A stretch of DNA of 64,000 bases from Corynebacterium ulcerans. GTDB taxonomy: Bacteria; Actinomycetota; Actinomycetes; Mycobacteriales; Mycobacteriaceae. The notes below the pieces were generated by a model that did not search any database, was not told the DNA's origin, and worked only from the letters and a program-made list of their open reading frames with translations. Shown here one piece after another: positions 1-64,000 of this stretch (position 1 is the stretch's first letter; the number at the start of each line of letters is the position of its first letter). The translations under genes and the position numbers were made by a program. The DNA is taken from assembly GCF_900187135.1 (NCBI RefSeq), contig NZ_LT906443.1, positions 1,550,001 to 1,614,000 on the forward strand, written 5' to 3'.

Positions 1-193
1 GCGCCGAAATACCGGTGATATAGAGCGATTGCCAAGCGAACGGTGTGCTTTGAAACCCTTGTCCGCTGGCTAACTGCGAAAGGGTGATATTCATCAGTGC
101 AAGGAAGAGACCGACAAAAGGAAGATAAACCAAAGATGTTCGTCGGGCCTTGATCGCTTCCGCTTTTATATATGCGTTCCACGGTAGCTGCAT
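1..193 (-). CDS. ABC-2 type permease, N-terminal part (runs off the window)
   Basis: Reading leftwards from an ATG at 193, an open frame runs to the window edge and gives about 64 residues. It starts MQLPWNAYIKAEAIKARRTS and continues into a hydrophobic segment (LVYLPFVGLFLALMNITLS), the usual beginning of ABC-2 family permeases of lantibiotic- or antibiotic-export type. Its ATG overlaps the stop codon of the upstream ATPase by one base (TGATG), so the two are translationally coupled and almost certainly form one exporter. The rest of the gene is outside the window, so substrate and full topology cannot be judged. Confidence 0.75.
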   Translation of the reverse strand, partial: MQLPWNAYIKAEAIKARRTSLVYLPFVGLFLALMNITLSQLASGQGFQSTPFAWQSLYITGISA

Positions 194-900
194 CAGTGTT
201 CTCCCTTTTCCCCGGTGAGCTGGAAGAATGCTTTCTCAAGATCGCCGTGGTTAGCAAGCGTTGCCGCAGGTCCAGAGAAGAGGGTTGTTCCATGTTTGAT
301 CACTGTGATGTCGTGTGCCAGGCGCGCGATCTCCCCGAGTTGGTGAGAGCTGACTATGACGGTGTTTCCCTCAGCAGCCCATCGTTGTAAAAAGGTACGC
401 AGATCTGCGATGCCTTGTGGGTCGAGGCCGTTCTGGGGCTCGTCGAGAAGCAAAATGCGGGGGTTGCCAAGTAGCGCAATAGCCAGCGCCAGACGGGCCT
501 TCATTCCGGTAGAGAAGGTGCGGGTTTTCTTCCTTCCAGTATCCGATAATCCGACTATGGAGAGCACTCGATCTATTTCTGAAGAGGGTAGGCCAAGCAA
601 AGAGCTGTGAACCTGAAGATTTTCACGGGCAGTGAGATGGCTATAAAGTGCTGGCCCGTTGATACTGGCTCCGATGCTGGCCAGGTGTTCCTTACGCAAA
701 GGCTCCCCGAAGATGCGGACGCTACCAGTGCTTATTGGGATAAGACCTAAAAGTGCTTTAAATGTGGTGGATTTTCCGGCACCATTGGGGCCCAGGACGG
801 CGTGAACACGTCCAGGGCTGGCGCTAAAACTTACTGATGAGAGGATGCGAGTACCACGTATATCTACTGCAACGTCTGAGAGCTCCACCGAAGATTCCAT
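193..900 (-). CDS. ABC transporter ATP-binding protein (export type)
   Basis: A 235-residue ABC ATPase. Walker A GPNGAGKST lies at residues 37-45, the signature is the variant FSTGMKARLALA, and Walker B is LLLDEP followed by QNGLDPQG. It carries the switch-region histidine in VSSHQLG. Size and signature fit the CcmA/DrrA-like ATPases paired with ABC-2 permeases. It precedes the permease gene with a one-base overlap and lies downstream of a two-component system and an SdpI-like gene on the same strand. A plausible role is efflux of, or self-protection from, a membrane-active compound sensed by that two-component system. The substrate is not deducible. Confidence 0.9.
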   Translation of the reverse strand: MESSVELSDVAVDIRGTRILSSVSFSASPGRVHAVLGPNGAGKSTTFKALLGLIPISTGSVRIFGEPLRKEHLASIGASINGPALYSHLTARENLQVHSSLLGLPSSEIDRVLSIVGLSDTGRKKTRTFSTGMKARLALAIALLGNPRILLLDEPQNGLDPQGIADLRTFLQRWAAEGNTVIVSSHQLGEIARLAHDITVIKHGTTLFSGPAATLANHGDLEKAFFQLTGEKGEH

Positions 901-955
901 ACTGTTTATCGTCGGTTATCAACGAGCGTAAAGCGCCCTCCTGTGGAACCAAATG

Positions 956-979
956 CGTCTCCTACTGCAGTAGGAGACG
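956..979. promoter_or_regulatory. Perfect 24-bp palindrome upstream of the ABC genes
   Basis: The half-site CGTCTCCTACTG is followed immediately by its exact reverse complement. It lies 56 bp upstream of the ATPase start, in the 107-bp gap after the SdpI-like gene. Perfect dyads of this kind are typical operators of dimeric NarL-type response regulators, and such a regulator is encoded two genes upstream. That assignment is inference. It could also be a TetR-type operator or a transcript hairpin. Confidence 0.6.
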
Positions 980-1007
980 TGTACGCATGGCGTGGTTCGG
1001 CGAGCTG

Positions 1008-1388
1008 CTATTCCTGGACTGTTTGAGCAGCGGCATTAGCCTTTATCGAAGCAACTATGAGCAGGAGCAGCTGGACAATGAAAAACGTGATGGGAAGTGC
1101 ATATACAGCATTGTGCGAGATGGTGCCGTCACGGGTAACAAGGTACAGCGCTACGAGCGAAACCACGGCTCCCAGGATGCCGACATACGCGCTGTATCGG
1201 ACATACGGCATGGCTGCTTTATGGCCGGTAATCCATGCGGCATCGGAGGATAGCGTGGCGTATGTTCTGATTCCGATGAGATTGTTGCGAACAAGAGATC
1301 CGGACGCGGTTGCTTTGTTGAGCCCATAATTCAGCCCAGCAATAAGTAAGAGACTTACCACGAGAATAAAATATGAAACCACGGACAT
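1008..1388 (-). CDS. SdpI-family membrane protein
   Basis: A protein of about 126 residues starting MSVVSYFILVVSLLLI, with three predicted membrane segments. The stretch from LVRNNLIGIRT to WITGHKAAMPY matches the SdpI/YhfL C-terminal domain (conserved G-IRT and W---H motifs). In Bacillus, SdpI gives immunity to the SDP toxin and also acts in signalling. Here it lies between the two-component genes and the ABC exporter on the same strand, consistent with a resistance or sensing cassette. The start at 1388 is chosen because the frame further upstream codes for unconserved sequence. Confidence 0.75.
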   Translation of the reverse strand: MSVVSYFILVVSLLLIAGLNYGLNKATASGSLVRNNLIGIRTYATLSSDAAWITGHKAAMPYVRYSAYVGILGAVVSLVALYLVTRDGTISHNAVYALPITFFIVQLLLLIVASIKANAAAQTVQE

Positions 1389-1446
1389 CTCTCCTAAACA
1401 ATGAAGGGGGGACAAGCGTGCTCGCAGGGTTTTACTGGGAGTCTTT

Positions 1447-2103
1447 TTACATTCTACCTGCAAGTACAACCAAGCCCACCCGATCGCGGCAGTGCAGCTT
1501 GGCAAGGAGCGAAGAAACGTGACTTTTAATTGTTGTCTCTGAGACCACAAGAGCACTGGCTATCTCTGAGTTGTTCATCCCCTGCGCTACCAGCTGAAAG
1601 ACTTCACGTTCTCTGAGAGTGAGAAGGCTCAGTCCTTGCTTTTGTTCGGCTGGGATGGCCGGCGAAAGACCGTTGAGCTGGGATCGCCACATGTCGAGCA
1701 CATGGCCTGTGACGCCGGCGCTGAGAATGGATTCTCCACGCGCGACGGTGCGGATTGCCCTGATCAGTTCGTCGGGTTCGGCATCCTTTAAAAGGAACCC
1801 ATGGGCGCCGGCAAATAAAGCTCGGTCTACGTAATCTCCAACGTTAAAGGTTGTCAGCATGATGACGCGCGCCTCAGGGGCAACCTGGCGGATCTGTGTA
1901 AGAGCCTCGATTCCGTCCATGACCGGCATGCGAATATCCATGATGACGATGTCTATGGTGGGGTCTGAATGTAGCGTCGTCACAGCTTGAGCCCCATCGC
2001 TGCAGGTGGCTACCACGCAAAAATCTTCTTGTGCGTCGATGATTGTTTGAAGAGCGCTGAGGAGGAGAGGTTGGTCGTCGGCAAGCACAATGCGTGTGGT
2101 CAT
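1447..2103 (-). CDS. NarL/LuxR-type response regulator
   Basis: A protein of about 218 residues. The receiver domain has the acidic pair DD at residues 9-10 and a phospho-acceptor Asp near residue 56 in IVIMDIRMP. The C-terminal LuxR-type helix-turn-helix reads LTLREREVFQLVAQGMNNSE and continues SETTIKSHVSSLLAKL. The chosen ATG at 2103 overlaps the stop of the kinase gene (ATGA), so the pair is translationally coupled. A start seven codons earlier would lie inside the kinase gene. It probably controls the downstream SdpI-like and ABC genes, possibly through the palindrome at 956-979. Confidence 0.9.
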   Translation of the reverse strand: MTTRIVLADDQPLLLSALQTIIDAQEDFCVVATCSDGAQAVTTLHSDPTIDIVIMDIRMPVMDGIEALTQIRQVAPEARVIMLTTFNVGDYVDRALFAGAHGFLLKDAEPDELIRAIRTVARGESILSAGVTGHVLDMWRSQLNGLSPAIPAEQKQGLSLLTLREREVFQLVAQGMNNSEIASALVVSETTIKSHVSSLLAKLHCRDRVGLVVLAGRM

Positions 2104-3212
2104 GGTTGTTCCTTGGGGAACCATGCGGTTATCGTCGCATGCTTGTGGGCAAAGTTGTGTGTGAGTGTGCCCCCGAGGGCTGCACAGCGTTCGCTCAGTC
2201 CGACGAGTCTAAAGCCTCCGTGAGCAGACGTGGATGCGGAGTCGCCGTGGGTGGTGCACGTGATGCTGATGCCGCGCGGTTCGGTGTTCGCGGTGATATC
2301 GGCGCTGATAGGGGGACGTTGATGTTTGAGTGCATTGGTGAGCGACTCTGTGATAATTCGATAAGCAGCAAGCTGGGTGATCGGAGAGGTGGTGGAGAGA
2401 TCGGCAACAGATGCCGTGATCTCTAGGCCCTGTTCCCGAAACCGCTGGAAAAGATCGTCGAGGTTGGCGGATTCCGGGGCGGAGATGCCGTTATTGCCGA
2501 GCGCGTGGATGATGGAACGAACCTCAGCGATGCCCTCGCCAGCTACGGAATGGATCGTGGTGAGTGCGTCGTTAGCAGTGCTGGGAACGGCCATACCTGC
2601 AGCGGCTTGCATGCGGATGAGCGTGAGCGAGTGGGCGAGAACATCGTGAATCTCGGCAGCGATAAGGGTTCGCTCCCGTTCTCGTTCTCGCATAACCTGC
2701 GCAAGCTGGGCTTCTTTACGGCTTTTGACTGCCTGCCCAAGAAGCAACGCGGTGAGAGCAATAAGCCAATGAACAAGCAGCATCAGTGGCGCATCTATCA
2801 GGCCTCGATATTCGACCCTGCCGATATCTGCGACTTTCCACATGGCGGGTGACAGCAGTGATCCTGCCAAGCACGCAATGAATATATTGCGAACTACAAG
2901 AGAAGACTCGGTGCGAGCTGCGGAAAATATCACCCAAGGAGCAACAATCAGCTGAGGTGGAACCCCGAGATTGGCGGGGAAAGCTATGAGACACACCAGT
3001 GCCCACACACCTAGGATTCCGAGGTTGAGCGCTGCCATCCAGGGGACATTGCGGTGCAAAAAGAGCAGGGCTGGGATAAATGCTAGGGCACAGGCCATAA
3101 GAACAGCGGAGAGTGGTGTTGGCGTTGTAATGAAATCCACCACATACACGCTGCTCAGTAGCGCGGCGAGGGCTGCAGCTAGCTTGTCGACGTTCCCAAT
3201 CTTCTGGTGCAC
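2100..3212 (-). CDS. Sensor histidine kinase, HisKA_3 (NarX/DesK-like)
   Basis: A 370-residue membrane kinase. About five to six hydrophobic helices occupy residues 10-160. Then follow the HisKA_3 dimerisation helix with phospho-accepting His189 in IAAEIHDVLAHSL and an HATPase domain with an N-box (ITESLTNALKH) and a G-box region (GGFRLVGLSERCAALGG). There is no extracytoplasmic domain of note, which fits intramembrane-sensing kinases that watch the envelope or ABC partners. First gene of a leftward operon with regulator, SdpI-like protein and ABC exporter. The exact start codon is uncertain. Confidence 0.88.
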   Translation of the reverse strand: MHQKIGNVDKLAAALAALLSSVYVVDFITTPTPLSAVLMACALAFIPALLFLHRNVPWMAALNLGILGVWALVCLIAFPANLGVPPQLIVAPWVIFSAARTESSLVVRNIFIACLAGSLLSPAMWKVADIGRVEYRGLIDAPLMLLVHWLIALTALLLGQAVKSRKEAQLAQVMRERERERTLIAAEIHDVLAHSLTLIRMQAAAGMAVPSTANDALTTIHSVAGEGIAEVRSIIHALGNNGISAPESANLDDLFQRFREQGLEITASVADLSTTSPITQLAAYRIITESLTNALKHQRPPISADITANTEPRGISITCTTHGDSASTSAHGGFRLVGLSERCAALGGTLTHNFAHKHATITAWFPKEQP

Positions 3213-3309
3213 AACTCACCAGTGTAGGTGCGGTGGTGCTTGTTGAACAGGAAAAAGGGGTGCTGGCACCTAATGGCTAAGCGATACCATTTCCATTAAT
3301 GAAACGTGT

Positions 3310-3364
3310 TGAAAATCTTTGAGATCGGTGTTATTTTCAGTTTGTAGATCTTGTTGAAAATAAC
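3310..3364. promoter_or_regulatory. Repeated TGAAAAT half-sites upstream of the His-rich gene (Zur/Fur-like)
   Basis: Three TGAAAAT or ATTTTCA elements fall within 55 bp, starting near 3310, 3333 and 3355. The last two form an exact inverted repeat: GTTATTTTCA at 3330-3339 and TGAAAATAAC at 3355-3364, 15 bp apart. TGAAAAT is the half-site of actinobacterial Zur boxes. The site lies 60-115 bp before a histidine-rich, probably zinc-binding, protein. Assignment to Zur is inference from half-site plus gene content. Confidence 0.45.
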
Positions 3365-3424
3365 GGAGCGGGGCTGAAACGCCAACAGTTTCGGGTGCCG
3401 CTTGTTGGAGAAAAGGAGTTCACC

Positions 3425-3715
3425 ATGTCCTGTGCAACCCACGCAGAGCACACCCACGCTCACGGTCCTGAGTGCGGACACGTAGCTGTTCCTCACGGCG
3501 ACCACGTTGATTACGTCCATGACGGCCACCTCCACCGCGAGCACGAGGGTCACTGGGATGAGTGCGAGACCACCGAGCACCATGTTCACGAGAACCACGA
3601 TCACCAGCATGGCCCAGAATGTGGTCACGTAGCTGTTCCTCACGGCGACCATGTGGACTACATTCACGATGGACACCGCCACGCCCTTCACGAGGGCCAC
3701 TGGGACGATCACTAA
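3425..3715 (+). CDS. Histidine-rich metal-binding protein with internal duplication
   Basis: A 96-residue, very acidic and His-rich soluble protein starting MSCATHAEHTHAH. It consists of two copies of one module: HGPECGHVAVPHGDHVDYVH followed by DGHLHREHEGHWDE, then the same core with DYIHDGHRHALHEGHWDDH. Regularly spaced His plus one Cys per module (PECGH) suggest binding of zinc, nickel or copper. There is no signal peptide or membrane segment. The start at 3425 follows a GGAGAAAAGGAG ribosome-binding region. TGAAAAT half-sites lie upstream and a strong terminator follows. A role in zinc storage or buffering is plausible but unproven. Confidence 0.8.
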   Translation: MSCATHAEHTHAHGPECGHVAVPHGDHVDYVHDGHLHREHEGHWDECETTEHHVHENHDHQHGPECGHVAVPHGDHVDYIHDGHRHALHEGHWDDH

Positions 3716-3734
3716 ATAGGTCGTATCCTCACTA

Positions 3735-3788
3735 AATCCCCCTGCTAGTTGGACTGAGAAATCAGGAACCAACTGGCAGGGGGATTTT
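3735..3788 (+). terminator. Intrinsic terminator of the His-rich gene
   Basis: A 19-bp stem (AAATCCCCCTGCTAGTTGG against its complement, with one G.T pair) is followed by TTTTTG. The apex contains CTGA-GAAA-TCAG, a small inner hairpin with a GNRA tetraloop. The same apex recurs in the terminator at 26723-26776. Confidence 0.85.
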
Positions 3789-4027
3789 TGTGGGCTGGTG
3801 ACGAGATGGTTTGAAAACTATTAATGATTGCCATGGTCTGTTTGCTACATGGGGTTACGTTAACTACGGGGCACCCGAGTTTCTTGGTAATTATGGAAGG
3901 GGTGCTAGGTTTATATCTTAAAATGGTGAAATTATGACCATCTTAGGATAGTTTCAATTCTATAAAATTATCTGTTGGGAAAATGATTTAAGTAATAATT
4001 AATTGAAAATATCCTAGGAGTGAAAGT

Positions 4028-4393
4028 TTGATCACTTCAGCTCTATTTACAATTTTTACCTTCTCCTTGTTGAGTGTTTTTACATTCTTTATTGCAAAAG
4101 AATCCCCGAAGGGAAGCTATAAGCGTTGGGAATATACGTCTTTGCCTGGGGTTCTTACTCCTAATGTGCTGAAATCGAAGGAGACGTGGATCGTGGCACA
4201 CGAAGCTATGTCCCCATACTTTACCCTTCTGGCAATTTATTTCAGTTTGGCCGGTGTTTTTAATGTGGTTCTAATTTTTATGGGAAACGAAAAGGTTGAG
4301 ATCATTTTGACAGTTAGTTTCTTATTGGGGATTGTGGCTTTTTCGATAATAGTATTTGCGGGAGATCGAATTGTGTCCAAGCAGGAGGGATAG
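4028..4393 (+). CDS. Small SdpI-like membrane protein
   Basis: A 121-residue protein with three to four hydrophobic helices. It starts at a TTG preceded by AGGAG eight bases upstream. The central motif TWIVAHEAMSPYF resembles the W---H---PY signature of the SdpI-family protein at 1008-1388, so the two are probably distant homologues. The gene and its flanks are clearly more AT-rich than the neighbours, which suggests acquisition. It stands alone between a terminator and a convergent MFS gene. A function in toxin immunity is conceivable but nothing here shows it. Confidence 0.6.
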   Translation: MITSALFTIFTFSLLSVFTFFIAKESPKGSYKRWEYTSLPGVLTPNVLKSKETWIVAHEAMSPYFTLLAIYFSLAGVFNVVLIFMGNEKVEIILTVSFLLGIVAFSIIVFAGDRIVSKQEG

Positions 4394-4527
4394 AGAACTA
4401 TAAAATGAACATTCTTTTTTAGTGTGTTCGTATCAGGGGTTATTTTCGAAGCCGCTTATTGTACTTATTCTGCTCGAGGTAGGTTGCGGCTCTTACTTTG
4501 TTTGTGAAGGAGACAGTGTCTCTTTAT

Positions 4528-5775
4528 CTAAGGTGAGGAAGTAACCGTTTTCCCGCGAGTAGCGATGCGCAGCGCTCGCCACGTTGGCGGTAGCACTGTG
4601 AAAAGCATCGTGCCGAGTCCTGCAACAACAAGTGCCAAGCTGGGGCCGATGCTAGCGACGACCGGGGCGCCAACGATATAGCCAACGAGCATTGCTGAGT
4701 TATTAACCGTGCCCATTGTTGATAGTGCTTTGGGTTTGATCGCTGGTCGTACACTGTGGACAATGACCATCCTGAGCGCGGCAACCTGGAGAGCATTACA
4801 GACTCCGGCCAGCGCAAAGAATGGGATACATACAAGAAGTGACGGCACGAACCCTGGAATGGCGATGCACAAACCCATGGCAGCGCCAGCCTTAATTAGG
4901 GTGGGCAGAGCGTTGGCCTCGGTGAGGCGTGTGGACATGCGTGCGCCAAAAATGCGCCCTACGATGAAGCATTGGGCCACGATTGCGTAAATAAGTCCAC
5001 TCGCCTGGAGCGTCTCCGTGGCGTAGAAGACGAGAGCCACGTTGTAGATGGACGTAAAAATGATAGCGGCCCAGATGCTTGTCAGTGCTTGGCGCGTGTG
5101 AGGTTGAGTAAGGAGCAACGTGGGAGCCTCAAGGATGCTGCGGAAGATTTTAAGTGGTTTCCGGCCGGTATTGACGCTATTAATCTGTGCAGAGTTTTTG
5201 CGGAGGCGAAAACCTAGTATGCATAACACAAGGAATGAGCCTGCAACAGCTGCAGCTTCGTAGGCCAGTGCAGTGCTCAGGGTTCCAAAGTCTAAAAGAA
5301 GGCCACCCAGCGCAGGGCCTACGAAGCTTCCGCTGAGCCGTGCAGTGTCAAGGAAGGAAAATACGCGCGCCTGATTGTGTGATGGTGCACATTCTTCCGC
5401 GATCACACAATAGGCGGGGATAGACAAGCCACTTAATGTAGCCACCACAACGTTTCCGGCAATGAGGAACGCTGGTTCGGGGAAGAGAAACAAAAGTACC
5501 AGAGCGACACATTCTATGAATGCGGCAGTCTGTGCGACGGTAAGTGGGCTAATCCTGTCAAAAAAAGGCGTGAGGAGCGGTGATAAAAATACCTGTGCAC
5601 AAGCCCCTGAGATGAGAACTGCGGCCACCAGTGTTTCGCCACTTTCGCGCGAAGCAAAGTGAAGTGAAATAGCAAGCGACGTCATTGCCCCGCAGGTGGC
5701 CACGAAAAAGTAGGTAACAGCAAGGGCATAGACGGAACCTAGTTCCTTGCCGTCGCCTGGAAAAATCGTGGGCAC
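4528..5775 (-). CDS. MFS transporter
   Basis: A 415-residue polytopic protein with about twelve hydrophobic helices of the major facilitator type. The loop after helix 2 (LTPFFDRISPLTVAQ) matches the MFS loop 2-3 region, and RVFSFLDTARLSGSFVGPAL is typical of drug or sugar efflux members (SET/MdtH-like). The GTG start at 5775 lies one base after the stop of a 41-codon ORF, suggesting translational coupling. Substrate unknown; an exporter of a small molecule is most likely. Confidence 0.8.
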   Translation of the reverse strand: MPTIFPGDGKELGSVYALAVTYFFVATCGAMTSLAISLHFASRESGETLVAAVLISGACAQVFLSPLLTPFFDRISPLTVAQTAAFIECVALVLLFLFPEPAFLIAGNVVVATLSGLSIPAYCVIAEECAPSHNQARVFSFLDTARLSGSFVGPALGGLLLDFGTLSTALAYEAAAVAGSFLVLCILGFRLRKNSAQINSVNTGRKPLKIFRSILEAPTLLLTQPHTRQALTSIWAAIIFTSIYNVALVFYATETLQASGLIYAIVAQCFIVGRIFGARMSTRLTEANALPTLIKAGAAMGLCIAIPGFVPSLLVCIPFFALAGVCNALQVAALRMVIVHSVRPAIKPKALSTMGTVNNSAMLVGYIVGAPVVASIGPSLALVVAGLGTMLFTVLPPTWRALRIATRGKTVTSSP

Positions 5776-5776
5776 G

Positions 5777-5902
5777 TTATGCAGTCCCTGGCTGATGGCG
5801 TACCGAAACGTTTCTTTCAGCTACGGCTTCGCGGACTTGGATGCGCGAAGGCGTGAATTCCCCTAGAGCTTTGATTGTTGGGGATTGTTTGAAAGTGAAC
5901 AT
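5777..5902 (-). CDS. 41-residue ORF coupled to the MFS gene
   Basis: On the minus strand AAAAGGAACGC precedes ATG. The ORF begins MFTFKQSPTIKALGEFTPSR and ends in RHQPGTA. Its TAA stop is one base before the GTG start of the MFS transporter, so ribosomes finishing this ORF could initiate the transporter. It has no membrane segment or signal peptide. It may be a regulatory leader peptide, a substrate peptide for the exporter, or an accidental ORF. I do not recognise it. Confidence 0.4.
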   Translation of the reverse strand: MFTFKQSPTIKALGEFTPSRIQVREAVAERNVSVRHQPGTA

Positions 5903-5970
5903 TGCGTTCCTTTTAATGTGAGTCAGGACACGATTAAAAGTAAGTGTTGCAAATCATATCTGTCAATGAG

Positions 5971-6012
5971 GTGAGGGGCTAACCGGCACTACTGCACCAG
6001 TTAGCCCCTCAC
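5971..6012 (-). terminator. Hairpin after the anti-sigma gene
   Basis: Exact 13-bp inverted repeat (GTGAGGGGCTAAC and its complement) with a 16-nt loop, 19 bp beyond the stop of rskA. There is no long U-tract, so it may be an inefficient terminator or an mRNA-stabilising stem. Confidence 0.55.
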
Positions 6013-6030
6013 ACTGCACACGGCAGTCAC

Positions 6031-6675
6031 TTACACATCGACTACGGCAAGGACTGTGCCCTGTGGTCGAGAGCTGCCCTTGAGGGGTTCCTCGGTAATC
6101 ATCACCTTTGAGGTTTCCCCAGGTAAAGGCATCCATACTCCATCGTGATCTTCGGGCCCGATAACACCGGCAGATTTTGTGGAGCCGTCTGCCATTACTG
6201 CCCATACCTGTGCGCCCATGCCTTCGCCAAGTTTGGGTGCACCATCAACAAGAGCGCCGCCCTCATTCATTGACGAGGACACAACAATATCCAGGGATGC
6301 ACCCATGGCATGAGTGCTGGCCTGACGCACGTCGGAAGCTGCGAGGATACTGTGCATTTCTGCATGCGGATCTACTTGTGGCCAGAATGCAAAGCCACCA
6401 GCTATTACGGCTATCGACGCTGCCACGGCAAGAAACCCGCGCGTCAACTTATGGCGCGAAGATAGCTGAATAACATCCGCAATAGGCTCAGCTGTGGCAC
6501 GGACCTGCGGTGTATGCGTTGCCTCTGGTTCCTCTTGAGGAGTAGCGGCAATGGCATCGAGGATGTTGTCTCGTAACTGGGCCGAGGGGGTTAGCGGTGC
6601 AGGTGCCTGCGCCAACAGGTCTTCGACATCGTGTGGGAAGTCGTCGAAAGGCTCGTTGTGACCTGTGGGGGTCAT
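6031..6675 (-). CDS. rskA: Anti-sigma-K factor RskA
   Basis: A 214-residue protein. The N-terminal cytoplasmic part (about 1-78) is followed by a membrane helix near residues 80-98 (GFLAVAASIAVIAGGFAFWP) and an extracytoplasmic C-terminal domain with the RskA-type ending (GVWMPLPGETSKVMITEEPL). The gene overlaps the sigma gene by four bases (ATGA). In Mycobacterium RskA holds SigK inactive until regulated proteolysis; the same arrangement here supports that role. The N-terminus lacks a clear zinc-binding HxxxCxxC motif. Confidence 0.85.
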   Translation of the reverse strand: MTPTGHNEPFDDFPHDVEDLLAQAPAPLTPSAQLRDNILDAIAATPQEEPEATHTPQVRATAEPIADVIQLSSRHKLTRGFLAVAASIAVIAGGFAFWPQVDPHAEMHSILAASDVRQASTHAMGASLDIVVSSSMNEGGALVDGAPKLGEGMGAQVWAVMADGSTKSAGVIGPEDHDGVWMPLPGETSKVMITEEPLKGSSRPQGTVLAVVDV

Positions 6676-7259
6676 TGTGCACCTCCTTGCATGAGGCTCA
6701 TCGCTGAGCGAAGTTTTTTAAGTCCATCTCTGACCCGGGTTTTGGCGGTCCCAAGGGGAACGCCGGTGGCCTGGGCGATCTCGGGGTGAGTGAGACCGGA
6801 GAAATAAGCCAGCATGACGGCGGTGCGGTGTGGTTCGCCGATGGCGTCGACAAGCTTGCGAACTCGCTGTGATTCCAGCGATTCCACTGCTTCTTCCTCA
6901 GCTGCGTGCCACGTTGTGGTCTGCTCTAGGAAGTCTTTGTTGTCGCGCTGTTTGGTGGCTACGTCGGTACGCAAGCGATCGATTGCGCGCAAGCGCGTGA
7001 GTCGTAGCGCCCAGGAACGGGCACCGCCTTTGGCTGGGTCGTAACTTTTAGCGCTGCGCCACAGCTCAATGAATACCTCTTGGATGACTTCCTCTGCCTG
7101 TGCGCGGTCATGAATGATCTGCGCGGCTAAACCCAACATTTGTGGGGCCAGTAGGTCATACAGGGCGGCGAATGCCCGCTGGTCGCCGTGGGCGCTGGCA
7201 ACAAGCAGGTTATCGGGGTCCATGACCGGTAACTCTACAACGGAAAGGGTGGAAATCAT
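6672..7259 (-). CDS. sigK: ECF RNA polymerase sigma factor, SigK type
   Basis: A 195-residue ECF sigma factor. Region 2 reads AFAALYDLLAPQMLGLAAQI and continues into VIQEVFIELWRSAKSYDP. Region 4 reads AVMLAYFSGLTHPEIAQATG and then PLGTAKTRVRDGLKKLR. It is followed, with overlap, by its anti-sigma gene. The next upstream gene is a Met/His-rich lipoprotein and the divergent gene beyond it is dipZ. In Mycobacterium tuberculosis, dipZ and its neighbours mpt70/mpt83 belong to the SigK regulon, so the local linkage supports the assignment. An alternative ATG lies 12 codons downstream (MDPDNLL). Confidence 0.85.
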   Translation of the reverse strand: MISTLSVVELPVMDPDNLLVASAHGDQRAFAALYDLLAPQMLGLAAQIIHDRAQAEEVIQEVFIELWRSAKSYDPAKGGARSWALRLTRLRAIDRLRTDVATKQRDNKDFLEQTTTWHAAEEEAVESLESQRVRKLVDAIGEPHRTAVMLAYFSGLTHPEIAQATGVPLGTAKTRVRDGLKKLRSAMSLMQGGAQ

Positions 7260-7318
7260 GAACTATTAGTGAGGTGTTAAGGCTGTGGTCGCAAGGTAAG
7301 CATAAGAAAAGGCAGGAT

Positions 7319-7642
7319 TTAGTGCTTCATAGCGCCACTGGGCTCCGTATGTTCCATGCGGTCCATATGGTCTTTACCGTCCATTCCTTCTTTATGTTCC
7401 ATGCGATCCATGTGGTCTTTGCCATCCATTCCCTCTTTGTGTTCCATGCGGTCCATCGCATCCTTGGTCATGGCATCCTTAGTCATCGCGTCCTTAGACA
7501 TTGCGTCGGAGGGCTGAGAAGACTCGCTCGTGGACGTCTGGCTGGTTGGGGCTGGTTCGTCATCTCCGCAGGCTGTGAGACCGAGGGCAGCTACAGAGAA
7601 TGCGCCGACGATAAGTGCTTTGCGAAGTGCGGTGTTCTTCAT
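7319..7642 (-). CDS. Met/His/Asp-rich repeat lipoprotein
   Basis: A 107-residue lipoprotein. The signal peptide ends at a good lipobox (LGLTAC, Cys near residue 25). A Ser/Thr-rich linker follows, then AMSKDAMTKDAMTKDAMD, then three near-identical 15-residue units built on MDRMEHKEGMDGKDH. Alternating Met and His point to surface binding of copper or another soft metal. It lies upstream of sigK on the same strand and divergent to dipZ. A joint role with DipZ in extracytoplasmic metal or thiol homeostasis is an inference from context. Confidence 0.75.
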   Translation of the reverse strand: MKNTALRKALIVGAFSVAALGLTACGDDEPAPTSQTSTSESSQPSDAMSKDAMTKDAMTKDAMDRMEHKEGMDGKDHMDRMEHKEGMDGKDHMDRMEHTEPSGAMKH

Positions 7643-7989
7643 GGGACAGTGCTCCTTATATAAGACTGAGTTCCGATGTGGTGCGCGGCTTATCTCCCGC
7701 GCTTATTGAATACTTCGGAGCCGCTGCGTGCGATGGATTGGAAAAAATAAAAATAACTGTGAGTCGCATTGGGGCGGTGGCGTTTTTAGTGTCCCTACCT
7801 GCACAATTACTTTTATCCAATCTGAAAGTTTCTTATGTTCCGTACTTCTTAATGACGGCTCGCGCACCGCGCCATCGTTGTTGCGTCGTGAGTGTGCAGG
7901 GAGCCGCCGCGCATGGTTGCATCCAGAAAGCGCCGTGCTCCCACAAGATTGTTAAAGCTGAAACATAAAAGCACATAAAAGGAACGCAC
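7643..7989. promoter_or_regulatory. Divergent intergenic region between lipoprotein gene and dipZ
   Basis: These 347 bp hold no convincing gene. They must contain both promoters. TCCTTATATA precedes the lipoprotein and AAAAGGAACGC precedes dipZ. I looked for the mycobacterial SigK pattern (CCATCC, about 17 bp, CCGAAT) and found only partial matches, so no promoter is assigned. Confidence 0.4.
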
Positions 7990-9627
7990 ATGCTTGAACT
8001 TATTTTGATCGGGCTTATCGGTGGCATTGTCACCGGTATATCTCCGTGTATTCTCCCGGTTCTTCCGGTCGTTTTGGCGGTTTCCGTAGACCGTAAACCC
8101 ACCCATGTGATCTCAGGCCTTGCGCTTAGCTTTGCCACTATTACATTGGTGGGCACTTTGATCCTTGGTGCGCTGGGACTACCTAAGGACGTGCTGCGAT
8201 GGGGCGGTATCGCATTGCTGGTCCTGGTGGGCGTGGGCATGATTGTGCCTAAGCTTGGCGAGTGGATTGAAGCGCCATTTAATCGCATCCCGCGCCCGAC
8301 ATCACTGCAGGTCAAAGCGCGTAATAAAGGTGGCTTTGCCATCGGCCTAGCGTTGGGAGCCGTATACGTTCCGTGCGCGGGACCGATCCTTGCCGCTATT
8401 ACGGTTGCTGGCGCAACTGGTGACATCGGACTTTCTACGGTGATCCTGACCGTCGCGTTTGCCATCGGCGCGAGCCTTCCGCTGCTCGTCTTCGCCCTTG
8501 CTGGTAACAAGATGGGCGAGCGTATCGACGCCGTCCGGAAGCATCGCGGCATCGTCGGCGCGATTATCTTGGCGTTGGCCTTGGCACTGGCCTTGAACGT
8601 TCCCGAGAAGCTGCAGCGCAGCCTTCCTGACTGGACTGCCGGTGTGCAGGAACGGCTAAGCGATAATGAGGCTGTTCAGAACGCTCTTAGTAGCGGAAAT
8701 GGCAACCTAGATTCCTGCCGTAGGGCTGATAAAGGCACTCTGCATGATTGTGGCTCGGCACCGGAATTTGAGGGGCTGACCGGGTGGTTTAATACGGACA
8801 AGCCGGTGGGAACGCACGAAGGTAAAGTGACGTTGGTCGATTTCTGGGCCTATGCCTGCATTAACTGCCAACGCGCTGGTGAGCACATCACCAAGCTGTA
8901 CGACGCATATAAGGATGCGGGACTACAGGTAGTAGGTGTGCACGCACCCGAGTACGGCTTTGAGCATGAGGCCGCCAATGTGCGCGCAGCGGCAAAGCGC
9001 GAGGGAATCAACTATCCAGTGGCACAGGACAATGACTTTGTTACCTGGAAGAAGTTCAACAACCGCTACTGGCCAGCGCGGTATTTGATTGATACTGAGG
9101 GCAATGTACGCCATATCCATGAGGGAGAAGGCGCTTATGCGGAGACCGAGCAGCTTGTGCGTCAGCTACTCAAGAAGGCCAATCCCAATGTTCAGCTACC
9201 TGACCCGATTGAAACTGGTGGCGGAACCGATTCTAAGCTCACGGAGCAGCGCAATCCGGAGACCTATCTGGGTGCTGAGCGGGCTCGTTTCTTTAACAAC
9301 AACAATTACGGCCTAGGAGAACGTGACTTTACGTATAAAGATCCTAAGACGGGGCAATATTCGCTCAGCGGTAAGTGGGATGTGAAAAGCGATCACATCG
9401 TTCCTGTGAAGGATGCAAAGCTGTCTATCAATGTGCATGCGGCTAAGGTCCAGCTCGTGGTATCGGGGCAAGGAAAAGTGAAAGCTACTTTCCCTGATGG
9501 CAGCAGTAAAACTTTCGACGTATCCGATGGCACGATAGACATCTATGACGCTGATAAGCCTCTCGACGGCATCATCACCCTGGAACTTGAACCGAGCGTG
9601 ACGGCGTACTCGCTCACTTTCGGGTAA
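7990..9627 (+). CDS. dipZ: DipZ: CcdA-like membrane domain fused to TlpA-like thioredoxin
   Basis: A 545-residue fusion. The N-terminal CcdA/DsbD-type membrane domain (about 1-200) has its redox cysteines in GISPCILP (Cys20) and VYVPCAGP (near residue 125). A linker with two further cysteines (DSCRR, LHDCG) follows. Then comes a TlpA-like thioredoxin domain with CINC at 290-293 in FWAYACINCQR, followed by a C-terminal beta domain of DipZ type. It would carry electrons from cytoplasmic thioredoxin across the membrane to extracytoplasmic thiols. Divergent from the Met/His-rich lipoprotein and close to sigK/rskA. A terminator follows directly. Confidence 0.9.
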   Translation: MLELILIGLIGGIVTGISPCILPVLPVVLAVSVDRKPTHVISGLALSFATITLVGTLILGALGLPKDVLRWGGIALLVLVGVGMIVPKLGEWIEAPFNRIPRPTSLQVKARNKGGFAIGLALGAVYVPCAGPILAAITVAGATGDIGLSTVILTVAFAIGASLPLLVFALAGNKMGERIDAVRKHRGIVGAIILALALALALNVPEKLQRSLPDWTAGVQERLSDNEAVQNALSSGNGNLDSCRRADKGTLHDCGSAPEFEGLTGWFNTDKPVGTHEGKVTLVDFWAYACINCQRAGEHITKLYDAYKDAGLQVVGVHAPEYGFEHEAANVRAAAKREGINYPVAQDNDFVTWKKFNNRYWPARYLIDTEGNVRHIHEGEGAYAETEQLVRQLLKKANPNVQLPDPIETGGGTDSKLTEQRNPETYLGAERARFFNNNNYGLGERDFTYKDPKTGQYSLSGKWDVKSDHIVPVKDAKLSINVHAAKVQLVVSGQGKVKATFPDGSSKTFDVSDGTIDIYDADKPLDGIITLELEPSVTAYSLTFG

Positions 9628-9640
9628 CGCCGAGATCTAT

Positions 9641-9686
9641 AACCGGGAGAGCATGTTCATACTTATGGACGTGTGCTCTCCCGGTT
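9641..9686 (+). terminator. Intrinsic terminator after dipZ
   Basis: Exact 13-bp inverted repeat AACCGGGAGAGCA and its complement, 20-nt loop, then TTGTT, beginning 14 bp after the dipZ stop. Confidence 0.8.
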
Positions 9687-9837
9687 TGTTCATACCCGTG
9701 TGCGTTTTCTGTGTGTGGTGAGTTTTACCCACCAAAGGGGTAAAAAGAGCCGAAACTTTTTCTTAAGTAGCACATTTTCTACCTTTTTTGACGTGTTTGT
9801 GGGAGAGTCAAAAAGAACTAAAGGAGTGGAAAGCGTT

Positions 9838-10464
9838 ATGGAGTTTCTGCCTTACGAGGCGTTCGAGGGAGAAGTGGCGTCCGTCGTGTCTGGCAGTGAT
9901 GAGGACATCATTGCTGGTGTGAAAGCGATCATCAACGTTGAGGGGCCGGTATTGGGTTCTCGACTGTTTGTAGCGTACTGCCGTGCCTCGAACCAAAAAC
10001 TAGGTCGACGAATCCGTGAACGCCTGATGCTCGCAGTAGAACAAGCACTCAACTCTGGTGAAGTAGTAGCTGATAGGCCCTTTACTCGCGTAAATACTGA
10101 AGCGATGGTGCTTCGTCCACGCGATAAGGCTGAGGTAGTGGTGCGCTCACTAGGACCCCGTACTCTCGAACAAATCCCGTTGGTAGAACTCCAGACCGTT
10201 ATGTGCGGCATTGAGTCAGAAAACCCGGATATAGGAAAAGGGGATTTGTACAAACAAACCCTGATTTTCTATGACCGCTGGGGAAAACTGAGCAATAAAG
10301 TACGCCTGCTTTTAGACCCAGCTTATGACGCTGGTGGTCTTGGTGGCGAGGGATCACGCCCCGCCGTTAGCCGTAAATACTCTTCCGGTCAGGTGCCAGG
10401 GCGCCCTGTGCAACGACGGGGCACATACCGGACTACGGTTCGACGAGCCATGCGCGATTGGTAA
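9838..10464 (+). CDS. Stand-alone DUF3320-like domain protein
   Basis: A 208-residue soluble protein. The start ATG at 9838 (MEFLPYEAFEGEV) has AAGGAG upstream at about 11 bases. Residues about 15-95 (IIAGVKAIINVEGPVLGSRL, then LGRRIRERLMLAVEQAL) resemble the DUF3320 domain found at the C-terminus of large REase/helicase proteins, a winged-helix-like module. The middle part (RSLGPRTLEQIPLVELQTVM) repeats that pattern weakly and the C-terminus is basic and Arg-rich. No nuclease or helicase part is attached. Nucleic-acid binding is plausible. Convergent with the ABC importer genes. Confidence 0.6.
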   Translation: MEFLPYEAFEGEVASVVSGSDEDIIAGVKAIINVEGPVLGSRLFVAYCRASNQKLGRRIRERLMLAVEQALNSGEVVADRPFTRVNTEAMVLRPRDKAEVVVRSLGPRTLEQIPLVELQTVMCGIESENPDIGKGDLYKQTLIFYDRWGKLSNKVRLLLDPAYDAGGLGGEGSRPAVSRKYSSGQVPGRPVQRRGTYRTTVRRAMRDW

Positions 10465-10465
10465 C

Positions 10466-11146
10466 TTATGACGTCGCGCTGTGCACCCCAGTATTTCGCT
10501 GAACGGTGGAGAGTATTTGGTCAAGAATCAGGGCCAATACGATAACCAAAACGGAACCGGCAAGCATTTCTATGTAATCGCGCGCTTTGAGTCCGTGGAA
10601 GATGAATCGTCCGAGCCCTATGTCTGACGTATAAGCCGCGAGAGTGGCTGTGGCTGTGACCTGCAAGGTTGCTGATCGTATGCCGCCCACGAGCACGGAA
10701 GCACCTAACGGGAGTTCCACGTTTTTAATGATCTGCCACTCGGTATACCCCATGGCTCGGGCGGCATCCACAGTGTCGCGGTCTACGCTGGCCACTCCCG
10801 CATAGGCCCCGGCCAGCAATGAAGGGATAGCGAGTATCACGAGAGCTATGAGCGGTGCACTTAGCCCGATGCCCAAGGCAAGGCCAAAGATCGTGAGCAG
10901 GCCAAGAGTGGGCAGCGCGCGCGCAGCGCCGCTGATTGCACCGATAACCGCAGAACCGCGTCCGGTATGGCCGATAGCTACGCCGGCTGGGATAGCAAAA
11001 GCAGCGGCAATGGCTACGGCAGCCAGGCTGATACCCACGTGCTCGCCAATTCGGATGAGATAGCCGGTGGGGCCCCACCACCGGGAAGCGGTAGTGAGCA
11101 GGGCGAAGAGATCGGAAAACCAACTCATTTCTTTATCACCGACCAA
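10466..11146 (-). CDS. Glycine betaine/choline-type ABC transporter permease (OpuC/ProW-like)
   Basis: A 226-residue permease with about six membrane helices and the conserved EAA-type loop GVASVDRDTVDAARAMGYTE followed by WQIIKNVELPLG, as in osmoprotectant permeases of the OpuBB/OpuCD group. It is the last gene of a three-gene leftward operon and overlaps the preceding permease by 22 bases. With the ATPase it would form the transport core for compatible solutes. No substrate-binding protein gene follows and this protein has no fused binding domain. Confidence 0.85.
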   Translation of the reverse strand: MVGDKEMSWFSDLFALLTTASRWWGPTGYLIRIGEHVGISLAAVAIAAAFAIPAGVAIGHTGRGSAVIGAISGAARALPTLGLLTIFGLALGIGLSAPLIALVILAIPSLLAGAYAGVASVDRDTVDAARAMGYTEWQIIKNVELPLGASVLVGGIRSATLQVTATATLAAYTSDIGLGRFIFHGLKARDYIEMLAGSVLVIVLALILDQILSTVQRNTGVHSATS

Positions 11147-11763
11147 GGTGCGAGTACGCGTTGAAGGAGGAGGCAGAGGACGTCGAAAAGCACAGCCAGG
11201 ATGACTACTGCACCGATGCCCGTGAGTACCTCAGCGGTGATGTTGCGTTGAAAGCCGTCGGTAAACAGCGTTCCTAGGCTTGATACGCCTATCAATGCGC
11301 CGATGGTTACGAGGCCAATAGTGGAGACGCCAAGCACACGGATTCCAGAAATTAATACCGGAATAGCAAGTGGCAGATCCACTTTTACGGCGATTTGAGG
11401 TGCGCTCATTCCCTGGGCTGATGCGGACATGCGCACGTCCTCAGGGATGGAACGGAAGGCATCTGTTGCAGTACGCGCAAGGAGTGCCACCCCATAAATG
11501 CATAGCGCGATAATGACGTTGGTATCTGACCGCAGCGGAACTCCCACGATGAAAGGAACCAAGATCAGCATGGGAAGAGCCGGGATTGTATAGGCCAAGG
11601 ATGCTGCGGATACCACTAGGTTGCCTACGCGCGGGCTGCGGGCAGCGAACATGCCGATAGGGATGGAGACCGCAATGCTAATCAGGATTGCCGGAATACT
11701 GAGCAGGAGATGGGCGGCCGCCATATCCAGCACATATGGCCACGCGTGACGTAGCCACATCAT
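11125..11763 (-). CDS. Glycine betaine/choline-type ABC transporter permease
   Basis: A 212-residue inner-membrane permease, homologous to the next gene, with an EAA-like loop TATDAFRSIPEDVRMSASAQ followed by GMSAPQIAVKVDLPLAIPV. It overlaps the ATPase stop by four bases (ATGA) and the second permease start by 22 bases, so all three subunits are translationally coupled. Two different permeases plus one ATPase is the usual OpuC/OpuB composition. Confidence 0.85.
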   Translation of the reverse strand: MMWLRHAWPYVLDMAAAHLLLSIPAILISIAVSIPIGMFAARSPRVGNLVVSAASLAYTIPALPMLILVPFIVGVPLRSDTNVIIALCIYGVALLARTATDAFRSIPEDVRMSASAQGMSAPQIAVKVDLPLAIPVLISGIRVLGVSTIGLVTIGALIGVSSLGTLFTDGFQRNITAEVLTGIGAVVILAVLFDVLCLLLQRVLAPWSVIKK

Positions 11764-12668
11764 GAGTCCTCACCTAAACGACCGACTGGGCGACCTTGCT
11801 TATCCACCACAACCCGGGAACCGCCGATAACCGCGGTGTGCAAGTCTCTATCTGCTCGATTTGTGCCCATGAACTGGGCGACAAAGTCATTGGCTGGCTG
11901 TGCGAAAATTTCCGTAGGCGTGCCAGCTTGGGCAATTTTTCCGCCTTTTTCCAGCACCACAATGTTATCGCCTAGGAGAAAGGCTTCATCGACGTCATGG
12001 GTCACCACCACCACGGTTTTATGCAGACGGGCCTGCAACTCAATGAGCTGTTGCTGTAGCGCACGACGCACGATCGGGTCGACCGCGCCAAAAGGCTCGT
12101 CCATCAACAAAATGTCCGGGTCTGCGGCAAGCGCGCGGGCAACACCAACGCGCTGTTGCTGTCCGCCGGAGAGCTCACCTGGATAGCGATTTTCAAAGCT
12201 GGGGTCGAGCTCTACCGTTTCCAAGGCCAGCCGGGCGCGTCGAATAGCTTCTTCTTTTGGCTCACGGTTAAGCAAAGGAACCGTTGTCACATTATCCAGC
12301 ACCTTGCGGTGGGGGAGGAGTCCACCGCTTTGAATGACGTATCCGATGGATCTGCGAAGTTCCACGGGATTGACATCGGCCACGTTACGGCCGCGCACGC
12401 GAACCTCACCGGACGTGGGTTCAACCATGCGGTTAATCATCCTCAGGAGAGTGGTCTTTCCGCAGCCGGAGGAGCCAACAAAAACGGTGGTTTGATTTTC
12501 TGGAATGACAAGGTTGAAGTTGTTCACAGCATTTTCTGTTGGTGCTTGTTTTTCAGATGCTGTGTTTACTTGTGTCTTATTTTTCTTGTCACCTTTTTCT
12601 TTGCGGGGGTTAGCGTAGCTCTTGCTGACGTCGATAAATTCGATCATAGTTGCTGCTTCCGTTGGCAC
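11760..12668 (-). CDS. Osmoprotectant ABC transporter ATP-binding protein
   Basis: A 302-residue ABC ATPase of the ProV/OpuCA class. Walker A is VGSSGCGKTTLL, the Q-loop region VIQSGGLLPH, the signature LSGGQQQRVGVARA, Walker B ILLMDEPFGAVDP, and the H-loop VVVTHDVDEA. It lacks the C-terminal CBS domains of many OpuCA proteins. Unusually, a hydrophilic Lys/Asn/Thr-rich insertion of about 30 residues (NPRKEKGDKKNKTQ and onward) interrupts the N-terminal beta region before Walker A. The start may be at the internal ATG seven codons downstream (MIEFIDVSKSYA). First gene of the operon. Confidence 0.88.
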   Translation of the reverse strand: MPTEAATMIEFIDVSKSYANPRKEKGDKKNKTQVNTASEKQAPTENAVNNFNLVIPENQTTVFVGSSGCGKTTLLRMINRMVEPTSGEVRVRGRNVADVNPVELRRSIGYVIQSGGLLPHRKVLDNVTTVPLLNREPKEEAIRRARLALETVELDPSFENRYPGELSGGQQQRVGVARALAADPDILLMDEPFGAVDPIVRRALQQQLIELQARLHKTVVVVTHDVDEAFLLGDNIVVLEKGGKIAQAGTPTEIFAQPANDFVAQFMGTNRADRDLHTAVIGGSRVVVDKQGRPVGRLGEDS

Positions 12669-12976
12669 TCTGCCGCTTGGGTGACGTGAAATGGGTAATG
12701 TCGGCTTAAGGATTATATAAGCATTTGCTGTGTTATATGCTAATTTCCTGTTCCTGCTATTAAAAAGTGGACTGTGGAGTTTTGCTGTTTGGCTATAAGT
12801 GCGACCTATAGCGGACTCTATGGGCCATCATACTGATTTAGCTTCGAACAGTCCGGGAGTAACCGAACTTTAGTTGGCTAAGTGCTTAGATGTGCTCGGT
12901 GATTTTTACGCGTAACGACGGCTCTACCACCTATAACCTTCCATAGGGAATGGCAGTTATGTTGTTGTGGTTTTGT
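12669..12976. other. Intergenic region before the ABC importer operon
   Basis: 308 bp without a supportable gene. It should contain the promoter of the leftward ABC operon. No strong palindrome or RNA structure was seen. Confidence 0.4.
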
Positions 12977-13300
12977 CTATGTATTGGTGTCGCTTCTTTC
13001 GCGCAACATGGAATAGACGGTCGGGCCATGAGGTATTTGTGTTAGGGAGGTCACGTTAAAATCATAACGAGAATAGAGGGTGACATTCCGGGAGTCTGAT
13101 GTTTCCAAAGAAACCTTTGCTTGGATTGCATCTAAACGCTGTAGTCCATCTGCAAGGAGGGCTGAAGCTATGCCTTGTCCCCAGTTATCGGGATGGACCC
13201 CGATGGTGGCGAGATTCCAAGAGTCCTTAGGATGTTGAGGGATTTTTGTATTTAGCATGGCTTGAATACGAAGCGTCCTGGGTTTAGTTTCGCGTTGGTT
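12977..13300 (-). pseudogene. GNAT acetyltransferase, C-terminal fragment
   Basis: About 95 residues match the C-terminal half of a GNAT N-acetyltransferase: LATIGVHPDNWGQGIASAL (acetyl-CoA-binding motif A, Q/R-x-x-G-x-G/A) and then SRNVTLYSRYDFNVT. The N-terminal half is missing and the frame runs into IS3-family transposase sequence at about 13300. The gene was evidently cut by the mobile element and is probably non-functional. Confidence 0.75.
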
Positions 13301-13548
13301 GTTTAAGCGCGGGTGAGCGCTTGGGTTTGATTGTAAGCGGTTTCTACTTCGATGGGGGTCCGGTGGCCTAGCGCCTCGTTGAGGCGTTGGTTGTTCCACC
13401 AGGACACCCAGCCCATGGTGGCGATCTCCACGGTCTTGACATCCGGCCACCGGCGCGCATAGATCAGCTCAGTTTTATAGAGACCGTTGACTGTTTTGGC
13501 CAACGCGTTGTCGTAGGAATCTGCGGTGGTACCCACGGACGCTTCAAC
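13300..13548 (-). mobile_element. IS3-family transposase, C-terminal third
   Basis: The frame encodes VEASVGTTADSYDNALAKTV and continues through YARRWPDVKTVEIATMGWVS to the typical IS3 OrfB end WWNNQRLNEALGHRTPIEVE; the stop is at 13303. It contains the last acidic residue of the DDE catalytic triad region. The preceding part of the transposase is absent here but is found, ending just where this begins, at 18426-18915. To the right it is fused to plasmid rep sequence, to the left to a truncated acetyltransferase. Confidence 0.85.
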
Positions 13549-14200
13549 GACTGCGGTGATGAGCGCATCGGTATAAAACGGCGAACGCGACAGATGGTGC
13601 GCGAACGCAACGTCACCGCAGAGTAGTTCGGCCATGATCGTCATTGTCACGCTCAGAAGACAAACGTTTGAAGCATCTCCTCCCCCTCGGCGTAGAGTGG
13701 ATCGATCAGCCAGATCAGCTGGCACTTGCCGTTGGTGGGGTTGATTCCGATCCATGAAGGGCCGGCGTTACCGGCGGCAAGTACGGCAAGCTTTTGACTC
13801 ACAGTCTCGTTGAGGCATTCGATCATTCCGCCGGCCAAGCCCCAACGGTCAATGTCAACGACGATCACTGTGGAGCGTTGTTTGTGGGTCAGGGTGACGT
13901 GCTGGCATCGTCCAAGGGCTGGGACTTGAATGCGATAGAGCTTCGGGACGATGCTGCCGTCTTTGTCCTTGCGCCAGGCGGCTTTGAAGTTGCGGGTGGG
14001 GCTTCCTGGAGGGTTTTGCGCCCCAAGTGGGCAATGAGTCGTAGTCGATCCTCGTGGGCAACATCGAAGTTGCCCAGAGAGGTCGGCGTAGCGCCCAGTG
14101 TTTGGGCCAGCAGCTTTGCTGCGTCCCAGTGGGACTTTTTTTTGGGGGGGGGGACACGCTGGCGATCTAACAGTGAATTTTCCGTATTGGGTAGACTCAT
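13549..14200 (-). pseudogene. Corynebacterial plasmid replication protein (RepA-like), decayed
   Basis: Pieces of a plasmid replicase are spread over several frames: MSLPNTENSLLDRQRV at the start, then LGAQNPPGSPTRNFKAAWRK, VIVVDIDRWGLAGGM, GPSWIGINPTNGKCQLIWLI and finally AELLCGDVAFAHHLSRSPFY. These match the N-terminal to central part of pNG2/pCG-type Rep proteins. At least two or three frameshifts separate them, and the C-terminal part is replaced by transposase sequence. A T8-G10 homopolymer run (14136-14153) lies in the gene. It marks this stretch as plasmid-derived. Confidence 0.75.
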
Positions 14201-14635
14201 TGTCAGGCTTTTCCTCAGATGGGTGCTGGGGCGTAAAACGAGCATGATCTGGACGGACATCCGGATCATGCTCTTTTCATTTTTAGCTGTTAACCAGTGT
14301 AAATCACGACAGTGTTATTTAGTTGAACATTCCTGGCCGTGTCCCCGTGTCGTAGTCATCCAAGAGTCGTGCAACCACCATGCGGAATCGGTGATTGAAT
14401 TCTTTTTGCAGATCGCTATCTGGGCAGTTTTCCCATTGGCCAACTTCGAAGTGTGATAGATATTCCTCAATCGCTTTTCTGAGGTGGCGTGCTCGTGAAC
14501 GCTGTGTGCGAGCGGGAGCCGGCTCCCGCTGTTCACCGAATCACACCTTCCTTTTGGACGTTCTCACCGTGGTTTCCTGAGATTACGTACTGCTATTTTC
14601 CAACCTAGTCCCCGTACATCAGAATCTCACTTTAA
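14201..14635. other. Intergenic region between rep remnant and the kinase operon
   Basis: About 430 bp with no supportable gene; short ORFs on both strands show no protein-like features. An exact dyad CACTT-T-AAGTG lies at 14629-14639, just upstream of the kinase start, and could be an operator. The rest is probably plasmid backbone. Confidence 0.4.
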
Positions 14636-14656
14636 GTGAACGGTAGCCTTAAGTTC

Positions 14657-15718
14657 ATGATTGTTCAGCGTCTACCGGTCACGTTGATCCTGGCTGCTCT
14701 AGCACTCATCTTCAGCGGTGCGAGCATCCTTGATGAAGATCCCACCACACCACTGATCACCGCCCTGATCATCATCCAAGCACTCAGCCTGATCGCAGCA
14801 CCCCACCACCCACGCATCAGCACCGGCATCTACCTCACAGCATTCCTCAGCGCACTACTTGCCGGCTATTCCACAGGCCTCGAACTCTTCCTCGGCGTCT
14901 TCTTAACCACCACCATCGCCGCCACCGGACACCACCTCCTGGCCGCACTGATCACCGCCATCATCACACTCGGTGGCTTCTACACACCGGACGAAGCACA
15001 TTTCACTTTCGACCCCATCGCCCTGATGATCTTTTGCACCATCATCGGCTTTGCCTACCTGCTAGGCATCTGGATCCACCGCAACCACCAACAACACCTC
15101 CACGCCCAACGCACCCAACAAACTCGCCACCAACAACTCACCAGTCTGCTCCACGACACCATCGCCGCCGACCTGACCTCCGTCATCGTCCAACTCGAAA
15201 CACTCGCCATCATCACCCCACAACGCCACGACGAACTAACACACACCGCACACACCGCCCGCACCGCCCTCGACCGCATCCGACAACTATTAACAACCCT
15301 CAACACTCACCCCAACACCGAATCCACAACCAGCCTACCCATCGCCCTGGGCAACACCACCAAGCGACTCCGCAACCACGGCTTTACCGTCACAACCACC
15401 ACCCAAACGCACACGCCCGTGACCCTACCCCTGCACAACACCGTCCTGGAGCGCTTCTTAAGCGAAACAGCGACCAACATCATCAAACACGCCACAGCTC
15501 ACAGCCCCGTAACGATCAACTCAACTTCCAACGAAAAAGGCGTGACCATCACCATCACTAACCACCACAACCTCACCACCACACCTGTCAAGGATTCAAC
15601 CCACCTCGGACTCACCAGCATGTCCCACACACTGCACACACTCGGCGGCACCCTGACAACGCATTCCGACGATCACCAATGGATTACAACTTCCTACCTG
15701 CCTTTGTCGAGGAAATAG
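14657..15718 (+). CDS. Sensor histidine kinase of a peptide-linked two-component system
   Basis: A protein of about 353 residues. The N-terminal membrane domain has about six helices (from VTLILAALALIFSGASIL to FCTIIGFAYLLGIWI). A HisKA_3-type helix with the phospho-accepting His in SLLHDTIAADLTSVIVQLET and a degenerate HATPase domain (ETATNIIKHATAHSPVTI, HLGLTSMSHTLHTLGGTL) follow. ATG at 14657 is preferred; a GTG at 14636 is possible. Coding sequence is strikingly C-rich and G-poor (ACC, CAC, AAC codons), unlike its neighbours, indicating foreign origin. A 55-residue secreted peptide and a NarL-type regulator follow directly. Confidence 0.85.
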   Translation: MIVQRLPVTLILAALALIFSGASILDEDPTTPLITALIIIQALSLIAAPHHPRISTGIYLTAFLSALLAGYSTGLELFLGVFLTTTIAATGHHLLAALITAIITLGGFYTPDEAHFTFDPIALMIFCTIIGFAYLLGIWIHRNHQQHLHAQRTQQTRHQQLTSLLHDTIAADLTSVIVQLETLAIITPQRHDELTHTAHTARTALDRIRQLLTTLNTHPNTESTTSLPIALGNTTKRLRNHGFTVTTTTQTHTPVTLPLHNTVLERFLSETATNIIKHATAHSPVTINSTSNEKGVTITITNHHNLTTTPVKDSTHLGLTSMSHTLHTLGGTLTTHSDDHQWITTSYLPLSRK

Positions 15719-15733
15719 CCATAGACTACAACT

Positions 15734-15901
15734 ATGTACATGCCCAAAGTCATCACATATGCAGCCCTTGGCGTATTGCTGCCACTGACACCCGTAATAG
15801 CTATCACCCCAGCAAATGAGGCCAACATTTCAGCAATCTTCGGTTTTACCGACTGGTTAAGTTGTTCCAAGAACCCACAATTGCCCTGGTGTAAAAAATG
15901 A
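15734..15901 (+). CDS. Small secreted peptide with two cysteines, candidate signal or bacteriocin peptide
   Basis: A 55-codon ORF starting at 15734 (or 15740) encodes a signal-peptide-like N-terminus (MPKVITYAALGVLLPLTPV, then IAITPANEA) followed by about 30 residues ending DWLSCSKNPQLPWCKK. The two Cys could form a disulphide loop. It starts 16 bp after the kinase stop and its TGA overlaps the ATG of the response regulator (ATGA), so the three genes are one translational unit. AGGAAA lies about 17 bp upstream, so initiation is probably weak or coupled. The arrangement kinase-peptide-regulator recalls peptide pheromone systems. I do not recognise the family. Confidence 0.65.
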   Translation: MYMPKVITYAALGVLLPLTPVIAITPANEANISAIFGFTDWLSCSKNPQLPWCKK

Positions 15902-16545
15902 CCACACGCATTTTGCTTGTCGATGACGACCGCGACATCCGTGGCGCTTTTCCTGTGTACTTCTCCACCACCGACGATCTGAAGGTCGTGGACGCAGCCA
16001 CCACAGGACGGCAAGCCCTGCACTGGCTGGACACCAACGAATGTGATCTTGTCTTATCCGATATTCACATGCCGGACATCAACGGCATTGAACTGCTCCA
16101 ACACATCCAGAATCTTAAGCATCCACCCCTGTTCGTCGGCATGACCGCCTTCGACACTGATGACACGATGCTCAAGTGCTTAAGCTTGGGTGCAGTGGGT
16201 TACATCATCAAAGGACAAGCCCCAAAATCAATCATCCACTCCCTCCGCGACGCAACACACGGGGGAACAGCACTGTCACCAGACTGCCTCAGCCGCCTCA
16301 TTGGCATCAAAGCCTCAAACGGAAACCAATACGCACTTTACGCACCGAAGATTAACGACCGTGAACAAGCTATCTTGTCCCTAATATGCGAGGGAAAAAC
16401 AAACAGAGAAATCGGCAAATCGATGAACTTGGCCGAGGTCACGGTTAGAAAAGCAACTTCGACACTATTTCATCGCTTCTCTGCCAAAAATCGCGTAGAT
16501 CTTGCCGTCAAGTACCAAGCAGTCAAAGACATGTATCAGCGCTAG
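15898..16545 (+). CDS. NarL/LuxR-type response regulator
   Basis: A 215-residue regulator. Receiver: acidic DDD at residues 9-11, phospho-acceptor Asp in LVLSDIHMPDINGIELL, and a conserved Thr and Lys further on. DNA-binding part: INDREQAILSLICEGKTNRE followed by NLAEVTVRKATSTLFHRF, a LuxR-type helix-turn-helix. Its start overlaps the stop of the secreted-peptide gene, so its synthesis is tied to that of the peptide. A likely target is the promoter before 16760, where an exact dyad is present at 16624-16639. C-rich codon use is weaker than in the kinase. Confidence 0.88.
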   Translation: MTTRILLVDDDRDIRGAFPVYFSTTDDLKVVDAATTGRQALHWLDTNECDLVLSDIHMPDINGIELLQHIQNLKHPPLFVGMTAFDTDDTMLKCLSLGAVGYIIKGQAPKSIIHSLRDATHGGTALSPDCLSRLIGIKASNGNQYALYAPKINDREQAILSLICEGKTNREIGKSMNLAEVTVRKATSTLFHRFSAKNRVDLAVKYQAVKDMYQR

Positions 16546-16623
16546 CCTGTGCTCCGTCGTGCGATTATCCCCAGATAATCCATCAGCCCTCAGAAAACTC
16601 ACCTACCACTTACCCTTTGAGGG

Positions 16624-16639
16624 GTATCGCATCCGATAC
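16624..16639. promoter_or_regulatory. Dyad GTATCG-N4-CGATAC, candidate response-regulator site
   Basis: Exact 6-bp inverted repeat with a 4-bp spacer, 121-136 bp before the secreted-protein gene at 16760 and 79 bp after the regulator gene. Position and symmetry suit a NarL-type dimer; assignment is inference. Confidence 0.4.
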
Positions 16640-16759
16640 GAAAGAAGCGCAGCCATTCCGAATATAGAGACCGCCTTTTAGATTTAAAAATGTTCATCAT
16701 GAACCTCATAATTTCACAAATCAAAGAAGCGAAAGCTTCTATCTGAAAGGCTGAACCCT

Positions 16760-17518
16760 ATGAAGACCAAGCGCCAGAGCATTGTCGCAGCAATGCTAGC
16801 CCTGACCATGTCTTTTTCCGCAACTGCTGCCGCTACACCATTGGACACAGACGACAGCGTTGACAATATTCAGGCCACATCCGAAGATCTCCAGCTACCC
16901 ACCGAATCCGAGATTCAAGAGCTGCGAGGCAACATGGAAGCACGAGGCATCAACGCTGAGACTCAGGATGCGTTGATTGAAAAAATCCTCAATGGACAGC
17001 TTCCCGATTCGGATAATCTTAATGTCGATCCCATTGACATATCCGAATCTCCAAATGACGAGAACACTCAAGTGCTGACTTTCCCCGATGGATCAGTCGC
17101 GTACACTTCCATCGGAAAAGCGAACTCAGACCAGATTCAGCTTAGGAGTGTTCGGAGCAGCGAATGTAATCGCTACTGGTACAACAGCGGTTGGGAAAGA
17201 TGGGATAATTGCCGGATCGAATACAGTGGCATCGCATTCCGCTACGGATTCCTCGCACACTTATCTCTCCCGCATGATTCTAACGGCAGAGGGATTATCC
17301 GACACGTATGGCAGCCAACAGTATGGAAGTCCTGGGGGCACACAGTACAGAGCAGTCAGGTATCGATCATTCAGGGTTGGGAGGATAAAAAAACTAACTA
17401 CCCAGCGAAAGCTCAAATGACCGCAACCCTACAGGTGGCCAAGATTTTCTCGACAAAGACTATTGGACTTACCTTGGAAATCAGAGGTCGCAGCGTTTCA
17501 ATTACCCCACAAATGTAG
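16760..17518 (+). CDS. Secreted protein of unknown function
   Basis: A 252-residue protein with a clear Sec signal peptide (MKTKRQSIVAAMLALTMSFS, cleavage probably after ATAAA near residue 26). An acidic, probably helical segment (about 30-110) follows, then a C-terminal domain rich in Trp, Tyr and Arg with two Cys (SSECNRYWYNSGWERWDNCR). AAAGGCTGAACCCT precedes the ATG. It lies downstream of the kinase/peptide/regulator operon and is followed 48 bp later by a small membrane protein. I recognise no family. Secreted effector, bacteriocin-like protein or sensor ligand are possibilities. Confidence 0.75.
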   Translation: MKTKRQSIVAAMLALTMSFSATAAATPLDTDDSVDNIQATSEDLQLPTESEIQELRGNMEARGINAETQDALIEKILNGQLPDSDNLNVDPIDISESPNDENTQVLTFPDGSVAYTSIGKANSDQIQLRSVRSSECNRYWYNSGWERWDNCRIEYSGIAFRYGFLAHLSLPHDSNGRGIIRHVWQPTVWKSWGHTVQSSQVSIIQGWEDKKTNYPAKAQMTATLQVAKIFSTKTIGLTLEIRGRSVSITPQM

Positions 17519-17566
17519 AGTGATAAGCAATCCATCAAACAAGGTACTAGGGGTGAGGCATAAAAT

Positions 17567-17794
17567 ATGGAAATAAACTCGCCAATCATCACTCTCTATG
17601 ATGCAGCCACAGCGGCGATCGTCCTAATCGGATTCGCGCTCCTATGTGTCAGCTTGTTTTTCCTCTTTAAGGAACGACTTGCTCCATCAGTCGCCATTGT
17701 ATGGTTCTTCGTGACAGTGTTCCTACCTATAGTTGGACCATTAGCTTTCCTGCTTTACTTGAGTCAGAGTCACCGAAATCGCCAAAAAGAGTAG
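17567..17794 (+). CDS. Small two-helix membrane protein, PLDc_N-like
   Basis: A 75-residue protein with two membrane helices (AATAAIVLIGFALLCVSLFF; IVWFFVTVFLPIVGPLAFLL) joined by a short basic loop. The pattern W-x-F-x(3)-F-x-P-x-x-G-P-x-x-F/Y matches the phospholipase-D N-terminal membrane domain (PLDc_N), which also occurs as short stand-alone proteins, some beside bacteriocin genes where immunity is suspected. It follows the secreted-protein gene and precedes a very strong terminator, so it closes this transcription unit. An immunity role is inference. Confidence 0.65.
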   Translation: MEINSPIITLYDAATAAIVLIGFALLCVSLFFLFKERLAPSVAIVWFFVTVFLPIVGPLAFLLYLSQSHRNRQKE

Positions 17795-17811
17795 ACGCAT
17801 CTCTTTTGCAA

Positions 17812-17868
17812 AACAGATAGCTTAGCCGCAAGATCCTCTAAAACAATCTTGCGGCTAAGCTATCTGTT
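17812..17868. terminator. Strong terminator hairpin
   Basis: Exact 23-bp inverted repeat beginning AACAGATAGCTTAGCC, with an 11-nt loop, followed by CTTTAAAG. It closes the secreted-protein/membrane-protein unit and could act on both strands. Confidence 0.85.
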
Positions 17869-18113
17869 CTTTAAAGATGAACATGACGCCGTGTGCCCAA
17901 TATCCAAACAGCGAGCTACTTCCACCCTTGGGAACGCCTTCGTTTGATGTGATTCTGCGATAACCGTGGCGAGTTGGCCTCTTAGAAATAGATAGCCACG
18001 AACGTTATATGAACGCAGTTTATTTTCCCTAAGGGAACAATTGATCGCTACATATTAGGTGATAACTGTCGAGGCTTAGCGGGACACACGCACCCTCAAC
18101 TCTCTGAGAATGT

Positions 18114-18428
18114 CTAGGCTGATGCTAACTTTTGGTTAATTAGCGCATTGAACGAGATGCCCTCTGATTTAGCGACGATAACCAGCCGACGATGCAGCGA
18201 TGAGGATGTTCGGACATTGAATTTTCCGGAGTAGCTGCGGCTACGTAGCGGCTCAGGGACGATTTCACCGTTGGCTTCCATATCGCCAACGACCTCAGAA
18301 ACAGGGTCAAGCAAGCCACACTCAGCCTGCTGCCGATCTGCATCCAACCACGACAATGAAGGAAACTCAACTACCGTCGCGACATACTCACCGTCTCCTT
18401 CCGACCATGACACTTGGTAGGTGTAGGC
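18114..18428 (-). pseudogene. HicB-like antitoxin fragment fused to transposase
   Basis: The frame encodes YQVSWSEGDGEYVATVVEFP and SLSWLDADRQQAECGL, then NGEIVPEPLRSRSYSGKFNV and SSLHRRLVIVAKSEGISFNA. This is the HicB fold (partial RNase-H-like domain) with a C-terminal ribbon-helix-helix. Its own start is lost: upstream it is joined in frame to IS3 transposase (GTQYVSLAYT), creating a single 303-codon chimeric frame. No HicA toxin gene is adjacent. It is either dead or expressed only as a chimera. Confidence 0.75.
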
Positions 18429-18915
18429 CAAAGAAACATATTGGGTGCCGCGGTCTGAGTGATGGAACAGACCTTCACAGGTTTTCGCTGCGTTGGTCGT
18501 CAGTAGGGCTTGCTCCAGGGCCTGCATCGGTAGGTCCTGGGTGCGCAGACTGGAAACTACCGACCAGCCCACGATCCTTCGTGAATACACATCCGTGATG
18601 AACGCGGTGTAAGCGAAGCCTGTAGCGATACGGACATACGTGATGTCCGCTACCCACACCCGGTGCGGAGCATCGGCACGGAAGTTCCGCTGCACCAAAT
18701 CAGGACGATGATCCGGCACCGCGGCTGGTGTTGTCGTAACCACTTTCCGGCCTCGCCGTACACCTTGAAGCCCGGCTGCACGCATCAAGCGGGCTACCTG
18801 GTCACGGCCGATATTCCATCCGGCACGAGCCATGGCATGCCACATTTTCCGGATCCCATACACGGAATAGTTCTCTTTATGGATCCGTGAGAGCTCACCG
18901 ATAATGATTGCCGTC
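18426..18915 (-). mobile_element. IS3-family transposase, N-terminal two thirds
   Basis: The frame from about 18915 leftwards encodes ELSRIHKENYSVYGIRKMWH and ARAGWNIGRDQVARLMRAAG, then the rve integrase core VWVADITYVRIATGFAYTAF (first catalytic Asp) and GLFHHSDRGTQYVSLAYT (second Asp). The C-terminal part with the catalytic Glu is missing here and occurs, picking up almost exactly where this stops, at 13300-13548. Both ends of this piece are fused to unrelated genes, so no inverted repeat is recognised. Confidence 0.88.
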
Positions 18916-19577
18916 ATTCTTGCAGTCCAAGCAACAATCACTGCATATAAAAATGGAGTTTCAAAAGCTACGCTAGCTCGTGAAATAGCTATGGCATTGC
19001 CAGCAGTTTTTTCTGCAACAGCCATAGTTGCGATCGCTGCGGTGCTGGGAATAATTATTGGTCATTATGTCAAAACAATTTTTGTGCTTCCTGTTGCAGG
19101 AATTGGGGTAGCTGCTCTATTTATTGCTTATTTTCCCGGTTTTAATGCTGACATAGAAAGCGATTATGCCAAGTCGTATGGATACACGCATTGCACTACT
19201 GGCACCACCCCAACAGTGTGTACTACTGAGCCCAATGTTCCGTACCTAAAATCAGCGGCCAATGCGGCCCATCAACTTTATGAGCAGGCCCCTAATCCAG
19301 ATGTACTCCCCGACACAATTAATTTGATTAATAATAGCTTTTGGCCGTTGCCCAAACCGATGGCTGCAATCGGGCTGAGTAAAGATCGTACGTGGAACGC
19401 AGATACTGCCATTAATAATGCGCGTCAAAGCCTTGCTCAAACGATTTTCATGTCTTGCCCGGGGCTGTCATTGCCAGCATTCATCAGGCTGTTGGTATAG
19501 AAACAGGATTAACCGAGGATACTATAGATCCAACAGAGATTCGCGATTGTCTAAGCAGTTTTGAGAATGAGCGATAA
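18904..19577 (+). pseudogene. Membrane protein gene, truncated and frameshifted
   Basis: The plus frame encodes two hydrophobic segments (IAMALPAVFSATAIVAIAAV; IFVLPVAGIGVAALFIAYFP) and an extracytoplasmic part with two Cys (THCTTGTTPTVCTTEP). The frame stops at 19500, but the reading continues after a shift near 19455-19465 as GAVIASIHQAVGIETGLTED and on to SSFENER with a stop at 19577. The 5' end abuts the transposase fragment. The gene is thus truncated by the IS and frameshifted. I do not recognise the family. Confidence 0.6.
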
Positions 19578-19663
19578 TGCTACGGATTATTAAGAGCTCG
19601 GGATGCATCTCGAGAGTACGAAGTTGCGTTATACGGCTCACCCTCATGCCAGCGTAAAAGTAA

Positions 19664-19706
19664 CCCCCCTGCCGAGCCGCGTAGTTTCGCAGGCGGGGCA
19701 GGGGGG
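19664..19706 (-). terminator. Terminator after the Rv0909-like antitoxin gene
   Basis: Exact 10-bp GC-rich arms (CCCCCCTGCC and its complement). On the minus strand the stem is followed by TTACTTTTACG. It lies directly beyond the antitoxin stop at 19713. Confidence 0.7.
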
Positions 19707-19712
19707 AAGAAA

Positions 19713-19880
19713 TTACTTTTCGTCCAATTTCTTCTTGACGGCCTCTTGGACCTGGTCGACTTTGTCTGCAAACTTGCCGTCGGTTTTCTCGTCGACAAGA
19801 TCACCAACTTTTTCTACTGCGTCCTTTACCTTGTCGGCGTTTTGATCCAGCAGTTCTTTGGCCTTGTTGAGGATGTCCAT
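19713..19880 (-). CDS. Rv0909/MT0933-like antitoxin
   Basis: A 55-residue, highly charged helical protein, MDILNKAKELLDQNADKVKD and then AVEKVGDLVDEKTDGKFADK, ending VQEAVKKKLDEK. This matches the short Rv0909/MT0933 family annotated as TA-system antitoxins. The start at 19880 follows AAGGAGAATCTC. No adjacent toxin is visible (the mycobacterial partner Rv0910 is a START-like protein), so the toxin-antitoxin role is doubtful here. Many actinobacteria carry this gene alone. Confidence 0.75.
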   Translation of the reverse strand: MDILNKAKELLDQNADKVKDAVEKVGDLVDEKTDGKFADKVDQVQEAVKKKLDEK

Positions 19881-19962
19881 GAGATTCTCCTTATGTTGAG
19901 GGGCAGTTATCACATTTAAGGGTAATACAACCTGCGGATTTGGGGGTGGGATCGGCTCGGGG

Positions 19963-21288
19963 TCAGGGGTGCTCTAGGAAGCGGGTTACGAGTCGCTGAT
20001 AGCCGGCAACCGTGAGTTCCAGATCCTCTAAGTAAAGAAACTCGTCATGGGAATGAAGTTGTGCATGTGCGTGTCCTAATGTGCGCTGTTTGGCGTGCAC
20101 AGCAAAGCCGTAGCCGACCCCATCTGCGCGCCGGGCAAAGCGCAGGTCAGAGCCTCCGGGTGCGATCATGGGGACCACGGTGGACTCGGGGAAGAACTCC
20201 AGCAGCGTATCGCTCATGGCGTTATAGAGGGGAGAGTCGGTGGGGGAGACGGTGGCCTCCTCGCTGATGAGGCGTTCGATGGTGACCTCGGGTGCTACAT
20301 CGGCTAAAGCTTGGTTCAGTAGTTGGTCAACGTAGTCGTCCGACTGTCCTGGGAGGGTTCGGATGTCCATTTCTAGCCATGCGTGGCTGGGTAGGACGTT
20401 GATGGCTTGGCCGGCGCGGAGGACTGTTTGAGCGATGGTGAGATGGGAGATGGCATCGCCAAAGGCTGCGAGTTCGCCGAGGGATTCGTAGGAATCGGGG
20501 TGGCCGTCGAGAAGCTTGCGCTCCGTGGCGGGGTCAAAGCGGAACGCGCGTACAAAGCCGTGCCACGTGTCATCGCTGTGTACTGATGGTCGGATGCTAG
20601 CTATACGACGCGCCACCTCGCCGATCTTTGCAATGGCGCTGTCCTTGCGGAACGGCGCCGAACCGTGGCCGGCGTCGCCGTGGACATGGAGCCGGCGTTG
20701 AGCAGCGCCTTTTTCGCCGACGTAGATGATCACGGAGTCGGAACCGTCTGCGCCGGGAAGATGGGAGCCGCCGGTCTCCGACACGCAGTTTTTCCAGCTG
20801 AACGCGTCTGGGTGGTGTTCGCGGAGCCACTGGGCGCCTAACCCGCCACGAGCCTCTTCATCTGCGATTCCTACAAAGTACAGGGTGCCTCGATTGGATT
20901 TTTTCCGCGCTACTTCGCGGGTCACGGCTGCCATTGTGGCGGTAATAAAGAGCATGTCTACGGTGCCGCGGCCGTATATTTTCCCATCTTCTATGAGCGC
21001 TTCAAAGGGAGGCTTGGTCCATTTCTTCTCATCCACGGGTACCACGTCTGTGTGGCCGAGCAGGGTGAGCGGCTCAGCGGTGGGGTCGCTGCCGGGGACC
21101 GTGACCACAATGGTTACACGGCCTGGATGAGGCTCGTAGCGGTCGATGGTGACGGCCTCGCCGGCAAAGAATTCCTCTAGAGCGTCGGCATTTCGCACTT
21201 CTTGGCCTGAATCGGGGGTGAGGTCGTTGACGCAGGCGTTCTGCACCATGCGGGTAAGCAATGAAAGCGTGTCCGAGTAGAGCGTCAT
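19963..21288 (-). CDS. M20/M25/M40-family metallopeptidase
   Basis: A protein of about 441 residues with the di-zinc peptidase motifs LLGHTDVVPV (His ligand and Asp), YGRGTVDML (bridging Asp) and GIADEEARGG (catalytic Glu pair), plus the dimerisation lid domain (LHVHGDAGHGSAP; TIAQTVLRAGQAINVLPSHA). It probably hydrolyses dipeptides or N-acyl amino acids in the cytosol. The start MTLYSDTLSLL at 21288 is preferred to an ATG four codons upstream. Stand-alone gene, divergent from bioB. Confidence 0.88.
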   Translation of the reverse strand: MTLYSDTLSLLTRMVQNACVNDLTPDSGQEVRNADALEEFFAGEAVTIDRYEPHPGRVTIVVTVPGSDPTAEPLTLLGHTDVVPVDEKKWTKPPFEALIEDGKIYGRGTVDMLFITATMAAVTREVARKKSNRGTLYFVGIADEEARGGLGAQWLREHHPDAFSWKNCVSETGGSHLPGADGSDSVIIYVGEKGAAQRRLHVHGDAGHGSAPFRKDSAIAKIGEVARRIASIRPSVHSDDTWHGFVRAFRFDPATERKLLDGHPDSYESLGELAAFGDAISHLTIAQTVLRAGQAINVLPSHAWLEMDIRTLPGQSDDYVDQLLNQALADVAPEVTIERLISEEATVSPTDSPLYNAMSDTLLEFFPESTVVPMIAPGGSDLRFARRADGVGYGFAVHAKQRTLGHAHAQLHSHDEFLYLEDLELTVAGYQRLVTRFLEHP

Positions 21289-21364
21289 GCGCCCCAGCAT
21301 AGGATGATTCGGGGGGTGAAAGGGGTGAATTAGAGGTCTCGTGGGTGAAATGTGCGTGGAAATT

Positions 21365-21410
21365 TAAACAGTGTTCAGTAGATGCGGCTAGGATTCTTGA
21401 ACATTGATCA
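21365..21410. promoter_or_regulatory. Two BioQ-like sites upstream of bioB
   Basis: On the minus strand 21377-21365 reads TGAAC-ACT-GTTTA and on the plus strand 21398-21410 reads TGAAC-ATT-GATCA. The corynebacterial biotin repressor BioQ binds an imperfect 13-bp repeat of the form TGAAC-N3-GTTAC. Both sites lie about 95-140 bp before bioB, in the gap to the divergent peptidase gene. The matches are imperfect; assignment rests on motif plus gene. Confidence 0.5.
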
Positions 21411-21504
21411 AGTGATGTGTGCTGGCCTTGTGCCACCACATCTCGCACGACGATGAATGCACGCACACAGCGCTCGCGGGTGCTGACGCCGAGGAGGAAA
21501 CCCC

Positions 21505-22500
21505 ATGACTGACATTCTGGAACTTGCCCGGACCAAGGTTCTTGAGGAAGGCAAAGGCCTGAATAAGGAGGAGGTCCTCCAAGTACTCACGCTGGAAGAA
21601 GACAGAATCCCCGAGCTTCTTGCCCTCGCGCACGAGGTACGCCTCAAGTGGTGTGGGGAAGAGGTTGAGGTAGAAGGCATTATCTCTCTCAAGACGGGCG
21701 GCTGCCCTGAAGATTGCCACTTCTGCTCCCAGTCTGGTCTTTTTGAGTCCCCCGTTCGTTCCGCCTGGCTCGACATTGCGGGACTGGTGGAAGCCGCAAA
21801 GCAAACACAAAAGTCCGGCGCTACCGAATTCTGCATTGTTGCTGCGGTAAAAGGTCCCGACGAGCGCCTCATGAGCCAGCTGGAAGAGGCCGTAGCTGCC
21901 ATTAAATCTGAGGTGGATATCGAGGTGGCGGCGTCGATAGGCATCCTTACCCAGGAGCAGGTCGACCGGCTCAAAGCAGCGGGCGTGCACCGCTACAACC
22001 ACAATCTAGAAACTGCGCGCTCGTACTTTCCCAACGTTGTCACCACTCATTCATGGGAATCGCGCCGTGAAACCCTGCGCATGATCGGGGAGGCCGGCAT
22101 GGAAGTCTGCTCCGGCGGCATCATCGGTATGGGTGAGACGCTAGAACAGCGCGCAGAATTCGCCTGCGACCTGGCCGAGCTCAATCCCACGGAAGTTCCC
22201 ATGAACTTCCTCGATCCACGCCCGGGGACTCCCTTTGCAGACCTAGACGTTATGGAAACCCCAGATGCATTGCTTGCAATTGGTGCATTCCGCCTTGCGC
22301 TGCCCAAGACCATTCTTCGCTTCGCCGGTGGACGCGAACTCACCCTGGGAGACCTGGGCACTGAACAAGGCTTGCTCGGCGGAATCAATGCGGTGATCGT
22401 GGGCAACTACCTGACCACGCTGGGCCGTCCGATGGAAGAAGACCTGGATATGCTGGGCAAATTGCGCCTTCCCATCAAAGCCCTGAATGCGAGCGTCTAG
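21505..22500 (+). CDS. bioB: Biotin synthase BioB
   Basis: A 331-residue radical-SAM enzyme converting dethiobiotin to biotin. The SAM cluster motif is CPEDCHFC (Cys67, Cys71, Cys74). Later motifs include [33 protein letters not shown], the GIIGMGET glycine-rich loop and [23 protein letters not shown] precedes the ATG. It is followed five bases later by the auxiliary-protein gene bsaP, an actinobacterial arrangement. BioQ-like sites lie upstream. Confidence 0.97.
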
Positions 22501-22505
22501 CTGGT

Positions 22506-22760
22506 ATGAAAACCACATCAACCGAGCTCATCCAGGTAATGCTTGCCGACGAGCCCCCGCTCTTTCACCCCAACACCGGACAAGAAATCGCTGCGGGAGA
22601 AACAATTAGACTTTATCCCTCGGCGCGCGCCGGGTTGGAGGCACCGCGCTTCTGCCAGATCTGCGGGCGTCGCATGGTGGTGCAAGTGCGTCCCGACGGC
22701 TGGGAAGCAACCTGCTCGCGGCATGGCACGGTGGATTCTGTGTATCTGGGGCGGCGCTGA
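22506..22760 (+). CDS. bsaP: Biotin synthase auxiliary protein BsaP
   Basis: An 84-residue protein with a CxxC zinc- or iron-sulphur-type knuckle (FCQICGRRM) and a second Cys/His pair (ATCSRHGTV). This family lies directly after bioB in actinobacteria and is annotated as biotin synthase auxiliary protein, thought to supply or regenerate the auxiliary Fe-S cluster of this BioB class. Five bases separate it from bioB, so the two are co-translated. Confidence 0.88.
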
Positions 22761-22787
22761 AAAGATACGCCTGGCGATAGGGGGCGC

Positions 22788-23219
22788 TCAGTAGAAGCTG
22801 AACGCGGGTGCTTGGGCGCGCTGTGTGGCGGCGGCCTGAGGATTGAGACCAGTGCACCAGCTTGGGTATACCCGAAAACCGCGTTTTCCTGCGGCGCTTC
22901 CCGATGTAATGCCTAAGCGTTCAAGGTGTGGAGCAGTGAACGTGAAGACTCCTCGGTGTTCATCTTGCTCTACAAACACCAGCAAACCTCCCCGTACGTT
23001 GTGCGGGCTAAAAGGCACGGTCTCTCCGGCGTCATTCCGGGTCCAAAAGGCTACAAAAGCACCTTTCTTGGTTGGCGTGGTGCGTGCCGTCCGTATGTGC
23101 CAGGTGGCCTCCGAAATTTCTACGATTCCAGATTGGTAGTCACTATTTTGTTCCTCGGGAGCGACGTGGCAGTTCAGATCTTTTGCTGCTGCGTACTGTT
23201 CAAAGCTTCTGAACCTCAT
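22788..23219 (-). CDS. MepB-family protein
   Basis: A 143-residue soluble protein matching the MepB family throughout: SGIVEISEATWHIRTARTTP near the N-terminus, then GAFVAFWTRN and GLLVFVEQDEHRGVFTFTAP, ending with AAGKRGFRVYPSW. MepB was named from the mepRAB locus of Staphylococcus but its function is unknown. Stand-alone gene, convergent with bsaP and divergent from the AMP nucleosidase. Confidence 0.85.
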   Translation of the reverse strand: MRFRSFEQYAAAKDLNCHVAPEEQNSDYQSGIVEISEATWHIRTARTTPTKKGAFVAFWTRNDAGETVPFSPHNVRGGLLVFVEQDEHRGVFTFTAPHLERLGITSGSAAGKRGFRVYPSWCTGLNPQAAATQRAQAPAFSFY

Positions 23220-23365
23220 GTATGCCTTCCCTTTTTTGTGGACTGGTCTTTCTGGCTGCTCCCTTTTCTACGCCCTGCATCTGGAGACTGGCGCGGCTAC
23301 TCTAGACACAAAGAATCCTTAGGAAAAATCTAGAAAGTAGGATGCAATGACAATGAAAAAAAGGT

Positions 23366-24763
23366 GTGGGCGCGGACGTAGTACAACAGCTGGAGGACAT
23401 CTACGCGGCGTCGATAAGCCTTGCCAAGGAGATTCTAGAGACTGGTGAATACGAGCGTTACTGCGATGTAGTTTATCCCAAGCTCATCGTGAAGATCGTT
23501 AGCTGGCACCCCGTTGATCGCACCGAGCCATTTGGCTATGTCGACGCTGCAGGATGCTACTCGGCGGTGCTCTCCAAGCCGGAGTTGATTCACGATTACC
23601 TCTGTGAACAGCTAGAACGCCTCTGTGCAAACTACGAGTGCGTGATCACGGTGGAGCCTTCTACCGTGCGCATCCCGCCGGAGTATATCGACGGCATAGA
23701 AGGCGTGACCGAGGCCCGTCGCGCAGGCGATGTTGCCGCAGAAATCCCGCGCCCCACCTTGGATGACGTTGACGATGCCATTATCGACGGCGAATGGGAT
23801 GCCTTCCACGGCGAGGAAAAGCCGCTTTTCCATTTCACTCCGCAGCGCTTTGATATTGCTTGTGCTCGCATCCAGCACTACACGGGCATTTCCCCAGCTA
23901 GCGTGCAAAAATACATCCTATTTACAAACTACGCCATGCACGCCCGGGAATTTGTGAACTTTGGGCTATGCGAGCTGTCGCGGGAAGGCTCGCGCTACAG
24001 CGCATTGTTGCTTCCCGACGGTCACAAGATCACGCGCGACCAAGCAGAAAACATCGATCGTGAAAGCCTGAGCCTAGAATCTCGGTTCCAGATGCCGCGC
24101 TATGACCTAGTAGCGGAAGACGGAATGGGCATCACCATGATCAATATTGGTGTGGGGCCGTCCAACGCCAAGACGATTACTGACTGCCTCGCTGTCCTCC
24201 GGCCGGAAGCATGGGTGATGATCGGACATTGCGCTGGGCTCGACGGGCGCATGAGGCTCGGCGACCTCATCCTGGGAAACGCCTACCAGCGTGACGACCA
24301 CCTCCTCGATGACCATATTCCGCTCGACCTGCCCATTCCTGCAGTTCCTGAGGTGCAGCGTGCCCTAGAGACGAGTGTTCGTGACGTATATGGCGAGGAT
24401 CTTTCCATGATGCGTACCGGCACGGTCCTCTCCACCGACGACCGCAACTGGGAATGGCACACCCCACAAAAACTATGGAAGCTGCTCCGGGGTTCCACCG
24501 CTGCTGCCTGCGACATGGAATCGGCGACGCTTGCGGCGAACGGGTACCGCTACCGCATTCCTTATGGCACCTTGCTTTCCGTCTCCGATCTTCCGCTCCA
24601 CGCCGTGCCTAAGTTGCCGGCTGCAGCACAAACCTTCTATGCAAATTCCAAACAGGCGCACGTGATGTGCGCGGTGCACGCCGTGGAACTTCTTGCTCTT
24701 ACCCCAGAAAAACTGCGGACGAGGAAGTTACGCCGTACCATCGGAGAGGTGCCATTTAGATAA
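23366..24763 (+). CDS. amn: AMP nucleosidase
   Basis: A 465-residue cytosolic enzyme that splits AMP into adenine and ribose-5-phosphate. An N-terminal AMP-nucleosidase-specific domain (about 1-180, with RFDIACARIQHYTGISP at its end) is followed by a nucleoside-phosphorylase-like catalytic domain (MINIGVGPSNAKTITDCLAV; MIGHCAGLDG; CDMESATLAANGYR). The frame opens with GTG at 23366. Just upstream are ATGs in another frame and an A8 run, so the true N-terminus could differ by a few residues or by a sequencing slip. Confidence 0.9.
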   Translation: MGADVVQQLEDIYAASISLAKEILETGEYERYCDVVYPKLIVKIVSWHPVDRTEPFGYVDAAGCYSAVLSKPELIHDYLCEQLERLCANYECVITVEPSTVRIPPEYIDGIEGVTEARRAGDVAAEIPRPTLDDVDDAIIDGEWDAFHGEEKPLFHFTPQRFDIACARIQHYTGISPASVQKYILFTNYAMHAREFVNFGLCELSREGSRYSALLLPDGHKITRDQAENIDRESLSLESRFQMPRYDLVAEDGMGITMINIGVGPSNAKTITDCLAVLRPEAWVMIGHCAGLDGRMRLGDLILGNAYQRDDHLLDDHIPLDLPIPAVPEVQRALETSVRDVYGEDLSMMRTGTVLSTDDRNWEWHTPQKLWKLLRGSTAAACDMESATLAANGYRYRIPYGTLLSVSDLPLHAVPKLPAAAQTFYANSKQAHVMCAVHAVELLALTPEKLRTRKLRRTIGEVPFR

Positions 24764-24839
24764 CCTATTGAGTCGATAGGAATAGAGATGGCCTGACGTA
24801 ATTTGGCTCTGCAATCTGGCTCGAAGGAGCGTGTGATTC

Positions 24840-26264
24840 TTGCGAAAGCTAACAATGGCCATACTTTGCAGTACTGCATTGGCTCTGGGCGCATGCGGAA
24901 GCACGGGGAAAGCGGGCGCCCCGAGCAATGCGCTGTCCATAGAACAAACAACGCAGATAGACAGTGCAGACGGGATTGATGCCTCCAAGCTACTCTTTTC
25001 CTCTTCCGCATCCGTTGTTATCGCCGGTGGTTCTGTGGGGCAGAAATGGGAGGGCGCAAAAGAGGCGGTGAAGCGGGGCGCGCCGCTGCTGGTGCGCACT
25101 GCCGATAACGCGTCGGCCATTGATGCGGAGATAAAGCGCCTCGGGGCTCAAGACGTTATCACGATCGACGAGCCCCAGACCCTGGACCCAGAAATTTCTG
25201 AAGCCAACATCGCCGACAAAATCTCGCAGCTCACGCCCGAATCACCGCTTTTCGACGGCGGCGCGTCCATCCTGGTCTCCGGGCACACCACGGCCGCTGA
25301 TGTAGCTACCGCACGCGCGTCGGGAGCCAAGGTGGAATACCTGTCTTCGGGCGACGCGCGTGAAAGCTCCACGCTATCCGCTGATCCCGACGCTCATGTG
25401 GTTGCCCTGGGCCCAAGCTTTGCCAACAAAGAGCGCTTTAATCGCCAGGTAGAGATGATTAATTATGGTGAGGTCCCCGGTGGCGGGCACCTCATTTTCC
25501 CCTCGCATCGCGTGGTAGCTCTTTACGGTCATCCTTCCGGTGGGGCGCTGGGAGTGCTTGGCGAGCAACCTGCTGAGGAAGCCGTGAACAGGGTGAATGA
25601 CCTGGTAGGTAAGTATCAGGCCATTGACCCGGAAGAAAGCGTGATCCCCGCCTTTGAGATCATTGCTACCGTGGCGAGCTCGTCGGCAGGGCCGGATGGC
25701 AATTATTCTAATGAGGGGAACGTCGATGAGCTGCGCCCGTGGGTCAAAGCGATCGGTGATGCTGGCGGCATAGCGATTCTTGACCTGCAACCTGGCAGCG
25801 CGAGCTTCCTTGAGCAGGCGCAACAATTTGAGGAGCTGCTCAAGCTACCGCACGTCGGACTAGCGATAGATCCCGAGTGGCGGCTGAAGCCGGGGGAGAA
25901 ACCCATGGAACGGGTCGGCAGTGTTGGGGCAGGGGAAGTGAACCAGACTGCGGCGTGGCTGCGGGACCTGGTAAAGGATAATGAGCTCCCGCAAAAAGTC
26001 TTTGTTGTGCACCAATTCCAGCATCAGATGGTGCAGGACAGGGAAACGTTGGACACTACGGCACCGGAGCTTTCGTGGGTTCTTCACGCAGACGGTCACG
26101 GAACCGCGGGCGATAAGTTTGCCACGTGGGATATGGTGCGAAAGAATCTGCAGCCCGAGTTCTACCTTGCGTGGAAGAACTTTATCGATGAGGATCAACC
26201 GATGTTCACTCCCGAACAGACGTTTAAGATCGAGCCTCGGCCTTGGTTTGTGTCCTATCAATAA
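24840..26264 (+). CDS. Cell-wall-binding-repeat lipoprotein
   Basis: A 474-residue lipoprotein. The signal peptide ends in LALGAC (lipobox, Cys19). Residues about 50-250 hold CW_binding_2-like repeats (LLFSSSASVVIAGG; KRGAPLLVRTADNASAIDAE; IKRLGAQDVITI). The C-terminal part (VIPAFEIIATVASSSAGPDG, then GIAILDLQPGSASFLEQ and GLAIDPEW) looks like a TIM-barrel-type domain. It is probably attached to the outer face of the plasma membrane and bound to the wall; enzymatic activity is not evident. It begins about 75 bp after amn. Confidence 0.75.
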   Translation: MRKLTMAILCSTALALGACGSTGKAGAPSNALSIEQTTQIDSADGIDASKLLFSSSASVVIAGGSVGQKWEGAKEAVKRGAPLLVRTADNASAIDAEIKRLGAQDVITIDEPQTLDPEISEANIADKISQLTPESPLFDGGASILVSGHTTAADVATARASGAKVEYLSSGDARESSTLSADPDAHVVALGPSFANKERFNRQVEMINYGEVPGGGHLIFPSHRVVALYGHPSGGALGVLGEQPAEEAVNRVNDLVGKYQAIDPEESVIPAFEIIATVASSSAGPDGNYSNEGNVDELRPWVKAIGDAGGIAILDLQPGSASFLEQAQQFEELLKLPHVGLAIDPEWRLKPGEKPMERVGSVGAGEVNQTAAWLRDLVKDNELPQKVFVVHQFQHQMVQDRETLDTTAPELSWVLHADGHGTAGDKFATWDMVRKNLQPEFYLAWKNFIDEDQPMFTPEQTFKIEPRPWFVSYQ

Positions 26265-26487
26265 AGACACATGCTTGATGAGAAAGACCCCTAGTGATGA
26301 ATGAACTAGCTCCCGAGAATTTGCCCCATAAGAACAGGCGAAGATGATTCGTGCATGGCAAGTGACCTACTTGGTTCAACCTTTAGTAACGATAGGGTAA
26401 CCAGTAAGCTATAACATTGATAATATTTTTGAATAGCGTGAATTAGCTTTGGCTCTGTTTTGTTAGCTATCGGAAGGGGTTTTATAA

Positions 26488-26709
26488 GTGTCAAACTTTT
26501 ATAAGTCTCAAACGATTGTCCGGTCTATGGCGGCAGTCATCGCCGGGTGCTGGGCTTACTGCTTGGTTGTAGCACCACTCCTTTCCGGAACGGAGCTACG
26601 GCGAAGTTGTGGCAGAAAAGTCCAAAGATATAGGTCTAGGATTTACTCTTGCTGTGTTATTGATCGGAGTGATGTGGCTCTTTGTTGCTAGGCGAAAATC
26701 GGCCGAATG
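26488..26709 (+). pseudogene. Small two-helix membrane protein with frameshift
   Basis: A GTG-started frame encodes MSNFYKSQTIVRSMAAVIAG and the first membrane helix up to VVAPLLSG. Then the frame changes: the natural continuation SYGEVVAEKSKDIGLGFTLA plus LLIGVMWLFVARRKSAE is in another frame and ends at 26709. A single indel near 26590-26600 would join them into a protein of about 73 residues. GGAAGGGG lies upstream. Either a real lesion or a sequencing error. Function unknown. Confidence 0.6.
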
Positions 26710-26722
26710 ACCTTCATTTTGA

Positions 26723-26776
26723 ACTACTCCCCAGTGATTGGACTGAGAAATCGGGCACCGATCGCTGGGGAGTAGC
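26723..26776 (+). terminator. Terminator with conserved GNRA apex
   Basis: Stem of about 18 bp (CTACTCCCCAGTGATTGG against CCGATCGCTGGGGAGTAG, two G.T pairs) followed by CTTATTC. The apex again reads CTGAGAAATC with an inner GAAA tetraloop, as in the terminator at 3735-3788. Confidence 0.75.
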
Positions 26777-26868
26777 TTATTCGGGCTAGGGGTCTTTCTC
26801 TGGTGTGGTGAGAATCGCGGAGATTACTGAAACTAATTTTAAAAAATTTACGTTTCAAACCAGCAAAG

Positions 26869-26887
26869 AATGTTAGCCTACCTATAA
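26869..26887. promoter_or_regulatory. Weak DtxR-box-like sequence upstream of the amylase gene
   Basis: The 19 bp AATGTTAGCCTACCTATAA share 12 positions with the DtxR consensus, including the central GTTAGCCTA. It lies about 105 bp before the amylase start. Iron regulation is only a suggestion. Confidence 0.25.
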
Positions 26888-26991
26888 CGGTGACTGCTGG
26901 CACAAATAATCAAAAATTATATGCCAGTCACACTTTGTAAAAGAATGCTCGTGTTTTATTCCCTCATCACTGAAGTAAGGCTTTCAAAGAC

Positions 26992-29900
26992 GTGAAAACT
27001 TATCGTTGTCATGCGCGAAGAATATTTACCGCGCTCACCACACTTACGCTCATCACTGCTGGTGGTGCTCTATCCAGGCCCCCAGCCCAGGCTGCCGACC
27101 CGAGTTCTGTTGTGATCGCGGCGGATTTCCAAACCAAAGCTGGCTGTACAAAGGACTGGGATCCTGCATGCTCTCAGACCCAGATGGAGAAGCAGGGCAA
27201 GTTCTACAGCAAGAAGGTTAAGGTCCCCAAAGGCGATTGGAATTTTAAGGTCGTTCTGGATGGCGACTGGAAAACGAGTTACGGCGCTCCCGGAAAGGGT
27301 TACACGGACGACAATGTCCCGCTGAAGCTGGCGGCAGACGCAGAACTTGAGTTCATATTCGATCCGGAGAGCCACCATATTGGGCTCAGGCCCACCCAGA
27401 TCACTACCGGTGATCATGAGGTCAAGCCGGAGGATCGGGAGTTGATCAAGGCTCCATACCGCCAGAACGCTGCGCAGAATAACTTCTATTTTGTGCTCAC
27501 AGATCGCTTTAATAACGGCGATACTCAGAATGACCGAGGGGACGCATCGGCTGAGCAGGGGGATAGGGCTCAGCACGGATTCGATCCAACGTCGAAAGCC
27601 TTCTATCACGGCGGTGACATCAAAGGCATCATCCAGAAACTGGATTACATCCAGGGCCTGGGCACCACTGCAATCTGGTTGACACCCTCCTTTAAAAATA
27701 AAGCAGTGCAGGGAGCGGGTAATGATGCCTCGGCTGGCTATCACGGGTATTGGATCACGGACTTCACTCAGATCGACCCGCACCTGGGCACCAACCAGGA
27801 CATGAAGGACCTGATCAAGGCTGCGCATGAGAAGGGAATGAAGGTCTACTTTGACATCGTGACCAACCATACGGCCGACCTGATTCAGCTGGCCGGCGGC
27901 AACGGCTCCAATGGCAGCACGTATGTCTCGCAGCAGGAAAAGCCCTACAAGGATGTCAACGGAAAAGAATTCCGGCTAGAAGACTACGCGGGCAAGGACG
28001 CGAGCGAGTTTCCTAAGCTCAACGAGAAATCGTTCCCTTATACCCCTCAGCGTACGAATCCGGCTGAAAAAATGACCCCTGATTGGCTTAACGACGTCAC
28101 CCTCTACCACAACCGTGGTAACAGCATGTTCGACGATGGGGGCGAATCTGTGATCATGGGTGACTTCTTTGGTCTTGACGACCTCATGACAGAACACCCA
28201 ACCGTTGTCGACGGCATGACCAAGATCTACAACGAGTGGGTTGACTACGGGTTGGATGGCTTCCGCATCGACACCGTTAAGCATGTTGACCTTGCTTTTT
28301 GGAAGCAATGGACGGAGAGAGTGCACCAGCATGCCGTGGAAAAGGGCATGGGCGACTTCTTCATGTTCGGTGAGGCCTACAACTTTAGCCCGGAGGCTCT
28401 GAGCCCCTTTGTTCGCGAGACGCATATGGATGCTGTTCTCGATTTTGCGTTCCAGAATAACGCCGTTGACTTTGCTAAAGGCGGGGACACCAACAAGCTG
28501 AAGTCCCTGTTCTATGGCGATGACTGGTACACCACAACGCGTTCCGACGCCGCCGTGCTGTCGACCTTCCTGGGAAACCATGACATGGGTCGTATCGGAA
28601 GCCTGCTACAGAATAGTGGTGACGGTGCCGAGCGACTCCGACGTGATCAGCTCGCGCACGCCCTGTTGTACCTCACTCGCGGTCAGCCAGTTGTTTACTA
28701 TGGCGATGAGCAGGGATTTGCCGGGAGTGGATCCGATAAAGATGCACGGCAGGATATGTTTGCCACGAAGGTCACGGATGTGCACAACGAGCAGCTGGTC
28801 AATGGCGATCAGTTTGGAACGGGCGACCACTTTAAGCCTGATGCTCCGGTGGCAAAGACGATTACCGAGTTGGCAAAACTGCGCAAAGAGAATAAAGCCC
28901 TGGTAGAGGGTGCGCAGATTGAGCGCTATGCAACGTCAGGTGCGGGTATCTATGCATTTTCTCGTGTGAATCGTGAGGAAAAGCAGGAGTACTTGGTGGC
29001 CTTGAATAACGCCACCACCACGCGCGAGGTGGACCTGAACGCTTTGACTCCTAACGCTGAATTCGAGCGGGTCTATATAAGCAGTATCTACGGCAATGAA
29101 GCTCCTACATCTCTGACCACTGACAACGAGGCAAAAACCCATGTCACCGTTCCGGGCTTAACCGCTGTGGTGTACAAGGTGAAAAACGGAAAGCAGGTCA
29201 CAGGGTCTGTGTCCGGCGGTCTGAACATTGTGGGCCAAGAGCTTAAGGGTGATGCGCCGATCATGACGACAGTCGGCGGAAACGCTTGGTCAGAAACCAA
29301 CTTTGGATGGCGCAAGCTTGGCGAAAAAGAGTGGAACTACCTTGGGACCGACACCGGCCAAGACGCTCGTATTTTCCATAATGTGCGTGACCTTGAGCCG
29401 GGTACCGTGGTGGAGTATCGGACCGTCACCGTCGACGGCGACAATAAAGAAACAGCCTCCCATGGTTGGGGTGTTGTTGGCGTGGACTTGGCTGTTGATT
29501 CCCGGGCCTTAAGTGTTTCTGCGACCACGGCTTCCGCCACTGTTCCCGCTGCCGTTGTGGCGGGGAACTTTACCAAAGACCTCGGATGTACGGGAGGTCA
29601 AGAAGGTAATTGGGACCCTACGTGTGCGGCTGCTGAACTGCGCGATGATTCTTCCGGATGGAAGACCGCAGAGCTGACCCTTAAGCCAGGCGAGTACGAA
29701 TACAAGATTGCTACTGGCGGTTCTTGGGATCAGAGCTATGGGGCGCTAAGCGAGGGAACGCGTGAGAGTGACGAGGGTATTCCAGATGGTAAAAACGTGA
29801 AGTTCCAGGTGACCCAGGACAAGCAAAAAGTAACGTTCTTCTATCACCCGGAAACTCATGAGTTCTTTAATACCGCAGAGCATCGCGTGATCACGCTGCC

Positions 29901-30285
29901 GGGGACGATGGGCGGTGCGTTGGAGTGCCCGGCGAACGTCGAGAAGAGCGATGCATATGGCAACTGGGGACCGGCATGTCTAGCAACCATGCTGACGCGC
30001 ACGGGTGCGCACACCTATGGAACGCGTCTTCCTAAGGTGCCGACGCCGGGTGACTATCAGCTCAAGGTTGCGTATGACCGTGATTGGCAGGAAAGTTATG
30101 GGCCTGATGGAAGAGGTGACAGCAACTATCTTGTCACTGTCGCCGAGAGCGGAAAGGTTCTCAGCTATAAGTGGGATGAACAAACCAAGAAGCTCACGTG
30201 GACTACTTCTGATCAGGGTGCATCACTGGTAGAGGATGCGGCTATGCCAACAGAACTGGAAGAGAGCGTGGCGCTGGAGAATTAG
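26992..30285 (+). CDS. Secreted alpha-amylase/pullulanase-type GH13 glycosidase with three X25-like modules
   Basis: A 1097-residue exported enzyme starting at GTG. Signal peptide of about 36 residues (LTTLTLITAGGALSRPPAQA). An X25/pullulanase-type starch-associated module (about 40-130; GCTKDWDPACSQTQM) is followed by a GH13 barrel with nucleophile Asp427 in GFRIDTVKH, acid/base Glu461 in FGEAYN and transition-state Asp531 in GNHDMG. After a C-terminal beta domain come two more X25-like modules (VVAGNFTKDLGC...NWDPTC; TLPGTMGGALECP...NWGPAC). It probably degrades starch or glycogen outside the cell. No LPXTG motif, so it is likely released. Confidence 0.9.
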   Translation: MKTYRCHARRIFTALTTLTLITAGGALSRPPAQAADPSSVVIAADFQTKAGCTKDWDPACSQTQMEKQGKFYSKKVKVPKGDWNFKVVLDGDWKTSYGAPGKGYTDDNVPLKLAADAELEFIFDPESHHIGLRPTQITTGDHEVKPEDRELIKAPYRQNAAQNNFYFVLTDRFNNGDTQNDRGDASAEQGDRAQHGFDPTSKAFYHGGDIKGIIQKLDYIQGLGTTAIWLTPSFKNKAVQGAGNDASAGYHGYWITDFTQIDPHLGTNQDMKDLIKAAHEKGMKVYFDIVTNHTADLIQLAGGNGSNGSTYVSQQEKPYKDVNGKEFRLEDYAGKDASEFPKLNEKSFPYTPQRTNPAEKMTPDWLNDVTLYHNRGNSMFDDGGESVIMGDFFGLDDLMTEHPTVVDGMTKIYNEWVDYGLDGFRIDTVKHVDLAFWKQWTERVHQHAVEKGMGDFFMFGEAYNFSPEALSPFVRETHMDAVLDFAFQNNAVDFAKGGDTNKLKSLFYGDDWYTTTRSDAAVLSTFLGNHDMGRIGSLLQNSGDGAERLRRDQLAHALLYLTRGQPVVYYGDEQGFAGSGSDKDARQDMFATKVTDVHNEQLVNGDQFGTGDHFKPDAPVAKTITELAKLRKENKALVEGAQIERYATSGAGIYAFSRVNREEKQEYLVALNNATTTREVDLNALTPNAEFERVYISSIYGNEAPTSLTTDNEAKTHVTVPGLTAVVYKVKNGKQVTGSVSGGLNIVGQELKGDAPIMTTVGGNAWSETNFGWRKLGEKEWNYLGTDTGQDARIFHNVRDLEPGTVVEYRTVTVDGDNKETASHGWGVVGVDLAVDSRALSVSATTASATVPAAVVAGNFTKDLGCTGGQEGNWDPTCAAAELRDDSSGWKTAELTLKPGEYEYKIATGGSWDQSYGALSEGTRESDEGIPDGKNVKFQVTQDKQKVTFFYHPETHEFFNTAEHRVITLPGTMGGALECPANVEKSDAYGNWGPACLATMLTRTGAHTYGTRLPKVPTPGDYQLKVAYDRDWQESYGPDGRGDSNYLVTVAESGKVLSYKWDEQTKKLTWTTSDQGASLVEDAAMPTELEESVALEN

Positions 30286-30300
30286 GCGCACGAGCGCGTT

Positions 30301-30352
30301 ATCCGCAGATCGCCGGCAGATGCTTATGGCAGGTATGCCGCGATCTGCGGAT
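30301..30352 (+). terminator. Hairpin after the amylase gene
   Basis: Exact 13-bp arms ATCCGCAGATCGC and complement, 26-nt loop, starting 16 bp after the stop. A T-tract is lacking, so termination may be Rho-dependent or weak. Confidence 0.5.
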
Positions 30353-30562
30353 GCGGGTGGGGTAATAGGGGAGGTAAAGCGCTAAAAAATTTTTGGGGCC
30401 CTAACCGGCCCCTTTACTTGTTCAAAGGGTTGGAAATATGTGTTCTGTGCAGCGATTTTCCAACTTGGTTTAAAATTTTTTAGTGTTCTAAGATGTGAGA
30501 AAGCAATAATTGTTACGAATGTTACTTATGTGACTAGTGGGATTATTGGTAGGGTGGCGATC

Positions 30563-31699
30563 ATGATGAAAACCCGTCGTCTGAAGACTGCCCTTTGTAC
30601 AGTTCTTGCCTCGTCCACGTTTGCCGTCGCCTCGGTCCAAGCAATTCCGCTTCCCTTCCCGATCGGCGCGTCCTCAGGCATAGACGTTTCGGGTCACCAA
30701 CACCCCAACGGCAGCAGCATCAATTGGCAGGACGTCAAGTCCCACGGCCAGTCCTTCGCTTTTGTTAAAGCGACAGAGGGACTGGGCTGGACCAACGACT
30801 TTTACGCTAGCGACATCACCCAAGCCGCGGCTCAGGGGCTCAAAGTCGGGTCGTATCACTACGCCCGTCCGGGCGCTGACGCACGACAGCAGGCGCGTCA
30901 CTACGCCAAGGTCATCTCTCATACGCCGAATCATTCCTTGCCGCCTGTCCTGGACCTTGAGGTAGCTGAGGGGAAAACCCCGCAGGAGCTGGTCAACTGG
31001 ACACGAGACTTTGTTCAAGAGCTGGAAAAGCAGACTGGTCGCGTCCCCATGATCTACACCTACCGGTACTTCTGGATTGAGCAGATGGCTAACACCACTG
31101 AGTTCTCGCAGTACCCACTCTGGCTTGCGGCATATCAGGCACAGGTGCCCGGGACCGTGGGCGGCTGGGATCAAATTGATTTCTGGCAGCGCTCCAGCTC
31201 CGGACGCATTAACGGCATTGTCGGCGACGTAGATATGAACCTGTTTAACGGTGACGACGGCGAACTTGCCGCTTTTGCTGCAGGTAATCTCCACGCTGCG
31301 GGCAATAAATTCGCCTCGATCAACCTCCCCGAGCTGGCTGACCTGGGTAAGAGCGCAGGTGGGGTAGTGGCGGTCATTCTGGCTTTGAGCGCCGGGGCAG
31401 CTGCCGCGCCACAACTGATTCAAGCCGCCGAAGCCGCAGGCCTGAGCTCCGAAGGTGCGCAGGACCTCACCGCGGTGGTGCAGGCTTTGGCTAAGGCTGG
31501 CAAGCTCCCGGTCGATCAACTGAACAAGATGGCTAGCGGTAACTACACCGTTGGCGACCTGGTCATCCTGCTGGATAACGCCGCCCACCTCGCAGGCATA
31601 GACGCAGGTCAAAGCTCTCAAGCTGTAATGCGTGCAGATGGGCTCAACATCGACGCCAACCAGGTCGCGCGGGTGATCCGCGGCCTCGCCGCCCGCTAA
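30563..31699 (+). CDS. Secreted GH25 lysozyme (muramidase)
   Basis: A protein of about 379 residues. The signal peptide (MMKTRRLKTALCTVLASSTF, cleaved after SVQA) is followed by a GH25 barrel with GIDVSGHQ (catalytic Asp region), FAFVKATEG, GSYHYARPG, PPVLDLEV (Asp/Glu catalytic pair) and the C-terminal IDFWQRSSSGRINGIVGDVD. After about residue 225 comes an Ala-rich helical C-terminal region of unknown function, without a recognised wall-binding motif. The start at 30563 (or the adjacent ATG at 30566) is supported by AGGGTGG upstream. It would cut peptidoglycan N-acetylmuramic acid linkages. Confidence 0.9.
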   Translation: MMKTRRLKTALCTVLASSTFAVASVQAIPLPFPIGASSGIDVSGHQHPNGSSINWQDVKSHGQSFAFVKATEGLGWTNDFYASDITQAAAQGLKVGSYHYARPGADARQQARHYAKVISHTPNHSLPPVLDLEVAEGKTPQELVNWTRDFVQELEKQTGRVPMIYTYRYFWIEQMANTTEFSQYPLWLAAYQAQVPGTVGGWDQIDFWQRSSSGRINGIVGDVDMNLFNGDDGELAAFAAGNLHAAGNKFASINLPELADLGKSAGGVVAVILALSAGAAAAPQLIQAAEAAGLSSEGAQDLTAVVQALAKAGKLPVDQLNKMASGNYTVGDLVILLDNAAHLAGIDAGQSSQAVMRADGLNIDANQVARVIRGLAAR

Positions 31700-31716
31700 T
31701 CGACGGCAACAAATAA

Positions 31717-31747
31717 GCCCCCTGAGATGCCTCATTCTCAGGGGGGC
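31717..31747. terminator. Terminator between the GH25 and ino1 genes
   Basis: GCCCCCTGAGA with its complement (one extra G), 8-nt loop, then AGTTGCGTTTT on the plus strand. It sits between convergent genes and may serve both. Confidence 0.7.
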
Positions 31748-31756
31748 AGTTGCGTT

Positions 31757-32842
31757 TTAGCTAGGGTCGCCGGCAATAAATGATTCCAGTTCCGCGCGGG
31801 CGTGTTCGTCGCGAAGCTGCTGGGGCGGGGACTTCATCAAATACGAGGACGCTGCGAATACTGGGCCGCCGAGTCGACGATCTTTAGCGATCTTGGCGGC
31901 ACGGATAGCGTCGATGATGATGCCGGCAGAATTAGGCGAATCCCATACTTCCAGCTTGTACTCAAGATTAAGCGGTACATCCCCAAACGCGGTCCCCTCC
32001 AGGCGAACATAAGCCCACTTGCGATCATCCAGCCAGCCGACGTAATCCGATGGGCCAATATGGACGTCGTGTGCCTCGATGTGTTGATCCAAGTTAGAGG
32101 TGACTGCCTGCGTCTTGGAGATTTTCTTGGACTCTAGACGCTCGCGTTCAAGCATATTTTTAAAGTCCATATTGCCGCCGACGTTCAGCTGCATCGTGCG
32201 ATCAAGATGCACGCCGCGCTCCTCAAATAATTTTGCGAGCACGCGGTGAGTGATCGTGGCCCCTACCTGCGATTTGATGTCATCGCCCACGATGGGAACC
32301 CCGGCTTTTTCAAATTTTTCCGCCCACTCTGGATCGGAGGCGATGAACACGGGAAGGGCGTTGACAAAGGCCACATTGGCGTCGATAGCGCACTGCGCGT
32401 AGAACTTATCCGCTTCCTCGGAACCGACTGGAAGATAGGAAACCAGGACATCCGCGCGGACGTCTTTGAGCGTGCCGACAACGTCGACGGGTTCAGCATC
32501 GGATTCTGTGATGGTTTGGCGGTAATACTTCCCCAGCCCATCCAGCGTGGGGCCCCGTTGAATGGTGACCCCTTGTTCGGGGACGTCACAGATTTTGATC
32601 GTGCAATTTTCTGAGGCATTGATGGCCTGAGAGAGATCTAGGCCAACTTTTTCTTTGTCCACATCAAAGGCGGCAACGAACTCGATGTCGCCCACGTGGT
32701 AGTCGCCAAACTGCACATGCATGAGACCGGGGACATTGGTGGCGGGGTCAGCGTCTTTGTAGTACTCCACGCCCTGGATAAGCGAAGAAGCGCAGTTGCC
32801 AACCCCGGCAATGGCCACGCGGATAGTTCTGTTGTTACTCAT
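31757..32842 (-). CDS. ino1: Inositol-1-phosphate (inositol-3-phosphate) synthase
   Basis: A 361-residue NAD-dependent enzyme converting glucose-6-phosphate to myo-inositol phosphate, needed for phosphatidylinositol, mannosylated lipids and mycothiol in actinobacteria. N-terminal Rossmann motif [16 protein letters not shown]; catalytic-domain motifs include [46 protein letters not shown] and [20 protein letters not shown]. Length and motifs match the short actinobacterial class. Single gene, with AGAGGAATCTGC before the ATG. Confidence 0.95.
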
Positions 32843-33074
32843 GCAGATTCCTCTTTACTCGCAAGCGACGACGGGAAGGAGGCTGCAAAAACGCAACCCC
32901 CGTCCCTATGGATGCACGCCACTATATCGACGCTTTTATGCAGGTGAGGGTGGTAATTGCGTTTGTGTATCGGTTAAGTGAATCGGTTCACTGGCATTGA
33001 CCAGCAGGGAGGAAAAATGAAAATTTCCGATTTTTGTAGGGGATGGAAGGGCAAAAAGCCCTCAAGAGGGGGTA

Positions 33075-33830
33075 TTAGACGACTCCGCCGAAAAGCGCGC
33101 CGGCCACATAGGTGAGCGCCAATCCGATGGTGCCGCCAAGCACCAGGCGTAGAACGGAACGCATCCGCGATGTGCCAGCGATGGCTGCAGAGAGATAGCC
33201 GGTAACCGCGAGCGCGATGATGGTGATCGAGCTGACCGCGATGACTCCTACCGTGCTGTTGCCCTGAGGCGCGATGACCACCATGAGCAGGGGAAGGATA
33301 GCTCCCAGGGTGAAGGCGGCTGCGGAAGAAAAGGCAGCGTGCCAGGGGCTGGTCAGGTCTTGGGCGTCGATGCCATATTCGATGCGTAAGTGTGCAGGGA
33401 ACGGGTCGTTGTGCCCAATTTCGGTGGCGGCGCGCAAGGCGGTTTCCTCTGACATTCCATAGTCCGAGAGGATCTTTGCGATCTCGTGTCGTTCCTCTTC
33501 AGGGGTATGAAGCAGCTCAAGACGCTCGCGCTCCATGACCATCCGCTCCGAGTCGCGTTGCGCGGAGACCGAGACAAACTCACCCAACGCCATGGAGATA
33601 GCACCAGCCACCGTAGCTGCAATACCGGCTGCCAAGATGGCGCCGTGGCCCACGCCAGTGGCTATCACACCAAGGATGAGTGCGGATACGGAAACGATTC
33701 CGTCGTTGGCTCCGAGCACGCCAGCCCTCAGCCAGTTGAGGCGGGAGTTAAGTCGATTCGACGATTCTTTGTGAGTCTCCGGCTGTGCGTGGGTTTCCGG
33801 CTGCGCGGCGGTGTAGTCGGGGAACGTCAT
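33075..33830 (-). CDS. VIT/CCC1-family iron or manganese transporter
   Basis: A 251-residue membrane protein. The hydrophilic N-terminus is followed by LRAGVLGANDGIVSVSALIL, the first-helix signature of the VIT1/CCC1 family, then VAGAISMALGEFVSVSAQRD, a cytosolic metal-binding segment rich in Glu/His (MERERLELLHTPEEERHEIA) and three further helices. These carriers move Fe2+ or Mn2+ out of the cytosol. Two direct repeats upstream (33922-33954) may be regulatory. Stand-alone gene. Confidence 0.9.
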   Translation of the reverse strand: MTFPDYTAAQPETHAQPETHKESSNRLNSRLNWLRAGVLGANDGIVSVSALILGVIATGVGHGAILAAGIAATVAGAISMALGEFVSVSAQRDSERMVMERERLELLHTPEEERHEIAKILSDYGMSEETALRAATEIGHNDPFPAHLRIEYGIDAQDLTSPWHAAFSSAAAFTLGAILPLLMVVIAPQGNSTVGVIAVSSITIIALAVTGYLSAAIAGTSRMRSVLRLVLGGTIGLALTYVAGALFGGVV

Positions 33831-33921
33831 GATTATCCTGCCTAGGGTAGAAAGCGGCGCTACTCAATAAGTGAGTGTTCTGCCGATTGTGGCCTATGAA
33901 GTGGTGGATGGCAAGGATTAG

Positions 33922-33954
33922 AAACCTACCCTTAGCAGGGAAAACCTACCCTTA
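33922..33954. repeat. Tandem AAACCTACCCTTA repeats upstream of the VIT gene
   Basis: Two identical 13-bp copies start 20 bp apart, on the same face of the helix, about 92-124 bp before the VIT start. The GGTAGG/CCTACC core is reminiscent of a metalloregulator half-site but is not a full DtxR box. Confidence 0.5.
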
Positions 33955-33990
33955 TGAATGGTCGTGTGGATGCCCCGGTTGAATGCGTGC

Positions 33991-34563
33991 TTATTGTGGC
34001 TTGCCGACGATCCCCAGCGCACCTTGCACGCATAGCGCGGTCACTTCTTGCACGTCATGTCCGCGTTCCAGTGCGCTGAAGCCTGTGCTGAGCAGTCCCT
34101 GAATGAGTGCGGCTGCGAGTGTCGGATTGTCCAGGTCAAACGGTATAAGTAGGTTGCTTAGGGATTTGATCAGCTGGCGGTGAATGTGGGCGATGTTCGC
34201 TTCAGCCTCCCCGCCGACACCTTGTGCCAATTCCATGAGCCAGCCGTGATTTTCCACTGCCACGATCTGCACGTTTGTTGTGATATAGGCGCACAGGGCT
34301 TCCGTGGGGGTGGTCGCCTCATGGATGGCTTGGTTGATGGCATCTACGTAGTCGGGAAAGTGTCGTAAGATGACGCGTCCGCGCAGTTCATCCATGGATC
34401 CCACGTAGCGATAGAGCGAGTTACGGGCTAGACCAACGCGCTGTGCGACGGCTCCCGCCGTAAGAGCTTCCACTCCGCCTTCGCGGAGCAGGGCCTCGGC
34501 TGCGTCGAGTATTGCTGCCTGCGTTTTTTCCCGATTTTCTTCCCGGCTACCCATGTTTTCCAT
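33991..34563 (-). CDS. TetR-family regulator
   Basis: A 190-residue repressor. The N-terminal helix-turn-helix reads TQAAILDAAEALLREGGVEA and then GAVAQRVGLARNSLYRYVGS. The C-terminal ligand domain carries GWLMELAQGVGGEAEANIAH. The frame is open far upstream across the divergent MFS gene, but the ATG at 34563 (or 34554) inside the intergenic region is the natural start. The gene is divergent to an EmrB-type exporter and its start codon lies within an exact inverted repeat, so it probably represses itself and the exporter. Confidence 0.88.
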   Translation of the reverse strand: MENMGSREENREKTQAAILDAAEALLREGGVEALTAGAVAQRVGLARNSLYRYVGSMDELRGRVILRHFPDYVDAINQAIHEATTPTEALCAYITTNVQIVAVENHGWLMELAQGVGGEAEANIAHIHRQLIKSLSNLLIPFDLDNPTLAAALIQGLLSTGFSALERGHDVQEVTALCVQGALGIVGKPQ

Positions 34564-34603
34564 TAAAGCACTTGCGCGAAGCGTCTCCGAATGTGCTTTA
34601 ATG
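34561..34603. promoter_or_regulatory. Exact inverted repeat between tetR and the MFS gene (operator)
   Basis: CATTAAAGCAC at 34561-34571 and its exact complement GTGCTTTAATG at 34593-34603, spaced 21 bp. The left arm contains the tetR start codon. Likely TetR operator, possibly two half-operators. Confidence 0.65.
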
Positions 34604-34660
34604 GACCCATAGCGCGACACCCTGTCGCAGTTTTGAAAGTGGTTTGAGAGAGGTTCCACC

Positions 34661-36169
34661 ATGACCAAGACATCCAACCGCTGGGCAGTGCTGACGATCC
34701 TGATGATCGGCGTATCGCTCATTGTTCTCGACTCAACAATCGTTTCTGTTTCACTTCCCGTGATCATCACGTCGCTCGATTTGAGCCTCACTGATGCGCA
34801 ATGGGTCTCTTCTCTGTATTCCGTGGTCTTTGCCGCATTGCTGCTGTTCACGGGAACACTGGGGGATAAATTCGGTCGTGTCCTTATCTTCCGCATCGGC
34901 CTTATCGTCTTTGCGCTTGCCTCGCTGCTGGCCGCGGTATCCGGCTCTGCAGCTCTCTTGATCCTGGCCAGGGGGCTGCAAGGCGTTGGCGGTGCGATGA
35001 TCCTGCCATCCACCTTGGCCACTATCAATACTGTTTTCCGTGACCAGGAACGAGCACGGGCGTTTGGAATTTGGGGCGCCACAATGGCATCGATGGCGGC
35101 CATTGGCCCGTTGCTCGGTGGCTGGCTCACGCAGTCGTTTTCGTGGCACTGGATCTTTTTGATCAACATTCCTATCGTCATTGCGCTGCTCATCGCCGGC
35201 CACTTTGTCTTCGGGCCGGACCATAAGGGAGCCATTGTTGGTTTTGATGTCCCCGGCACCCTGCTTTCTGCCCTGGCTCTCGGGTTGACGGTCTTCGGGC
35301 TCATTGAGGGGACGTCGTTAGGCTGGTGGAATTCCCCAGTGCCGTTTGCGATTGCCTTTGGACTTATCGCTACTGTGCTTTTTATCGTCCTGGAACGCGC
35401 GCGTCAGCGAGCCGGCAAGCCGGTGCTTCTCGACGTCCGCCTCTTCCGCATCGGATCCTTTAGCAACGGCAATATCACCGCGCTGACCGTGGCACTAGGT
35501 GAATTCTCCGCATTGTTCGTTCTGCCGCTGTACCTTATTTCGGTACTGCACCTAGGCGCTATTCACGCAGGTTGGGTGCTTGCTACTTTGGCGCTTGGCT
35601 CGATCCTGTCCGGTGCGGCTGCTCGCCATCTGGCAGCCACATTTGGACCTGCGGTCACCGTGATTATTGGGCTCGTGCTAGAGGTGGTCGGTATTGCGGG
35701 AGCGGGCCTGCTGATCGGTCCTGCGACGTCGGCGCCGCTTATTGCCCTGGTCCTGGCGATCTACGGCGCGGGCGTAGGGCTTGCCTCGGCGCAGCTGGCT
35801 TCTGTTGTGCTTGCCGACGTCCCCGTCGAATCCTCCGGCATGGGATCGGCCACGCAGTCGACCTCCCGCCAGCTCGGCTCCGCGCTCGGTGTGGCAATCG
35901 CGGGAACTGTCCTAGCAATCGACGTAGTGCGCCGGGTAACAGAAGGCCTCACGAACCTCGGAATGACAGGGCCGCAAGCTGAGCAGTTGGCGCACGCTAC
36001 CGCCGATTCCGCTGGCGCCGCAATCCCTGCTCTGGCAGAAAAGATGAGGCCTGACGTGGGAAGTGTTCTCAGCACAGCCTTTGCCGACGCCACCTCTTCG
36101 GTGCTGTACGTATCAGCCGGAGTGCTGTTGCTAGGGCTCATTTCTGCCGTGCGGTTGGCAAAGCGGTAG
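34661..36169 (+). CDS. MFS multidrug exporter, EmrB/QacA type (14 helices)
   Basis: A 502-residue DHA2-family proton antiporter. Helix 1 carries the motif LIVLDSTIVSVSLPVI (motif D1), the loop 2-3 motif A is GTLGDKFGRVLIFRIG, and motif C in helix 5 is IGPLLGGWLTQSFSWHWIFL. Divergent to a TetR regulator with an inverted repeat between them, the standard layout of a drug-inducible pump. AGAGAGGTTCCACC precedes the ATG. Specific substrate unknown. Confidence 0.92.
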   Translation: MTKTSNRWAVLTILMIGVSLIVLDSTIVSVSLPVIITSLDLSLTDAQWVSSLYSVVFAALLLFTGTLGDKFGRVLIFRIGLIVFALASLLAAVSGSAALLILARGLQGVGGAMILPSTLATINTVFRDQERARAFGIWGATMASMAAIGPLLGGWLTQSFSWHWIFLINIPIVIALLIAGHFVFGPDHKGAIVGFDVPGTLLSALALGLTVFGLIEGTSLGWWNSPVPFAIAFGLIATVLFIVLERARQRAGKPVLLDVRLFRIGSFSNGNITALTVALGEFSALFVLPLYLISVLHLGAIHAGWVLATLALGSILSGAAARHLAATFGPAVTVIIGLVLEVVGIAGAGLLIGPATSAPLIALVLAIYGAGVGLASAQLASVVLADVPVESSGMGSATQSTSRQLGSALGVAIAGTVLAIDVVRRVTEGLTNLGMTGPQAEQLAHATADSAGAAIPALAEKMRPDVGSVLSTAFADATSSVLYVSAGVLLLGLISAVRLAKR

Positions 36170-36324
36170 GGGCGGTTGCTGTTAGACCCATACAGTCCAA
36201 TGGCCTGTGATTCGGAGGGTTTTGTGGAGGTGGTGCTGGTCAGTGCGTATCGGCCACTCCTGGCTTTAACACTGAAACTGACAATGCATGTTTAATCGCT
36301 TTCCGTGCCCGAAAGTGCTTGACA

Positions 36325-36484
36325 TGATTGTTTAGCAATTATCCAAACATTGAACGGGTGGATGGGTGATAGAAAATCACTAAACAAATCTCATCCACAT
36401 CAACGTGACCTGGGGATTGTGAGAATAGGGGGGGCTAATCTCACAATGAATCGTGTAATTGCGGAAACCTTGGTGGAATAGCGG
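36325..36484. repeat. Left copy of a direct repeat flanking the fic gene
   Basis: Contains TGTTT-N11-AAACA at 36329-36349 and, at 36404-36484, an 81-bp block with the inverted repeat ATTGTGAGA ... TCTCACAAT and the tail CGGAAACCTTGGTGGAATAG. The block is about 90% identical to 37895-37977, in the same orientation and spacing. It lies beyond the fic stop codon. Bases 36170-36324 hold nothing recognisable. Confidence 0.8.
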
Positions 36485-36515
36485 GGAAGCGGGGCGCTGT
36501 GCCCAGTTCAGATAG

Positions 36516-37790
36516 TTAATGCTGAGGGAGCTCTGGCACTCCACGTCCCAGGGGTGGGGAGAGTCTGGTGTCAAAGCGACTGCTAGCGAGCTGTCGATCT
36601 GCGAGCGTAATGAGCTCAAGAATGTCGTCCGCATAATAACCGGCGGTTCCGCGCACTCCAATAACTTTGACCCGTAGGACTCCCGCTTGCTCTAAGTCCT
36701 CTAATGCTCGGCGGGCATTGGATGCCGTAACGCCATACAAGCGTTCTAAGGTTTTGGCAGTAACTATAGGATGAGCTGCCAAGCCGGTAAGTAGCTTGAA
36801 GTCAATGGAGTCCTCACGCAATGCACGGGTTTTACCTTGAGTCTTGCGATAGTCATCCACCATGCTGCGCCATTGCTCTTGAATGGCTTGTAGATCGGTA
36901 GCGATCAGCTCGGCTTGATGGACAGCTTGCTGCGTTGCATCGAGGAACGTTTTCAGCCAAACATTCAGATCGCCGCGTCGATAAGCGGTCAGTCCAGCGA
37001 CATAAGCATCAGACCATGTGCCTAGGACAAGGCTGATGGGAAGCATGGTCTGGCGCGTTAGACCGCGACGTAGCAGAACGCCATGAATGAGAGCCCTGCC
37101 GACGCGACCATTGCCATCTGCGAATGGATGAATCGTCTCAAACTGCGCATGGAGAATGGCAGCCTGAATTAAAGCGCCGTGAGCTGCACCGTTGGCATAC
37201 TCACACAAATCTGTGACAAGAGCAGGCACCTCTTCGGGTGGCGGTGGGATGAATTCGGCGCCGATGGGTGTGCGTCCTGATCCGCCGATCCAGTTTTGTA
37301 TTGTGCGAATCCCGACCGGAACTGTTGGGCGGGGGCCAAGAAGTTCGGTCTGGAGTCTGCTGAGGTACCCCGGTGTAATCACCGGTTCTGTTGCGAAGGA
37401 TTCTTCAATAGTGCGCAGAACCTGGAGGTTTCGGGCCACAGCTTCGGCACTTTCCTTGAAACCTCGTACTTGTTCGGACTGGGCGAGCTCTGCGAGGACG
37501 ACTTTGTCCACATTGGGTGCGATACCCTCGATGCGTGAGGAGGAAATCGCCTCAGATCGCATCAACAATCGGGCGATACTCTCTAAATGTCCGGAACCCT
37601 TATGGCTTCCCAATGCAATAATCGAACGTTCAATCTCCGCAGATTTTTGGGCCAGCTCTGGGTCGATCACCAGGGATGTATCGGAGAGGGTATCTGGAAC
37701 ATAGGCCTCATAGGCGCCACCGATTTTGTCACGGCGTGGCAGACCAGTTCCATCTGCTGGCAACCAAAAACGTGGTTCATATCGAGGCAT
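36516..37790 (-). CDS. Fic-family protein with N-terminal inhibitory helix
   Basis: A protein of about 424 residues starting MPRYEPRFWLP. Residues 83-89 (SSSRIEG) fit the inhibitory motif [S/T]xxxE[G/N] of class II Fic proteins. The catalytic Fic motif HPFADGNGR lies at 221-229 with His221. The C-terminus (TAKTLERLYGVTASNARRAL and then EDLEQAGVLRV) is a winged helix. It probably transfers AMP to a target protein and may bind its own promoter. Flanked by direct repeats, next to the CRISPR locus. A TTG eight codons upstream is less likely, since AAAGAG sits just before the ATG. Confidence 0.88.
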   Translation of the reverse strand: MPRYEPRFWLPADGTGLPRRDKIGGAYEAYVPDTLSDTSLVIDPELAQKSAEIERSIIALGSHKGSGHLESIARLLMRSEAISSSRIEGIAPNVDKVVLAELAQSEQVRGFKESAEAVARNLQVLRTIEESFATEPVITPGYLSRLQTELLGPRPTVPVGIRTIQNWIGGSGRTPIGAEFIPPPPEEVPALVTDLCEYANGAAHGALIQAAILHAQFETIHPFADGNGRVGRALIHGVLLRRGLTRQTMLPISLVLGTWSDAYVAGLTAYRRGDLNVWLKTFLDATQQAVHQAELIATDLQAIQEQWRSMVDDYRKTQGKTRALREDSIDFKLLTGLAAHPIVTAKTLERLYGVTASNARRALEDLEQAGVLRVKVIGVRGTAGYYADDILELITLADRQLASSRFDTRLSPPLGRGVPELPQH

Positions 37791-37825
37791 ATATAACTCT
37801 TTTCCACACCTCAAACGGACTGAGA

Positions 37826-37977
37826 TGATTGTTTAAGAGTTATTCAAACATATGGAAGAGGGGTGGGGCAATGGATAAACATTGGTTAGTTGTGCGTGAC
37901 CAGGGGATTGTGAGAATAAAGGGGGGTCTAATCTCACAATGAATCGTGTAATCGCGGAAACCTTGGTGGAATAGTGG
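37826..37977. repeat. Right copy of the direct repeat, covering the fic promoter region
   Basis: TGTTT-N11-AAACA recurs at 37830-37850 (40-60 bp before the fic start) and the 83-bp block recurs at 37895-37977 with ATTGTGAGA ... TCTCACAAT. The spacer between the two elements is less conserved than the elements themselves, suggesting selection on the palindromes. Confidence 0.8.
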
Positions 37978-38259
37978 ACTGCTATTCCGCCAAGCGGTAG
38001 CGCCTGTGTGTGCTGGAACTGGGTTCCTTCCGCTAAGCGCAAAGATCCGACTCCAAGAAGAACATTTTGGATTTTTCTATGAGACTGTAGACGAAACTTT
38101 TAAGAGCCTTACCGAAGGTGGCTACGGATTTGTCCGTGGAGAAGCAATCTGTGGGCCAACTACTTCTGGTCATGATTACCGAATTTCTGGAGAGATTTTT
38201 GCAGGATCGCATCATGGCTTTGGCATCTCTAGAGAAGTCCATCTTCCGTGCAATGTGAA
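37978..38259. other. Region without a supportable gene
   Basis: Overlapping short ORFs exist on both strands but none has protein-like composition, a good ribosome-binding site or a recognisable motif. It may be a remnant of an inserted element. Confidence 0.3.
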
Positions 38260-38559
38260 CTAGTTAGTGCGCATGAGCCAGGCTTTTAGTTCTTTTTCTG
38301 CGCGCTCACAACCACCTGGGTAGTTTTTGTTTAGCTCTTCAGCTACAGAATCGAAAACTTTTTTAGCGAGAGCTTCGGCGTGGTCAGGCTGAAGCTGCCC
38401 TTTTAACTCGTTTAAGGGGACGGAGAGGGAGGCATAAGGACTAGGTCGAAAAGAATAAGACCGCATGTCATCAGCGTATATTCGGATGGTTGTCCCCAAA
38501 ATCTGAGATTCAAGGATAACGTTTCCGAATACTAAGGACGATAGTTTTTTCTCTTTCAT
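38260..38559 (-). CDS. Hypothetical 99-residue protein
   Basis: MKEKKLSSLVFGNVILESQI begins a mixed alpha/beta sequence. The middle part is ADDMRSYSFRPSPYASLSVP and the C-terminal half is charged and helical (PDHAEALAKKVFDSVAEELN). Composition looks like a genuine protein, but no clear ribosome-binding site precedes the ATG and no family is recognised. It lies between the fic repeats and the distal end of the CRISPR array. Confidence 0.5.
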   Translation of the reverse strand: MKEKKLSSLVFGNVILESQILGTTIRIYADDMRSYSFRPSPYASLSVPLNELKGQLQPDHAEALAKKVFDSVAEELNKNYPGGCERAEKELKAWLMRTN

Positions 38560-38714
38560 GTTGGGCAGTCTACGGAAATAAAGCAGTACTAGCTGCTGGC
38601 TCTAGACGATGGACTGGATATCGTTCTGTGGCGTTGAACAACGCAAATGCGAGTCGTGTATCCGAAGTGCGTACATGCTCCGTAGGGGTGTGTGGTGACA
38701 TTTGAAAAATGAAT

Positions 38715-38746
38715 GAGCGCCAGGCAGTTCCAACTACCTGACGCTC
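38715..38746 (-). terminator. Hairpin downstream of the CRISPR array, likely end of the pre-crRNA
   Basis: On the minus strand GAGCGTCAGGTAGT pairs completely (with G.U pairs) with ACTGCCTGGCGCTC, leaving a 4-nt loop, and is followed by ATTCATTTTTC. On the plus strand the same positions give A.C mismatches, so the structure belongs to a minus-strand transcript. It lies 120 bp past the last repeat. Confidence 0.65.
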
Positions 38747-38866
38747 GCTTATCACTCAGTACCAGCTGGGGAGAAAGCACGGCTATGAGCTTAGCAACAG
38801 CCCGCTCCATTGCGCAGATCTCGAGCACCAGCGCGTCCGATGAGGACCGCGCAGCCCTACAGCGTC

Positions 38867-39505
38867 ACCTCAATGAAAGGCTGCGACCGAAGCCGCAGCG
38901 ACCCACGCGCATTAAAAAGCGCGCATCTTCACGAATGAAACCTCAATGAAAGGCTGCGACCGAAGCCGCAGCGACGGTGTCACCGGAAAAGCTTGCTCAT
39001 CCCCACCGAAACCTCAATGAAAGGCTGCGACCGAAGCCGCAGCGACCAGCTGCTCAGTCGTCCACGTTTTCATCTCCTGAACACCTCAATGAAAGGCTGC
39101 GACCGAAGCCGCAGCGACTACCGCGATGTAGACCTCCACCAGCGCGAAGTCCGCCTACCTCAATGAAAGGCTGCGACCGAAGCCGCAGCGACCTGCGATG
39201 AGGGTTTTTCGGGTTACTGCTCTGACGTAGTCGGTGTCTTCTGCTCCTAGACCTCAATGAAAGGCTGCGACCGAAGCCGCAGCGACTTTCCCCCACTAAA
39301 TCAGTAAGTGTTCTGTGGGCTACCTCAATGAAAGGCTGCGACCGAAGCCGCAGCGACAGAAGTCCCAGTCCAAGAGAAATCATCGGGGTCATTGACACCT
39401 CAATGAAAGGCTGCGACCGAAGCCGCAGCGACCACACAGCGGTCGTACGCAACCGCGATTAGGTTACAAACCTCAATGAAAGGCTGCGACCGAAGCCGCA
39501 GCGAC
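38867..39505 (-). CRISPR. CRISPR array, nine identical 36-bp repeats, eight spacers
   Basis: Repeats start at 38867, 38940, 39011, 39083, 39157, 39251, 39322, 39397 and 39470. Plus strand: ACCTCAATGAAAGG, then CTGCGACCGAAG, then CCGCAGCGAC. All nine are identical, including the distal one. Spacers are 37, 35, 36, 38, 58, 35, 39 and 37 nt. On the minus strand GCTGCGGC pairs with GTCGCAGC across a cUUCGg tetraloop, with one G.U that becomes A.C on the plus strand. This favours minus-strand transcription, the same direction as the cas genes, with the leader next to cas2. Confidence 0.98.
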
Positions 39506-39698
39506 AGCCCCCTCATTTTAACTGACTTAGCCTCGGTATTTGCCCTTTTATTGCGAAGTTCTCGACTTTTATGAAGTTATTTTCCAAAGGGGTGATCGTT
39601 GTTGCTCTATGAAAACCACAATGACAAGGGAAAACGTGACCGCGAAGACCTCCCGGGATTTTTAAAGTCCGCAGGGTCTTCGCGGTAGTTTCTTGCGG
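39506..39698 (-). promoter_or_regulatory. CRISPR leader with large inverted repeat
   Basis: The 193 bp between cas2 and the first (leader-proximal) repeat are AT-rich. Close to the cas2 stop they hold an exact 12-bp inverted repeat, ACCGCGAAGACC at 39639-39650 and its complement at 39675-39686, with a 24-nt loop. On the minus strand CACGTTTTCCC follows. It could end the cas mRNA or be an adaptation-related leader element. No confident promoter for the array was identified. Confidence 0.6.
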
Positions 39699-39998
39699 CT
39701 AGATAATCAGAAATTCATTGTCAGTGATCTCTTGTTTTCTGCCTTCGTAAGTAAATGTGGTGTCTACTTTCGACAGCAGTCCAAGATCGCAATATAAAAC
39801 GGAATCTTCCTCAGCATTAATACTGAGTTTTATTTCATCCTTTAGCCGAAGCAGCTTTGCAGGGCTGCAATCGACAACAAAAACGCTGTATTGGATCCTG
39901 TCGCCATATTTTTGCAAGATCTTAGCTAGCTTATTTCGACGTCTATCGTGGGCAATATCGTAGGCGATAATCGTACGACGAACATCATCCCGCCTCAT
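39699..39998 (-). CDS. cas2: Cas2
   Basis: A 99-residue Cas2 with RRTIIAYDIAHDRRRNKLAK (the beta1 Asp of the ferredoxin-like fold), LQKYGDRIQYSVFVVDCSPA and the C-terminal DSVLYCDLGLL strand. It forms the Cas1-Cas2 integrase that inserts new spacers. Its start overlaps the cas4-cas1 stop by four bases, so it is the last gene of the cas operon, next to the leader. Confidence 0.95.
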   Translation of the reverse strand: MRRDDVRRTIIAYDIAHDRRRNKLAKILQKYGDRIQYSVFVVDCSPAKLLRLKDEIKLSINAEEDSVLYCDLGLLSKVDTTFTYEGRKQEITDNEFLII

Positions 39999-41596
39999 CG
40001 TATTTTCACTCCTTTGTATCGAAGCTGGGTTCCGTCTAATACTCCGAGCATCATCCTGGCTTGAACTTCAATTGCGCGCCGCCAGGAAACGCTGTACCCA
40101 AATGTGGGATGTTTGAACTGGGTTTGGATCCTTCGCTCAAAGGCTTTGACTATTTTCTTTCTTCCGTCTGTGGTGAGCGCTTGCCCTTTGTCGCGGATAA
40201 AGAAGTCTCGGGAAGCAATCTCGCGTCGGTTGATCAGCGTTAGAACAACCGAATCAGCTACCACTGGTCGGAACTCCTCCATCAGGTCGAGAGCAGCTGC
40301 TGGTTTGTTTCGATTACTACTGTGCAGAAAACCGGCATGAGGATCTAACCCACAAGCAATGAGCGCTCGTACGCATTCCGCAGTGAGCATTCCGTACGCG
40401 TAGTTGAGCAGTACATTGATGTGATCTTGTGCCCCTCGACCTTTTCTTCCTAGCCACTGGGCTCCCAGGCTATGAAGAGCGGCGTCGTTAAGCATTGATC
40501 CAAAAGATTCAAAATATTTGCTAGCAGCCTCGCCCTCAACCCCAAACAAAGACGGGATGTCGTTTACTGTTCGTGCAGTTTCCTGGAGCCTGCGCAGCGA
40601 TGCAACTGCTTCTTTAGCCGAGCCGTGTCTGCGTAGCATCGTTGCTTGGTTATAGATTTTGGAACTAATAATCTCACTGGCAATAGGAATGAAACCAGTT
40701 TCAGCCAGTACATGTTGCCGGACACGTGCTAGTCCATTTGGCCCATCGCCGGGTAGCATCCAGCCATATAGCCGGCCAGTACTTGAGCACCACACCACTG
40801 GCCGATGCTGCCACGCCAGCTCCCTGATAAGAGCGCTTGAGAGATCAATGTTGCCGTGGAGCACTACTGCCTGAACGCGCTCAATCGGCACGGAACCGAG
40901 AAGTTCTGATTTTCTGTGGACTTCGATTCTTCCGTTTTTCTTTGAAGCACGTGACCCTTGCTCTGTAAGGTGCAGTACTTGGCTGTCAGGGTTTTGAGCC
41001 AGGACACGTCGCTGTGGTTGTCTTTGGAAGAGCTCATCGGGAAGACATACAGATAAGTGGGAGCACCACGTGCACTGCGGATCTTCATCCAACGGGATAG
41101 GAGAAGTACTCGCTTGTGCTATTTCATGAGTTCGTAGCGCTTGATTTTTCGCATGCTCAAAATCGGCAGAATTCAACTCCACTTCGATTGTTTTTCGATG
41201 ATCCGTGAAGTACACAGCATATTCGAGCTTTTTATACCCCATTTCTCTGAGACATATCCCTTGCAAAGCCAGTTGTAGCCTGTTGGCATCAGTGACTATT
41301 GGTGCCTTACGGACAGGAGTTGCTTTGAATTCGACTACTCGTATGGTTCCGTCTGGCAAAGTCTCGAGACTATCGCAGATGCCTAGGATTCCGAGTTCAT
41401 CTGACCAGACTTTTACAGATACTTGTCGGTGGGGCGTGGAAGTTTTGAGGTTATCAACATGGACGTGTGAGCTCTTTCCAGCTTGCATCTGATACGTATC
41501 GGTCTGCTCACCGTTGAGCTCAAGCCAGGTTCTGCGCTCGCAGTATTCGGTGTGCACAACCAAGCTGATTGGGACCGGGTCGATGAGTGCCTGCAT
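39995..41596 (-). CDS. cas4-cas1: Cas4-Cas1 fusion protein
   Basis: A 533-residue fusion typical of type I-G (I-U). The N-terminal Cas4 nuclease domain (about 1-200) has an N-terminal Cys in HTEYCERRTWLE and a C-terminal cluster CTWCSHLSVC, giving the four Cys of a 4Fe-4S cluster, plus a PD-(D/E)xK-like core (IRVVEFKATPVRK). The C-terminal Cas1 domain (about 210-533) includes VVLHGNIDLSSALIRELAWQ, LLNYAYGMLTAECVRALIAC (catalytic Glu), GLDPHAGFLH (His) and DLMEEFRP (acidic residue). It selects PAM-bearing prespacers and integrates them. A gap of four bases follows csb3. Confidence 0.96.
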   Translation of the reverse strand: MQALIDPVPISLVVHTEYCERRTWLELNGEQTDTYQMQAGKSSHVHVDNLKTSTPHRQVSVKVWSDELGILGICDSLETLPDGTIRVVEFKATPVRKAPIVTDANRLQLALQGICLREMGYKKLEYAVYFTDHRKTIEVELNSADFEHAKNQALRTHEIAQASTSPIPLDEDPQCTWCSHLSVCLPDELFQRQPQRRVLAQNPDSQVLHLTEQGSRASKKNGRIEVHRKSELLGSVPIERVQAVVLHGNIDLSSALIRELAWQHRPVVWCSSTGRLYGWMLPGDGPNGLARVRQHVLAETGFIPIASEIISSKIYNQATMLRRHGSAKEAVASLRRLQETARTVNDIPSLFGVEGEAASKYFESFGSMLNDAALHSLGAQWLGRKGRGAQDHINVLLNYAYGMLTAECVRALIACGLDPHAGFLHSSNRNKPAAALDLMEEFRPVVADSVVLTLINRREIASRDFFIRDKGQALTTDGRKKIVKAFERRIQTQFKHPTFGYSVSWRRAIEVQARMMLGVLDGTQLRYKGVKIR

Positions 41597-41600
41597 TGTC

Positions 41601-42632
41601 TTAACCCAACGGAAGCACGGAACCTGGTTGGACTTGCCGTTCCGGTGCGCTCGAACTGCCGGCCTTTTTTATGTCAAACAGTGCTACGGCATTAATCCCA
41701 TGTTCTAGCAGCCATTTGCTTGCTGACACCACCGCAGTAGTGCCGATATCACCTGTCCGGACAATCTCTCCTCCGATGCACGCAATAGCCTCTGACCTAA
41801 GGACAGAGCGTGCTCGGCCTAAGGAGATTGGGGTGGAAGACATGGGAAGAACCATCAACACTGGGTGGAGTGCTTGAGGTGGGAATGCACCCGGTGTTAC
41901 CGATTTTTCCTTGACTTGTGGCGCGAGCTGGAAAGATGCAATGCCCAGTAGACCTACAAATGCAAGAGCTACGTCGGTGGGGCCGGGTGGTGTTAATCCT
42001 GTCGAAGTCCTTGAATCGGGAGAATTCTTTCCTAATGGATCATGGACTTGTTTTCCTTGAATTCCTGCAAGTATGTCCTCGTTTGTCCAGGAGGAAAGTT
42101 CGTCCACCATCAAGCTGAGCCGGTGTTGAACAAACTCTTCTCCTCGATTACGGGTTTTCATTTCCCACCGAGATGCCCCATGATCTGGCCGAGGGGCTTT
42201 TTTCTCATTATGCCAATAGGAAGGTTCTCCTAAAGCTGAGATGAAAGAGAGATCCAGCCAGCGCTTATCCGCAAGAAGCTGATCGACGTGCGACGTGCGA
42301 ATGTGGTGATGTTCTTCCCAATCGTGTGGGGATTTTTCTGCATCAATCGCCTTGATCCGCGGAGAAAAAGGAGCGAATTGTTTCCCGGCGTAGTCTTTTC
42401 GAGCCTTGACCCAAGAAGAATCCTCCGACCACCGAGTTGCTAATTCCCGAATGCGCTGAGCAATGAGGAGGGGATCGTAGATACTTCTTAATTGAGCCTT
42501 GGGTTCAGAGTCTAAAGACCACATCAACCTAACAGAATTATCTCCCATCTCTTCTGCCACAGCTGCTAAGCCCAACAAAGCGAAGTGACTGAGTGCGCTT
42601 GAAGCATCGCCTGCGATATTGATCGTAAACAC
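41601..42632 (-). CDS. csb3: Csb3 (Cas8u2-like small large-subunit of type I-G Cascade)
   Basis: A 343-residue protein, MFTINIAGDASSALSHFALL at the N-terminus and GLLGIASFQLAPQVKEKSVT in the middle, ending after HGINAVALFDIKKAGSSSAP. Sequence motifs are weak; assignment rests on length, general resemblance to the GSU0052/Csb3 group and on its place between cas3 and cas4-cas1 in a locus that otherwise lacks a Cas8. It would act as the PAM-recognising large-subunit equivalent of the surveillance complex. Confidence 0.8.
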   Translation of the reverse strand: MFTINIAGDASSALSHFALLGLAAVAEEMGDNSVRLMWSLDSEPKAQLRSIYDPLLIAQRIRELATRWSEDSSWVKARKDYAGKQFAPFSPRIKAIDAEKSPHDWEEHHHIRTSHVDQLLADKRWLDLSFISALGEPSYWHNEKKAPRPDHGASRWEMKTRNRGEEFVQHRLSLMVDELSSWTNEDILAGIQGKQVHDPLGKNSPDSRTSTGLTPPGPTDVALAFVGLLGIASFQLAPQVKEKSVTPGAFPPQALHPVLMVLPMSSTPISLGRARSVLRSEAIACIGGEIVRTGDIGTTAVVSASKWLLEHGINAVALFDIKKAGSSSAPERQVQPGSVLPLG

Positions 42633-42636
42633 AGAG

Positions 42637-45318
42637 CTACCTTCCTTCCGATGAAACGTGAGCGTCAGCTGCCCGCTGCAAAGCCTCTAAGTAAGCCATG
42701 GCATAAGGGCCGATTGTCCTGTTTGTTCGCTCGATGATGCTGTCCCATTCGCCCTCGGAGAAGAGGTGACGTGCCACTGCCTGTTCTTGATCAGTGGCGA
42801 GCGGGGAAATCATTTCCCAGGAGGAATACGGGAAAGTGGATCTTCCGTGGCCGTGACTGCATCCCACTATCCGCAGGATCAGTTCCGTTTCTGGAGTGTC
42901 ATACCCGAGCTGAACTGCAACTTTGAGGGCGGAAAGCTGCTCATGGCGCCATTTTGGTGGCACACCAGAGATGTTCTTTGCGCGGCGAATCTCTTGTCGA
43001 TTCCTCTGCGCACTTTTGGCCCAGGGTTCCTGATCATCCGATGTTTTTCCACCACGCAACCACGTCTGGAATCGTGGCTCTATTTTTCCGTCATCGTGAT
43101 GCGCTGCTGCTTGGACGACGATCTGGTGGAAGTCATGGTGTAATCCCACACTGGTACACAGGTTGTCTGCTTGTTCAGCAACATCAGCTTGATGCTGTTG
43201 AAGCGTTACCGTCTTGGACGTCGGTGACCATTCCTGGAGAGCCTCTTCTTCTGCTCGGATAGCATCGTCGGTTTCAGTGATGTACCACGGCACTACTGCA
43301 TCAAACCCATGGTGGTGATCGGTTTCAAGCACCATTGTGGAGCACTGAAAGCCCTTTGACCGTTGACTCTCTGTAGGAGTTTCTTCTGGATCTTCGCTTA
43401 GTTCGGCTGCAATCTGTTTAAAGCTTTCGGCCTCTGCTTTGTCCATCGCGGAGTCAAATACATGAACGTCAATTCCAGGAAGTGGAGCTGGGTCGATGAG
43501 TTCGGAGTCTTCGGGCGTCGCCGAGGCGACACCTTCCGTGGTAAAAGGCGTGCCGGGTTCGATAATGAGGATATCGGTAGGACGAAGCGGTTTGTCGTGA
43601 TCGAGTAAAACTACCTCACTGTCTCGATATAAGAATGCGCGGTGTCTAACTGCTGAAGCTTTTTGTTTGAAAGATTCGTCAGTAGGGGCCAATACATCTT
43701 TGAGTCTGTTCAACACCGCGATGTTGGCGGGGAAAGTTTCAAAATCCTGGGGTTTTGTGGCATTGAGTAGTTCTACTGCCGCGTTGAAATCTTCCGGCAA
43801 TGGGGACCGGACAACTACGCCGCCAAGAGCAGGGTCTTTTTCCAACGAGTCTCTTAACCACAGATCCAGGTCTGGTTCGGCAAACAGGGGATCGGTTGTT
43901 CTACATAAATTATGGAGGTCTGCCCATTCCAGGCGCTGCAATAATACCCGACCAGGTGATTCTTCAGGAGCAGGAAGCTCAAGCAATCTTCTCGGATTTA
44001 CTGTTCCGGCCTCTGCTAATTGCTCTAGCCATGCGAGAGAATTGAGGAGATCCTTGCTGGTATAAGGAGGTACATCTGTCTTGATCGCGTCTGCAGTTGA
44101 CGGGATGAGTACAGAAACCTCGCTCCTTACGCGGTGCCCGAGTCGATTGACCCGGCCAAAGCGCTGTGTCAGAGATGATCCTGGTGCGAGTTCAGTGACT
44201 AAGTGGGCAAAATCGACGTCAACGCCAACCTCCATGGTTTGAGTAGCCACCAGCACGTCTACTTCTTGAGAGCCTTGAATGGTGAAAAGCCCTGGTCGCC
44301 GAGCCTTCATCTGTGCAACATCATGCGGCCGCATCCTGCCCACTAAGATTTCGCTGCGTAGACCCTTTTTCTTGAGTATCCGGTGGATTTTTGTGGCCGT
44401 TTCCACGTGGTTTACGATGCAGCCCACAGTGCTGTCTGCATCGGCGCATAATCTGAGGACCTCTTCCACTGCGGTGGCGATGATCTCAGAGTTCTTGGGT
44501 CGCCCATTCCATTTTTTGAGCTTTAAGAGCGAAAGATGCTTGGACGAATCGATGCGCTGAGCAATGACTGGATCACGCTCACAATCTTCCTCGAATACAC
44601 CGATGCTCTGGGCAAGACCTAGGGTTTCAGTAGATGTTGCTGTTGCAGCGACAACTTGCAATCGCGGCACGTGAAGATCTACTTCCAACTCCTGCAATGC
44701 AGCTATACGACGCGCAGTCGTCAGGAGCTGACGATTCAAATGTGACTCGTCGAGAAGCACAACGGCATCCATCGTAAAAAGCGCGGTTTCTCTAGGCCGA
44801 GCTAGCCTTCCGGAACCATAACCTCGGAACAAAGCACGTGATCCCCACATGTCCGGTGTAGCTGCGATGATGGCGCAAGCTTCAAGGCTATTTACCGGCA
44901 GAGTCTTATTTGTGAGCGCGCCTCGTAATCGACTGACGATAAACGGGTCTTGATGTGCATCAGACCTTAAGCTCGTTAGTGCTTGAGATAGTGTTGCCAA
45001 TACCGAGCCGGCTTTAGCCTCTTGCATTGTGCGCAAGATTGTTTCTGCACGATCAATGTGGCTATCTACTAATGCTCGGCGGTTAACCACAACGCTAAGA
45101 CGCCTGGGAACTCGGGGGCATTCTCCCAGGGCATATAAGGCGTTGAGATAGAGGTGTACATCGACAACAGACGACTTGCCAGTTCCGGTGGGAGCCACGA
45201 TCTGTGCCGGCCAGGTGCCTGTTTTCATTACGGCATCGACTAGACGTTGTTGCCACGCGAAAGGACGGTGGCCGTCGTTAAGCTCAGCAAAGAATGCATC
45301 GAAAGTAATGCTAGGCAT
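42637..45318 (-). CDS. cas3: Cas3 helicase-nuclease with C-terminal HD domain
   Basis: An 893-residue protein. The helicase part comes first: Walker A APTGTGKS at 42-49, DESH in place of the usual DEVH/DECH at 190-193, and later helicase motifs (IVNHVETATKIHRILKKKGL; VATQTMEVGVDVDFAHLVTE; LTQRFGRVNRLGH). The HD nuclease is at the C-terminus, with HHDDGK at about 740-745 and GCSHGHGR further on, the order typical of type I-G rather than the N-terminal HD of I-E. It unwinds and degrades DNA marked by the surveillance complex. Its start overlaps the csb2 stop by eight bases. Confidence 0.95.
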   Translation of the reverse strand: MPSITFDAFFAELNDGHRPFAWQQRLVDAVMKTGTWPAQIVAPTGTGKSSVVDVHLYLNALYALGECPRVPRRLSVVVNRRALVDSHIDRAETILRTMQEAKAGSVLATLSQALTSLRSDAHQDPFIVSRLRGALTNKTLPVNSLEACAIIAATPDMWGSRALFRGYGSGRLARPRETALFTMDAVVLLDESHLNRQLLTTARRIAALQELEVDLHVPRLQVVAATATSTETLGLAQSIGVFEEDCERDPVIAQRIDSSKHLSLLKLKKWNGRPKNSEIIATAVEEVLRLCADADSTVGCIVNHVETATKIHRILKKKGLRSEILVGRMRPHDVAQMKARRPGLFTIQGSQEVDVLVATQTMEVGVDVDFAHLVTELAPGSSLTQRFGRVNRLGHRVRSEVSVLIPSTADAIKTDVPPYTSKDLLNSLAWLEQLAEAGTVNPRRLLELPAPEESPGRVLLQRLEWADLHNLCRTTDPLFAEPDLDLWLRDSLEKDPALGGVVVRSPLPEDFNAAVELLNATKPQDFETFPANIAVLNRLKDVLAPTDESFKQKASAVRHRAFLYRDSEVVLLDHDKPLRPTDILIIEPGTPFTTEGVASATPEDSELIDPAPLPGIDVHVFDSAMDKAEAESFKQIAAELSEDPEETPTESQRSKGFQCSTMVLETDHHHGFDAVVPWYITETDDAIRAEEEALQEWSPTSKTVTLQQHQADVAEQADNLCTSVGLHHDFHQIVVQAAAHHDDGKIEPRFQTWLRGGKTSDDQEPWAKSAQRNRQEIRRAKNISGVPPKWRHEQLSALKVAVQLGYDTPETELILRIVGCSHGHGRSTFPYSSWEMISPLATDQEQAVARHLFSEGEWDSIIERTNRTIGPYAMAYLEALQRAADAHVSSEGR

Positions 45319-46888
45319 GAGTCATCTCGCTTGTCATCGTTTCGAATTCACTTCTGGGAATATCCACAGGGATTAACAGACCTCCGCCCAAATGGCGTGA
45401 TTGCCCCAGCGCAATGATCGCTCTATCCTGCTGGAGGCTCCCCAAGTGCACGAGACCTCGCCAAGGTTGGATGGTTAAACTCCTGTTGGTCCTGTGGACA
45501 AAGCGACGGGTATTTCTGCTTACGGGGTGATCATGAAAAATCCGTACATCTGCGTTATAGGCCGCGTCGCGTAGTTCGACATAGCGTGCAGGGCCAGTTT
45601 CCTTGGTCGGGAAGTTGTCGCGCCAGACGAAGGCCACTGAGAGTAAGCCTGCATCCGCCAGGCGCCACAGCACACCTTGTTGCTTATTGTGGGGTCGCGA
45701 TTCTGGGATAAAGACGTTTAATGGCTCCCACATACGGATAGTTCCTGGTTGAGGAGCTGGCCAAAATGCATCGCCTCTGAATACGTGACCGTTGTACTTA
45801 AGCTGGCACAAGAGTTTCCCACCGCTTCTGAGCGGAAAAGGTCCGGTGAGTGCTTGGTTGAGCTGCTCGTACACAGTGGAATCAGCATCTTGGGGGACAA
45901 GAAGCGCGAACGCTGAGGTTTTCAATCCAAGCGCTTCTAAGTGATGATGCGGTATGTATTGGATGGCTAAATTATTTGCTGGTCTTTGTGCCCCAGCTGC
46001 ATAACGCCCAGTGATAACTGGCGAGACATCCGTTCTAATTCTGGCAATAAGGGCTCGATGAAGGGCAACGGCTGCGCGAACCTGTTCTTCCGGCCCCAGC
46101 TGTTTACCGTGTACCTCCAACAAAATGACTTTTGTCCAGGGCGTTGCGCATTCCTTATCCGCAGCGTTGACGCGTAGATAGCGAGCCGTACCTAAGTGGT
46201 CTTTGGGGATCGGAGGATCATGGATCGGGTCATCCTTTAAGAACTTGTCCGCTTTTTTGGAAGGAGGCTTCTTTCCATACCTCGCATGGAACACTTCTCT
46301 GAGGTGCTGAGTACGTCCAGGCAGTGCTATTCGGACTTGAACGCGTTCGGTTGAAAAAGCGGTCGCTTGAGGATCAAGAGTAAGCGTGGCTTCGATTTCT
46401 TGCTGTTCAAGTACTACGAGAGAAGAAGCTTCTCCTAGGCATGCGACATCGGGAAGCAATGCGGTAATGGCTTCTGCTATATCCACGGGCATCTCGTCCC
46501 AGATATACCCATAAGCTCCATTGACGGATACGCCATCGGAGACAGCGCGGTTCTCAAAATTAAGTCTTACGCCAGTTTTGTCGATCTTCACTGAGCCTAC
46601 GTTTCGGTACATCATTCGTGATATATCCGGGGAGAGCCATTGCTGCTCAGGCATCGCTAAACCGGTGGGGGGATGTGCTTCTAACCATTGCAGTGCTTGT
46701 AGCGATTGTTGGTTGGGTCTGAGTTGACGTTCGTTGGGATCTTCTTCTGCATGAACACCTTGAGCTGCCGCATTCATAAGCGCCGCGTGCAACCGAGCCG
46801 GATCGGGATATGCGTCTCGGTTAGCGTCGCCGGTATGCCCCAGGTAGACCCCCAGCGGGAATCTTGCAGTGAGACAATATTTTGGCAT
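45311..46888 (-). CDS. csb2: Csb2 (Cas5-Cas6 fusion, GSU0054 family)
   Basis: A 525-residue protein of the GSU0054/Csb2 family. The N-terminal Cas5-like RRM (MPKYCLTARFPLGVYLGHTG, then PDPARLHAALMNAA) is followed by a long central region and a C-terminal Cas6-like part ending with the glycine-rich loop ALGQSRHLGGGLLIPVD. In type I-G this subunit both binds the 5' handle and processes pre-crRNA. Possible catalytic or binding His lie in the HDHPVSRNTRRFVHRTNRS stretch. It begins three bases after csb1. Confidence 0.93.
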   Translation of the reverse strand: MPKYCLTARFPLGVYLGHTGDANRDAYPDPARLHAALMNAAAQGVHAEEDPNERQLRPNQQSLQALQWLEAHPPTGLAMPEQQWLSPDISRMMYRNVGSVKIDKTGVRLNFENRAVSDGVSVNGAYGYIWDEMPVDIAEAITALLPDVACLGEASSLVVLEQQEIEATLTLDPQATAFSTERVQVRIALPGRTQHLREVFHARYGKKPPSKKADKFLKDDPIHDPPIPKDHLGTARYLRVNAADKECATPWTKVILLEVHGKQLGPEEQVRAAVALHRALIARIRTDVSPVITGRYAAGAQRPANNLAIQYIPHHHLEALGLKTSAFALLVPQDADSTVYEQLNQALTGPFPLRSGGKLLCQLKYNGHVFRGDAFWPAPQPGTIRMWEPLNVFIPESRPHNKQQGVLWRLADAGLLSVAFVWRDNFPTKETGPARYVELRDAAYNADVRIFHDHPVSRNTRRFVHRTNRSLTIQPWRGLVHLGSLQQDRAIIALGQSRHLGGGLLIPVDIPRSEFETMTSEMTHA

Positions 46889-46891
46889 TTG

Positions 46892-48097
46892 TTACTCTGC
46901 CTCTGCGTCGTCTTCAGTGGCTCCGCGCAGTACAACTGGATTGCCTGTGACGTGGAGTATTTGCCCTTCCCAGTCCGAGACTCCGCATGCGCTGGCCTTG
47001 GCAATTGCTTCCTTGAGCAGCTCGTCCGCTGCTTCCACGGAAATAGGTTCTAGTTCACGCTTTTCTCCGTAGCGTAGGTCAAGCGTGACGACCGGCTTTC
47101 CCTGTTCTACAAGGTCGCAGTTTGCCCGAATGTTTAACTCTGATTCGGCGCGTGCCATAGCTGCTAGCCCCAGTGCCGCGAGCAGGGCGCGAGCTGCGAT
47201 GTCTTGCTCTGCGGTGCCGCCGAAGCGCAGCTGGCGAAGCGCAGCAAAGCTCAATGCCCAGGAACGAATGATTCTTTGGCACGCCACTCCACCCAATGAC
47301 TCAAGCGACGGGGGAATTGCACCAAGTCCAAGAGGGGAGGCGGAAACGGTCTCGCCCTTCTTGGCTTTTTTCACCTGATTATCCAGTTTTGAACGAGTTT
47401 TCTGACTTAGCTCATGGCTTTGAACTAAGGCGGTTTCTTTAAGATCAGTTCCGGTCATTTTTACACTGGCGGCCACCGGGTCTACTCGCGCGCCACCGCG
47501 CCGTGAATACGATTCCGCACGGTTCTGGTTGGCTAACACTCCGATGATTTCTCCGACTAAAGCGCTGCGCAGCTTCACTTGGTCGCTTTTACGGCTAGCA
47601 TCCCAGCCGCCAAAAATGAGTGCGGACGGAGCCAAATTGAGTAGCGGTTTCATGTTGCGTGGTGTGGAATTCCGGGCGGAAATATAGAGATCATTCTCGG
47701 TTGTTGGTTTACCGTCGATTGACCCTGCGCGGATATGCCCGTCTGTAAAGCGGTGCGGTAATTCCAAATCGGAGAAGACTTTGCTGTCGTTGTAAGAAAC
47801 TTCGATTCTGGGGATTCGGTTGAGAGTTTCATTCCCCTCGTTGATGGCCTGCATCAGTGCTGCTTCTGCGCGATTGAGCTGAGACTGTTTGGAATCGATA
47901 AGGACAGTTCGCTTGGACTCACCATCTATAAAGCGGTCCTCGAAAGCAAAGACAGGTTCTGAACGATTGACAAACTTTGCAGGTGCGACTGATCCATGCT
48001 GGCCGACTGCGGCCTCGAGTTCCGTTATGGAGGTGAGGACTGAAGATCCTCCTGCGCTGCAGGCCTTAACCAAGTCTGTATAAGAAAGCGTTCCCAT
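46892..48097 (-). CDS. csb1: Csb1 (Cas7 backbone subunit, GSU0053 family)
   Basis: A 401-residue RAMP protein of the GSU0053/Csb1 family: MGTLSYTDLVKACSAGGSSV at the start, then APSALIFGGWDASRKSDQVK, LRSALVGEIIGVLANQNRAE, SRRGGARVDPVAASVKMTGT and a C-terminal ferredoxin-like half. It polymerises along the crRNA. First gene of the cas operon. AAAGGATC lies before the ATG and a sigma-A promoter ends about 69-75 bp upstream of it. This is the gene whose promoter is matched by the pseudo-spacer at 48267-48308. Confidence 0.95.
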   Translation of the reverse strand: MGTLSYTDLVKACSAGGSSVLTSITELEAAVGQHGSVAPAKFVNRSEPVFAFEDRFIDGESKRTVLIDSKQSQLNRAEAALMQAINEGNETLNRIPRIEVSYNDSKVFSDLELPHRFTDGHIRAGSIDGKPTTENDLYISARNSTPRNMKPLLNLAPSALIFGGWDASRKSDQVKLRSALVGEIIGVLANQNRAESYSRRGGARVDPVAASVKMTGTDLKETALVQSHELSQKTRSKLDNQVKKAKKGETVSASPLGLGAIPPSLESLGGVACQRIIRSWALSFAALRQLRFGGTAEQDIAARALLAALGLAAMARAESELNIRANCDLVEQGKPVVTLDLRYGEKRELEPISVEAADELLKEAIAKASACGVSDWEGQILHVTGNPVVLRGATEDDAEAE

Positions 48098-48172
48098 TGC
48101 TTGTGATCCTTTGCCTTATTGGTGGAGACCGCCTCACTCCATATTTTCTGTGATTCGGCCACTTTAGTGACG

Positions 48173-48201
48173 ATTCTAGAAAGATAAAGCAGTAGAGTCA
48201 A
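48173..48201 (-). promoter_or_regulatory. Sigma-A promoter of the cas operon
   Basis: Minus strand: TTGACT (48201-48196), 17-bp spacer, TAGAAT (48178-48173). Predicted start near 48166, leaving a 5' leader of about 70 nt before csb1. Confidence 0.75.
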
Positions 48202-48206
48202 TGGAA

Positions 48207-48229
48207 ATATAACATCCGTAATGTTATAT
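48207..48229. promoter_or_regulatory. Palindrome just upstream of the cas -35 element, target of the pseudo-spacer
   Basis: ATATAACAT, CCGTA, ATGTTATAT: exact 9-bp arms with a 5-bp centre, 5 bp from the -35 hexamer. It could be a protein operator. It also lies inside the stretch 48234-48212 that matches the pseudo-spacer of the candidate guide RNA at 48267-48339. Confidence 0.65.
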
Positions 48230-48266
48230 CTCATGTAGATTTTGCTATTTTAAGGAGGAGCAAACG

Positions 48267-48339
48267 CAGTAACTTTTACTGTTGGACATCCGTCCTTGGA
48301 TAGCTCATCCCTAAATGAAAGACCGCGCTTGCTCACGAC
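48267..48339 (-). ncRNA. Candidate crRNA-like regulatory RNA (CreR/CreA type): degenerate repeat plus pseudo-spacer
   Basis: 48309-48339 is a shortened copy of the CRISPR repeat: the first 19 plus-strand positions agree at 15 (CCCTAAATGAAAGACCGCG) and the far end keeps CGAC. On the minus strand it reads GTCG, a small hairpin (CGUG/CGCG), then CTTTCATTTAGGG. The following pseudo-spacer from 48308 matches the cas upstream region from 48234 at nt 1-5 (ATGAG), 7-9 (TAT), 13 and 16-23 (ACGGATGT). A hairpin CAGTAA-AAG-TTACTG ends it at 48267-48281. TATGCT (48349-48344) could be its -10. It would guide Cascade onto the cas promoter. Confidence 0.65.
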
Positions 48340-48376
48340 TAAGCATACTGAAATAGCGCGGAAGGAGGCTGTAGGC

Positions 48377-48478
48377 ATGGTGAAAACATTGATGATCGGG
48401 AGTGATGTTTTGATGGACGACTCGTCATTGTCGCTGGAGTTAGTTCGCTCGCTGTTCGCTCTGCAGTGTGGGAGGTGA
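48377..48478 (+). CDS. 33-residue ORF with strong ribosome-binding site, divergent to cas
   Basis: AAGGAGG (48362-48368) precedes ATG at 48377. The product begins MVKTLMIGSDVLMDDSSLSL and ends ALQCGR. Its stop lies six bases before the next ORF and overlaps that ORF's ribosome-binding site GGAGGTG. It is hydrophobic or amphipathic but not a clear membrane helix. It sits beside the crRNA-like element, so it could be a CRISPR-guarded toxin or an unrelated remnant. No family recognised. Confidence 0.4.
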   Translation: MVKTLMIGSDVLMDDSSLSLELVRSLFALQCGR

Positions 48479-48484
48479 TGGCAT

Positions 48485-48736
48485 ATGGAAACAAACAGCG
48501 TTGGCGCTTCTGAGGAAGCTTATTCAATGCTTTCCTTTGCAGAAACCGTTTATGGCTCAGGTCGCATCCTGCGCACAGCAAGTCTGGTTGATCTATGTTC
48601 TAGGGTTGTTGAAATCGGTGAGATAGTGCGGGTTCGCCTTTCTCGGGCGATGCCCAGGCTTTCTCTGCGGATGCTGCGACAACGATCTGGGCGAAGCCTT
48701 CTTCTTCGTCTTGTATTAAGTATGCAGCGCCAGTAG
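48485..48736 (+). CDS. 83-residue ORF with strong ribosome-binding site, possibly frameshifted
   Basis: GGAGGTG at 48471-48477 is well placed before ATG at 48485. The product begins METNSVGASEEAYSMLSFAE. The first 50 residues look protein-like; the last 30 are Arg/Leu-rich and unlikely (RLSRAMPRLSLRMLRQRSGR), while another frame then reads SGDAQAFSADAATTIWAKPS up to CRSEWKNWQHNT with a stop inside the terminator. A frameshift is therefore possible. Function unknown. Confidence 0.4.
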   Translation: METNSVGASEEAYSMLSFAETVYGSGRILRTASLVDLCSRVVEIGEIVRVRLSRAMPRLSLRMLRQRSGRSLLLRLVLSMQRQ

Positions 48737-48775
48737 TGTCATGCTGTTTATGCAGGTCAGAATGGAAAAACTGGC

Positions 48776-48832
48776 AACATAACACTTAACTTCCCACTTA
48801 ACATAACACCGTGGGAAGTTAAGTGTTATGTT
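48776..48832. terminator. Bidirectional terminator, exact 22-bp stem
   Basis: AACATAACACTTAACTTCCC plus AC, followed after 13 nt by the exact complement. The stem overlaps the stop codon region of the lipase gene (minus strand) and would also end rightward transcripts from 48377. Confidence 0.85.
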
Positions 48833-49625
48833 CGGTGCGCACGTGCTTTTTAGCGGTAAGACGTTCCACTCGTTCTAGTTCGCTGAGTACGATGCGTCGT
48901 ACGCGGCGATCATGGGGAACGTCTTCATGGAGAACTATTGCGCGCTTTGACACTGCTTGTACGTATATATTGCGGACGAGGGGGCCGGTGAGAAAACAGG
49001 ATTCCACTGGCTGAATGATGGTGTCTGATTTTGTGGTGATGCAGGAGTAATAGATGCCGGGCAGTGTATCGCCGTTGGCGTTGAGCTCTTGGATGAGGTC
49101 GCTTTCGGCAAGCATCTCAAATCCCGAGGCCCCAAAGAAGTTTGTGATGATGGAATCCACCACGACTGTGCCGCGGGCAGTGCGGGTAAGAGGACTGATA
49201 ACACCGCCGTGGGAGGTGCCATGATTGGGAACTGCGAGACAGATGAGGTGCGTGACGTAGCGGGCTCCATCTAAGTGATGCATCCAATACCTGGCGAGTA
49301 TTCCGCCCTGGGAATGCCCGACAAGGATCACTCGCTCGGCGCCGGTGACTTTGAGCACGGCATGGATATATGCGCCGACCTGGTCTGCTGATTCGGCCAC
49401 CGCGGCGGTTGATCGCATCCCAAAGTCGGGTGCGAAAACCGCGTAGCCTTTCTTACGCAGGTCTGTGCCCAGTTCCATCCAGTCGCCTTTGGTCACCCCG
49501 GTGCCATGGATCAAAATCACTGGGTAGGGGTGTCGCGAGGTAGGGCGGGCGCGCCAGTCGTCTTCAAAAAGCCCTCGTGCCGGAAGCCGCGCGGAGAGCG
49601 GCAGTGGAGCGTCGATAATTGCCAT
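48819..49625 (-). CDS. Alpha/beta-hydrolase, triacylglycerol lipase-like
   Basis: A 268-residue hydrolase. Oxyanion-hole region PVILIHGTGVTKGDW, nucleophile elbow VGHSQGG with the catalytic Ser, the following RYWMHHLDGARYVTHLICLA typical of the lipase class-2/EstA group, and a C-terminal His in VLHEDVPHDRR. No signal peptide, so probably cytosolic. Likely substrate: esters or acylglycerols. The 3' end lies in a strong terminator stem. Confidence 0.88.
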   Translation of the reverse strand: MAIIDAPLPLSARLPARGLFEDDWRARPTSRHPYPVILIHGTGVTKGDWMELGTDLRKKGYAVFAPDFGMRSTAAVAESADQVGAYIHAVLKVTGAERVILVGHSQGGILARYWMHHLDGARYVTHLICLAVPNHGTSHGGVISPLTRTARGTVVVDSIITNFFGASGFEMLAESDLIQELNANGDTLPGIYYSCITTKSDTIIQPVESCFLTGPLVRNIYVQAVSKRAIVLHEDVPHDRRVRRIVLSELERVERLTAKKHVRTEHNT

Positions 49626-49718
49626 GCGGGAGCGCGACCTCCTTTGCGATTGTTTCCTGCTGGGGATACTTTCGTACCATACCTAAGAAATTCAGTGAGC
49701 GTTTTTAAGGAGTTTCCC

Positions 49719-50306
49719 GTGTCCCTTACTGTTGCTGAGGCAATTGCGAACCGCCGTGCCACTCGTCAATACACCGAGCAGGAGGTGAGCGACGCGGTGC
49801 TTGACGTCGTCGTTTCGCAAGCTCTTCAGGCGCCGAGTGCGTTTAATGCGCAGCGTGCGGATCTCGTAGTGATTCGGGATCAGGCGATCAAGGACAAGAT
49901 TTTTGCGGCTTCCGGGCAGAAGCAGCTTCGCGACGCCCCGGTGGTCCTGGTCACGGTTGCGCGTGCCGACGTCCCCGAGGATCTTGACGAGGTCCTTGGT
50001 GCAGAACGCGCGGCATTTGTGCGCAATGTTTTAGCTAAAGCCGATGCTGCGCGTCTGAGGGAGACCGCGCTCAAAGATGCCATGCTGGTGGCGGGGTTTG
50101 CGTTGATCGCTGCCCAAGGCGAGGGACTTGCCACGTCGCCTACCACGGGGTGGGATGAAGCGAAGGTTCTTGAGGCTATAGGGTTAGCAGGCCGCAGCGA
50201 TCGTGCGGTGGGGCTGGTTATTGGTATGGGATACCCTGCGGAATTCCCAGCGCATCCCGGTCGGGCAGAGAGCCGTCGGGTTAACGATGGCTATGCGCGC
50301 GACTGA
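49719..50306 (+). CDS. Nitroreductase-family FMN oxidoreductase
   Basis: A 195-residue protein from GTG at 49719 (AAGGAG eight bases upstream; the frame is open further back without coding character). Motifs: EAIANRRATRQYTEQEVSD (Arg-Arg-x-x-R FMN phosphate site), QAPSAFNAQRADLVVIRD, and the C-terminal GRSDRAVGLVIGMGYPAE. It fits the NfnB/YdjA-like group that reduces nitro or quinone compounds with NAD(P)H. Stand-alone, divergent to the lipase. Confidence 0.88.
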   Translation: MSLTVAEAIANRRATRQYTEQEVSDAVLDVVVSQALQAPSAFNAQRADLVVIRDQAIKDKIFAASGQKQLRDAPVVLVTVARADVPEDLDEVLGAERAAFVRNVLAKADAARLRETALKDAMLVAGFALIAAQGEGLATSPTTGWDEAKVLEAIGLAGRSDRAVGLVIGMGYPAEFPAHPGRAESRRVNDGYARD

Positions 50307-50384
50307 GTGCGTGTGTGGCCACCCCCGTAGAGTAAGCGGATATATGCCCTCTTTTGTTCGACAGCATACATTAAAGGAGAATCT

Positions 50385-50942
50385 GTGAATTCTGGCCCGA
50401 TTATTTTGCCGTTCAATGGGAAAACTCCGCGAGTTCACGAGACCGCTTTTATCGCCCCGAACGCCACCTTGATCGGCGATGTAGAGATAGCGGCGCATGC
50501 CTCTGTGTTCTATGGCTGCGTTTTACGAGCAGACATCAACATGATTCGTGTGGGCGCGCGAACCAACGTCCAGGACAACTCAGTGCTGCATGTCGACGGC
50601 GATGCGCCGTGCATCCTCGGCGAGGACGTTACGGTGGGTCACATGGCTTTGGTGCATGGCTCAACCGTGGGCAACGGGACTCTGGTAGGCATGCACTCTG
50701 CGTTGCTTTCGCGCTCGGTTATTGGTGCGGGCAGCCTGATCGCTGCGGGAGCTGTTGTGCTTGAAGGGCAAGAAATACCCGCCGGGTCTCTCGCTGCTGG
50801 GGTTCCAGCTCAAGTTCGGCGGGTGCTTTCTTCCGAACAATCGGCAGGCTTCATCCCGCATGCTGGCAAGTATGTGAATGTTGCCAGCATGCACAGGGAA
50901 CTCGGGATGAGCCTGAGCCTTGATCAGGTGCGCTTTAGCTAG
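50385..50942 (+). CDS. Gamma-carbonic-anhydrase-like (left-handed beta-helix) protein
   Basis: A 185-residue hexapeptide-repeat protein starting at GTG with AAAGGAGAATCT upstream. Repeats such as ATLIGDVEIAAHASVFYGCV, then NSVLHVDGDAPCILGEDVTV, GHMALVHGSTVGNGTLVGMH carry the three His metal ligands of the gamma-CA/YrdA/PaaY family. Carbonic anhydrase activity is known only for some members. Probably a cytosolic trimer. It overlaps nothing and is convergent with the ROK gene. Confidence 0.9.
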   Translation: MNSGPIILPFNGKTPRVHETAFIAPNATLIGDVEIAAHASVFYGCVLRADINMIRVGARTNVQDNSVLHVDGDAPCILGEDVTVGHMALVHGSTVGNGTLVGMHSALLSRSVIGAGSLIAAGAVVLEGQEIPAGSLAAGVPAQVRRVLSSEQSAGFIPHAGKYVNVASMHRELGMSLSLDQVRFS

Positions 50943-50944
50943 AG

Positions 50945-51952
50945 CTATCTGCGTCGAGTGACCAGTCGCTTGGCAAGGCCTAATGGATCTTCTATTAGTC
51001 GATCCATTGCAATGGCCCGAGCGGCAGCACGAGCATTATCAAGGTGGGTGGGGATCACTCGGATCTCCAACTTATCTTTTGTTCCATGGGGCGACTTGCG
51101 TAGCTCCTGGCCCACAGCGAGGGCATCTTCTGAGTTCTCAAATGCCGAGCCGGCAAGGACTATGACCTTTGGGCGCGTCTGTTCTACTAGGGCTACGGCT
51201 GAAGCTCCCAGGGAAGAGGACCCATGAATGTTCTCATCGAGAGGCAATATCACTACCTCTTGGGGATTTTGAAGCGCTGCGCCGATGGAATCGTCCGCAT
51301 AAAAGATGAGTGAATTGGCGGGCGCATCGGGATTTTGTGCCTGTTGCTCAGCACCTGCAATAGCTGTAATGGCACTAGCGACGGTCACGGGAGCAGAGAT
51401 GCGGTTATAGATTCGACCAGCAAGATCTACGCCTTCCCAGCCAAGGTTTTTCGCAGTGACAAGGCCAAGGGAATTGACGTGACCCGATGTTGCAATGCCT
51501 ACGTTGGCAAGGGGGAGCTCACTAAGCTCTGCGATTTCTCGGATGGCTATGGCTAGTGTTTCTGCATATTGGTCGGCGCTCATCTGAGCAGGAACAATAT
51601 CGAGGATTTTTTCCTGTATCACCACTCCACGCGTGCTGTATGCACCTACGTATGTGGTTTTGGTTCCTACTGCTACGCCGATCTGCGCCCAGGGGGATAC
51701 GGAAAGTTCGATAGGGATGGTTGGGCGTCCCGGCCCGTTGGGAATAGAAAGATCTGGTCTTTCCCGAACGAGCTTTGCCTCCATGAGCGCGGCGACGGCG
51801 CGGGTCACGGTGGGCTGGGATTTTCCGGATCCGGTGACGAGTTTAGAACGTGTTACCGGCTGGAAGTGCCTGATGAGGTGCAGGCACGATGCAGCCGGTA
51901 CTGACGGCTGAGTAAAAGAAGGGGTATTCCTCAAGTGGCTGCGCGTGTGCAT
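50945..51952 (-). CDS. ROK-family transcriptional regulator
   Basis: A 335-residue protein. The N-terminal winged helix (VTRSKLVTGSGKSQPTVTRA, VAALMEAKLVRERPDL) is followed by a ROK kinase-like domain. The usual phosphate loop DxGxTK is altered to GVAVGTKTTYVGAYS, and the sugar-binding ExGH and zinc CxCGxxGC motifs are not recognisable. It is therefore a regulator with a diverged effector site. Possibly autoregulated; a near-perfect dyad AGACTGCGCGGTCT lies about 25 bp upstream. Confidence 0.85.
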   Translation of the reverse strand: MHTRSHLRNTPSFTQPSVPAASCLHLIRHFQPVTRSKLVTGSGKSQPTVTRAVAALMEAKLVRERPDLSIPNGPGRPTIPIELSVSPWAQIGVAVGTKTTYVGAYSTRGVVIQEKILDIVPAQMSADQYAETLAIAIREIAELSELPLANVGIATSGHVNSLGLVTAKNLGWEGVDLAGRIYNRISAPVTVASAITAIAGAEQQAQNPDAPANSLIFYADDSIGAALQNPQEVVILPLDENIHGSSSLGASAVALVEQTRPKVIVLAGSAFENSEDALAVGQELRKSPHGTKDKLEIRVIPTHLDNARAAARAIAMDRLIEDPLGLAKRLVTRRR

Positions 51953-52614
51953 AATAAAATTCTATAGCGATAGACCGCGCAGTCTAAATTATTCACCCCC
52001 TCATTGGTCGGGTTTGATAACCTGTGAGCAGCTTAAATATAGATATGAAGAGTTTAAATAGACCGACCAGTATATTTTTAGCAGAATATTTGGGCCGGAG
52101 AAAAAGTGTCGCTGAGCGGTGTATTTTCAAAAACGATTTGCAAAAAAGTTTTGAGCTAAATGTTGGCATTTAGGTCCTGGTCTTTTCTGTGGGGGCTATG
52201 AACGCTGATAGGTAAAAGGAGAAGGTTGACCGCGAATTGGGGGATGGATACCCCCGGCTGCATCTCTCAATTGCGAGGGGCTGGGGGAAATAAGTGCAAG
52301 CATTTTTATGGCGCTGGGTGATGTATTTCTCCATGTCATGTGACGTAGGTGACATGGCATCAAACTTCGATGGGTTGAAAAAAATTTAATAAAGGTTTGA
52401 ACTTTGGGAACTCTTGTCGGCTTTCACGCGACAACTACTAACGTCGCGCGGGTGCATCTCTGAGCTCGCTGGAAACGCCTCTCGTCTGTGCTCGCACTGA
52501 GATCGTTTCTTTGTAGATGCGCCCATCGCGGAGTGGAACGGATCCCCTCGCGGTACGACTGTGGCCACAGTCTGTGCGTAATCCAACTCGTGTACGAAAG
52601 CGGTATAGGAATAC
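51953..52614. other. Long intergenic region upstream of the PepSY gene
   Basis: 662 bp, AT-rich in the first half. Small ORFs occur on both strands but none shows a credible ribosome-binding site with protein-like sequence. It contains the promoters of the ROK gene (leftward) and the PepSY gene (rightward). No RNA structure or repeat could be recognised by eye. Confidence 0.4.
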
Positions 52615-54090
52615 ATGGTCACCACCGATCAAGCCCTCTCGGCAGGAAGCGCAGCAAAAGCTGCAAAACCTGGGAGTGGACGTGCCAGTGAAAACGGCGG
52701 GAAATCCCGTCATCTGCCGCGCCACCTACGCCGACTTCATTTCTTTGCGGGAATCATCTGTGCACCGCTTATCTTTGTAGCTTCTCTTACCGGCCTCGCT
52801 TATGCCTTTGCGCCGACCCTGGAGAAGGCGGTGTACTCCAGCAACATCACTGTTGAGGTCCCTGCTGATGGGAAGCAGCTCCCGATGGAAAAGATCGTGG
52901 ATATTGCGACGCAGCGGCACCCTGATCAGCCTATGACCGGTATTCGGGTTGGTGAGAAAGACCAAGCAGTACGAGTACTGTTTAAGCATCCCACCAAGAG
53001 TGCAAGCTTTAGCGATGCCGTATTTGTGAACCCGTACAACGGTGAGATCACGGGAGATATGGTCCAATATGGCAACTCTGGCGCGTTGCCTTTGCGAGAT
53101 TGGTTATCTCATGGGCACCGCGATCTGTGGTTGGGAGATACGGGACGCTTCTATTCGGAGTTTGCAGCTTCGTGGCTTGGGGTCTTGGCGGTGAGCGGTG
53201 TGTATCTCTGGTGGAAGCGCCAGCGGAATGGTGCCGGCCGAATCGCCTCTATGCTGAAGGTATCCGGCCGTGGACGCACGAGAAACCTGCGCTGGCACGG
53301 CGCACTGGGTACCGCCCTTGCTCTAGGCATGATCTTTTTCACCTTCACTGGCTTGACCTGGTCTTCAGTGGCTGGAACCAATATTGGCAAGGTGCGTACT
53401 GAACTGAATTGGGCCACTCCCAAAGTGACTACTTCTCTCGACGGTGCAGCTGCCCCTGCGGTGAAAGATCCGCATGCCGGCCACGATCATGCTGGTCATG
53501 ACCACAGCGGGCATTCCGCGACGGCAGCACCCTCAAAGCTGAGCCTTGCTGCACAATCCACAAAAGTCGCGGCTACTGCTGCCACTGAATTGCGTAGTGG
53601 AGTCACCTTGCGCCCGCCAAGCGAGGCGGGTCAGGCGTGGAGTGTTATGGAGAACCGTCAGGCATATCGCAAGGACAACAACTCCATTGCGGTTAACGGC
53701 GATACTGGTGAAGTAACCGCACGCTTGGCATTTGTGGATTGGCCTTTTGCTGCTCAGGCCACTGCATGGATGATCCAGCTACACATGGGCACGATGCTGG
53801 GGCTTCCTAACCAGATCGTGCTGGGGTTGCTTGCGGTAGGCATCATTATTGTGGTCGTTCGTGGTTATATGTTGTGGTTCCAGCGTCGTCCGCAAGGTCA
53901 GCTCGTGGCTGATGCGCCGGGACGTGCTCGCGGTGCTGAACGTCGTTTTGGCGTAGCTGGGATCCTTGCGGTGGTGGGAATGATTGCCTACGGAGTCTTC
54001 GCCCCGGTATTCGGAATTACATGCCTGGCTTTCATCGTGGGCAGTGTGATCTGGGATATGGTGCGGTCGCGTCGTCGTAAAGCAAGCTAA
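52615..54090 (+). CDS. PepSY-associated membrane protein with His-rich loop
   Basis: A 491-residue protein of the PepSY_TM family (PiuB-like) with four main membrane helices: FAGIICAPLIFVASLTGLAY, WLGVLAVSGVYLWWKRQR, LGTALALGMIFFTFTGLTWS and the later IVLGLLAVGIIIVVVRGYML. PepSY-like domains lie outside. An external loop contains DPHAGHDHAGHDHSGHS, a metal-binding tract. The family often acts in ferric-siderophore reduction or metal uptake; iron or copper handling is likely here. GGTATAGGAATAC precedes the ATG. Confidence 0.85.
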   Translation: MVTTDQALSAGSAAKAAKPGSGRASENGGKSRHLPRHLRRLHFFAGIICAPLIFVASLTGLAYAFAPTLEKAVYSSNITVEVPADGKQLPMEKIVDIATQRHPDQPMTGIRVGEKDQAVRVLFKHPTKSASFSDAVFVNPYNGEITGDMVQYGNSGALPLRDWLSHGHRDLWLGDTGRFYSEFAASWLGVLAVSGVYLWWKRQRNGAGRIASMLKVSGRGRTRNLRWHGALGTALALGMIFFTFTGLTWSSVAGTNIGKVRTELNWATPKVTTSLDGAAAPAVKDPHAGHDHAGHDHSGHSATAAPSKLSLAAQSTKVAATAATELRSGVTLRPPSEAGQAWSVMENRQAYRKDNNSIAVNGDTGEVTARLAFVDWPFAAQATAWMIQLHMGTMLGLPNQIVLGLLAVGIIIVVVRGYMLWFQRRPQGQLVADAPGRARGAERRFGVAGILAVVGMIAYGVFAPVFGITCLAFIVGSVIWDMVRSRRRKAS

Positions 54091-54193
54091 GCTTATCGAC
54101 GCCACGCGTCGGCCACCGCTGTGAGCACCGGACATGCGCCATAAGCATATGCATTCATAGTTTTGTGGGGGAGTCACACTAGACTGATTCCCC

Positions 54194-55264
54194 ATGAGCT
54201 TTTCCCCTCAGGATCCACTGATTTCCGGCCTGACTGTTCGTGCCATGAGTGCGGACGATACAGATGCACGTAAGACCGCACTGCTAAAAAATCTGAATCG
54301 TTTTGAGCAACGCTTTGGTGAACAGGATTGTGCGTCCGAACCTTTGCGCAATTACCTCAGTTTTGATCCTGCTCGTGGCGATATAGGTCTTCTGCTTGCT
54401 AATGACGCGGGGGAAACCGTCGGCATGATGTGGGTTGCCTTTATTAAGGGATTTGGTTTTATCAATGCCAGCGTGCCGGAACTGACGCTCTACCTTGCGG
54501 AGGAGTGGCATGGCAAGGGAGTGGGCCAATGGATGTTGGACCAGGCTGAAGAGCATGGTCGGGTTCATGGTTGGCCAGGAATTGCAGTGAACGTGGAGAA
54601 GGAAAGCCCCGCTCGACGCCTTTATGCGCGCTGTGATTACGTCACCCAGGATGGTGGATCTGAGGCAGGCAGCGTGATGCTGAAAACCCTCAGCCCGAAA
54701 ATTCGGAGCGTGGCTGTGTACTGCGGTTCTGCGCATGGGGCACGTCCGGAATACACTGCTGCGGCGCGTGCACTTGGTACTGCGCTCGCGGAGCGAGGCA
54801 TCACCATGGTCTATGGCGGCGGCAAACTCGGCCTGATGGGAGAGACCGCGGACGCGGCCATCGCTGCAGGCGGAGAAGTCCATGGCGTTATGCCGCAGAA
54901 CCTTGTTGATTTAGAACAGGCGCACCCACGGCTCACTCGATTGGACATCACAGAATCCATCGCTGAGCGTAAAACTCGGATGGAAGATCTGGCAGATGCC
55001 TTTGTAGTTTTGCCCGGTGGGATGGGCACCATGGAAGAGATGTTTGAGGTGCTGGTCTGCCAGCAGCTTGGCCCTTATTGTGGCCCCGTGGCGCTTTTTA
55101 ACGTAGAAGAGTATTGGGAGCCACTGGTCAAGGCCTTCCAGGCGATGAGCGAAGAAGGATTTATTGCGCAGCGATACATTGACGCTCTGGTTGTTGCAGG
55201 TAATACGGATGAGCTTTTCGAGGGCTTTGCCAGCTGGGTCAACCCCGGCCTGAAATGGAACTAG
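54194..55264 (+). CDS. GNAT acetyltransferase fused to a LOG-family phosphoribohydrolase
   Basis: A 356-residue two-domain protein. Residues 1 to about 165 are a GNAT domain (LTLYLAEEWHGKGVGQWMLD acetyl-CoA site; ESPARRLYARCDYV). Residues about 170-356 are a LOG/TIGR00730 Rossmann domain (SVAVYCGSAHGARPEYTAAA; MVYGGGKLGLMG; the catalytic PGGMGTMEEMFE). LOG proteins release free cytokinin bases from nucleoside 5'-monophosphates and are common in actinobacteria, but I am not aware of a usual GNAT fusion. The two halves are joined by a short linker (KTLSPKI) with no stop, so the fusion looks genuine. Confidence 0.88.
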   Translation: MSFSPQDPLISGLTVRAMSADDTDARKTALLKNLNRFEQRFGEQDCASEPLRNYLSFDPARGDIGLLLANDAGETVGMMWVAFIKGFGFINASVPELTLYLAEEWHGKGVGQWMLDQAEEHGRVHGWPGIAVNVEKESPARRLYARCDYVTQDGGSEAGSVMLKTLSPKIRSVAVYCGSAHGARPEYTAAARALGTALAERGITMVYGGGKLGLMGETADAAIAAGGEVHGVMPQNLVDLEQAHPRLTRLDITESIAERKTRMEDLADAFVVLPGGMGTMEEMFEVLVCQQLGPYCGPVALFNVEEYWEPLVKAFQAMSEEGFIAQRYIDALVVAGNTDELFEGFASWVNPGLKWN

Positions 55265-55374
55265 CCGGCACGCTAAGGGCGGAGATTTTCCGCGGGTCCT
55301 TCCTTGATAAAGACGAAAATAAAATGTGTCTTGTTGCTTGGAAGGATTCGAGCTTCTAGCTAAACTAGCCAATC

Positions 55375-57042
55375 ATGACTCACGGAAATGCGGACGTGCG
55401 GACTCCCTCGCTCCTTGATGCTTCCTGCGAAGCATTTGTTCATGATCTTGCTGCGCTATCGCCGACGGAGGCGACGGTATGGGGCATCGCGGGGCACGAC
55501 GGGGAACTACAAGATTTTTCCCCGGCATACTGGGAGGCCGTGGCGGACCGTAACCGTGAGATGCTCGCGGATGTTGATGCTCTCGACGACGGCACTGATG
55601 ACTGCGATGACGAGGATGATTTTGATGAGGTTGATATCGTCACCGCTGCCGTGCTGAGAGACCGGGTGTGCCTAGATTTATCGCTGCATCATAATGACGA
55701 GTTTTTAGGCCAGCTCAATAATATTGCGTCTCCGATCCAGACCATCAGGGATACTTTCCTGCTGATGCCGCAGGACACTGAAGAACAGCGGGAGGCCATT
55801 GCGTCTCGTTTGTCTCAGGTGGGAAAGGCTCTTGCGGGATACCGTGAATCTTTGACTGTGGCGGCCTCTCATGGAAAAGTGGCGGCGATTCGTCAGATTG
55901 AGACCGTCATTGGGCAGTGTCGTGAGCTCACCCAACCAGGTTCCATGCTCGATCAACTGGGCGTGGATCCGCATTCTGCCGCCGTAGTGTCTGCAAAGAA
56001 GTCCTTTGGATCTATGGCGGAGTGGCTGAGTGACCAGCTAGCTCCACATGCGCCTCACAACGATGCGGTGGGCCGGGAACGGTACGAACGCTTTAGCCAC
56101 TTGTTTGTAGGTGATGTAGTAGATCTTGACGACGCTTATGAGTGGGGCCTTGATCGACTACAAGAGATAGTGGCCGAACAACAAAGTATCTCCGAGGAAC
56201 TCTATGGGGCGGGGACTTCCGTTGCTGCTGCCATGAAGAAACTTGATGCTGAACCGCGCTACACCATCACGGGTACGGACGCGTTGAGAGAATGGATGCA
56301 GGAGCAATCGGATAAAACTATCGCTCACCTCAACGGCGTTCACTTTGACATTCCGCAACCAGTACAGACCCTGGAAGCTTGCATTGATCCTGCAGGTGCC
56401 GGTGGCATTTTTTACACCCCGCCGTCGGATGATTTTTCTCGTCCAGGCCGCATGTGGTGGTCTGTTCCAGCGGGCCAAAATATTTTTCACACGTGGCAAG
56501 AGCTGACCACCGTCTTTCACGAGTCTGTGCCAGGGCATCATCTTCAGTGCGGCCAGGCGGTTTGTGAGCGTGAGAACCTCAATCTTTGGCGCAGGATAGC
56601 CTGTTGGTGTTCAGGGCATGGCGAGGGTTGGGCGCTTTACGCTGAGCAGCTGATGGCAGACTTGGGCTATCACGATGATCTAGGTACGCGGATGGGGATG
56701 CTGGATGCACAACGCCTCCGTGCAGCCCGCGTTGTCTTAGACATTGGAATTCATCTGGGAAAGCGGACCCCAGAGGGAACGAGCGTCTGGGATGCGTCGT
56801 ACGCAAAATTCTTCTTACGAGAGAACACTGCCATGGACGAACCCAATCTTGCCTTTGAGCTGGACCGTTATCTGGGTTGGCCTGGTCAGGCACCTTCGTA
56901 TGCTTTGGGGCAGCGCTTGTGGCAACAGCTGCGTGACAGCGCACTAAGCCAAGGCCAGACGCTTAAACAATTCCATACTCGTGCATTGTCGTATGGATCA
57001 ATCCCCATGTCTATCCTGGGGACGCAAGTCCTGAAAGGCTAG
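55375..57042 (+). CDS. DUF885-family zinc peptidase
   Basis: A 555-residue cytosolic protein of the DUF885 family of putative metallopeptidases. The zinc motif is FHESVPGHHLQ (HExxxGHHxQ) and a second motif is GHGEGWALYAEQLMADLGY with the downstream Glu ligand. An acidic run (DDGTDDCDDEDDFDE) lies near residue 80. No signal peptide. Probably hydrolyses small peptides; substrates unknown. Stand-alone gene with its own promoter region after the LOG fusion. Confidence 0.88.
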   Translation: MTHGNADVRTPSLLDASCEAFVHDLAALSPTEATVWGIAGHDGELQDFSPAYWEAVADRNREMLADVDALDDGTDDCDDEDDFDEVDIVTAAVLRDRVCLDLSLHHNDEFLGQLNNIASPIQTIRDTFLLMPQDTEEQREAIASRLSQVGKALAGYRESLTVAASHGKVAAIRQIETVIGQCRELTQPGSMLDQLGVDPHSAAVVSAKKSFGSMAEWLSDQLAPHAPHNDAVGRERYERFSHLFVGDVVDLDDAYEWGLDRLQEIVAEQQSISEELYGAGTSVAAAMKKLDAEPRYTITGTDALREWMQEQSDKTIAHLNGVHFDIPQPVQTLEACIDPAGAGGIFYTPPSDDFSRPGRMWWSVPAGQNIFHTWQELTTVFHESVPGHHLQCGQAVCERENLNLWRRIACWCSGHGEGWALYAEQLMADLGYHDDLGTRMGMLDAQRLRAARVVLDIGIHLGKRTPEGTSVWDASYAKFFLRENTAMDEPNLAFELDRYLGWPGQAPSYALGQRLWQQLRDSALSQGQTLKQFHTRALSYGSIPMSILGTQVLKG

Positions 57043-57129
57043 TATAGAGTCCTCTGCTGCGGATCTATTGCGGAGGGCTCAAAATAATTAAGCTTGGCGT
57101 AATTTAATTGCGCACAATATAGTTAATGC

Positions 57130-57546
57130 ATGGCCAAAGATCACGCACTTGATGAGCTCATCTGCTTTCAGCTGTACACGGCATCCCGCCTGATGCAGCG
57201 TATATATCGCCCTTATTTTGATGACTGGGGCATTACCTACCCGCAGTACTTGGTTCTCGTTTGTCTGTGGGAGCGAGATGGTAGGTCGATTGGCCAGCTT
57301 GCAGATCCGTTGAACCTGGATAGCGGAACTCTATCTCCTCTGTTGCAGCGCATGGAAGATAATGGCTTTGTTCGGCGCCAGCATGAAAAGGAGGACTACC
57401 GACGACTACGCATTTTCCTCACTGCTAAGGGCAAACGGCTCAAACCGCTTGCTGATGAGATGCAAGAGGAACTTATGGAGATGCTCAGACTCGATCATCA
57501 GGATCTTGCTGCTGTACATGATCTCATGAGCAAAATTAATCCTTAG
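57130..57546 (+). CDS. MarR-family regulator
   Basis: A 138-residue winged-helix regulator of the OhrR/MarR group: ICFQLYTASRLMQRIYRPYF (dimerisation helix), TYPQYLVLVCLWERDGRSIG, then LNLDSGTLSPLLQRMEDNGF and the wing RRQHEKEDYRRLRIFLTAKG. The OhrR-type sensing Cys is present near the N-terminus (ELICFQLY), so an organic-peroxide sensor is possible, although no ohr gene is adjacent. First of three closely spaced genes with two membrane proteins. Confidence 0.88.
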   Translation: MAKDHALDELICFQLYTASRLMQRIYRPYFDDWGITYPQYLVLVCLWERDGRSIGQLADPLNLDSGTLSPLLQRMEDNGFVRRQHEKEDYRRLRIFLTAKGKRLKPLADEMQEELMEMLRLDHQDLAAVHDLMSKINP

Positions 57547-57555
57547 GAAGCGATC

Positions 57556-57909
57556 ATGGAAAAAGAGCAACCAAAGAAGAGTTCGCGCAAGCCTTGGAGC
57601 TACGGAATGATCGTGGCTTTTTTGCTCATGATTATTCTGCTACCGCCGCTGCTTCATCTTTTTGCCGGTGGCGGCGTCATACTAGTTGCATTACTACTCA
57701 TGGCCTTGGTTTTTGGTTTTCTTGACGCAAAAATCTTTCGTTTTACCGCTAGCTTTCCGTTACTGGTAGGAGCGGCGTATTTCATTGCTATGCAGATGTA
57801 CTTTAATGCGGGAACGTGGATCTATCTTCCGATCATGGTGATCCTCGCGTTTGTGGGCGGTGCCCTTGGAGATCCTCAGGGTATGCGCTCCTTGGGGGAG
57901 GAAGACTGA
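57556..57909 (+). CDS. Hypothetical membrane protein (117 residues)
   Basis: About four hydrophobic helices after a basic N-terminus: GMIVAFLLMIILLPPLLHLF, GGGVILVALLLMALVFGFL, FPLLVGAAYFIAMQMYF and IYLPIMVILAFVGGALG. It begins nine bases after the MarR gene, with GGAAGCG upstream, and ends one base into the next gene. No family recognised. Confidence 0.75.
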   Translation: MEKEQPKKSSRKPWSYGMIVAFLLMIILLPPLLHLFAGGGVILVALLLMALVFGFLDAKIFRFTASFPLLVGAAYFIAMQMYFNAGTWIYLPIMVILAFVGGALGDPQGMRSLGEED

Positions 57910-58766
57910 TGGAGATATGGTCTTTTGAACATCCTGAACTGGGGCTTATCAGTGTGGAACGCGGTTATGATGCGGAGTTTCGGGCAGCCGATCCGGATTG
58001 GCCCGAGGAACCTTCTGAGAAAGAGATCCGCCATGTTGGCCCCAACGCTGGGTTCAAAGAACGCATAGAAGCGCTTATTCATAATCCCCCGGTCCGGTTG
58101 CAAATTAAGGTGAACGGTGAGGTACGACGACGGCTTAACGACGTCCCCTCGGGCCGAATAGCTTTGAACAAATCCGTAGACAATTCTTTAGCCATGCCGG
58201 CTATGGCAAAAGTAAACCGGAAAAAGCCGCACCTTTATGTGCATTCCACTATATTCAACGAGATTCTGGGTATTGAGTATCGTGAAGGAAGCCAGGTCAT
58301 AGAGTTCACTCCACCCGTGGGGACTCGGGGGCATAAGCGCCACCAGGCGATGGAAGAAAGCAGCATAAAGCGGATCCTTTTCCCTATGATGGCAGGTCTG
58401 GGAAAGAGCGGTTGGGCAATTGCCGTGATCGTTCTGGGGCCAATAGTCAGCAGGATTGTGAAGAAACTGTTGGAGCTGTTGCCCGACTGGGACTTCTTTG
58501 ATCTTCCCGAATTTCCCTCGATTGAGCTTCCTGTTCCACGGTTTCCGCAGATCACGCTTCCCGTGGTGCAGTTTCCTGATTGGGAATTACCTCATTTTGA
58601 TGCCCCGTGGTGGGTTATGTTTCTTCTTGAATATAAAAAAGTGTGGATCCCTTTGGTGATCGCTATCTTTGTGGGCATCATGGCGATCCGGAATCACAAG
58701 AAGTCTGAAGAGCAGAAGAGGCAGTGGGAGTCTGAACAGCCTGATGATCGCGATACGAGCTCCTAG
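57909..58766 (+). CDS. Hypothetical membrane-anchored protein with proline/phenylalanine periodic segment
   Basis: 285 residues from ATG at 57909, which overlaps the stop of the preceding gene (TGATG). A soluble N-terminal domain (1 to about 150) is followed by a helix (GWAIAVIVLGPIVSRIVKKL). Then comes a segment with regular P-x-F-P/L spacing (LPEFPSIELPVPRFPQITLP and onward), and a C-terminal membrane helix (VWIPLVIAIFVGIMAI) with a charged tail. The periodic segment probably forms an extended beta or polyproline-like structure. Function unknown. Its stop overlaps the convergent gene by four bases. Confidence 0.75.
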   Translation: MEIWSFEHPELGLISVERGYDAEFRAADPDWPEEPSEKEIRHVGPNAGFKERIEALIHNPPVRLQIKVNGEVRRRLNDVPSGRIALNKSVDNSLAMPAMAKVNRKKPHLYVHSTIFNEILGIEYREGSQVIEFTPPVGTRGHKRHQAMEESSIKRILFPMMAGLGKSGWAIAVIVLGPIVSRIVKKLLELLPDWDFFDLPEFPSIELPVPRFPQITLPVVQFPDWELPHFDAPWWVMFLLEYKKVWIPLVIAIFVGIMAIRNHKKSEEQKRQWESEQPDDRDTSS

Positions 58767-59836
58767 GATTTTTTCCGTTGCAGTAGCTTGATAAGCGCGG
58801 GTATCCATCCGGCTAGTGCAAGAACACTCACGATTCGGATAACCTGAGTAGCCACCACGACCGAACCCGCACCGCCTTCGCTGGAGAGCGCAAGTACGGT
58901 TTCTAAGGCGCCCGGGCTGGTGGCTAAATACGCCTCGAAATAGGAAACATGCAGCACAGACATGAGAGGCCACGCGGTCAGTGCGCAGCCTGCGATCAAC
59001 ACAACAACAAAGAGAATGGTGGAAGGAAGCTGAGCTGCGAATGCTTTGAGTGCGGCTAAAGAGAGTGAACCTCCACAGATCCATCCGATGGAGAGAAAAG
59101 CGAAATAGCGCACAGGCTCAGGGGGAGCGAAACTCACTTCATAGGGGATAAGCAGTCCGACTATGACCACCAGGAGCATCGGCCCCAGAATCGATGCTGC
59201 CGGCAGCCTTAAAAATTTACCCACCCGATGACCAACCAAAGCGATAACAACCACGATGACCAGTGCCCACCACGGCTGTGATTGCGCTGCTGCAGACACA
59301 GCATTGCTGGCGGGTGTATGCGGGAAGAGATGCGTTATCAAAGGAAGGGACACAGAGACTGCGAGGAGTCGCAGGTACTGGCTGAGCGTGACATAGCGAT
59401 AGTCGGCGCCTAGGTCCTTAGCCAAGATCGGCATAATAGAGGCTCCGCCGGCCAACATGGAGAGCACCCCAGTTTCCTGGCTAATCTCAGGTTCTTTGTG
59501 GGCTAGTAATAACCCACCACCAATGCCAATCGCCAACGTCACAATGGTCACCGCGATGCTGGGTAAGACAAAGTGGGCGAGTTGGCTCAATTGCGTAGAT
59601 AACAGGGGAAGAGCTGCGAGGATACCGATAAATCCGCGAGCAAAATTAAACAAGTGGCGGTTCATCGGCAACTCTTTGCCCGTCATCAGAGCCGAGGCGC
59701 CAGAGACCACAATAGCTGCGAGAATCCATGCGGCAGGAACATGGAGAAAAGCGAAGAGGAAGCCAAGCGCAACGGACACAGGCGCCACCACAGACCAGCG
59801 GAAAACCAGATCCTTATCTGTCATGAATCGCCTCAT
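58763..59836 (-). CDS. AbrB-family (PF05145) membrane protein
   Basis: A 357-residue polytopic protein with about ten helices in two repeated halves: LVFRWSVVAPVSVALGFLFA, AAWILAAIVVSGASALMTGK and later RLPAASILGPMLLVVIVGLL. The repeated P-A-A/S-I/W-x-x-G/A motif marks the family named after ammonia-monooxygenase-linked AbrB, a putative regulator or transporter. Start could be ATG 59836 or four codons later (MTDKDL). Function not established. Convergent with the MarR operon. Confidence 0.82.
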   Translation of the reverse strand: MRRFMTDKDLVFRWSVVAPVSVALGFLFAFLHVPAAWILAAIVVSGASALMTGKELPMNRHLFNFARGFIGILAALPLLSTQLSQLAHFVLPSIAVTIVTLAIGIGGGLLLAHKEPEISQETGVLSMLAGGASIMPILAKDLGADYRYVTLSQYLRLLAVSVSLPLITHLFPHTPASNAVSAAAQSQPWWALVIVVVIALVGHRVGKFLRLPAASILGPMLLVVIVGLLIPYEVSFAPPEPVRYFAFLSIGWICGGSLSLAALKAFAAQLPSTILFVVVLIAGCALTAWPLMSVLHVSYFEAYLATSPGALETVLALSSEGGAGSVVVATQVIRIVSVLALAGWIPALIKLLQRKKS

Positions 59837-59897
59837 GTGTCGAGTGCTCCTCTCTTAGAATGCACTCGACTTTAATCCCATCCTGTGGCCTGTGGCA

Positions 59898-60524
59898 CTA
59901 CCTTGAAGCTGAGACTTTTTCAAAAGAATCGCGGGTAATCCGGACTCCCGGGCCTTGATGTTCACGTATCGTCACGCTGCCGGGTGCCGTCAGATCGATG
60001 ATGACTGCGTCGGCGGAGTACTTCTTGCCGGCGTCGAGACGCTTAAACGCGCTGCCGTCGACAGCGGCACCATCGCCAGTAGCGCTCAGCGTCAACGGTG
60101 AAAATGTGGCTTTGATCCTATTGGCCTGTGGATGATTTCCGCTCGTAGCTTTCCACGTAATCGCATATGTGGTGGGGGAGCAATCGGCAATGACACCTGC
60201 CGGATAATCAACTACGCAAGCAAGAGTGACTTCTTTATCCAGCGGCAGAAGATAGCCCCCAGCTGGGATCGGAGTAGCCGCCGGGTCTACTACTTTTTGC
60301 ATGGCAGAGCTTGTCGACGGCGGGCTCGACGCAGGCTTGGGCTGCTGGGTTGTTGGTGGTTGAGTTGTTGGCTGTTGGGTCGTCTGGGGGACTGTGGTTG
60401 CAGACATGCTTGAGGCATCGGCGGCTGTAGGCGTGGGCTGTGGCGGTTTACTATGTGCACATGCGCTCACGCTAAAGAGAACTATTGCGGATAATGCTAC
60501 GGTGAAGTGCTTCTTCATGGACAT
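59898..60524 (-). CDS. Lipoprotein with Thr/Pro/Gln-rich linker
   Basis: A 208-residue lipoprotein: signal peptide with lipobox SVSAC (Cys near 22), then a low-complexity stretch of PTTQQP-type repeats to about residue 70. A globular C-terminal domain (VDPAATPIPAGGYLLPLDKE; KKYSADAVIIDLTAPGSVTI) with a Cys pair (LACVVDYPAGVIADC) follows. The linker suggests it spans the cell wall. Function unknown. AGGAATGTCC precedes the start. Confidence 0.75.
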   Translation of the reverse strand: MSMKKHFTVALSAIVLFSVSACAHSKPPQPTPTAADASSMSATTVPQTTQQPTTQPPTTQQPKPASSPPSTSSAMQKVVDPAATPIPAGGYLLPLDKEVTLACVVDYPAGVIADCSPTTYAITWKATSGNHPQANRIKATFSPLTLSATGDGAAVDGSAFKRLDAGKKYSADAVIIDLTAPGSVTIREHQGPGVRITRDSFEKVSASR

Positions 60525-60625
60525 TCCTCCGGTTCACAAGGACCTCTGAAATAGATCACTTTTGACTATTACCGAGCGTAATATCTTCTGATGAAATTGG
60601 CAGCCATCAATAATCGGAGGCAACG

Positions 60626-61402
60626 GTGGAGATTACTGTAAGTGGCTGGGGGATTTTGATCGCTGGTGCCGGAATAGCTGGGTGGGTTGATGCCATGATC
60701 GGTGGCGGAGGGCTAGTTCTTATTCCACTTATCATGGCCGTCGCGCCGGGACTTGCCCCAGTTGCCGCTATCGCTACTAATAAATTGGTGGCTGTCAGTG
60801 GAACCGCCTCAGCCGCAGTGACGATGACGCGAAAAGTAGGTGTTGATCGCTCGCTAGTGTTAAAACTCGTGCCTATCGCCGCCCTATGTTCGGGGGGTGG
60901 TGCTTTGCTGGCGGCGTCGATAAGCAAAGACGTGATGCGACCGATCGTGATCGTACTCATGCTGGTAGCCGGGATTTTTGTTGCCCTCAAACCAGAATTT
61001 GGGCAGGATGGTTCCACAAAACCTGCGAGCGCTAGGCGGCGTGGCCTTGCTGTTGTAGCGACCGGTGCTATTGCGCTTTACGACGGCATCTTTGGGCCTG
61101 GTACCGGCATGTTTTTGATCATGGCCTTTACCGCGCTGCTCTCTCAAGATTTTCTGCGGTCGGCGGCCCTGACCAAAGTGGTGAATACTGCTACCAACCT
61201 AGGGGCTCTCATCGTATTTATTGCGTCGGGTCATGTCTTGTGGTCCCTAGGAATTGTGCTGGCTGTGGCGAATATCGCTGGCGCACAACTCGGGGCCAAA
61301 ACCGTGTTGGGCGGCGGGACCAAGATTCTGCGCATAGCACTTTTGACCCTGGTAATCGTGATGAGCATCTACCTGACGGTGCAGCAGGTGCGGGGCGTGT
61401 AG
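60626..61402 (+). CDS. TauE/SafE-family anion exporter/permease
   Basis: A 258-residue membrane protein (GTG start) of the TSUP family: GWVDAMIGGGGLVLIPLIMA and VAAIATNKLVAVSGTASAAV form the first half repeat, FGPGTGMFLIMAFTALLSQD and KVVNTATNLGALIVFIASGH the second. About eight helices. Members export sulfite, sulfonates or related anions, or import them. Substrate cannot be told. Stand-alone. Confidence 0.88.
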   Translation: MEITVSGWGILIAGAGIAGWVDAMIGGGGLVLIPLIMAVAPGLAPVAAIATNKLVAVSGTASAAVTMTRKVGVDRSLVLKLVPIAALCSGGGALLAASISKDVMRPIVIVLMLVAGIFVALKPEFGQDGSTKPASARRRGLAVVATGAIALYDGIFGPGTGMFLIMAFTALLSQDFLRSAALTKVVNTATNLGALIVFIASGHVLWSLGIVLAVANIAGAQLGAKTVLGGGTKILRIALLTLVIVMSIYLTVQQVRGV

Positions 61403-61577
61403 GACTTGCGGTGGTGGGCTTGCAGGTTGTGAAGATTGTGCCGATTGCGACGAATGCGCAAAAGCGTGAAATTGGCAACTGACGACGCCGGGCGTAAATG
61501 CTATACATTGTCCCATCAGGTTTCTAGTGTGCACTTCTGCTGTCGCATGTGAGTGCTGAACTCCTTAGGATGTCACG

Positions 61578-62408
61578 ATGTCAATGCTCAACGAGCTGCT
61601 TGCAGATGAATCAATAGAACTGCACGGGGAGGCGGAAACCTGGCGTGATGCCATTGCCAGCGCCGGCGCCCTTTTGGAAAGAACCGGCGCGATAACGGGC
61701 GAGTATACCGAGGCAATGATCGGCAACGTGGACGCCAACGGTCCGTACATCGTCGTGGCACCAGGTTTTGCCTTTGCCCATGCTCGCCCGTCCTCTGCAG
61801 TGAAGCAGACTGCGATGTCCTGGCTGCGTTTGAAGCAGCCAGTTTCCTTTGGTCATCCAAAAAATGACCCCGTTGACCTGGTGGTTGCGCTTGCTGCGCA
61901 AGCTGACACCGCACATACTGCCGCGATGAAAGATTTGGCGCAGTTGTTGGGTGACAAGCAGCGCAGGGAGGCACTTGATCGGGTGAAGACTGTGGCGGAA
62001 TTGCGGGAGGTTTTGGGTTCCGTCGCTGGTTTGGGGGATGGCTTGAGCACTGGCTTGAATGTTGCGTCTACGCCTGCGGTAACGGTTACAGCTGCTCCTT
62101 CCAGTACGCAGACGACAGCGCCCAAAGGAAAAATACTCACGGTGTGCGGGAACGGTCTGGGGACCTCTTTGTTCTTGAAAAACACGGTGGAACAGGTGCT
62201 CGATTATTGGAAGTGGTCCCCCTACTTTTCGGTCGAAGCAACCGACACGATTTCCGCAAAGGGGCGTGCTCATGAGGCGGATTTCATACTGACTTCAGGG
62301 GAGATTGCAGCGACTCTCGGTGACCTAGGTGTGCCAGTCTATATTATCCAAAACTTCACTTCACCAGCAGAAATTGATTCAGCCCTACGTCAGCTTTTCG
62401 ACGTCTAA
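61578..62408 (+). CDS. PTS ascorbate-type IIA-IIB fusion
   Basis: A 276-residue cytosolic protein. The N-terminal IIA domain of the fructose/mannitol/ascorbate class (1 to about 150) has the phospho-His in PGFAFAHARPSSAV. A Ala/Thr/Pro linker (about 155-185) leads to a IIB domain with the phospho-Cys in TVCGNGLGTSLFLKN and the tail VPVYIIQNFTSPAEID. It passes phosphate from HPr to the sugar carried by the IIC protein encoded 11 bp downstream. The order is the same as in fused UlaC-UlaB proteins. Confidence 0.92.
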   Translation: MSMLNELLADESIELHGEAETWRDAIASAGALLERTGAITGEYTEAMIGNVDANGPYIVVAPGFAFAHARPSSAVKQTAMSWLRLKQPVSFGHPKNDPVDLVVALAAQADTAHTAAMKDLAQLLGDKQRREALDRVKTVAELREVLGSVAGLGDGLSTGLNVASTPAVTVTAAPSSTQTTAPKGKILTVCGNGLGTSLFLKNTVEQVLDYWKWSPYFSVEATDTISAKGRAHEADFILTSGEIAATLGDLGVPVYIIQNFTSPAEIDSALRQLFDV

Positions 62409-62419
62409 CGGAGGCACAC

Positions 62420-63961
62420 ATGAACGTCCTACTTTCGATTGCGGAATTTCTTGTCAACGAGATCCTTGCAGTCCCGGCATTTCTCATCGGCATCATCACG
62501 GCTGTTGGTCTCGGCGCAATGGGGCGAGGCGCTGGCAAGGTTCTTGGCGGTGCGCTGAAAGCAACGCTGGGTTTTCTTCTCATCGGCGCAGGCGCGGGCC
62601 TCGTTTCGGCTTCCTTGGCACCACTAGGAGTGATGATCCAGGGTGCCACCGGGGCGCATGGTGTGGTACCTACCAACGAGGCGATCGTGGGAATTGCTCA
62701 GGAACACTACGGCAGCCAGGTCGCGTGGCTTATGATCCTGGGATACGCCGTATCCCTGGTGCTGGCGCGTTTCACACCACTACGCTATGTTTTCCTCACT
62801 GGTCACCATGTTCTTTTTATGGCGACGTTGTTGACCATAGTGATGGCCACTGCTGGTTTTGACCCATGGGTGGTTATCATCCTCGGCGCTATCCTCCTTG
62901 GCATTTTGATGGTTTCCCTCCCGGCCATCGCACATCCATGGACCCGCCGGATCACGGGCGACGACTCGGTAGCGATTGGCCACTTTGGTACCGCCGGTTA
63001 TGTAGCCGCAGGCGCCGTGGGCACGCTGGTGGGAAGCAAAGGAAAGAAAGCCAGCCCTTCTACTGAGGAAATGAAACTACCTGAAGGGCTCAGATTCCTA
63101 CGCGATTCCATGGTTGCTACTGCACTATCGATGGCGCTGATGTATGTAGTCCTAGCAGTGCTTTTTATCCTTAGGGCTGGTCAAACTGAGGCTTTCGCTG
63201 CATTTACTGAGGGGGCTACAGGCGTCGGAAATTACCTAATGCAGTCGGTAACCCAAGGCCTGCAATTCGGCGTAGCAGTAGCCGTGATCCTCTTTGGTGT
63301 ACGTACCATCCTGGGAGAGCTAGTTCCTGCTTTTCAAGGCATCGCAGAAAAAGTTGTTCCTGGAGCAATTCCTGCATTGGATTGTCCTATCGTCTTTCCG
63401 TACGCACAAAATGCTGTGCTCATAGGTTTTATCTCTTCCTTTGTTGGAGGTCTTGTCGGCTTAGCAGTGCTTTCCGTATGGCTGAACCCAGTATTCGGGG
63501 TAGCTCTGATTCTTCCCGGCCTCGTTCCACATTTTTTCACTGGTGGCGCGGCGGGCGTTTATGGCAATGCCACCGGTGGGCGCAGAGGGGCGCTATGCGG
63601 TGCTTTTACTAACGGGCTGCTCATCACTTTCCTTCCTGCGTTTCTCCTCGGAGTCCTTGGCACTTTCGGGGAAGCAAACACCACTTTTGGTGATGCAGAC
63701 TTCGGATGGTTTGGAATACTTATCGGTGGGGCGGCCCACAGGGGACAGACCGTGGGACTTATCCTGATTGTTCTTATCGGTATCGCAATCCTTGGGCTTG
63801 GTCTGTGGTCACAGAAAAAGCTTGTAGAGGGGCGCTGGGACCCTGCTTCGCATCGGCCAGGTGGACTCGGGTCGGCGGATACAAGTAGTCAAAACATTGA
63901 TGCTTATCCCCGTATAGCCCCGCCACAAGGTGCACCCGCTCCGCCGCCACCATTGGGGTAA
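62420..63961 (+). CDS. ulaA: PTS ascorbate-specific IIC permease (UlaA-like)
   Basis: A 513-residue membrane protein of the UlaA/SgaT family: FLVNEILAVPAFLIGIITAV at the start, then KATLGFLLIGAGAGLVSASL, TGHHVLFMATLLTIVMATAG and LVPAFQGIAEKVVPGAIPAL, DCPIVFPYAQNAVLIGFISS. About ten to eleven helices. A Pro-rich C-terminal tail ends in APAPPPPLG. Together with the IIA-IIB fusion it would take up and phosphorylate L-ascorbate or a similar acid sugar. GGAGGCACAC precedes the ATG. Only 39 bp of the window remain after it. Confidence 0.92.
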   Translation: MNVLLSIAEFLVNEILAVPAFLIGIITAVGLGAMGRGAGKVLGGALKATLGFLLIGAGAGLVSASLAPLGVMIQGATGAHGVVPTNEAIVGIAQEHYGSQVAWLMILGYAVSLVLARFTPLRYVFLTGHHVLFMATLLTIVMATAGFDPWVVIILGAILLGILMVSLPAIAHPWTRRITGDDSVAIGHFGTAGYVAAGAVGTLVGSKGKKASPSTEEMKLPEGLRFLRDSMVATALSMALMYVVLAVLFILRAGQTEAFAAFTEGATGVGNYLMQSVTQGLQFGVAVAVILFGVRTILGELVPAFQGIAEKVVPGAIPALDCPIVFPYAQNAVLIGFISSFVGGLVGLAVLSVWLNPVFGVALILPGLVPHFFTGGAAGVYGNATGGRRGALCGAFTNGLLITFLPAFLLGVLGTFGEANTTFGDADFGWFGILIGGAAHRGQTVGLILIVLIGIAILGLGLWSQKKLVEGRWDPASHRPGGLGSADTSSQNIDAYPRIAPPQGAPAPPPPLG

Positions 63962-64000
63962 GTCTGCCGAAGCCTAGTTTATGAGAGCGCTTTTTTAGTC

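Follow-up and report, generated by a model that had tools for sequence, protein, structure and literature searches.

Comparative evidence for a circularly permuted crRNA-like element that may guide the type I-G Cascade of Corynebacterium ulcerans and its relatives to their own cas operon

The type I-G CRISPR-Cas locus of Corynebacterium ulcerans has, upstream of csb1, a degenerate CRISPR repeat followed by a spacer-like sequence that partially matches the region of the cas promoter. Is this match a guide by which the Cascade complex represses its own genes, or is it a leftover of a local duplication? The window that we analyzed is a stretch of 64,000 nt (assembly GCF_900187135.1, contig NZ_LT906443.1, positions 1,550,001 to 1,614,000), and positions below are those of the window unless a locus is named. 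An initial annotation of the segment 48207..48339 had proposed a CreR/CreA-type element in type I-G, with tandem duplication as the main alternative.

Profile matches revealed a type I-G gene set in the window (csb1, csb2, type I-G cas3 and a cas4-cas1 fusion), accompanied by a CRISPR array:
46892..48097, minus strand: csb1 (cas7g), first gene of the putatively targeted operon (NCBIfam TIGR02570, 68.1 bits, cut-off 38)
45311..46888, minus strand: csb2, a Cas5-Cas6 fusion and the predicted processing enzyme (TIGR02165, 268.5 bits, cut-off 45)
42637..45318, minus strand: cas3, type I-G (TIGR02621, 669.3 bits, cut-off 400)
41601..42632, minus strand: gene in the csb3 position, a large-subunit candidate (sub-threshold match to NF049934, type I-G "Cas3-extension", 29.3 bits, cut-off 65)
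39995..41596, minus strand: cas4-cas1 fusion (NF049935, 451.8 bits, cut-off 560; TIGR00287, 250.3 bits, cut-off 71.7)
39699..39998, minus strand: cas2 (TIGR01573, 48.1 bits, cut-off 24.5)
38867..39505, minus strand: CRISPR array of 9 repeats of 36 nt and 8 spacers, oriented as the element

The Cas4-Cas1 protein scored over the cut-offs of the general Cas1 and Cas4 models and under that of the I-G fusion model. Read on the minus strand, the array repeat is GTCGCTGCGGCTTCGGTCGCAGCCTTTCATTGAGGT, with its 9 copies at 38867-39505. One array spacer (39193-39250) is 58 nt long, versus the usual about 35-39 nt, with a repeat spacing of 94 there. An Rfam scan of the window found nothing at the guide element; its sole match was a ctRNA_pGA1 just past the end of the array (38700-38778, minus strand, 55 bits, gathering 45). 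pGA1 is a corynebacterial plasmid, and this match represents the antisense RNA of a plasmid replication unit, perhaps a plasmid remnant. A perfect 22-nt inverted repeat (AACATAACACTTAACTTCCCAC ... GTGGGAAGTTAAGTGTTATGTT), noted by eye at 48776-48832, at the 3' end of the next gene (48819-49625, minus strand), is probably a terminator.

The sequence details of the initial annotation were borne out. The degenerate repeat at 48309-48339 has the orientation of the array and agrees with its repeat, by hand count on the plus strand, at 15 of the first 19 positions. Within the 700 nt upstream of csb1, 48339-48309 has 2 mismatches to the last 12 nt of the array repeat, and the next best place has 4. 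A search of the whole 2.45-Mb genome for the handle motif CTTTCATT[GT]AGG gave 10 sites, the 9 array repeats and the element, and a reversed-pattern control gave 0. Ungapped alignment of 48308-48286 to 48234-48212 agrees at nt 1-5, 7-9, 13 and 16-23 (17/23), exactly as had been claimed, and the promoter TTGACT-N17-TAGAAT lies at 48201-48196 / 48178-48173, the order on the minus strand being TAC, target, TTGACT-N17-TAGAAT and csb1. The unit of shrunken repeat plus spacer had to be redrawn, since a 13-nt arm at 48334-48322 pairs with 48270-48258 beyond the guide; the predicted functional unit is 48334-48258. The closed outer stem, with its circular permutation, the element's own -10 box and a prophage-borne copy, all described below, were absent from that annotation. 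The parts are as follows:
48342..48347, minus strand: -10-like box TATGCT of the putative guide-RNA gene, ending 7 nt before the 5' arm (TANNNT kept across loci)
48322..48334, minus strand: outer-stem 5' arm (GAGCAAGCGCGGT), standing where a CRISPR repeat stem would have its 3' half (13 bp with 48258-48270)
48317..48321, minus strand: CTTTC linker from the stem to the predicted Csb2 cut (5 nt, same as in the array repeat)
48309..48316, minus strand: 8-nt 5' handle ATTTAGGG (ATTGAGGT in the array repeat), from the repeat-end match
48271..48308, minus strand: 38-nt guide (pseudo-spacer), with the match to the cas promoter region in nt 1-23 (48308-48286)
48258..48270, minus strand: outer-stem 3' arm (ACTGCGTTTGCTC), standing where the next repeat would have its 5' half (pairing, covariance)
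48235..48237, minus strand: PAM TAC adjoining the target (TAN across loci)
48212..48234, minus strand: guide target, upstream of the csb1 promoter (17/23 nt)
48196..48201, minus strand: -35 hexamer TTGACT of the cas promoter, 33 nt after guide position 1
48173..48178, minus strand: -10 hexamer TAGAAT of the cas promoter

When the repeat-like handle was used to anchor the start of the guide, a score of 17/23 was not reached by any of 300 dinucleotide-shuffled guides on either strand of the 700 nt upstream of csb1; without this anchor, the guide/target pair of the window ties with a chance pair.

A search of 242 genomes of the genus for csb1 gave 14 matches, 11 of them near-full-length, at 57-100% identity, and csb1 was also sought in samples of 401 family, 397 order and 394 class genomes. 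The element was found upstream of csb1 in all 11 same-genus genomes with a close csb1 (the window and loci L004-L013, whose upstream regions were compared). It was also present in 5 of 15 more distant relatives (L027-L030 and L052), these 15 being ten with a single near-full-length csb1 match at 48-55% identity (L027-L031, L049, L051-L054) and five g29 relatives in which csb1 was matched in two pieces (L032-L035, L043); the presence counts leave out L014-L016, L040-L042, L044-L048 and L050 (upstream mostly masked). Five of the ten single-match relatives outside the genus had no element (L031, L049, L051, L053, L054), and a search of 8-20 kb in five element-less relatives gave one seed plus TAN match (L061, 13/23), which came from an array spacer. 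Within 600 nt upstream, allowing up to 2 mismatches, no handle was seen in the g29 relatives, and in L036-L039 there was one match, in L038, with nothing else supporting it. The upstream region of L055 has two handle-like sites. Where present, handles track the array repeats by lineage (CATTGAGG in the genus, CGTTGAGG in g8), and a repeat-like handle of the cognate type thus lies beside the cas operon, as in CreR elements.

To locate guides and targets we applied a blind rule, in which the best match to the last 12 nt of a locus's own repeat fixes the handle, the next 23 nt are the guide, and the best ungapped target on either strand is taken, with 300 guide shuffles for each of 18 loci. The rule returned a TAN-flanked target in 13 of the 18 (window, L004, L005, L007-L010, L012, L013, L028-L030 and L052), and all of these were fully matched at positions 1-5 except L028 (4/5). 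No shuffle reached the observed score in nine of the 13; it was reached by 1 of 300 in L005, 8 in L012 (a fair match), 39 in L010 (a weak one) and 282 in L030. The rule erred in three loci, with the target of L006 one nt out of register, the handle wrong in L011 and the target wrong in L027, and it found nothing in L031 and L051. PAM and seed are kept in L006 and L030, in which the 23-nt ungapped match is not above shuffles (234/300 and 282/300). When pairs were sought in 17 loci with no use of the handle, the guide/target diagonal came first in 12 and tied with other pairs in the window and L027; other pairs came first in L006, L029, L030, L031 and L036. The counts that follow cover 16 loci, with the targets of L006, L011 and L027 set by seed and PAM.

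Each of the 16 guides has its match next to a TAN, in DNA upstream of the cas operon, and complementarity to the cas promoter region is partial and starts from the PAM side, again as in CreR. Guide positions 1 to 8 are matched in 16, 16, 15, 16, 16, 3, 16 and 14 of the 16 loci, positions 12 and 18 in 6 each, and the match fades after position 23, with 1-7 matches at positions from 24 on. Mismatches at positions 6, 12 and 18 fill 33 of 48 cells, versus 50 of 288 at the other positions in 1-21, an excess that none of 20,000 within-row permutations equaled, with the seed included or left out. In the subset of 12 loci without L006, L011, L027 and L030, mismatches fell at position 6 in 10, at 12 in 7 and at 18 in 6, with 6 at position 15 as well. 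Picking targets by their match cannot make mismatches at a fixed position. In type I effectors, Cas7 flips out bases with a 6-nt period, and the rhythm of mismatches at 6, 12 and 18 in the aligned loci is this period of Cascade, here deduced from mutations only.

The PAMs of the 16 targets were TAC in 12, TAG in 2, and TAA and TAT in 1 each, TAN having helped to set the targets of L006, L011 and L027. Natural spacers point to the same PAM. Of 14 array spacers from five related genomes with protospacers in phages or prophages (10 regions of phage matches were taken and all 10 scored for PAM), 11 had TAN (TAC 8, TAT 2, TAA 1) and the rest TGC, CAC and CAC, counting the best protospacer for each spacer and counting both of two spacers that share a protospacer. 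For one spacer, other phages contained weaker protospacers, with AAC, TGC and TAC. Array spacers of L019 gave no match in phages, and against the 242 genus genomes their protospacers were mixed with array cross-hits; of the 8 loci scored from that search, L083 and L094 had no spacer at >=76% and L086 and L089 overlap L079. Excerpts of one report describe use of a TAT PAM by the type I-G system (csb1-csb2-csb3) of Bifidobacterium lactis (PMC12915315). The targets thus carry the PAM expected for the subtype, TAN being found in targets and natural spacers.

The initial annotation had named independent divergence of guide and target in related loci as evidence against a guide. The opposite was observed. 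Over 19 positions (1-22 minus 6, 12 and 18), the mean number of agreements is 15.3 for own guide/target pairs and 6.3 for mixed ones (maximum 14). In 15 of 16 rows no other target scored as well as the own one; only the L006 guide fits a foreign target, that of L007, better. Judged from these comparisons, guide and target change together between species.

A second feature separates the element from an ordinary repeat-spacer unit. In the window, the 10 same-genus loci and L052 (12 loci), the sequence before the handle pairs with the sequence after the guide. In a test of all 16 loci with 200 shuffles each, no shuffle equaled this stem in nine loci (window, L006-L009, L011-L013 and L052), and 1, 4 and 39 did so in L005, L010 and L004, the others in the permuted set. 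The stems of L027, L028, L029 and L030 (13, 64, 49 and 60 of 200) were not outstanding and the characteristic distances were absent; by eye, these four loci resemble a two-repeat form. L004 was left out of alignment A2, the pair count and covariance model R1 because its 3' arm was misplaced by 3 nt in alignment A1. In A2 (11 sequences), 95.5% of the cells of the 12-bp stem are paired, versus 69.7% in shuffles. All 12 pairs have changes on both sides, with 32 doubly changed cells versus 7.2 in shuffles. None of 500 shuffles reached any of five measures, and a slide by one column lowered pairing to 28-34%. Arms of the same locus form 11.25 of 12 pairs on average (12 loci) and arms mixed between loci 7.9. 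Being G+C-rich and partly alike, mixed arms still reached at least 9 of 12 pairs in 47 of the 132 combinations. In the csb1-proximal copy of L004, only 9 of the 12 stem pairs form. The outer stem is not a copy of the genome's own repeat stem.

The spacing of the parts is that of a normal crRNA. In 11 of the 12 loci the stem is 5 nt before the handle and the handle 38-39 nt before the stem (L004 has 7 and 38, or 5 and 36), and the crRNAs of the same genomes have 5 nt in the repeat and spacer medians of 35-37 plus 3 nt. Mean pairwise identity of the linker is 0.92 (12 loci). According to excerpts of work on Thioalkalivibrio Csb2, that enzyme leaves an 8-nt handle, cuts 4 nt from the stem base and is located at the 3' hairpin (PMC9638904). 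The equal distances, taken with this known cut, indicate that the predicted RNA is a circular permutation of the order handle-guide-hairpin, with the loop opened and the ends moved there. Consequently, we propose that in these 12 loci the element is a circularly permuted crRNA, new here, in which one stem encloses handle and guide, and not a repeat-spacer-repeat unit; the CreA-like arrangement of a guide between two repeat-like units with their own hairpins was not found in any of them. All 11 same-genus loci have a TANNNT box 6-9 nt ahead of the 5' arm (11 of 12 when L052 is counted), against a background of 8.6% for a window of 3-10 nt and with arm starts set by hand. Given this box before the stem, the transcript probably starts at the stem. 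By eye, guide tails of L004, L005, L006, L007 and L010 have a small hairpin after the matched part (e.g., GAGC-TTTG-GCTC, GGGC-TTCG-GCTC), which can fold and would keep the tail off the DNA. Our literature search, in which the primary CreR paper was not included, found no description of a permuted crRNA or of a type I-G CreR, and we do not claim that none is in print.

Model R1, which includes the window sequence, scored 48333-48259 at 56.7 bits. Run over the 242 genus genomes with filters that lose weak matches, it gave 16 matches of at least 37 bits, 10 of them csb1-proximal elements and six others. For 10 of the 11 genus genomes the proximal element, in each case part of R1, scored 53-71 bits, and the unused L004 scored 28.4 bits. 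Array units (half-repeat, spacer, half-repeat) scored weakly, up to 33.8 bits, which is consistent with permutation; the L004 proximal copy scored no better. In two genomes, G036 and G041, element and target are duplicated upstream of csb1, with guide and target kept in both copies. The second copy of G036, with its own target, lies 872 bp from the first (the two copies are at L140 7558-7632 and 8430-8504). That of G041 is intact, lies about 1.2 kb upstream of csb1 (the two copies are at L017 13967-14042 and 12962-13037) and scores 56 bits; as R1 was built without any G041 sequence, it constitutes an independent test. It has its own TAC-flanked target (20/23), followed by an apparent broken csb1 start (a csb1-like fragment), and its guide fits the target before the intact csb1 at 19/23. 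Its presence may explain the poorer stem of the csb1-proximal copy in the same genome (locus L004).

We consider it highly probable that a permuted crRNA-like small RNA guides the type I-G Cascade to the region upstream of csb1 and thereby represses the cas operon. Read from sequence, the case consists of the element, its PAM, the co-variation of guide and target, the 6-nt rhythm, the closed stem with compensatory changes and the -10-like box, and on these comparative grounds it is the evolutionary signature of a CreR-type guide in type I-G. The proposal of the initial annotation is in this way supported by 16 loci that co-diverge, always with TAN and with mismatches at 6, 12 and 18. Transcription, processing by Csb2, loading, repression and the sensing of crRNAs would then proceed as follows. 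A small RNA gene with its box at 48347-48342 would give an RNA of about 48334-48258 on the minus strand, an 8-nt handle and 38-nt guide within a closed stem in which the 3' half of the repeat stem comes first and the 5' half last. After cutting at CTTTC^ATTTAGGG, Csb2 would remain attached to the stem, and the product would be equivalent to a mature crRNA with a 3' hairpin composed of two separate strands, in a Cascade of ordinary size. Upstream of csb1, next to the TAC PAM, that complex would bind the DNA by some 23 base pairs with interruptions, presumably too few to license cutting, and, sitting on or against the -35 box, would repress the cas operon. Transcription of cas would rise once Cascade is drawn off by array crRNAs or anti-CRISPRs. 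Excerpts of two reports describe cas autorepression by Cascade with CreR, released when crRNAs or anti-CRISPRs draw Cascade off (PMC12737573, PMC13131331). In the consulted part of a type I-B study, 24-bp spacers repressed without deletions and 28-30 bp caused deletions (PMC10989794), and a pairing limit near 23-24 nt fits the former. The cas promoter is clear in some loci only; where it is (window, L004, L006 and L007), the distance from guide position 1 to the start of the -35 is 28-42 nt, and a complex of full size would therefore overlap or adjoin the box. By eye, the csb1 leaders of L004, L006, L007, L008, L010, L011, L012 and L013 have a short hairpin shortly before the start codon (e.g., GGAC...GTCC, TTGGAAC...GTTCCAA), possibly a second layer of control.

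The guide might instead act as a CreTA-like antitoxin: between the target and csb1 there would be a toxin RNA or mini-ORF that it silences, and cas repression would be secondary. Known CreA elements share the guide logic and sit in cas loci, according to excerpts of PMC10097628, csb1 has a long leader (69-118 nt in the window, L004, L006 and L007), and the L004 leader has, by eye, a short ORF behind GGAGG. However, the nearest promoter downstream of the target is csb1's own, and inspection by eye noticed no toxin and no mini-ORF common to the leaders. We regard this reading as unlikely.

Still less probable, to the point of being very improbable, is the reading of the initial annotation's main alternative, that the similarity of pseudo-spacer and target is the functionless leftover of a duplicated promoter segment. 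Both segments are on one strand in the window, about 75 nt apart, and the region does duplicate, as the doubled elements and targets of G036 and G041 demonstrate. However, the element is opposite in orientation to cas in L011, L012 and L027, as are element and target both in L052, and the match is kept in each; this fits a diffusible RNA and is not predicted by a cis-acting repeat or a tandem duplication. Identity, moreover, does not extend beyond guide positions 1-23 and is mostly lost at 6, 12 and 18, the similarity starts after the handle and after the TAN, and guide and target co-change. We rejected tandem duplication based on the inverted loci and the mismatch pattern. That the RNA is a Racr-like decoy that only titrates Csb2/Csb1, its guide irrelevant, as excerpts of PMC10651486 describe for a solitary prophage repeat in type I-F, is hardly credible for a guide that follows one DNA place with PAM and Cascade periodicity across species.

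Copies of the element were also found away from csb1. Three similar orphan permuted elements occur in G219, G110 and G017 (L136 9850-9924, L137 9155-9229 and L138 9399-9470), genomes with no csb1 and no Cas3 over cut-off. Their guides gave no seed plus TAN match in 18 csb1 upstream regions, apart from one of 9/23 for G017. The neighbors are gluQRS for two of them and an IS481 transposase for one. An extra copy in G052 lies on another contig (C37:16636-16710, minus strand; L139 9637-9711), downstream of endolysin, tail and tape-measure genes, and an identical element is present in the IMG/VR contig L199 (252-326, minus strand). The phage genes upstream and the identical IMG/VR element indicate that this copy is prophage-borne. 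Its guide has its first 8 nt in common with the chromosomal guide of G052 and, of the 18 csb1 upstream regions, has seed plus TAN in that of its own host only (TAC; 12/23), the seed match being positions 1-5 plus 7-8 and weak beyond position 8. A viral scan gave at least 120 stretches with GCCTTTCATTGAGG; R1 gave 1 match (L199) among the 80 loci searched from those listed, and stricter patterns returned the same contig or none. The prophage, G219 and window elements had no match in a phage collection, and the G219 element had none in plasmids.

We hypothesize that the prophage RNA makes the host Cascade shut its own operon, which would make it a candidate RNA anti-CRISPR by mimicry of CreR. 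The broader reading, that permuted crRNAs are a natural class, with a single stem serving as both cut site and 3' hairpin, that represses cas in type I-G hosts and has been taken up by phages as anti-CRISPR RNA, as in the G052 prophage, is offered tentatively, at a little under even chances, because there is one such case and its match is weak beyond position 8. The orphan copies in G219, G110 and G017 may be remains of the same traffic.

Overall, comparative evidence from 16 loci would extend guide-based CRISPR self-repression to type I-G. The permuted architecture would be a natural single-stem guide design with which to probe the substrate needs of Csb2 and the tolerance of Cascade for a split 3' hairpin, and the prophage copy makes a putative new anti-CRISPR strategy directly testable. 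As guide and target are short and well defined, these claims are decidable by simple reporter and RNA experiments.

Several known systems resemble the one proposed here. In type II-A, tracr-L is a natural guide RNA by which the effector represses its own operon; self-repression by a natural guide is shared, whereas tracr-L involves Cas9 and a tracrRNA isoform, an unrelated RNA. The prophage-encoded, repeat-like RNA of the G052 copy recalls Racr and the solitary repeat units of phages, but Racr, in the excerpts of PMC10651486, leads to an aberrant Cas subcomplex, whereas the G052 copy has a guide with a seed match to the host cas control site. CreA of CreTA (types I-B and I-F) shares degenerate repeats, a partial guide, a PAM-flanked target and Cascade as repressor; it differs, as far as the excerpts of PMC10097628 go, in its psiR1-psiS-psiR2 order and in silencing a toxin gene, the target here being the cas promoter region. 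Closest is CreR, likewise a crRNA-like RNA near cas with a PAM-side partial match in the cas promoter region and Cascade-guided autorepression, here predicted. CreR is named for types I-B, I-E and V-A in the excerpts of PMC13131331, whereas the element described here belongs to type I-G and, in place of two repeat-like units, has one closed stem in a permuted arrangement.
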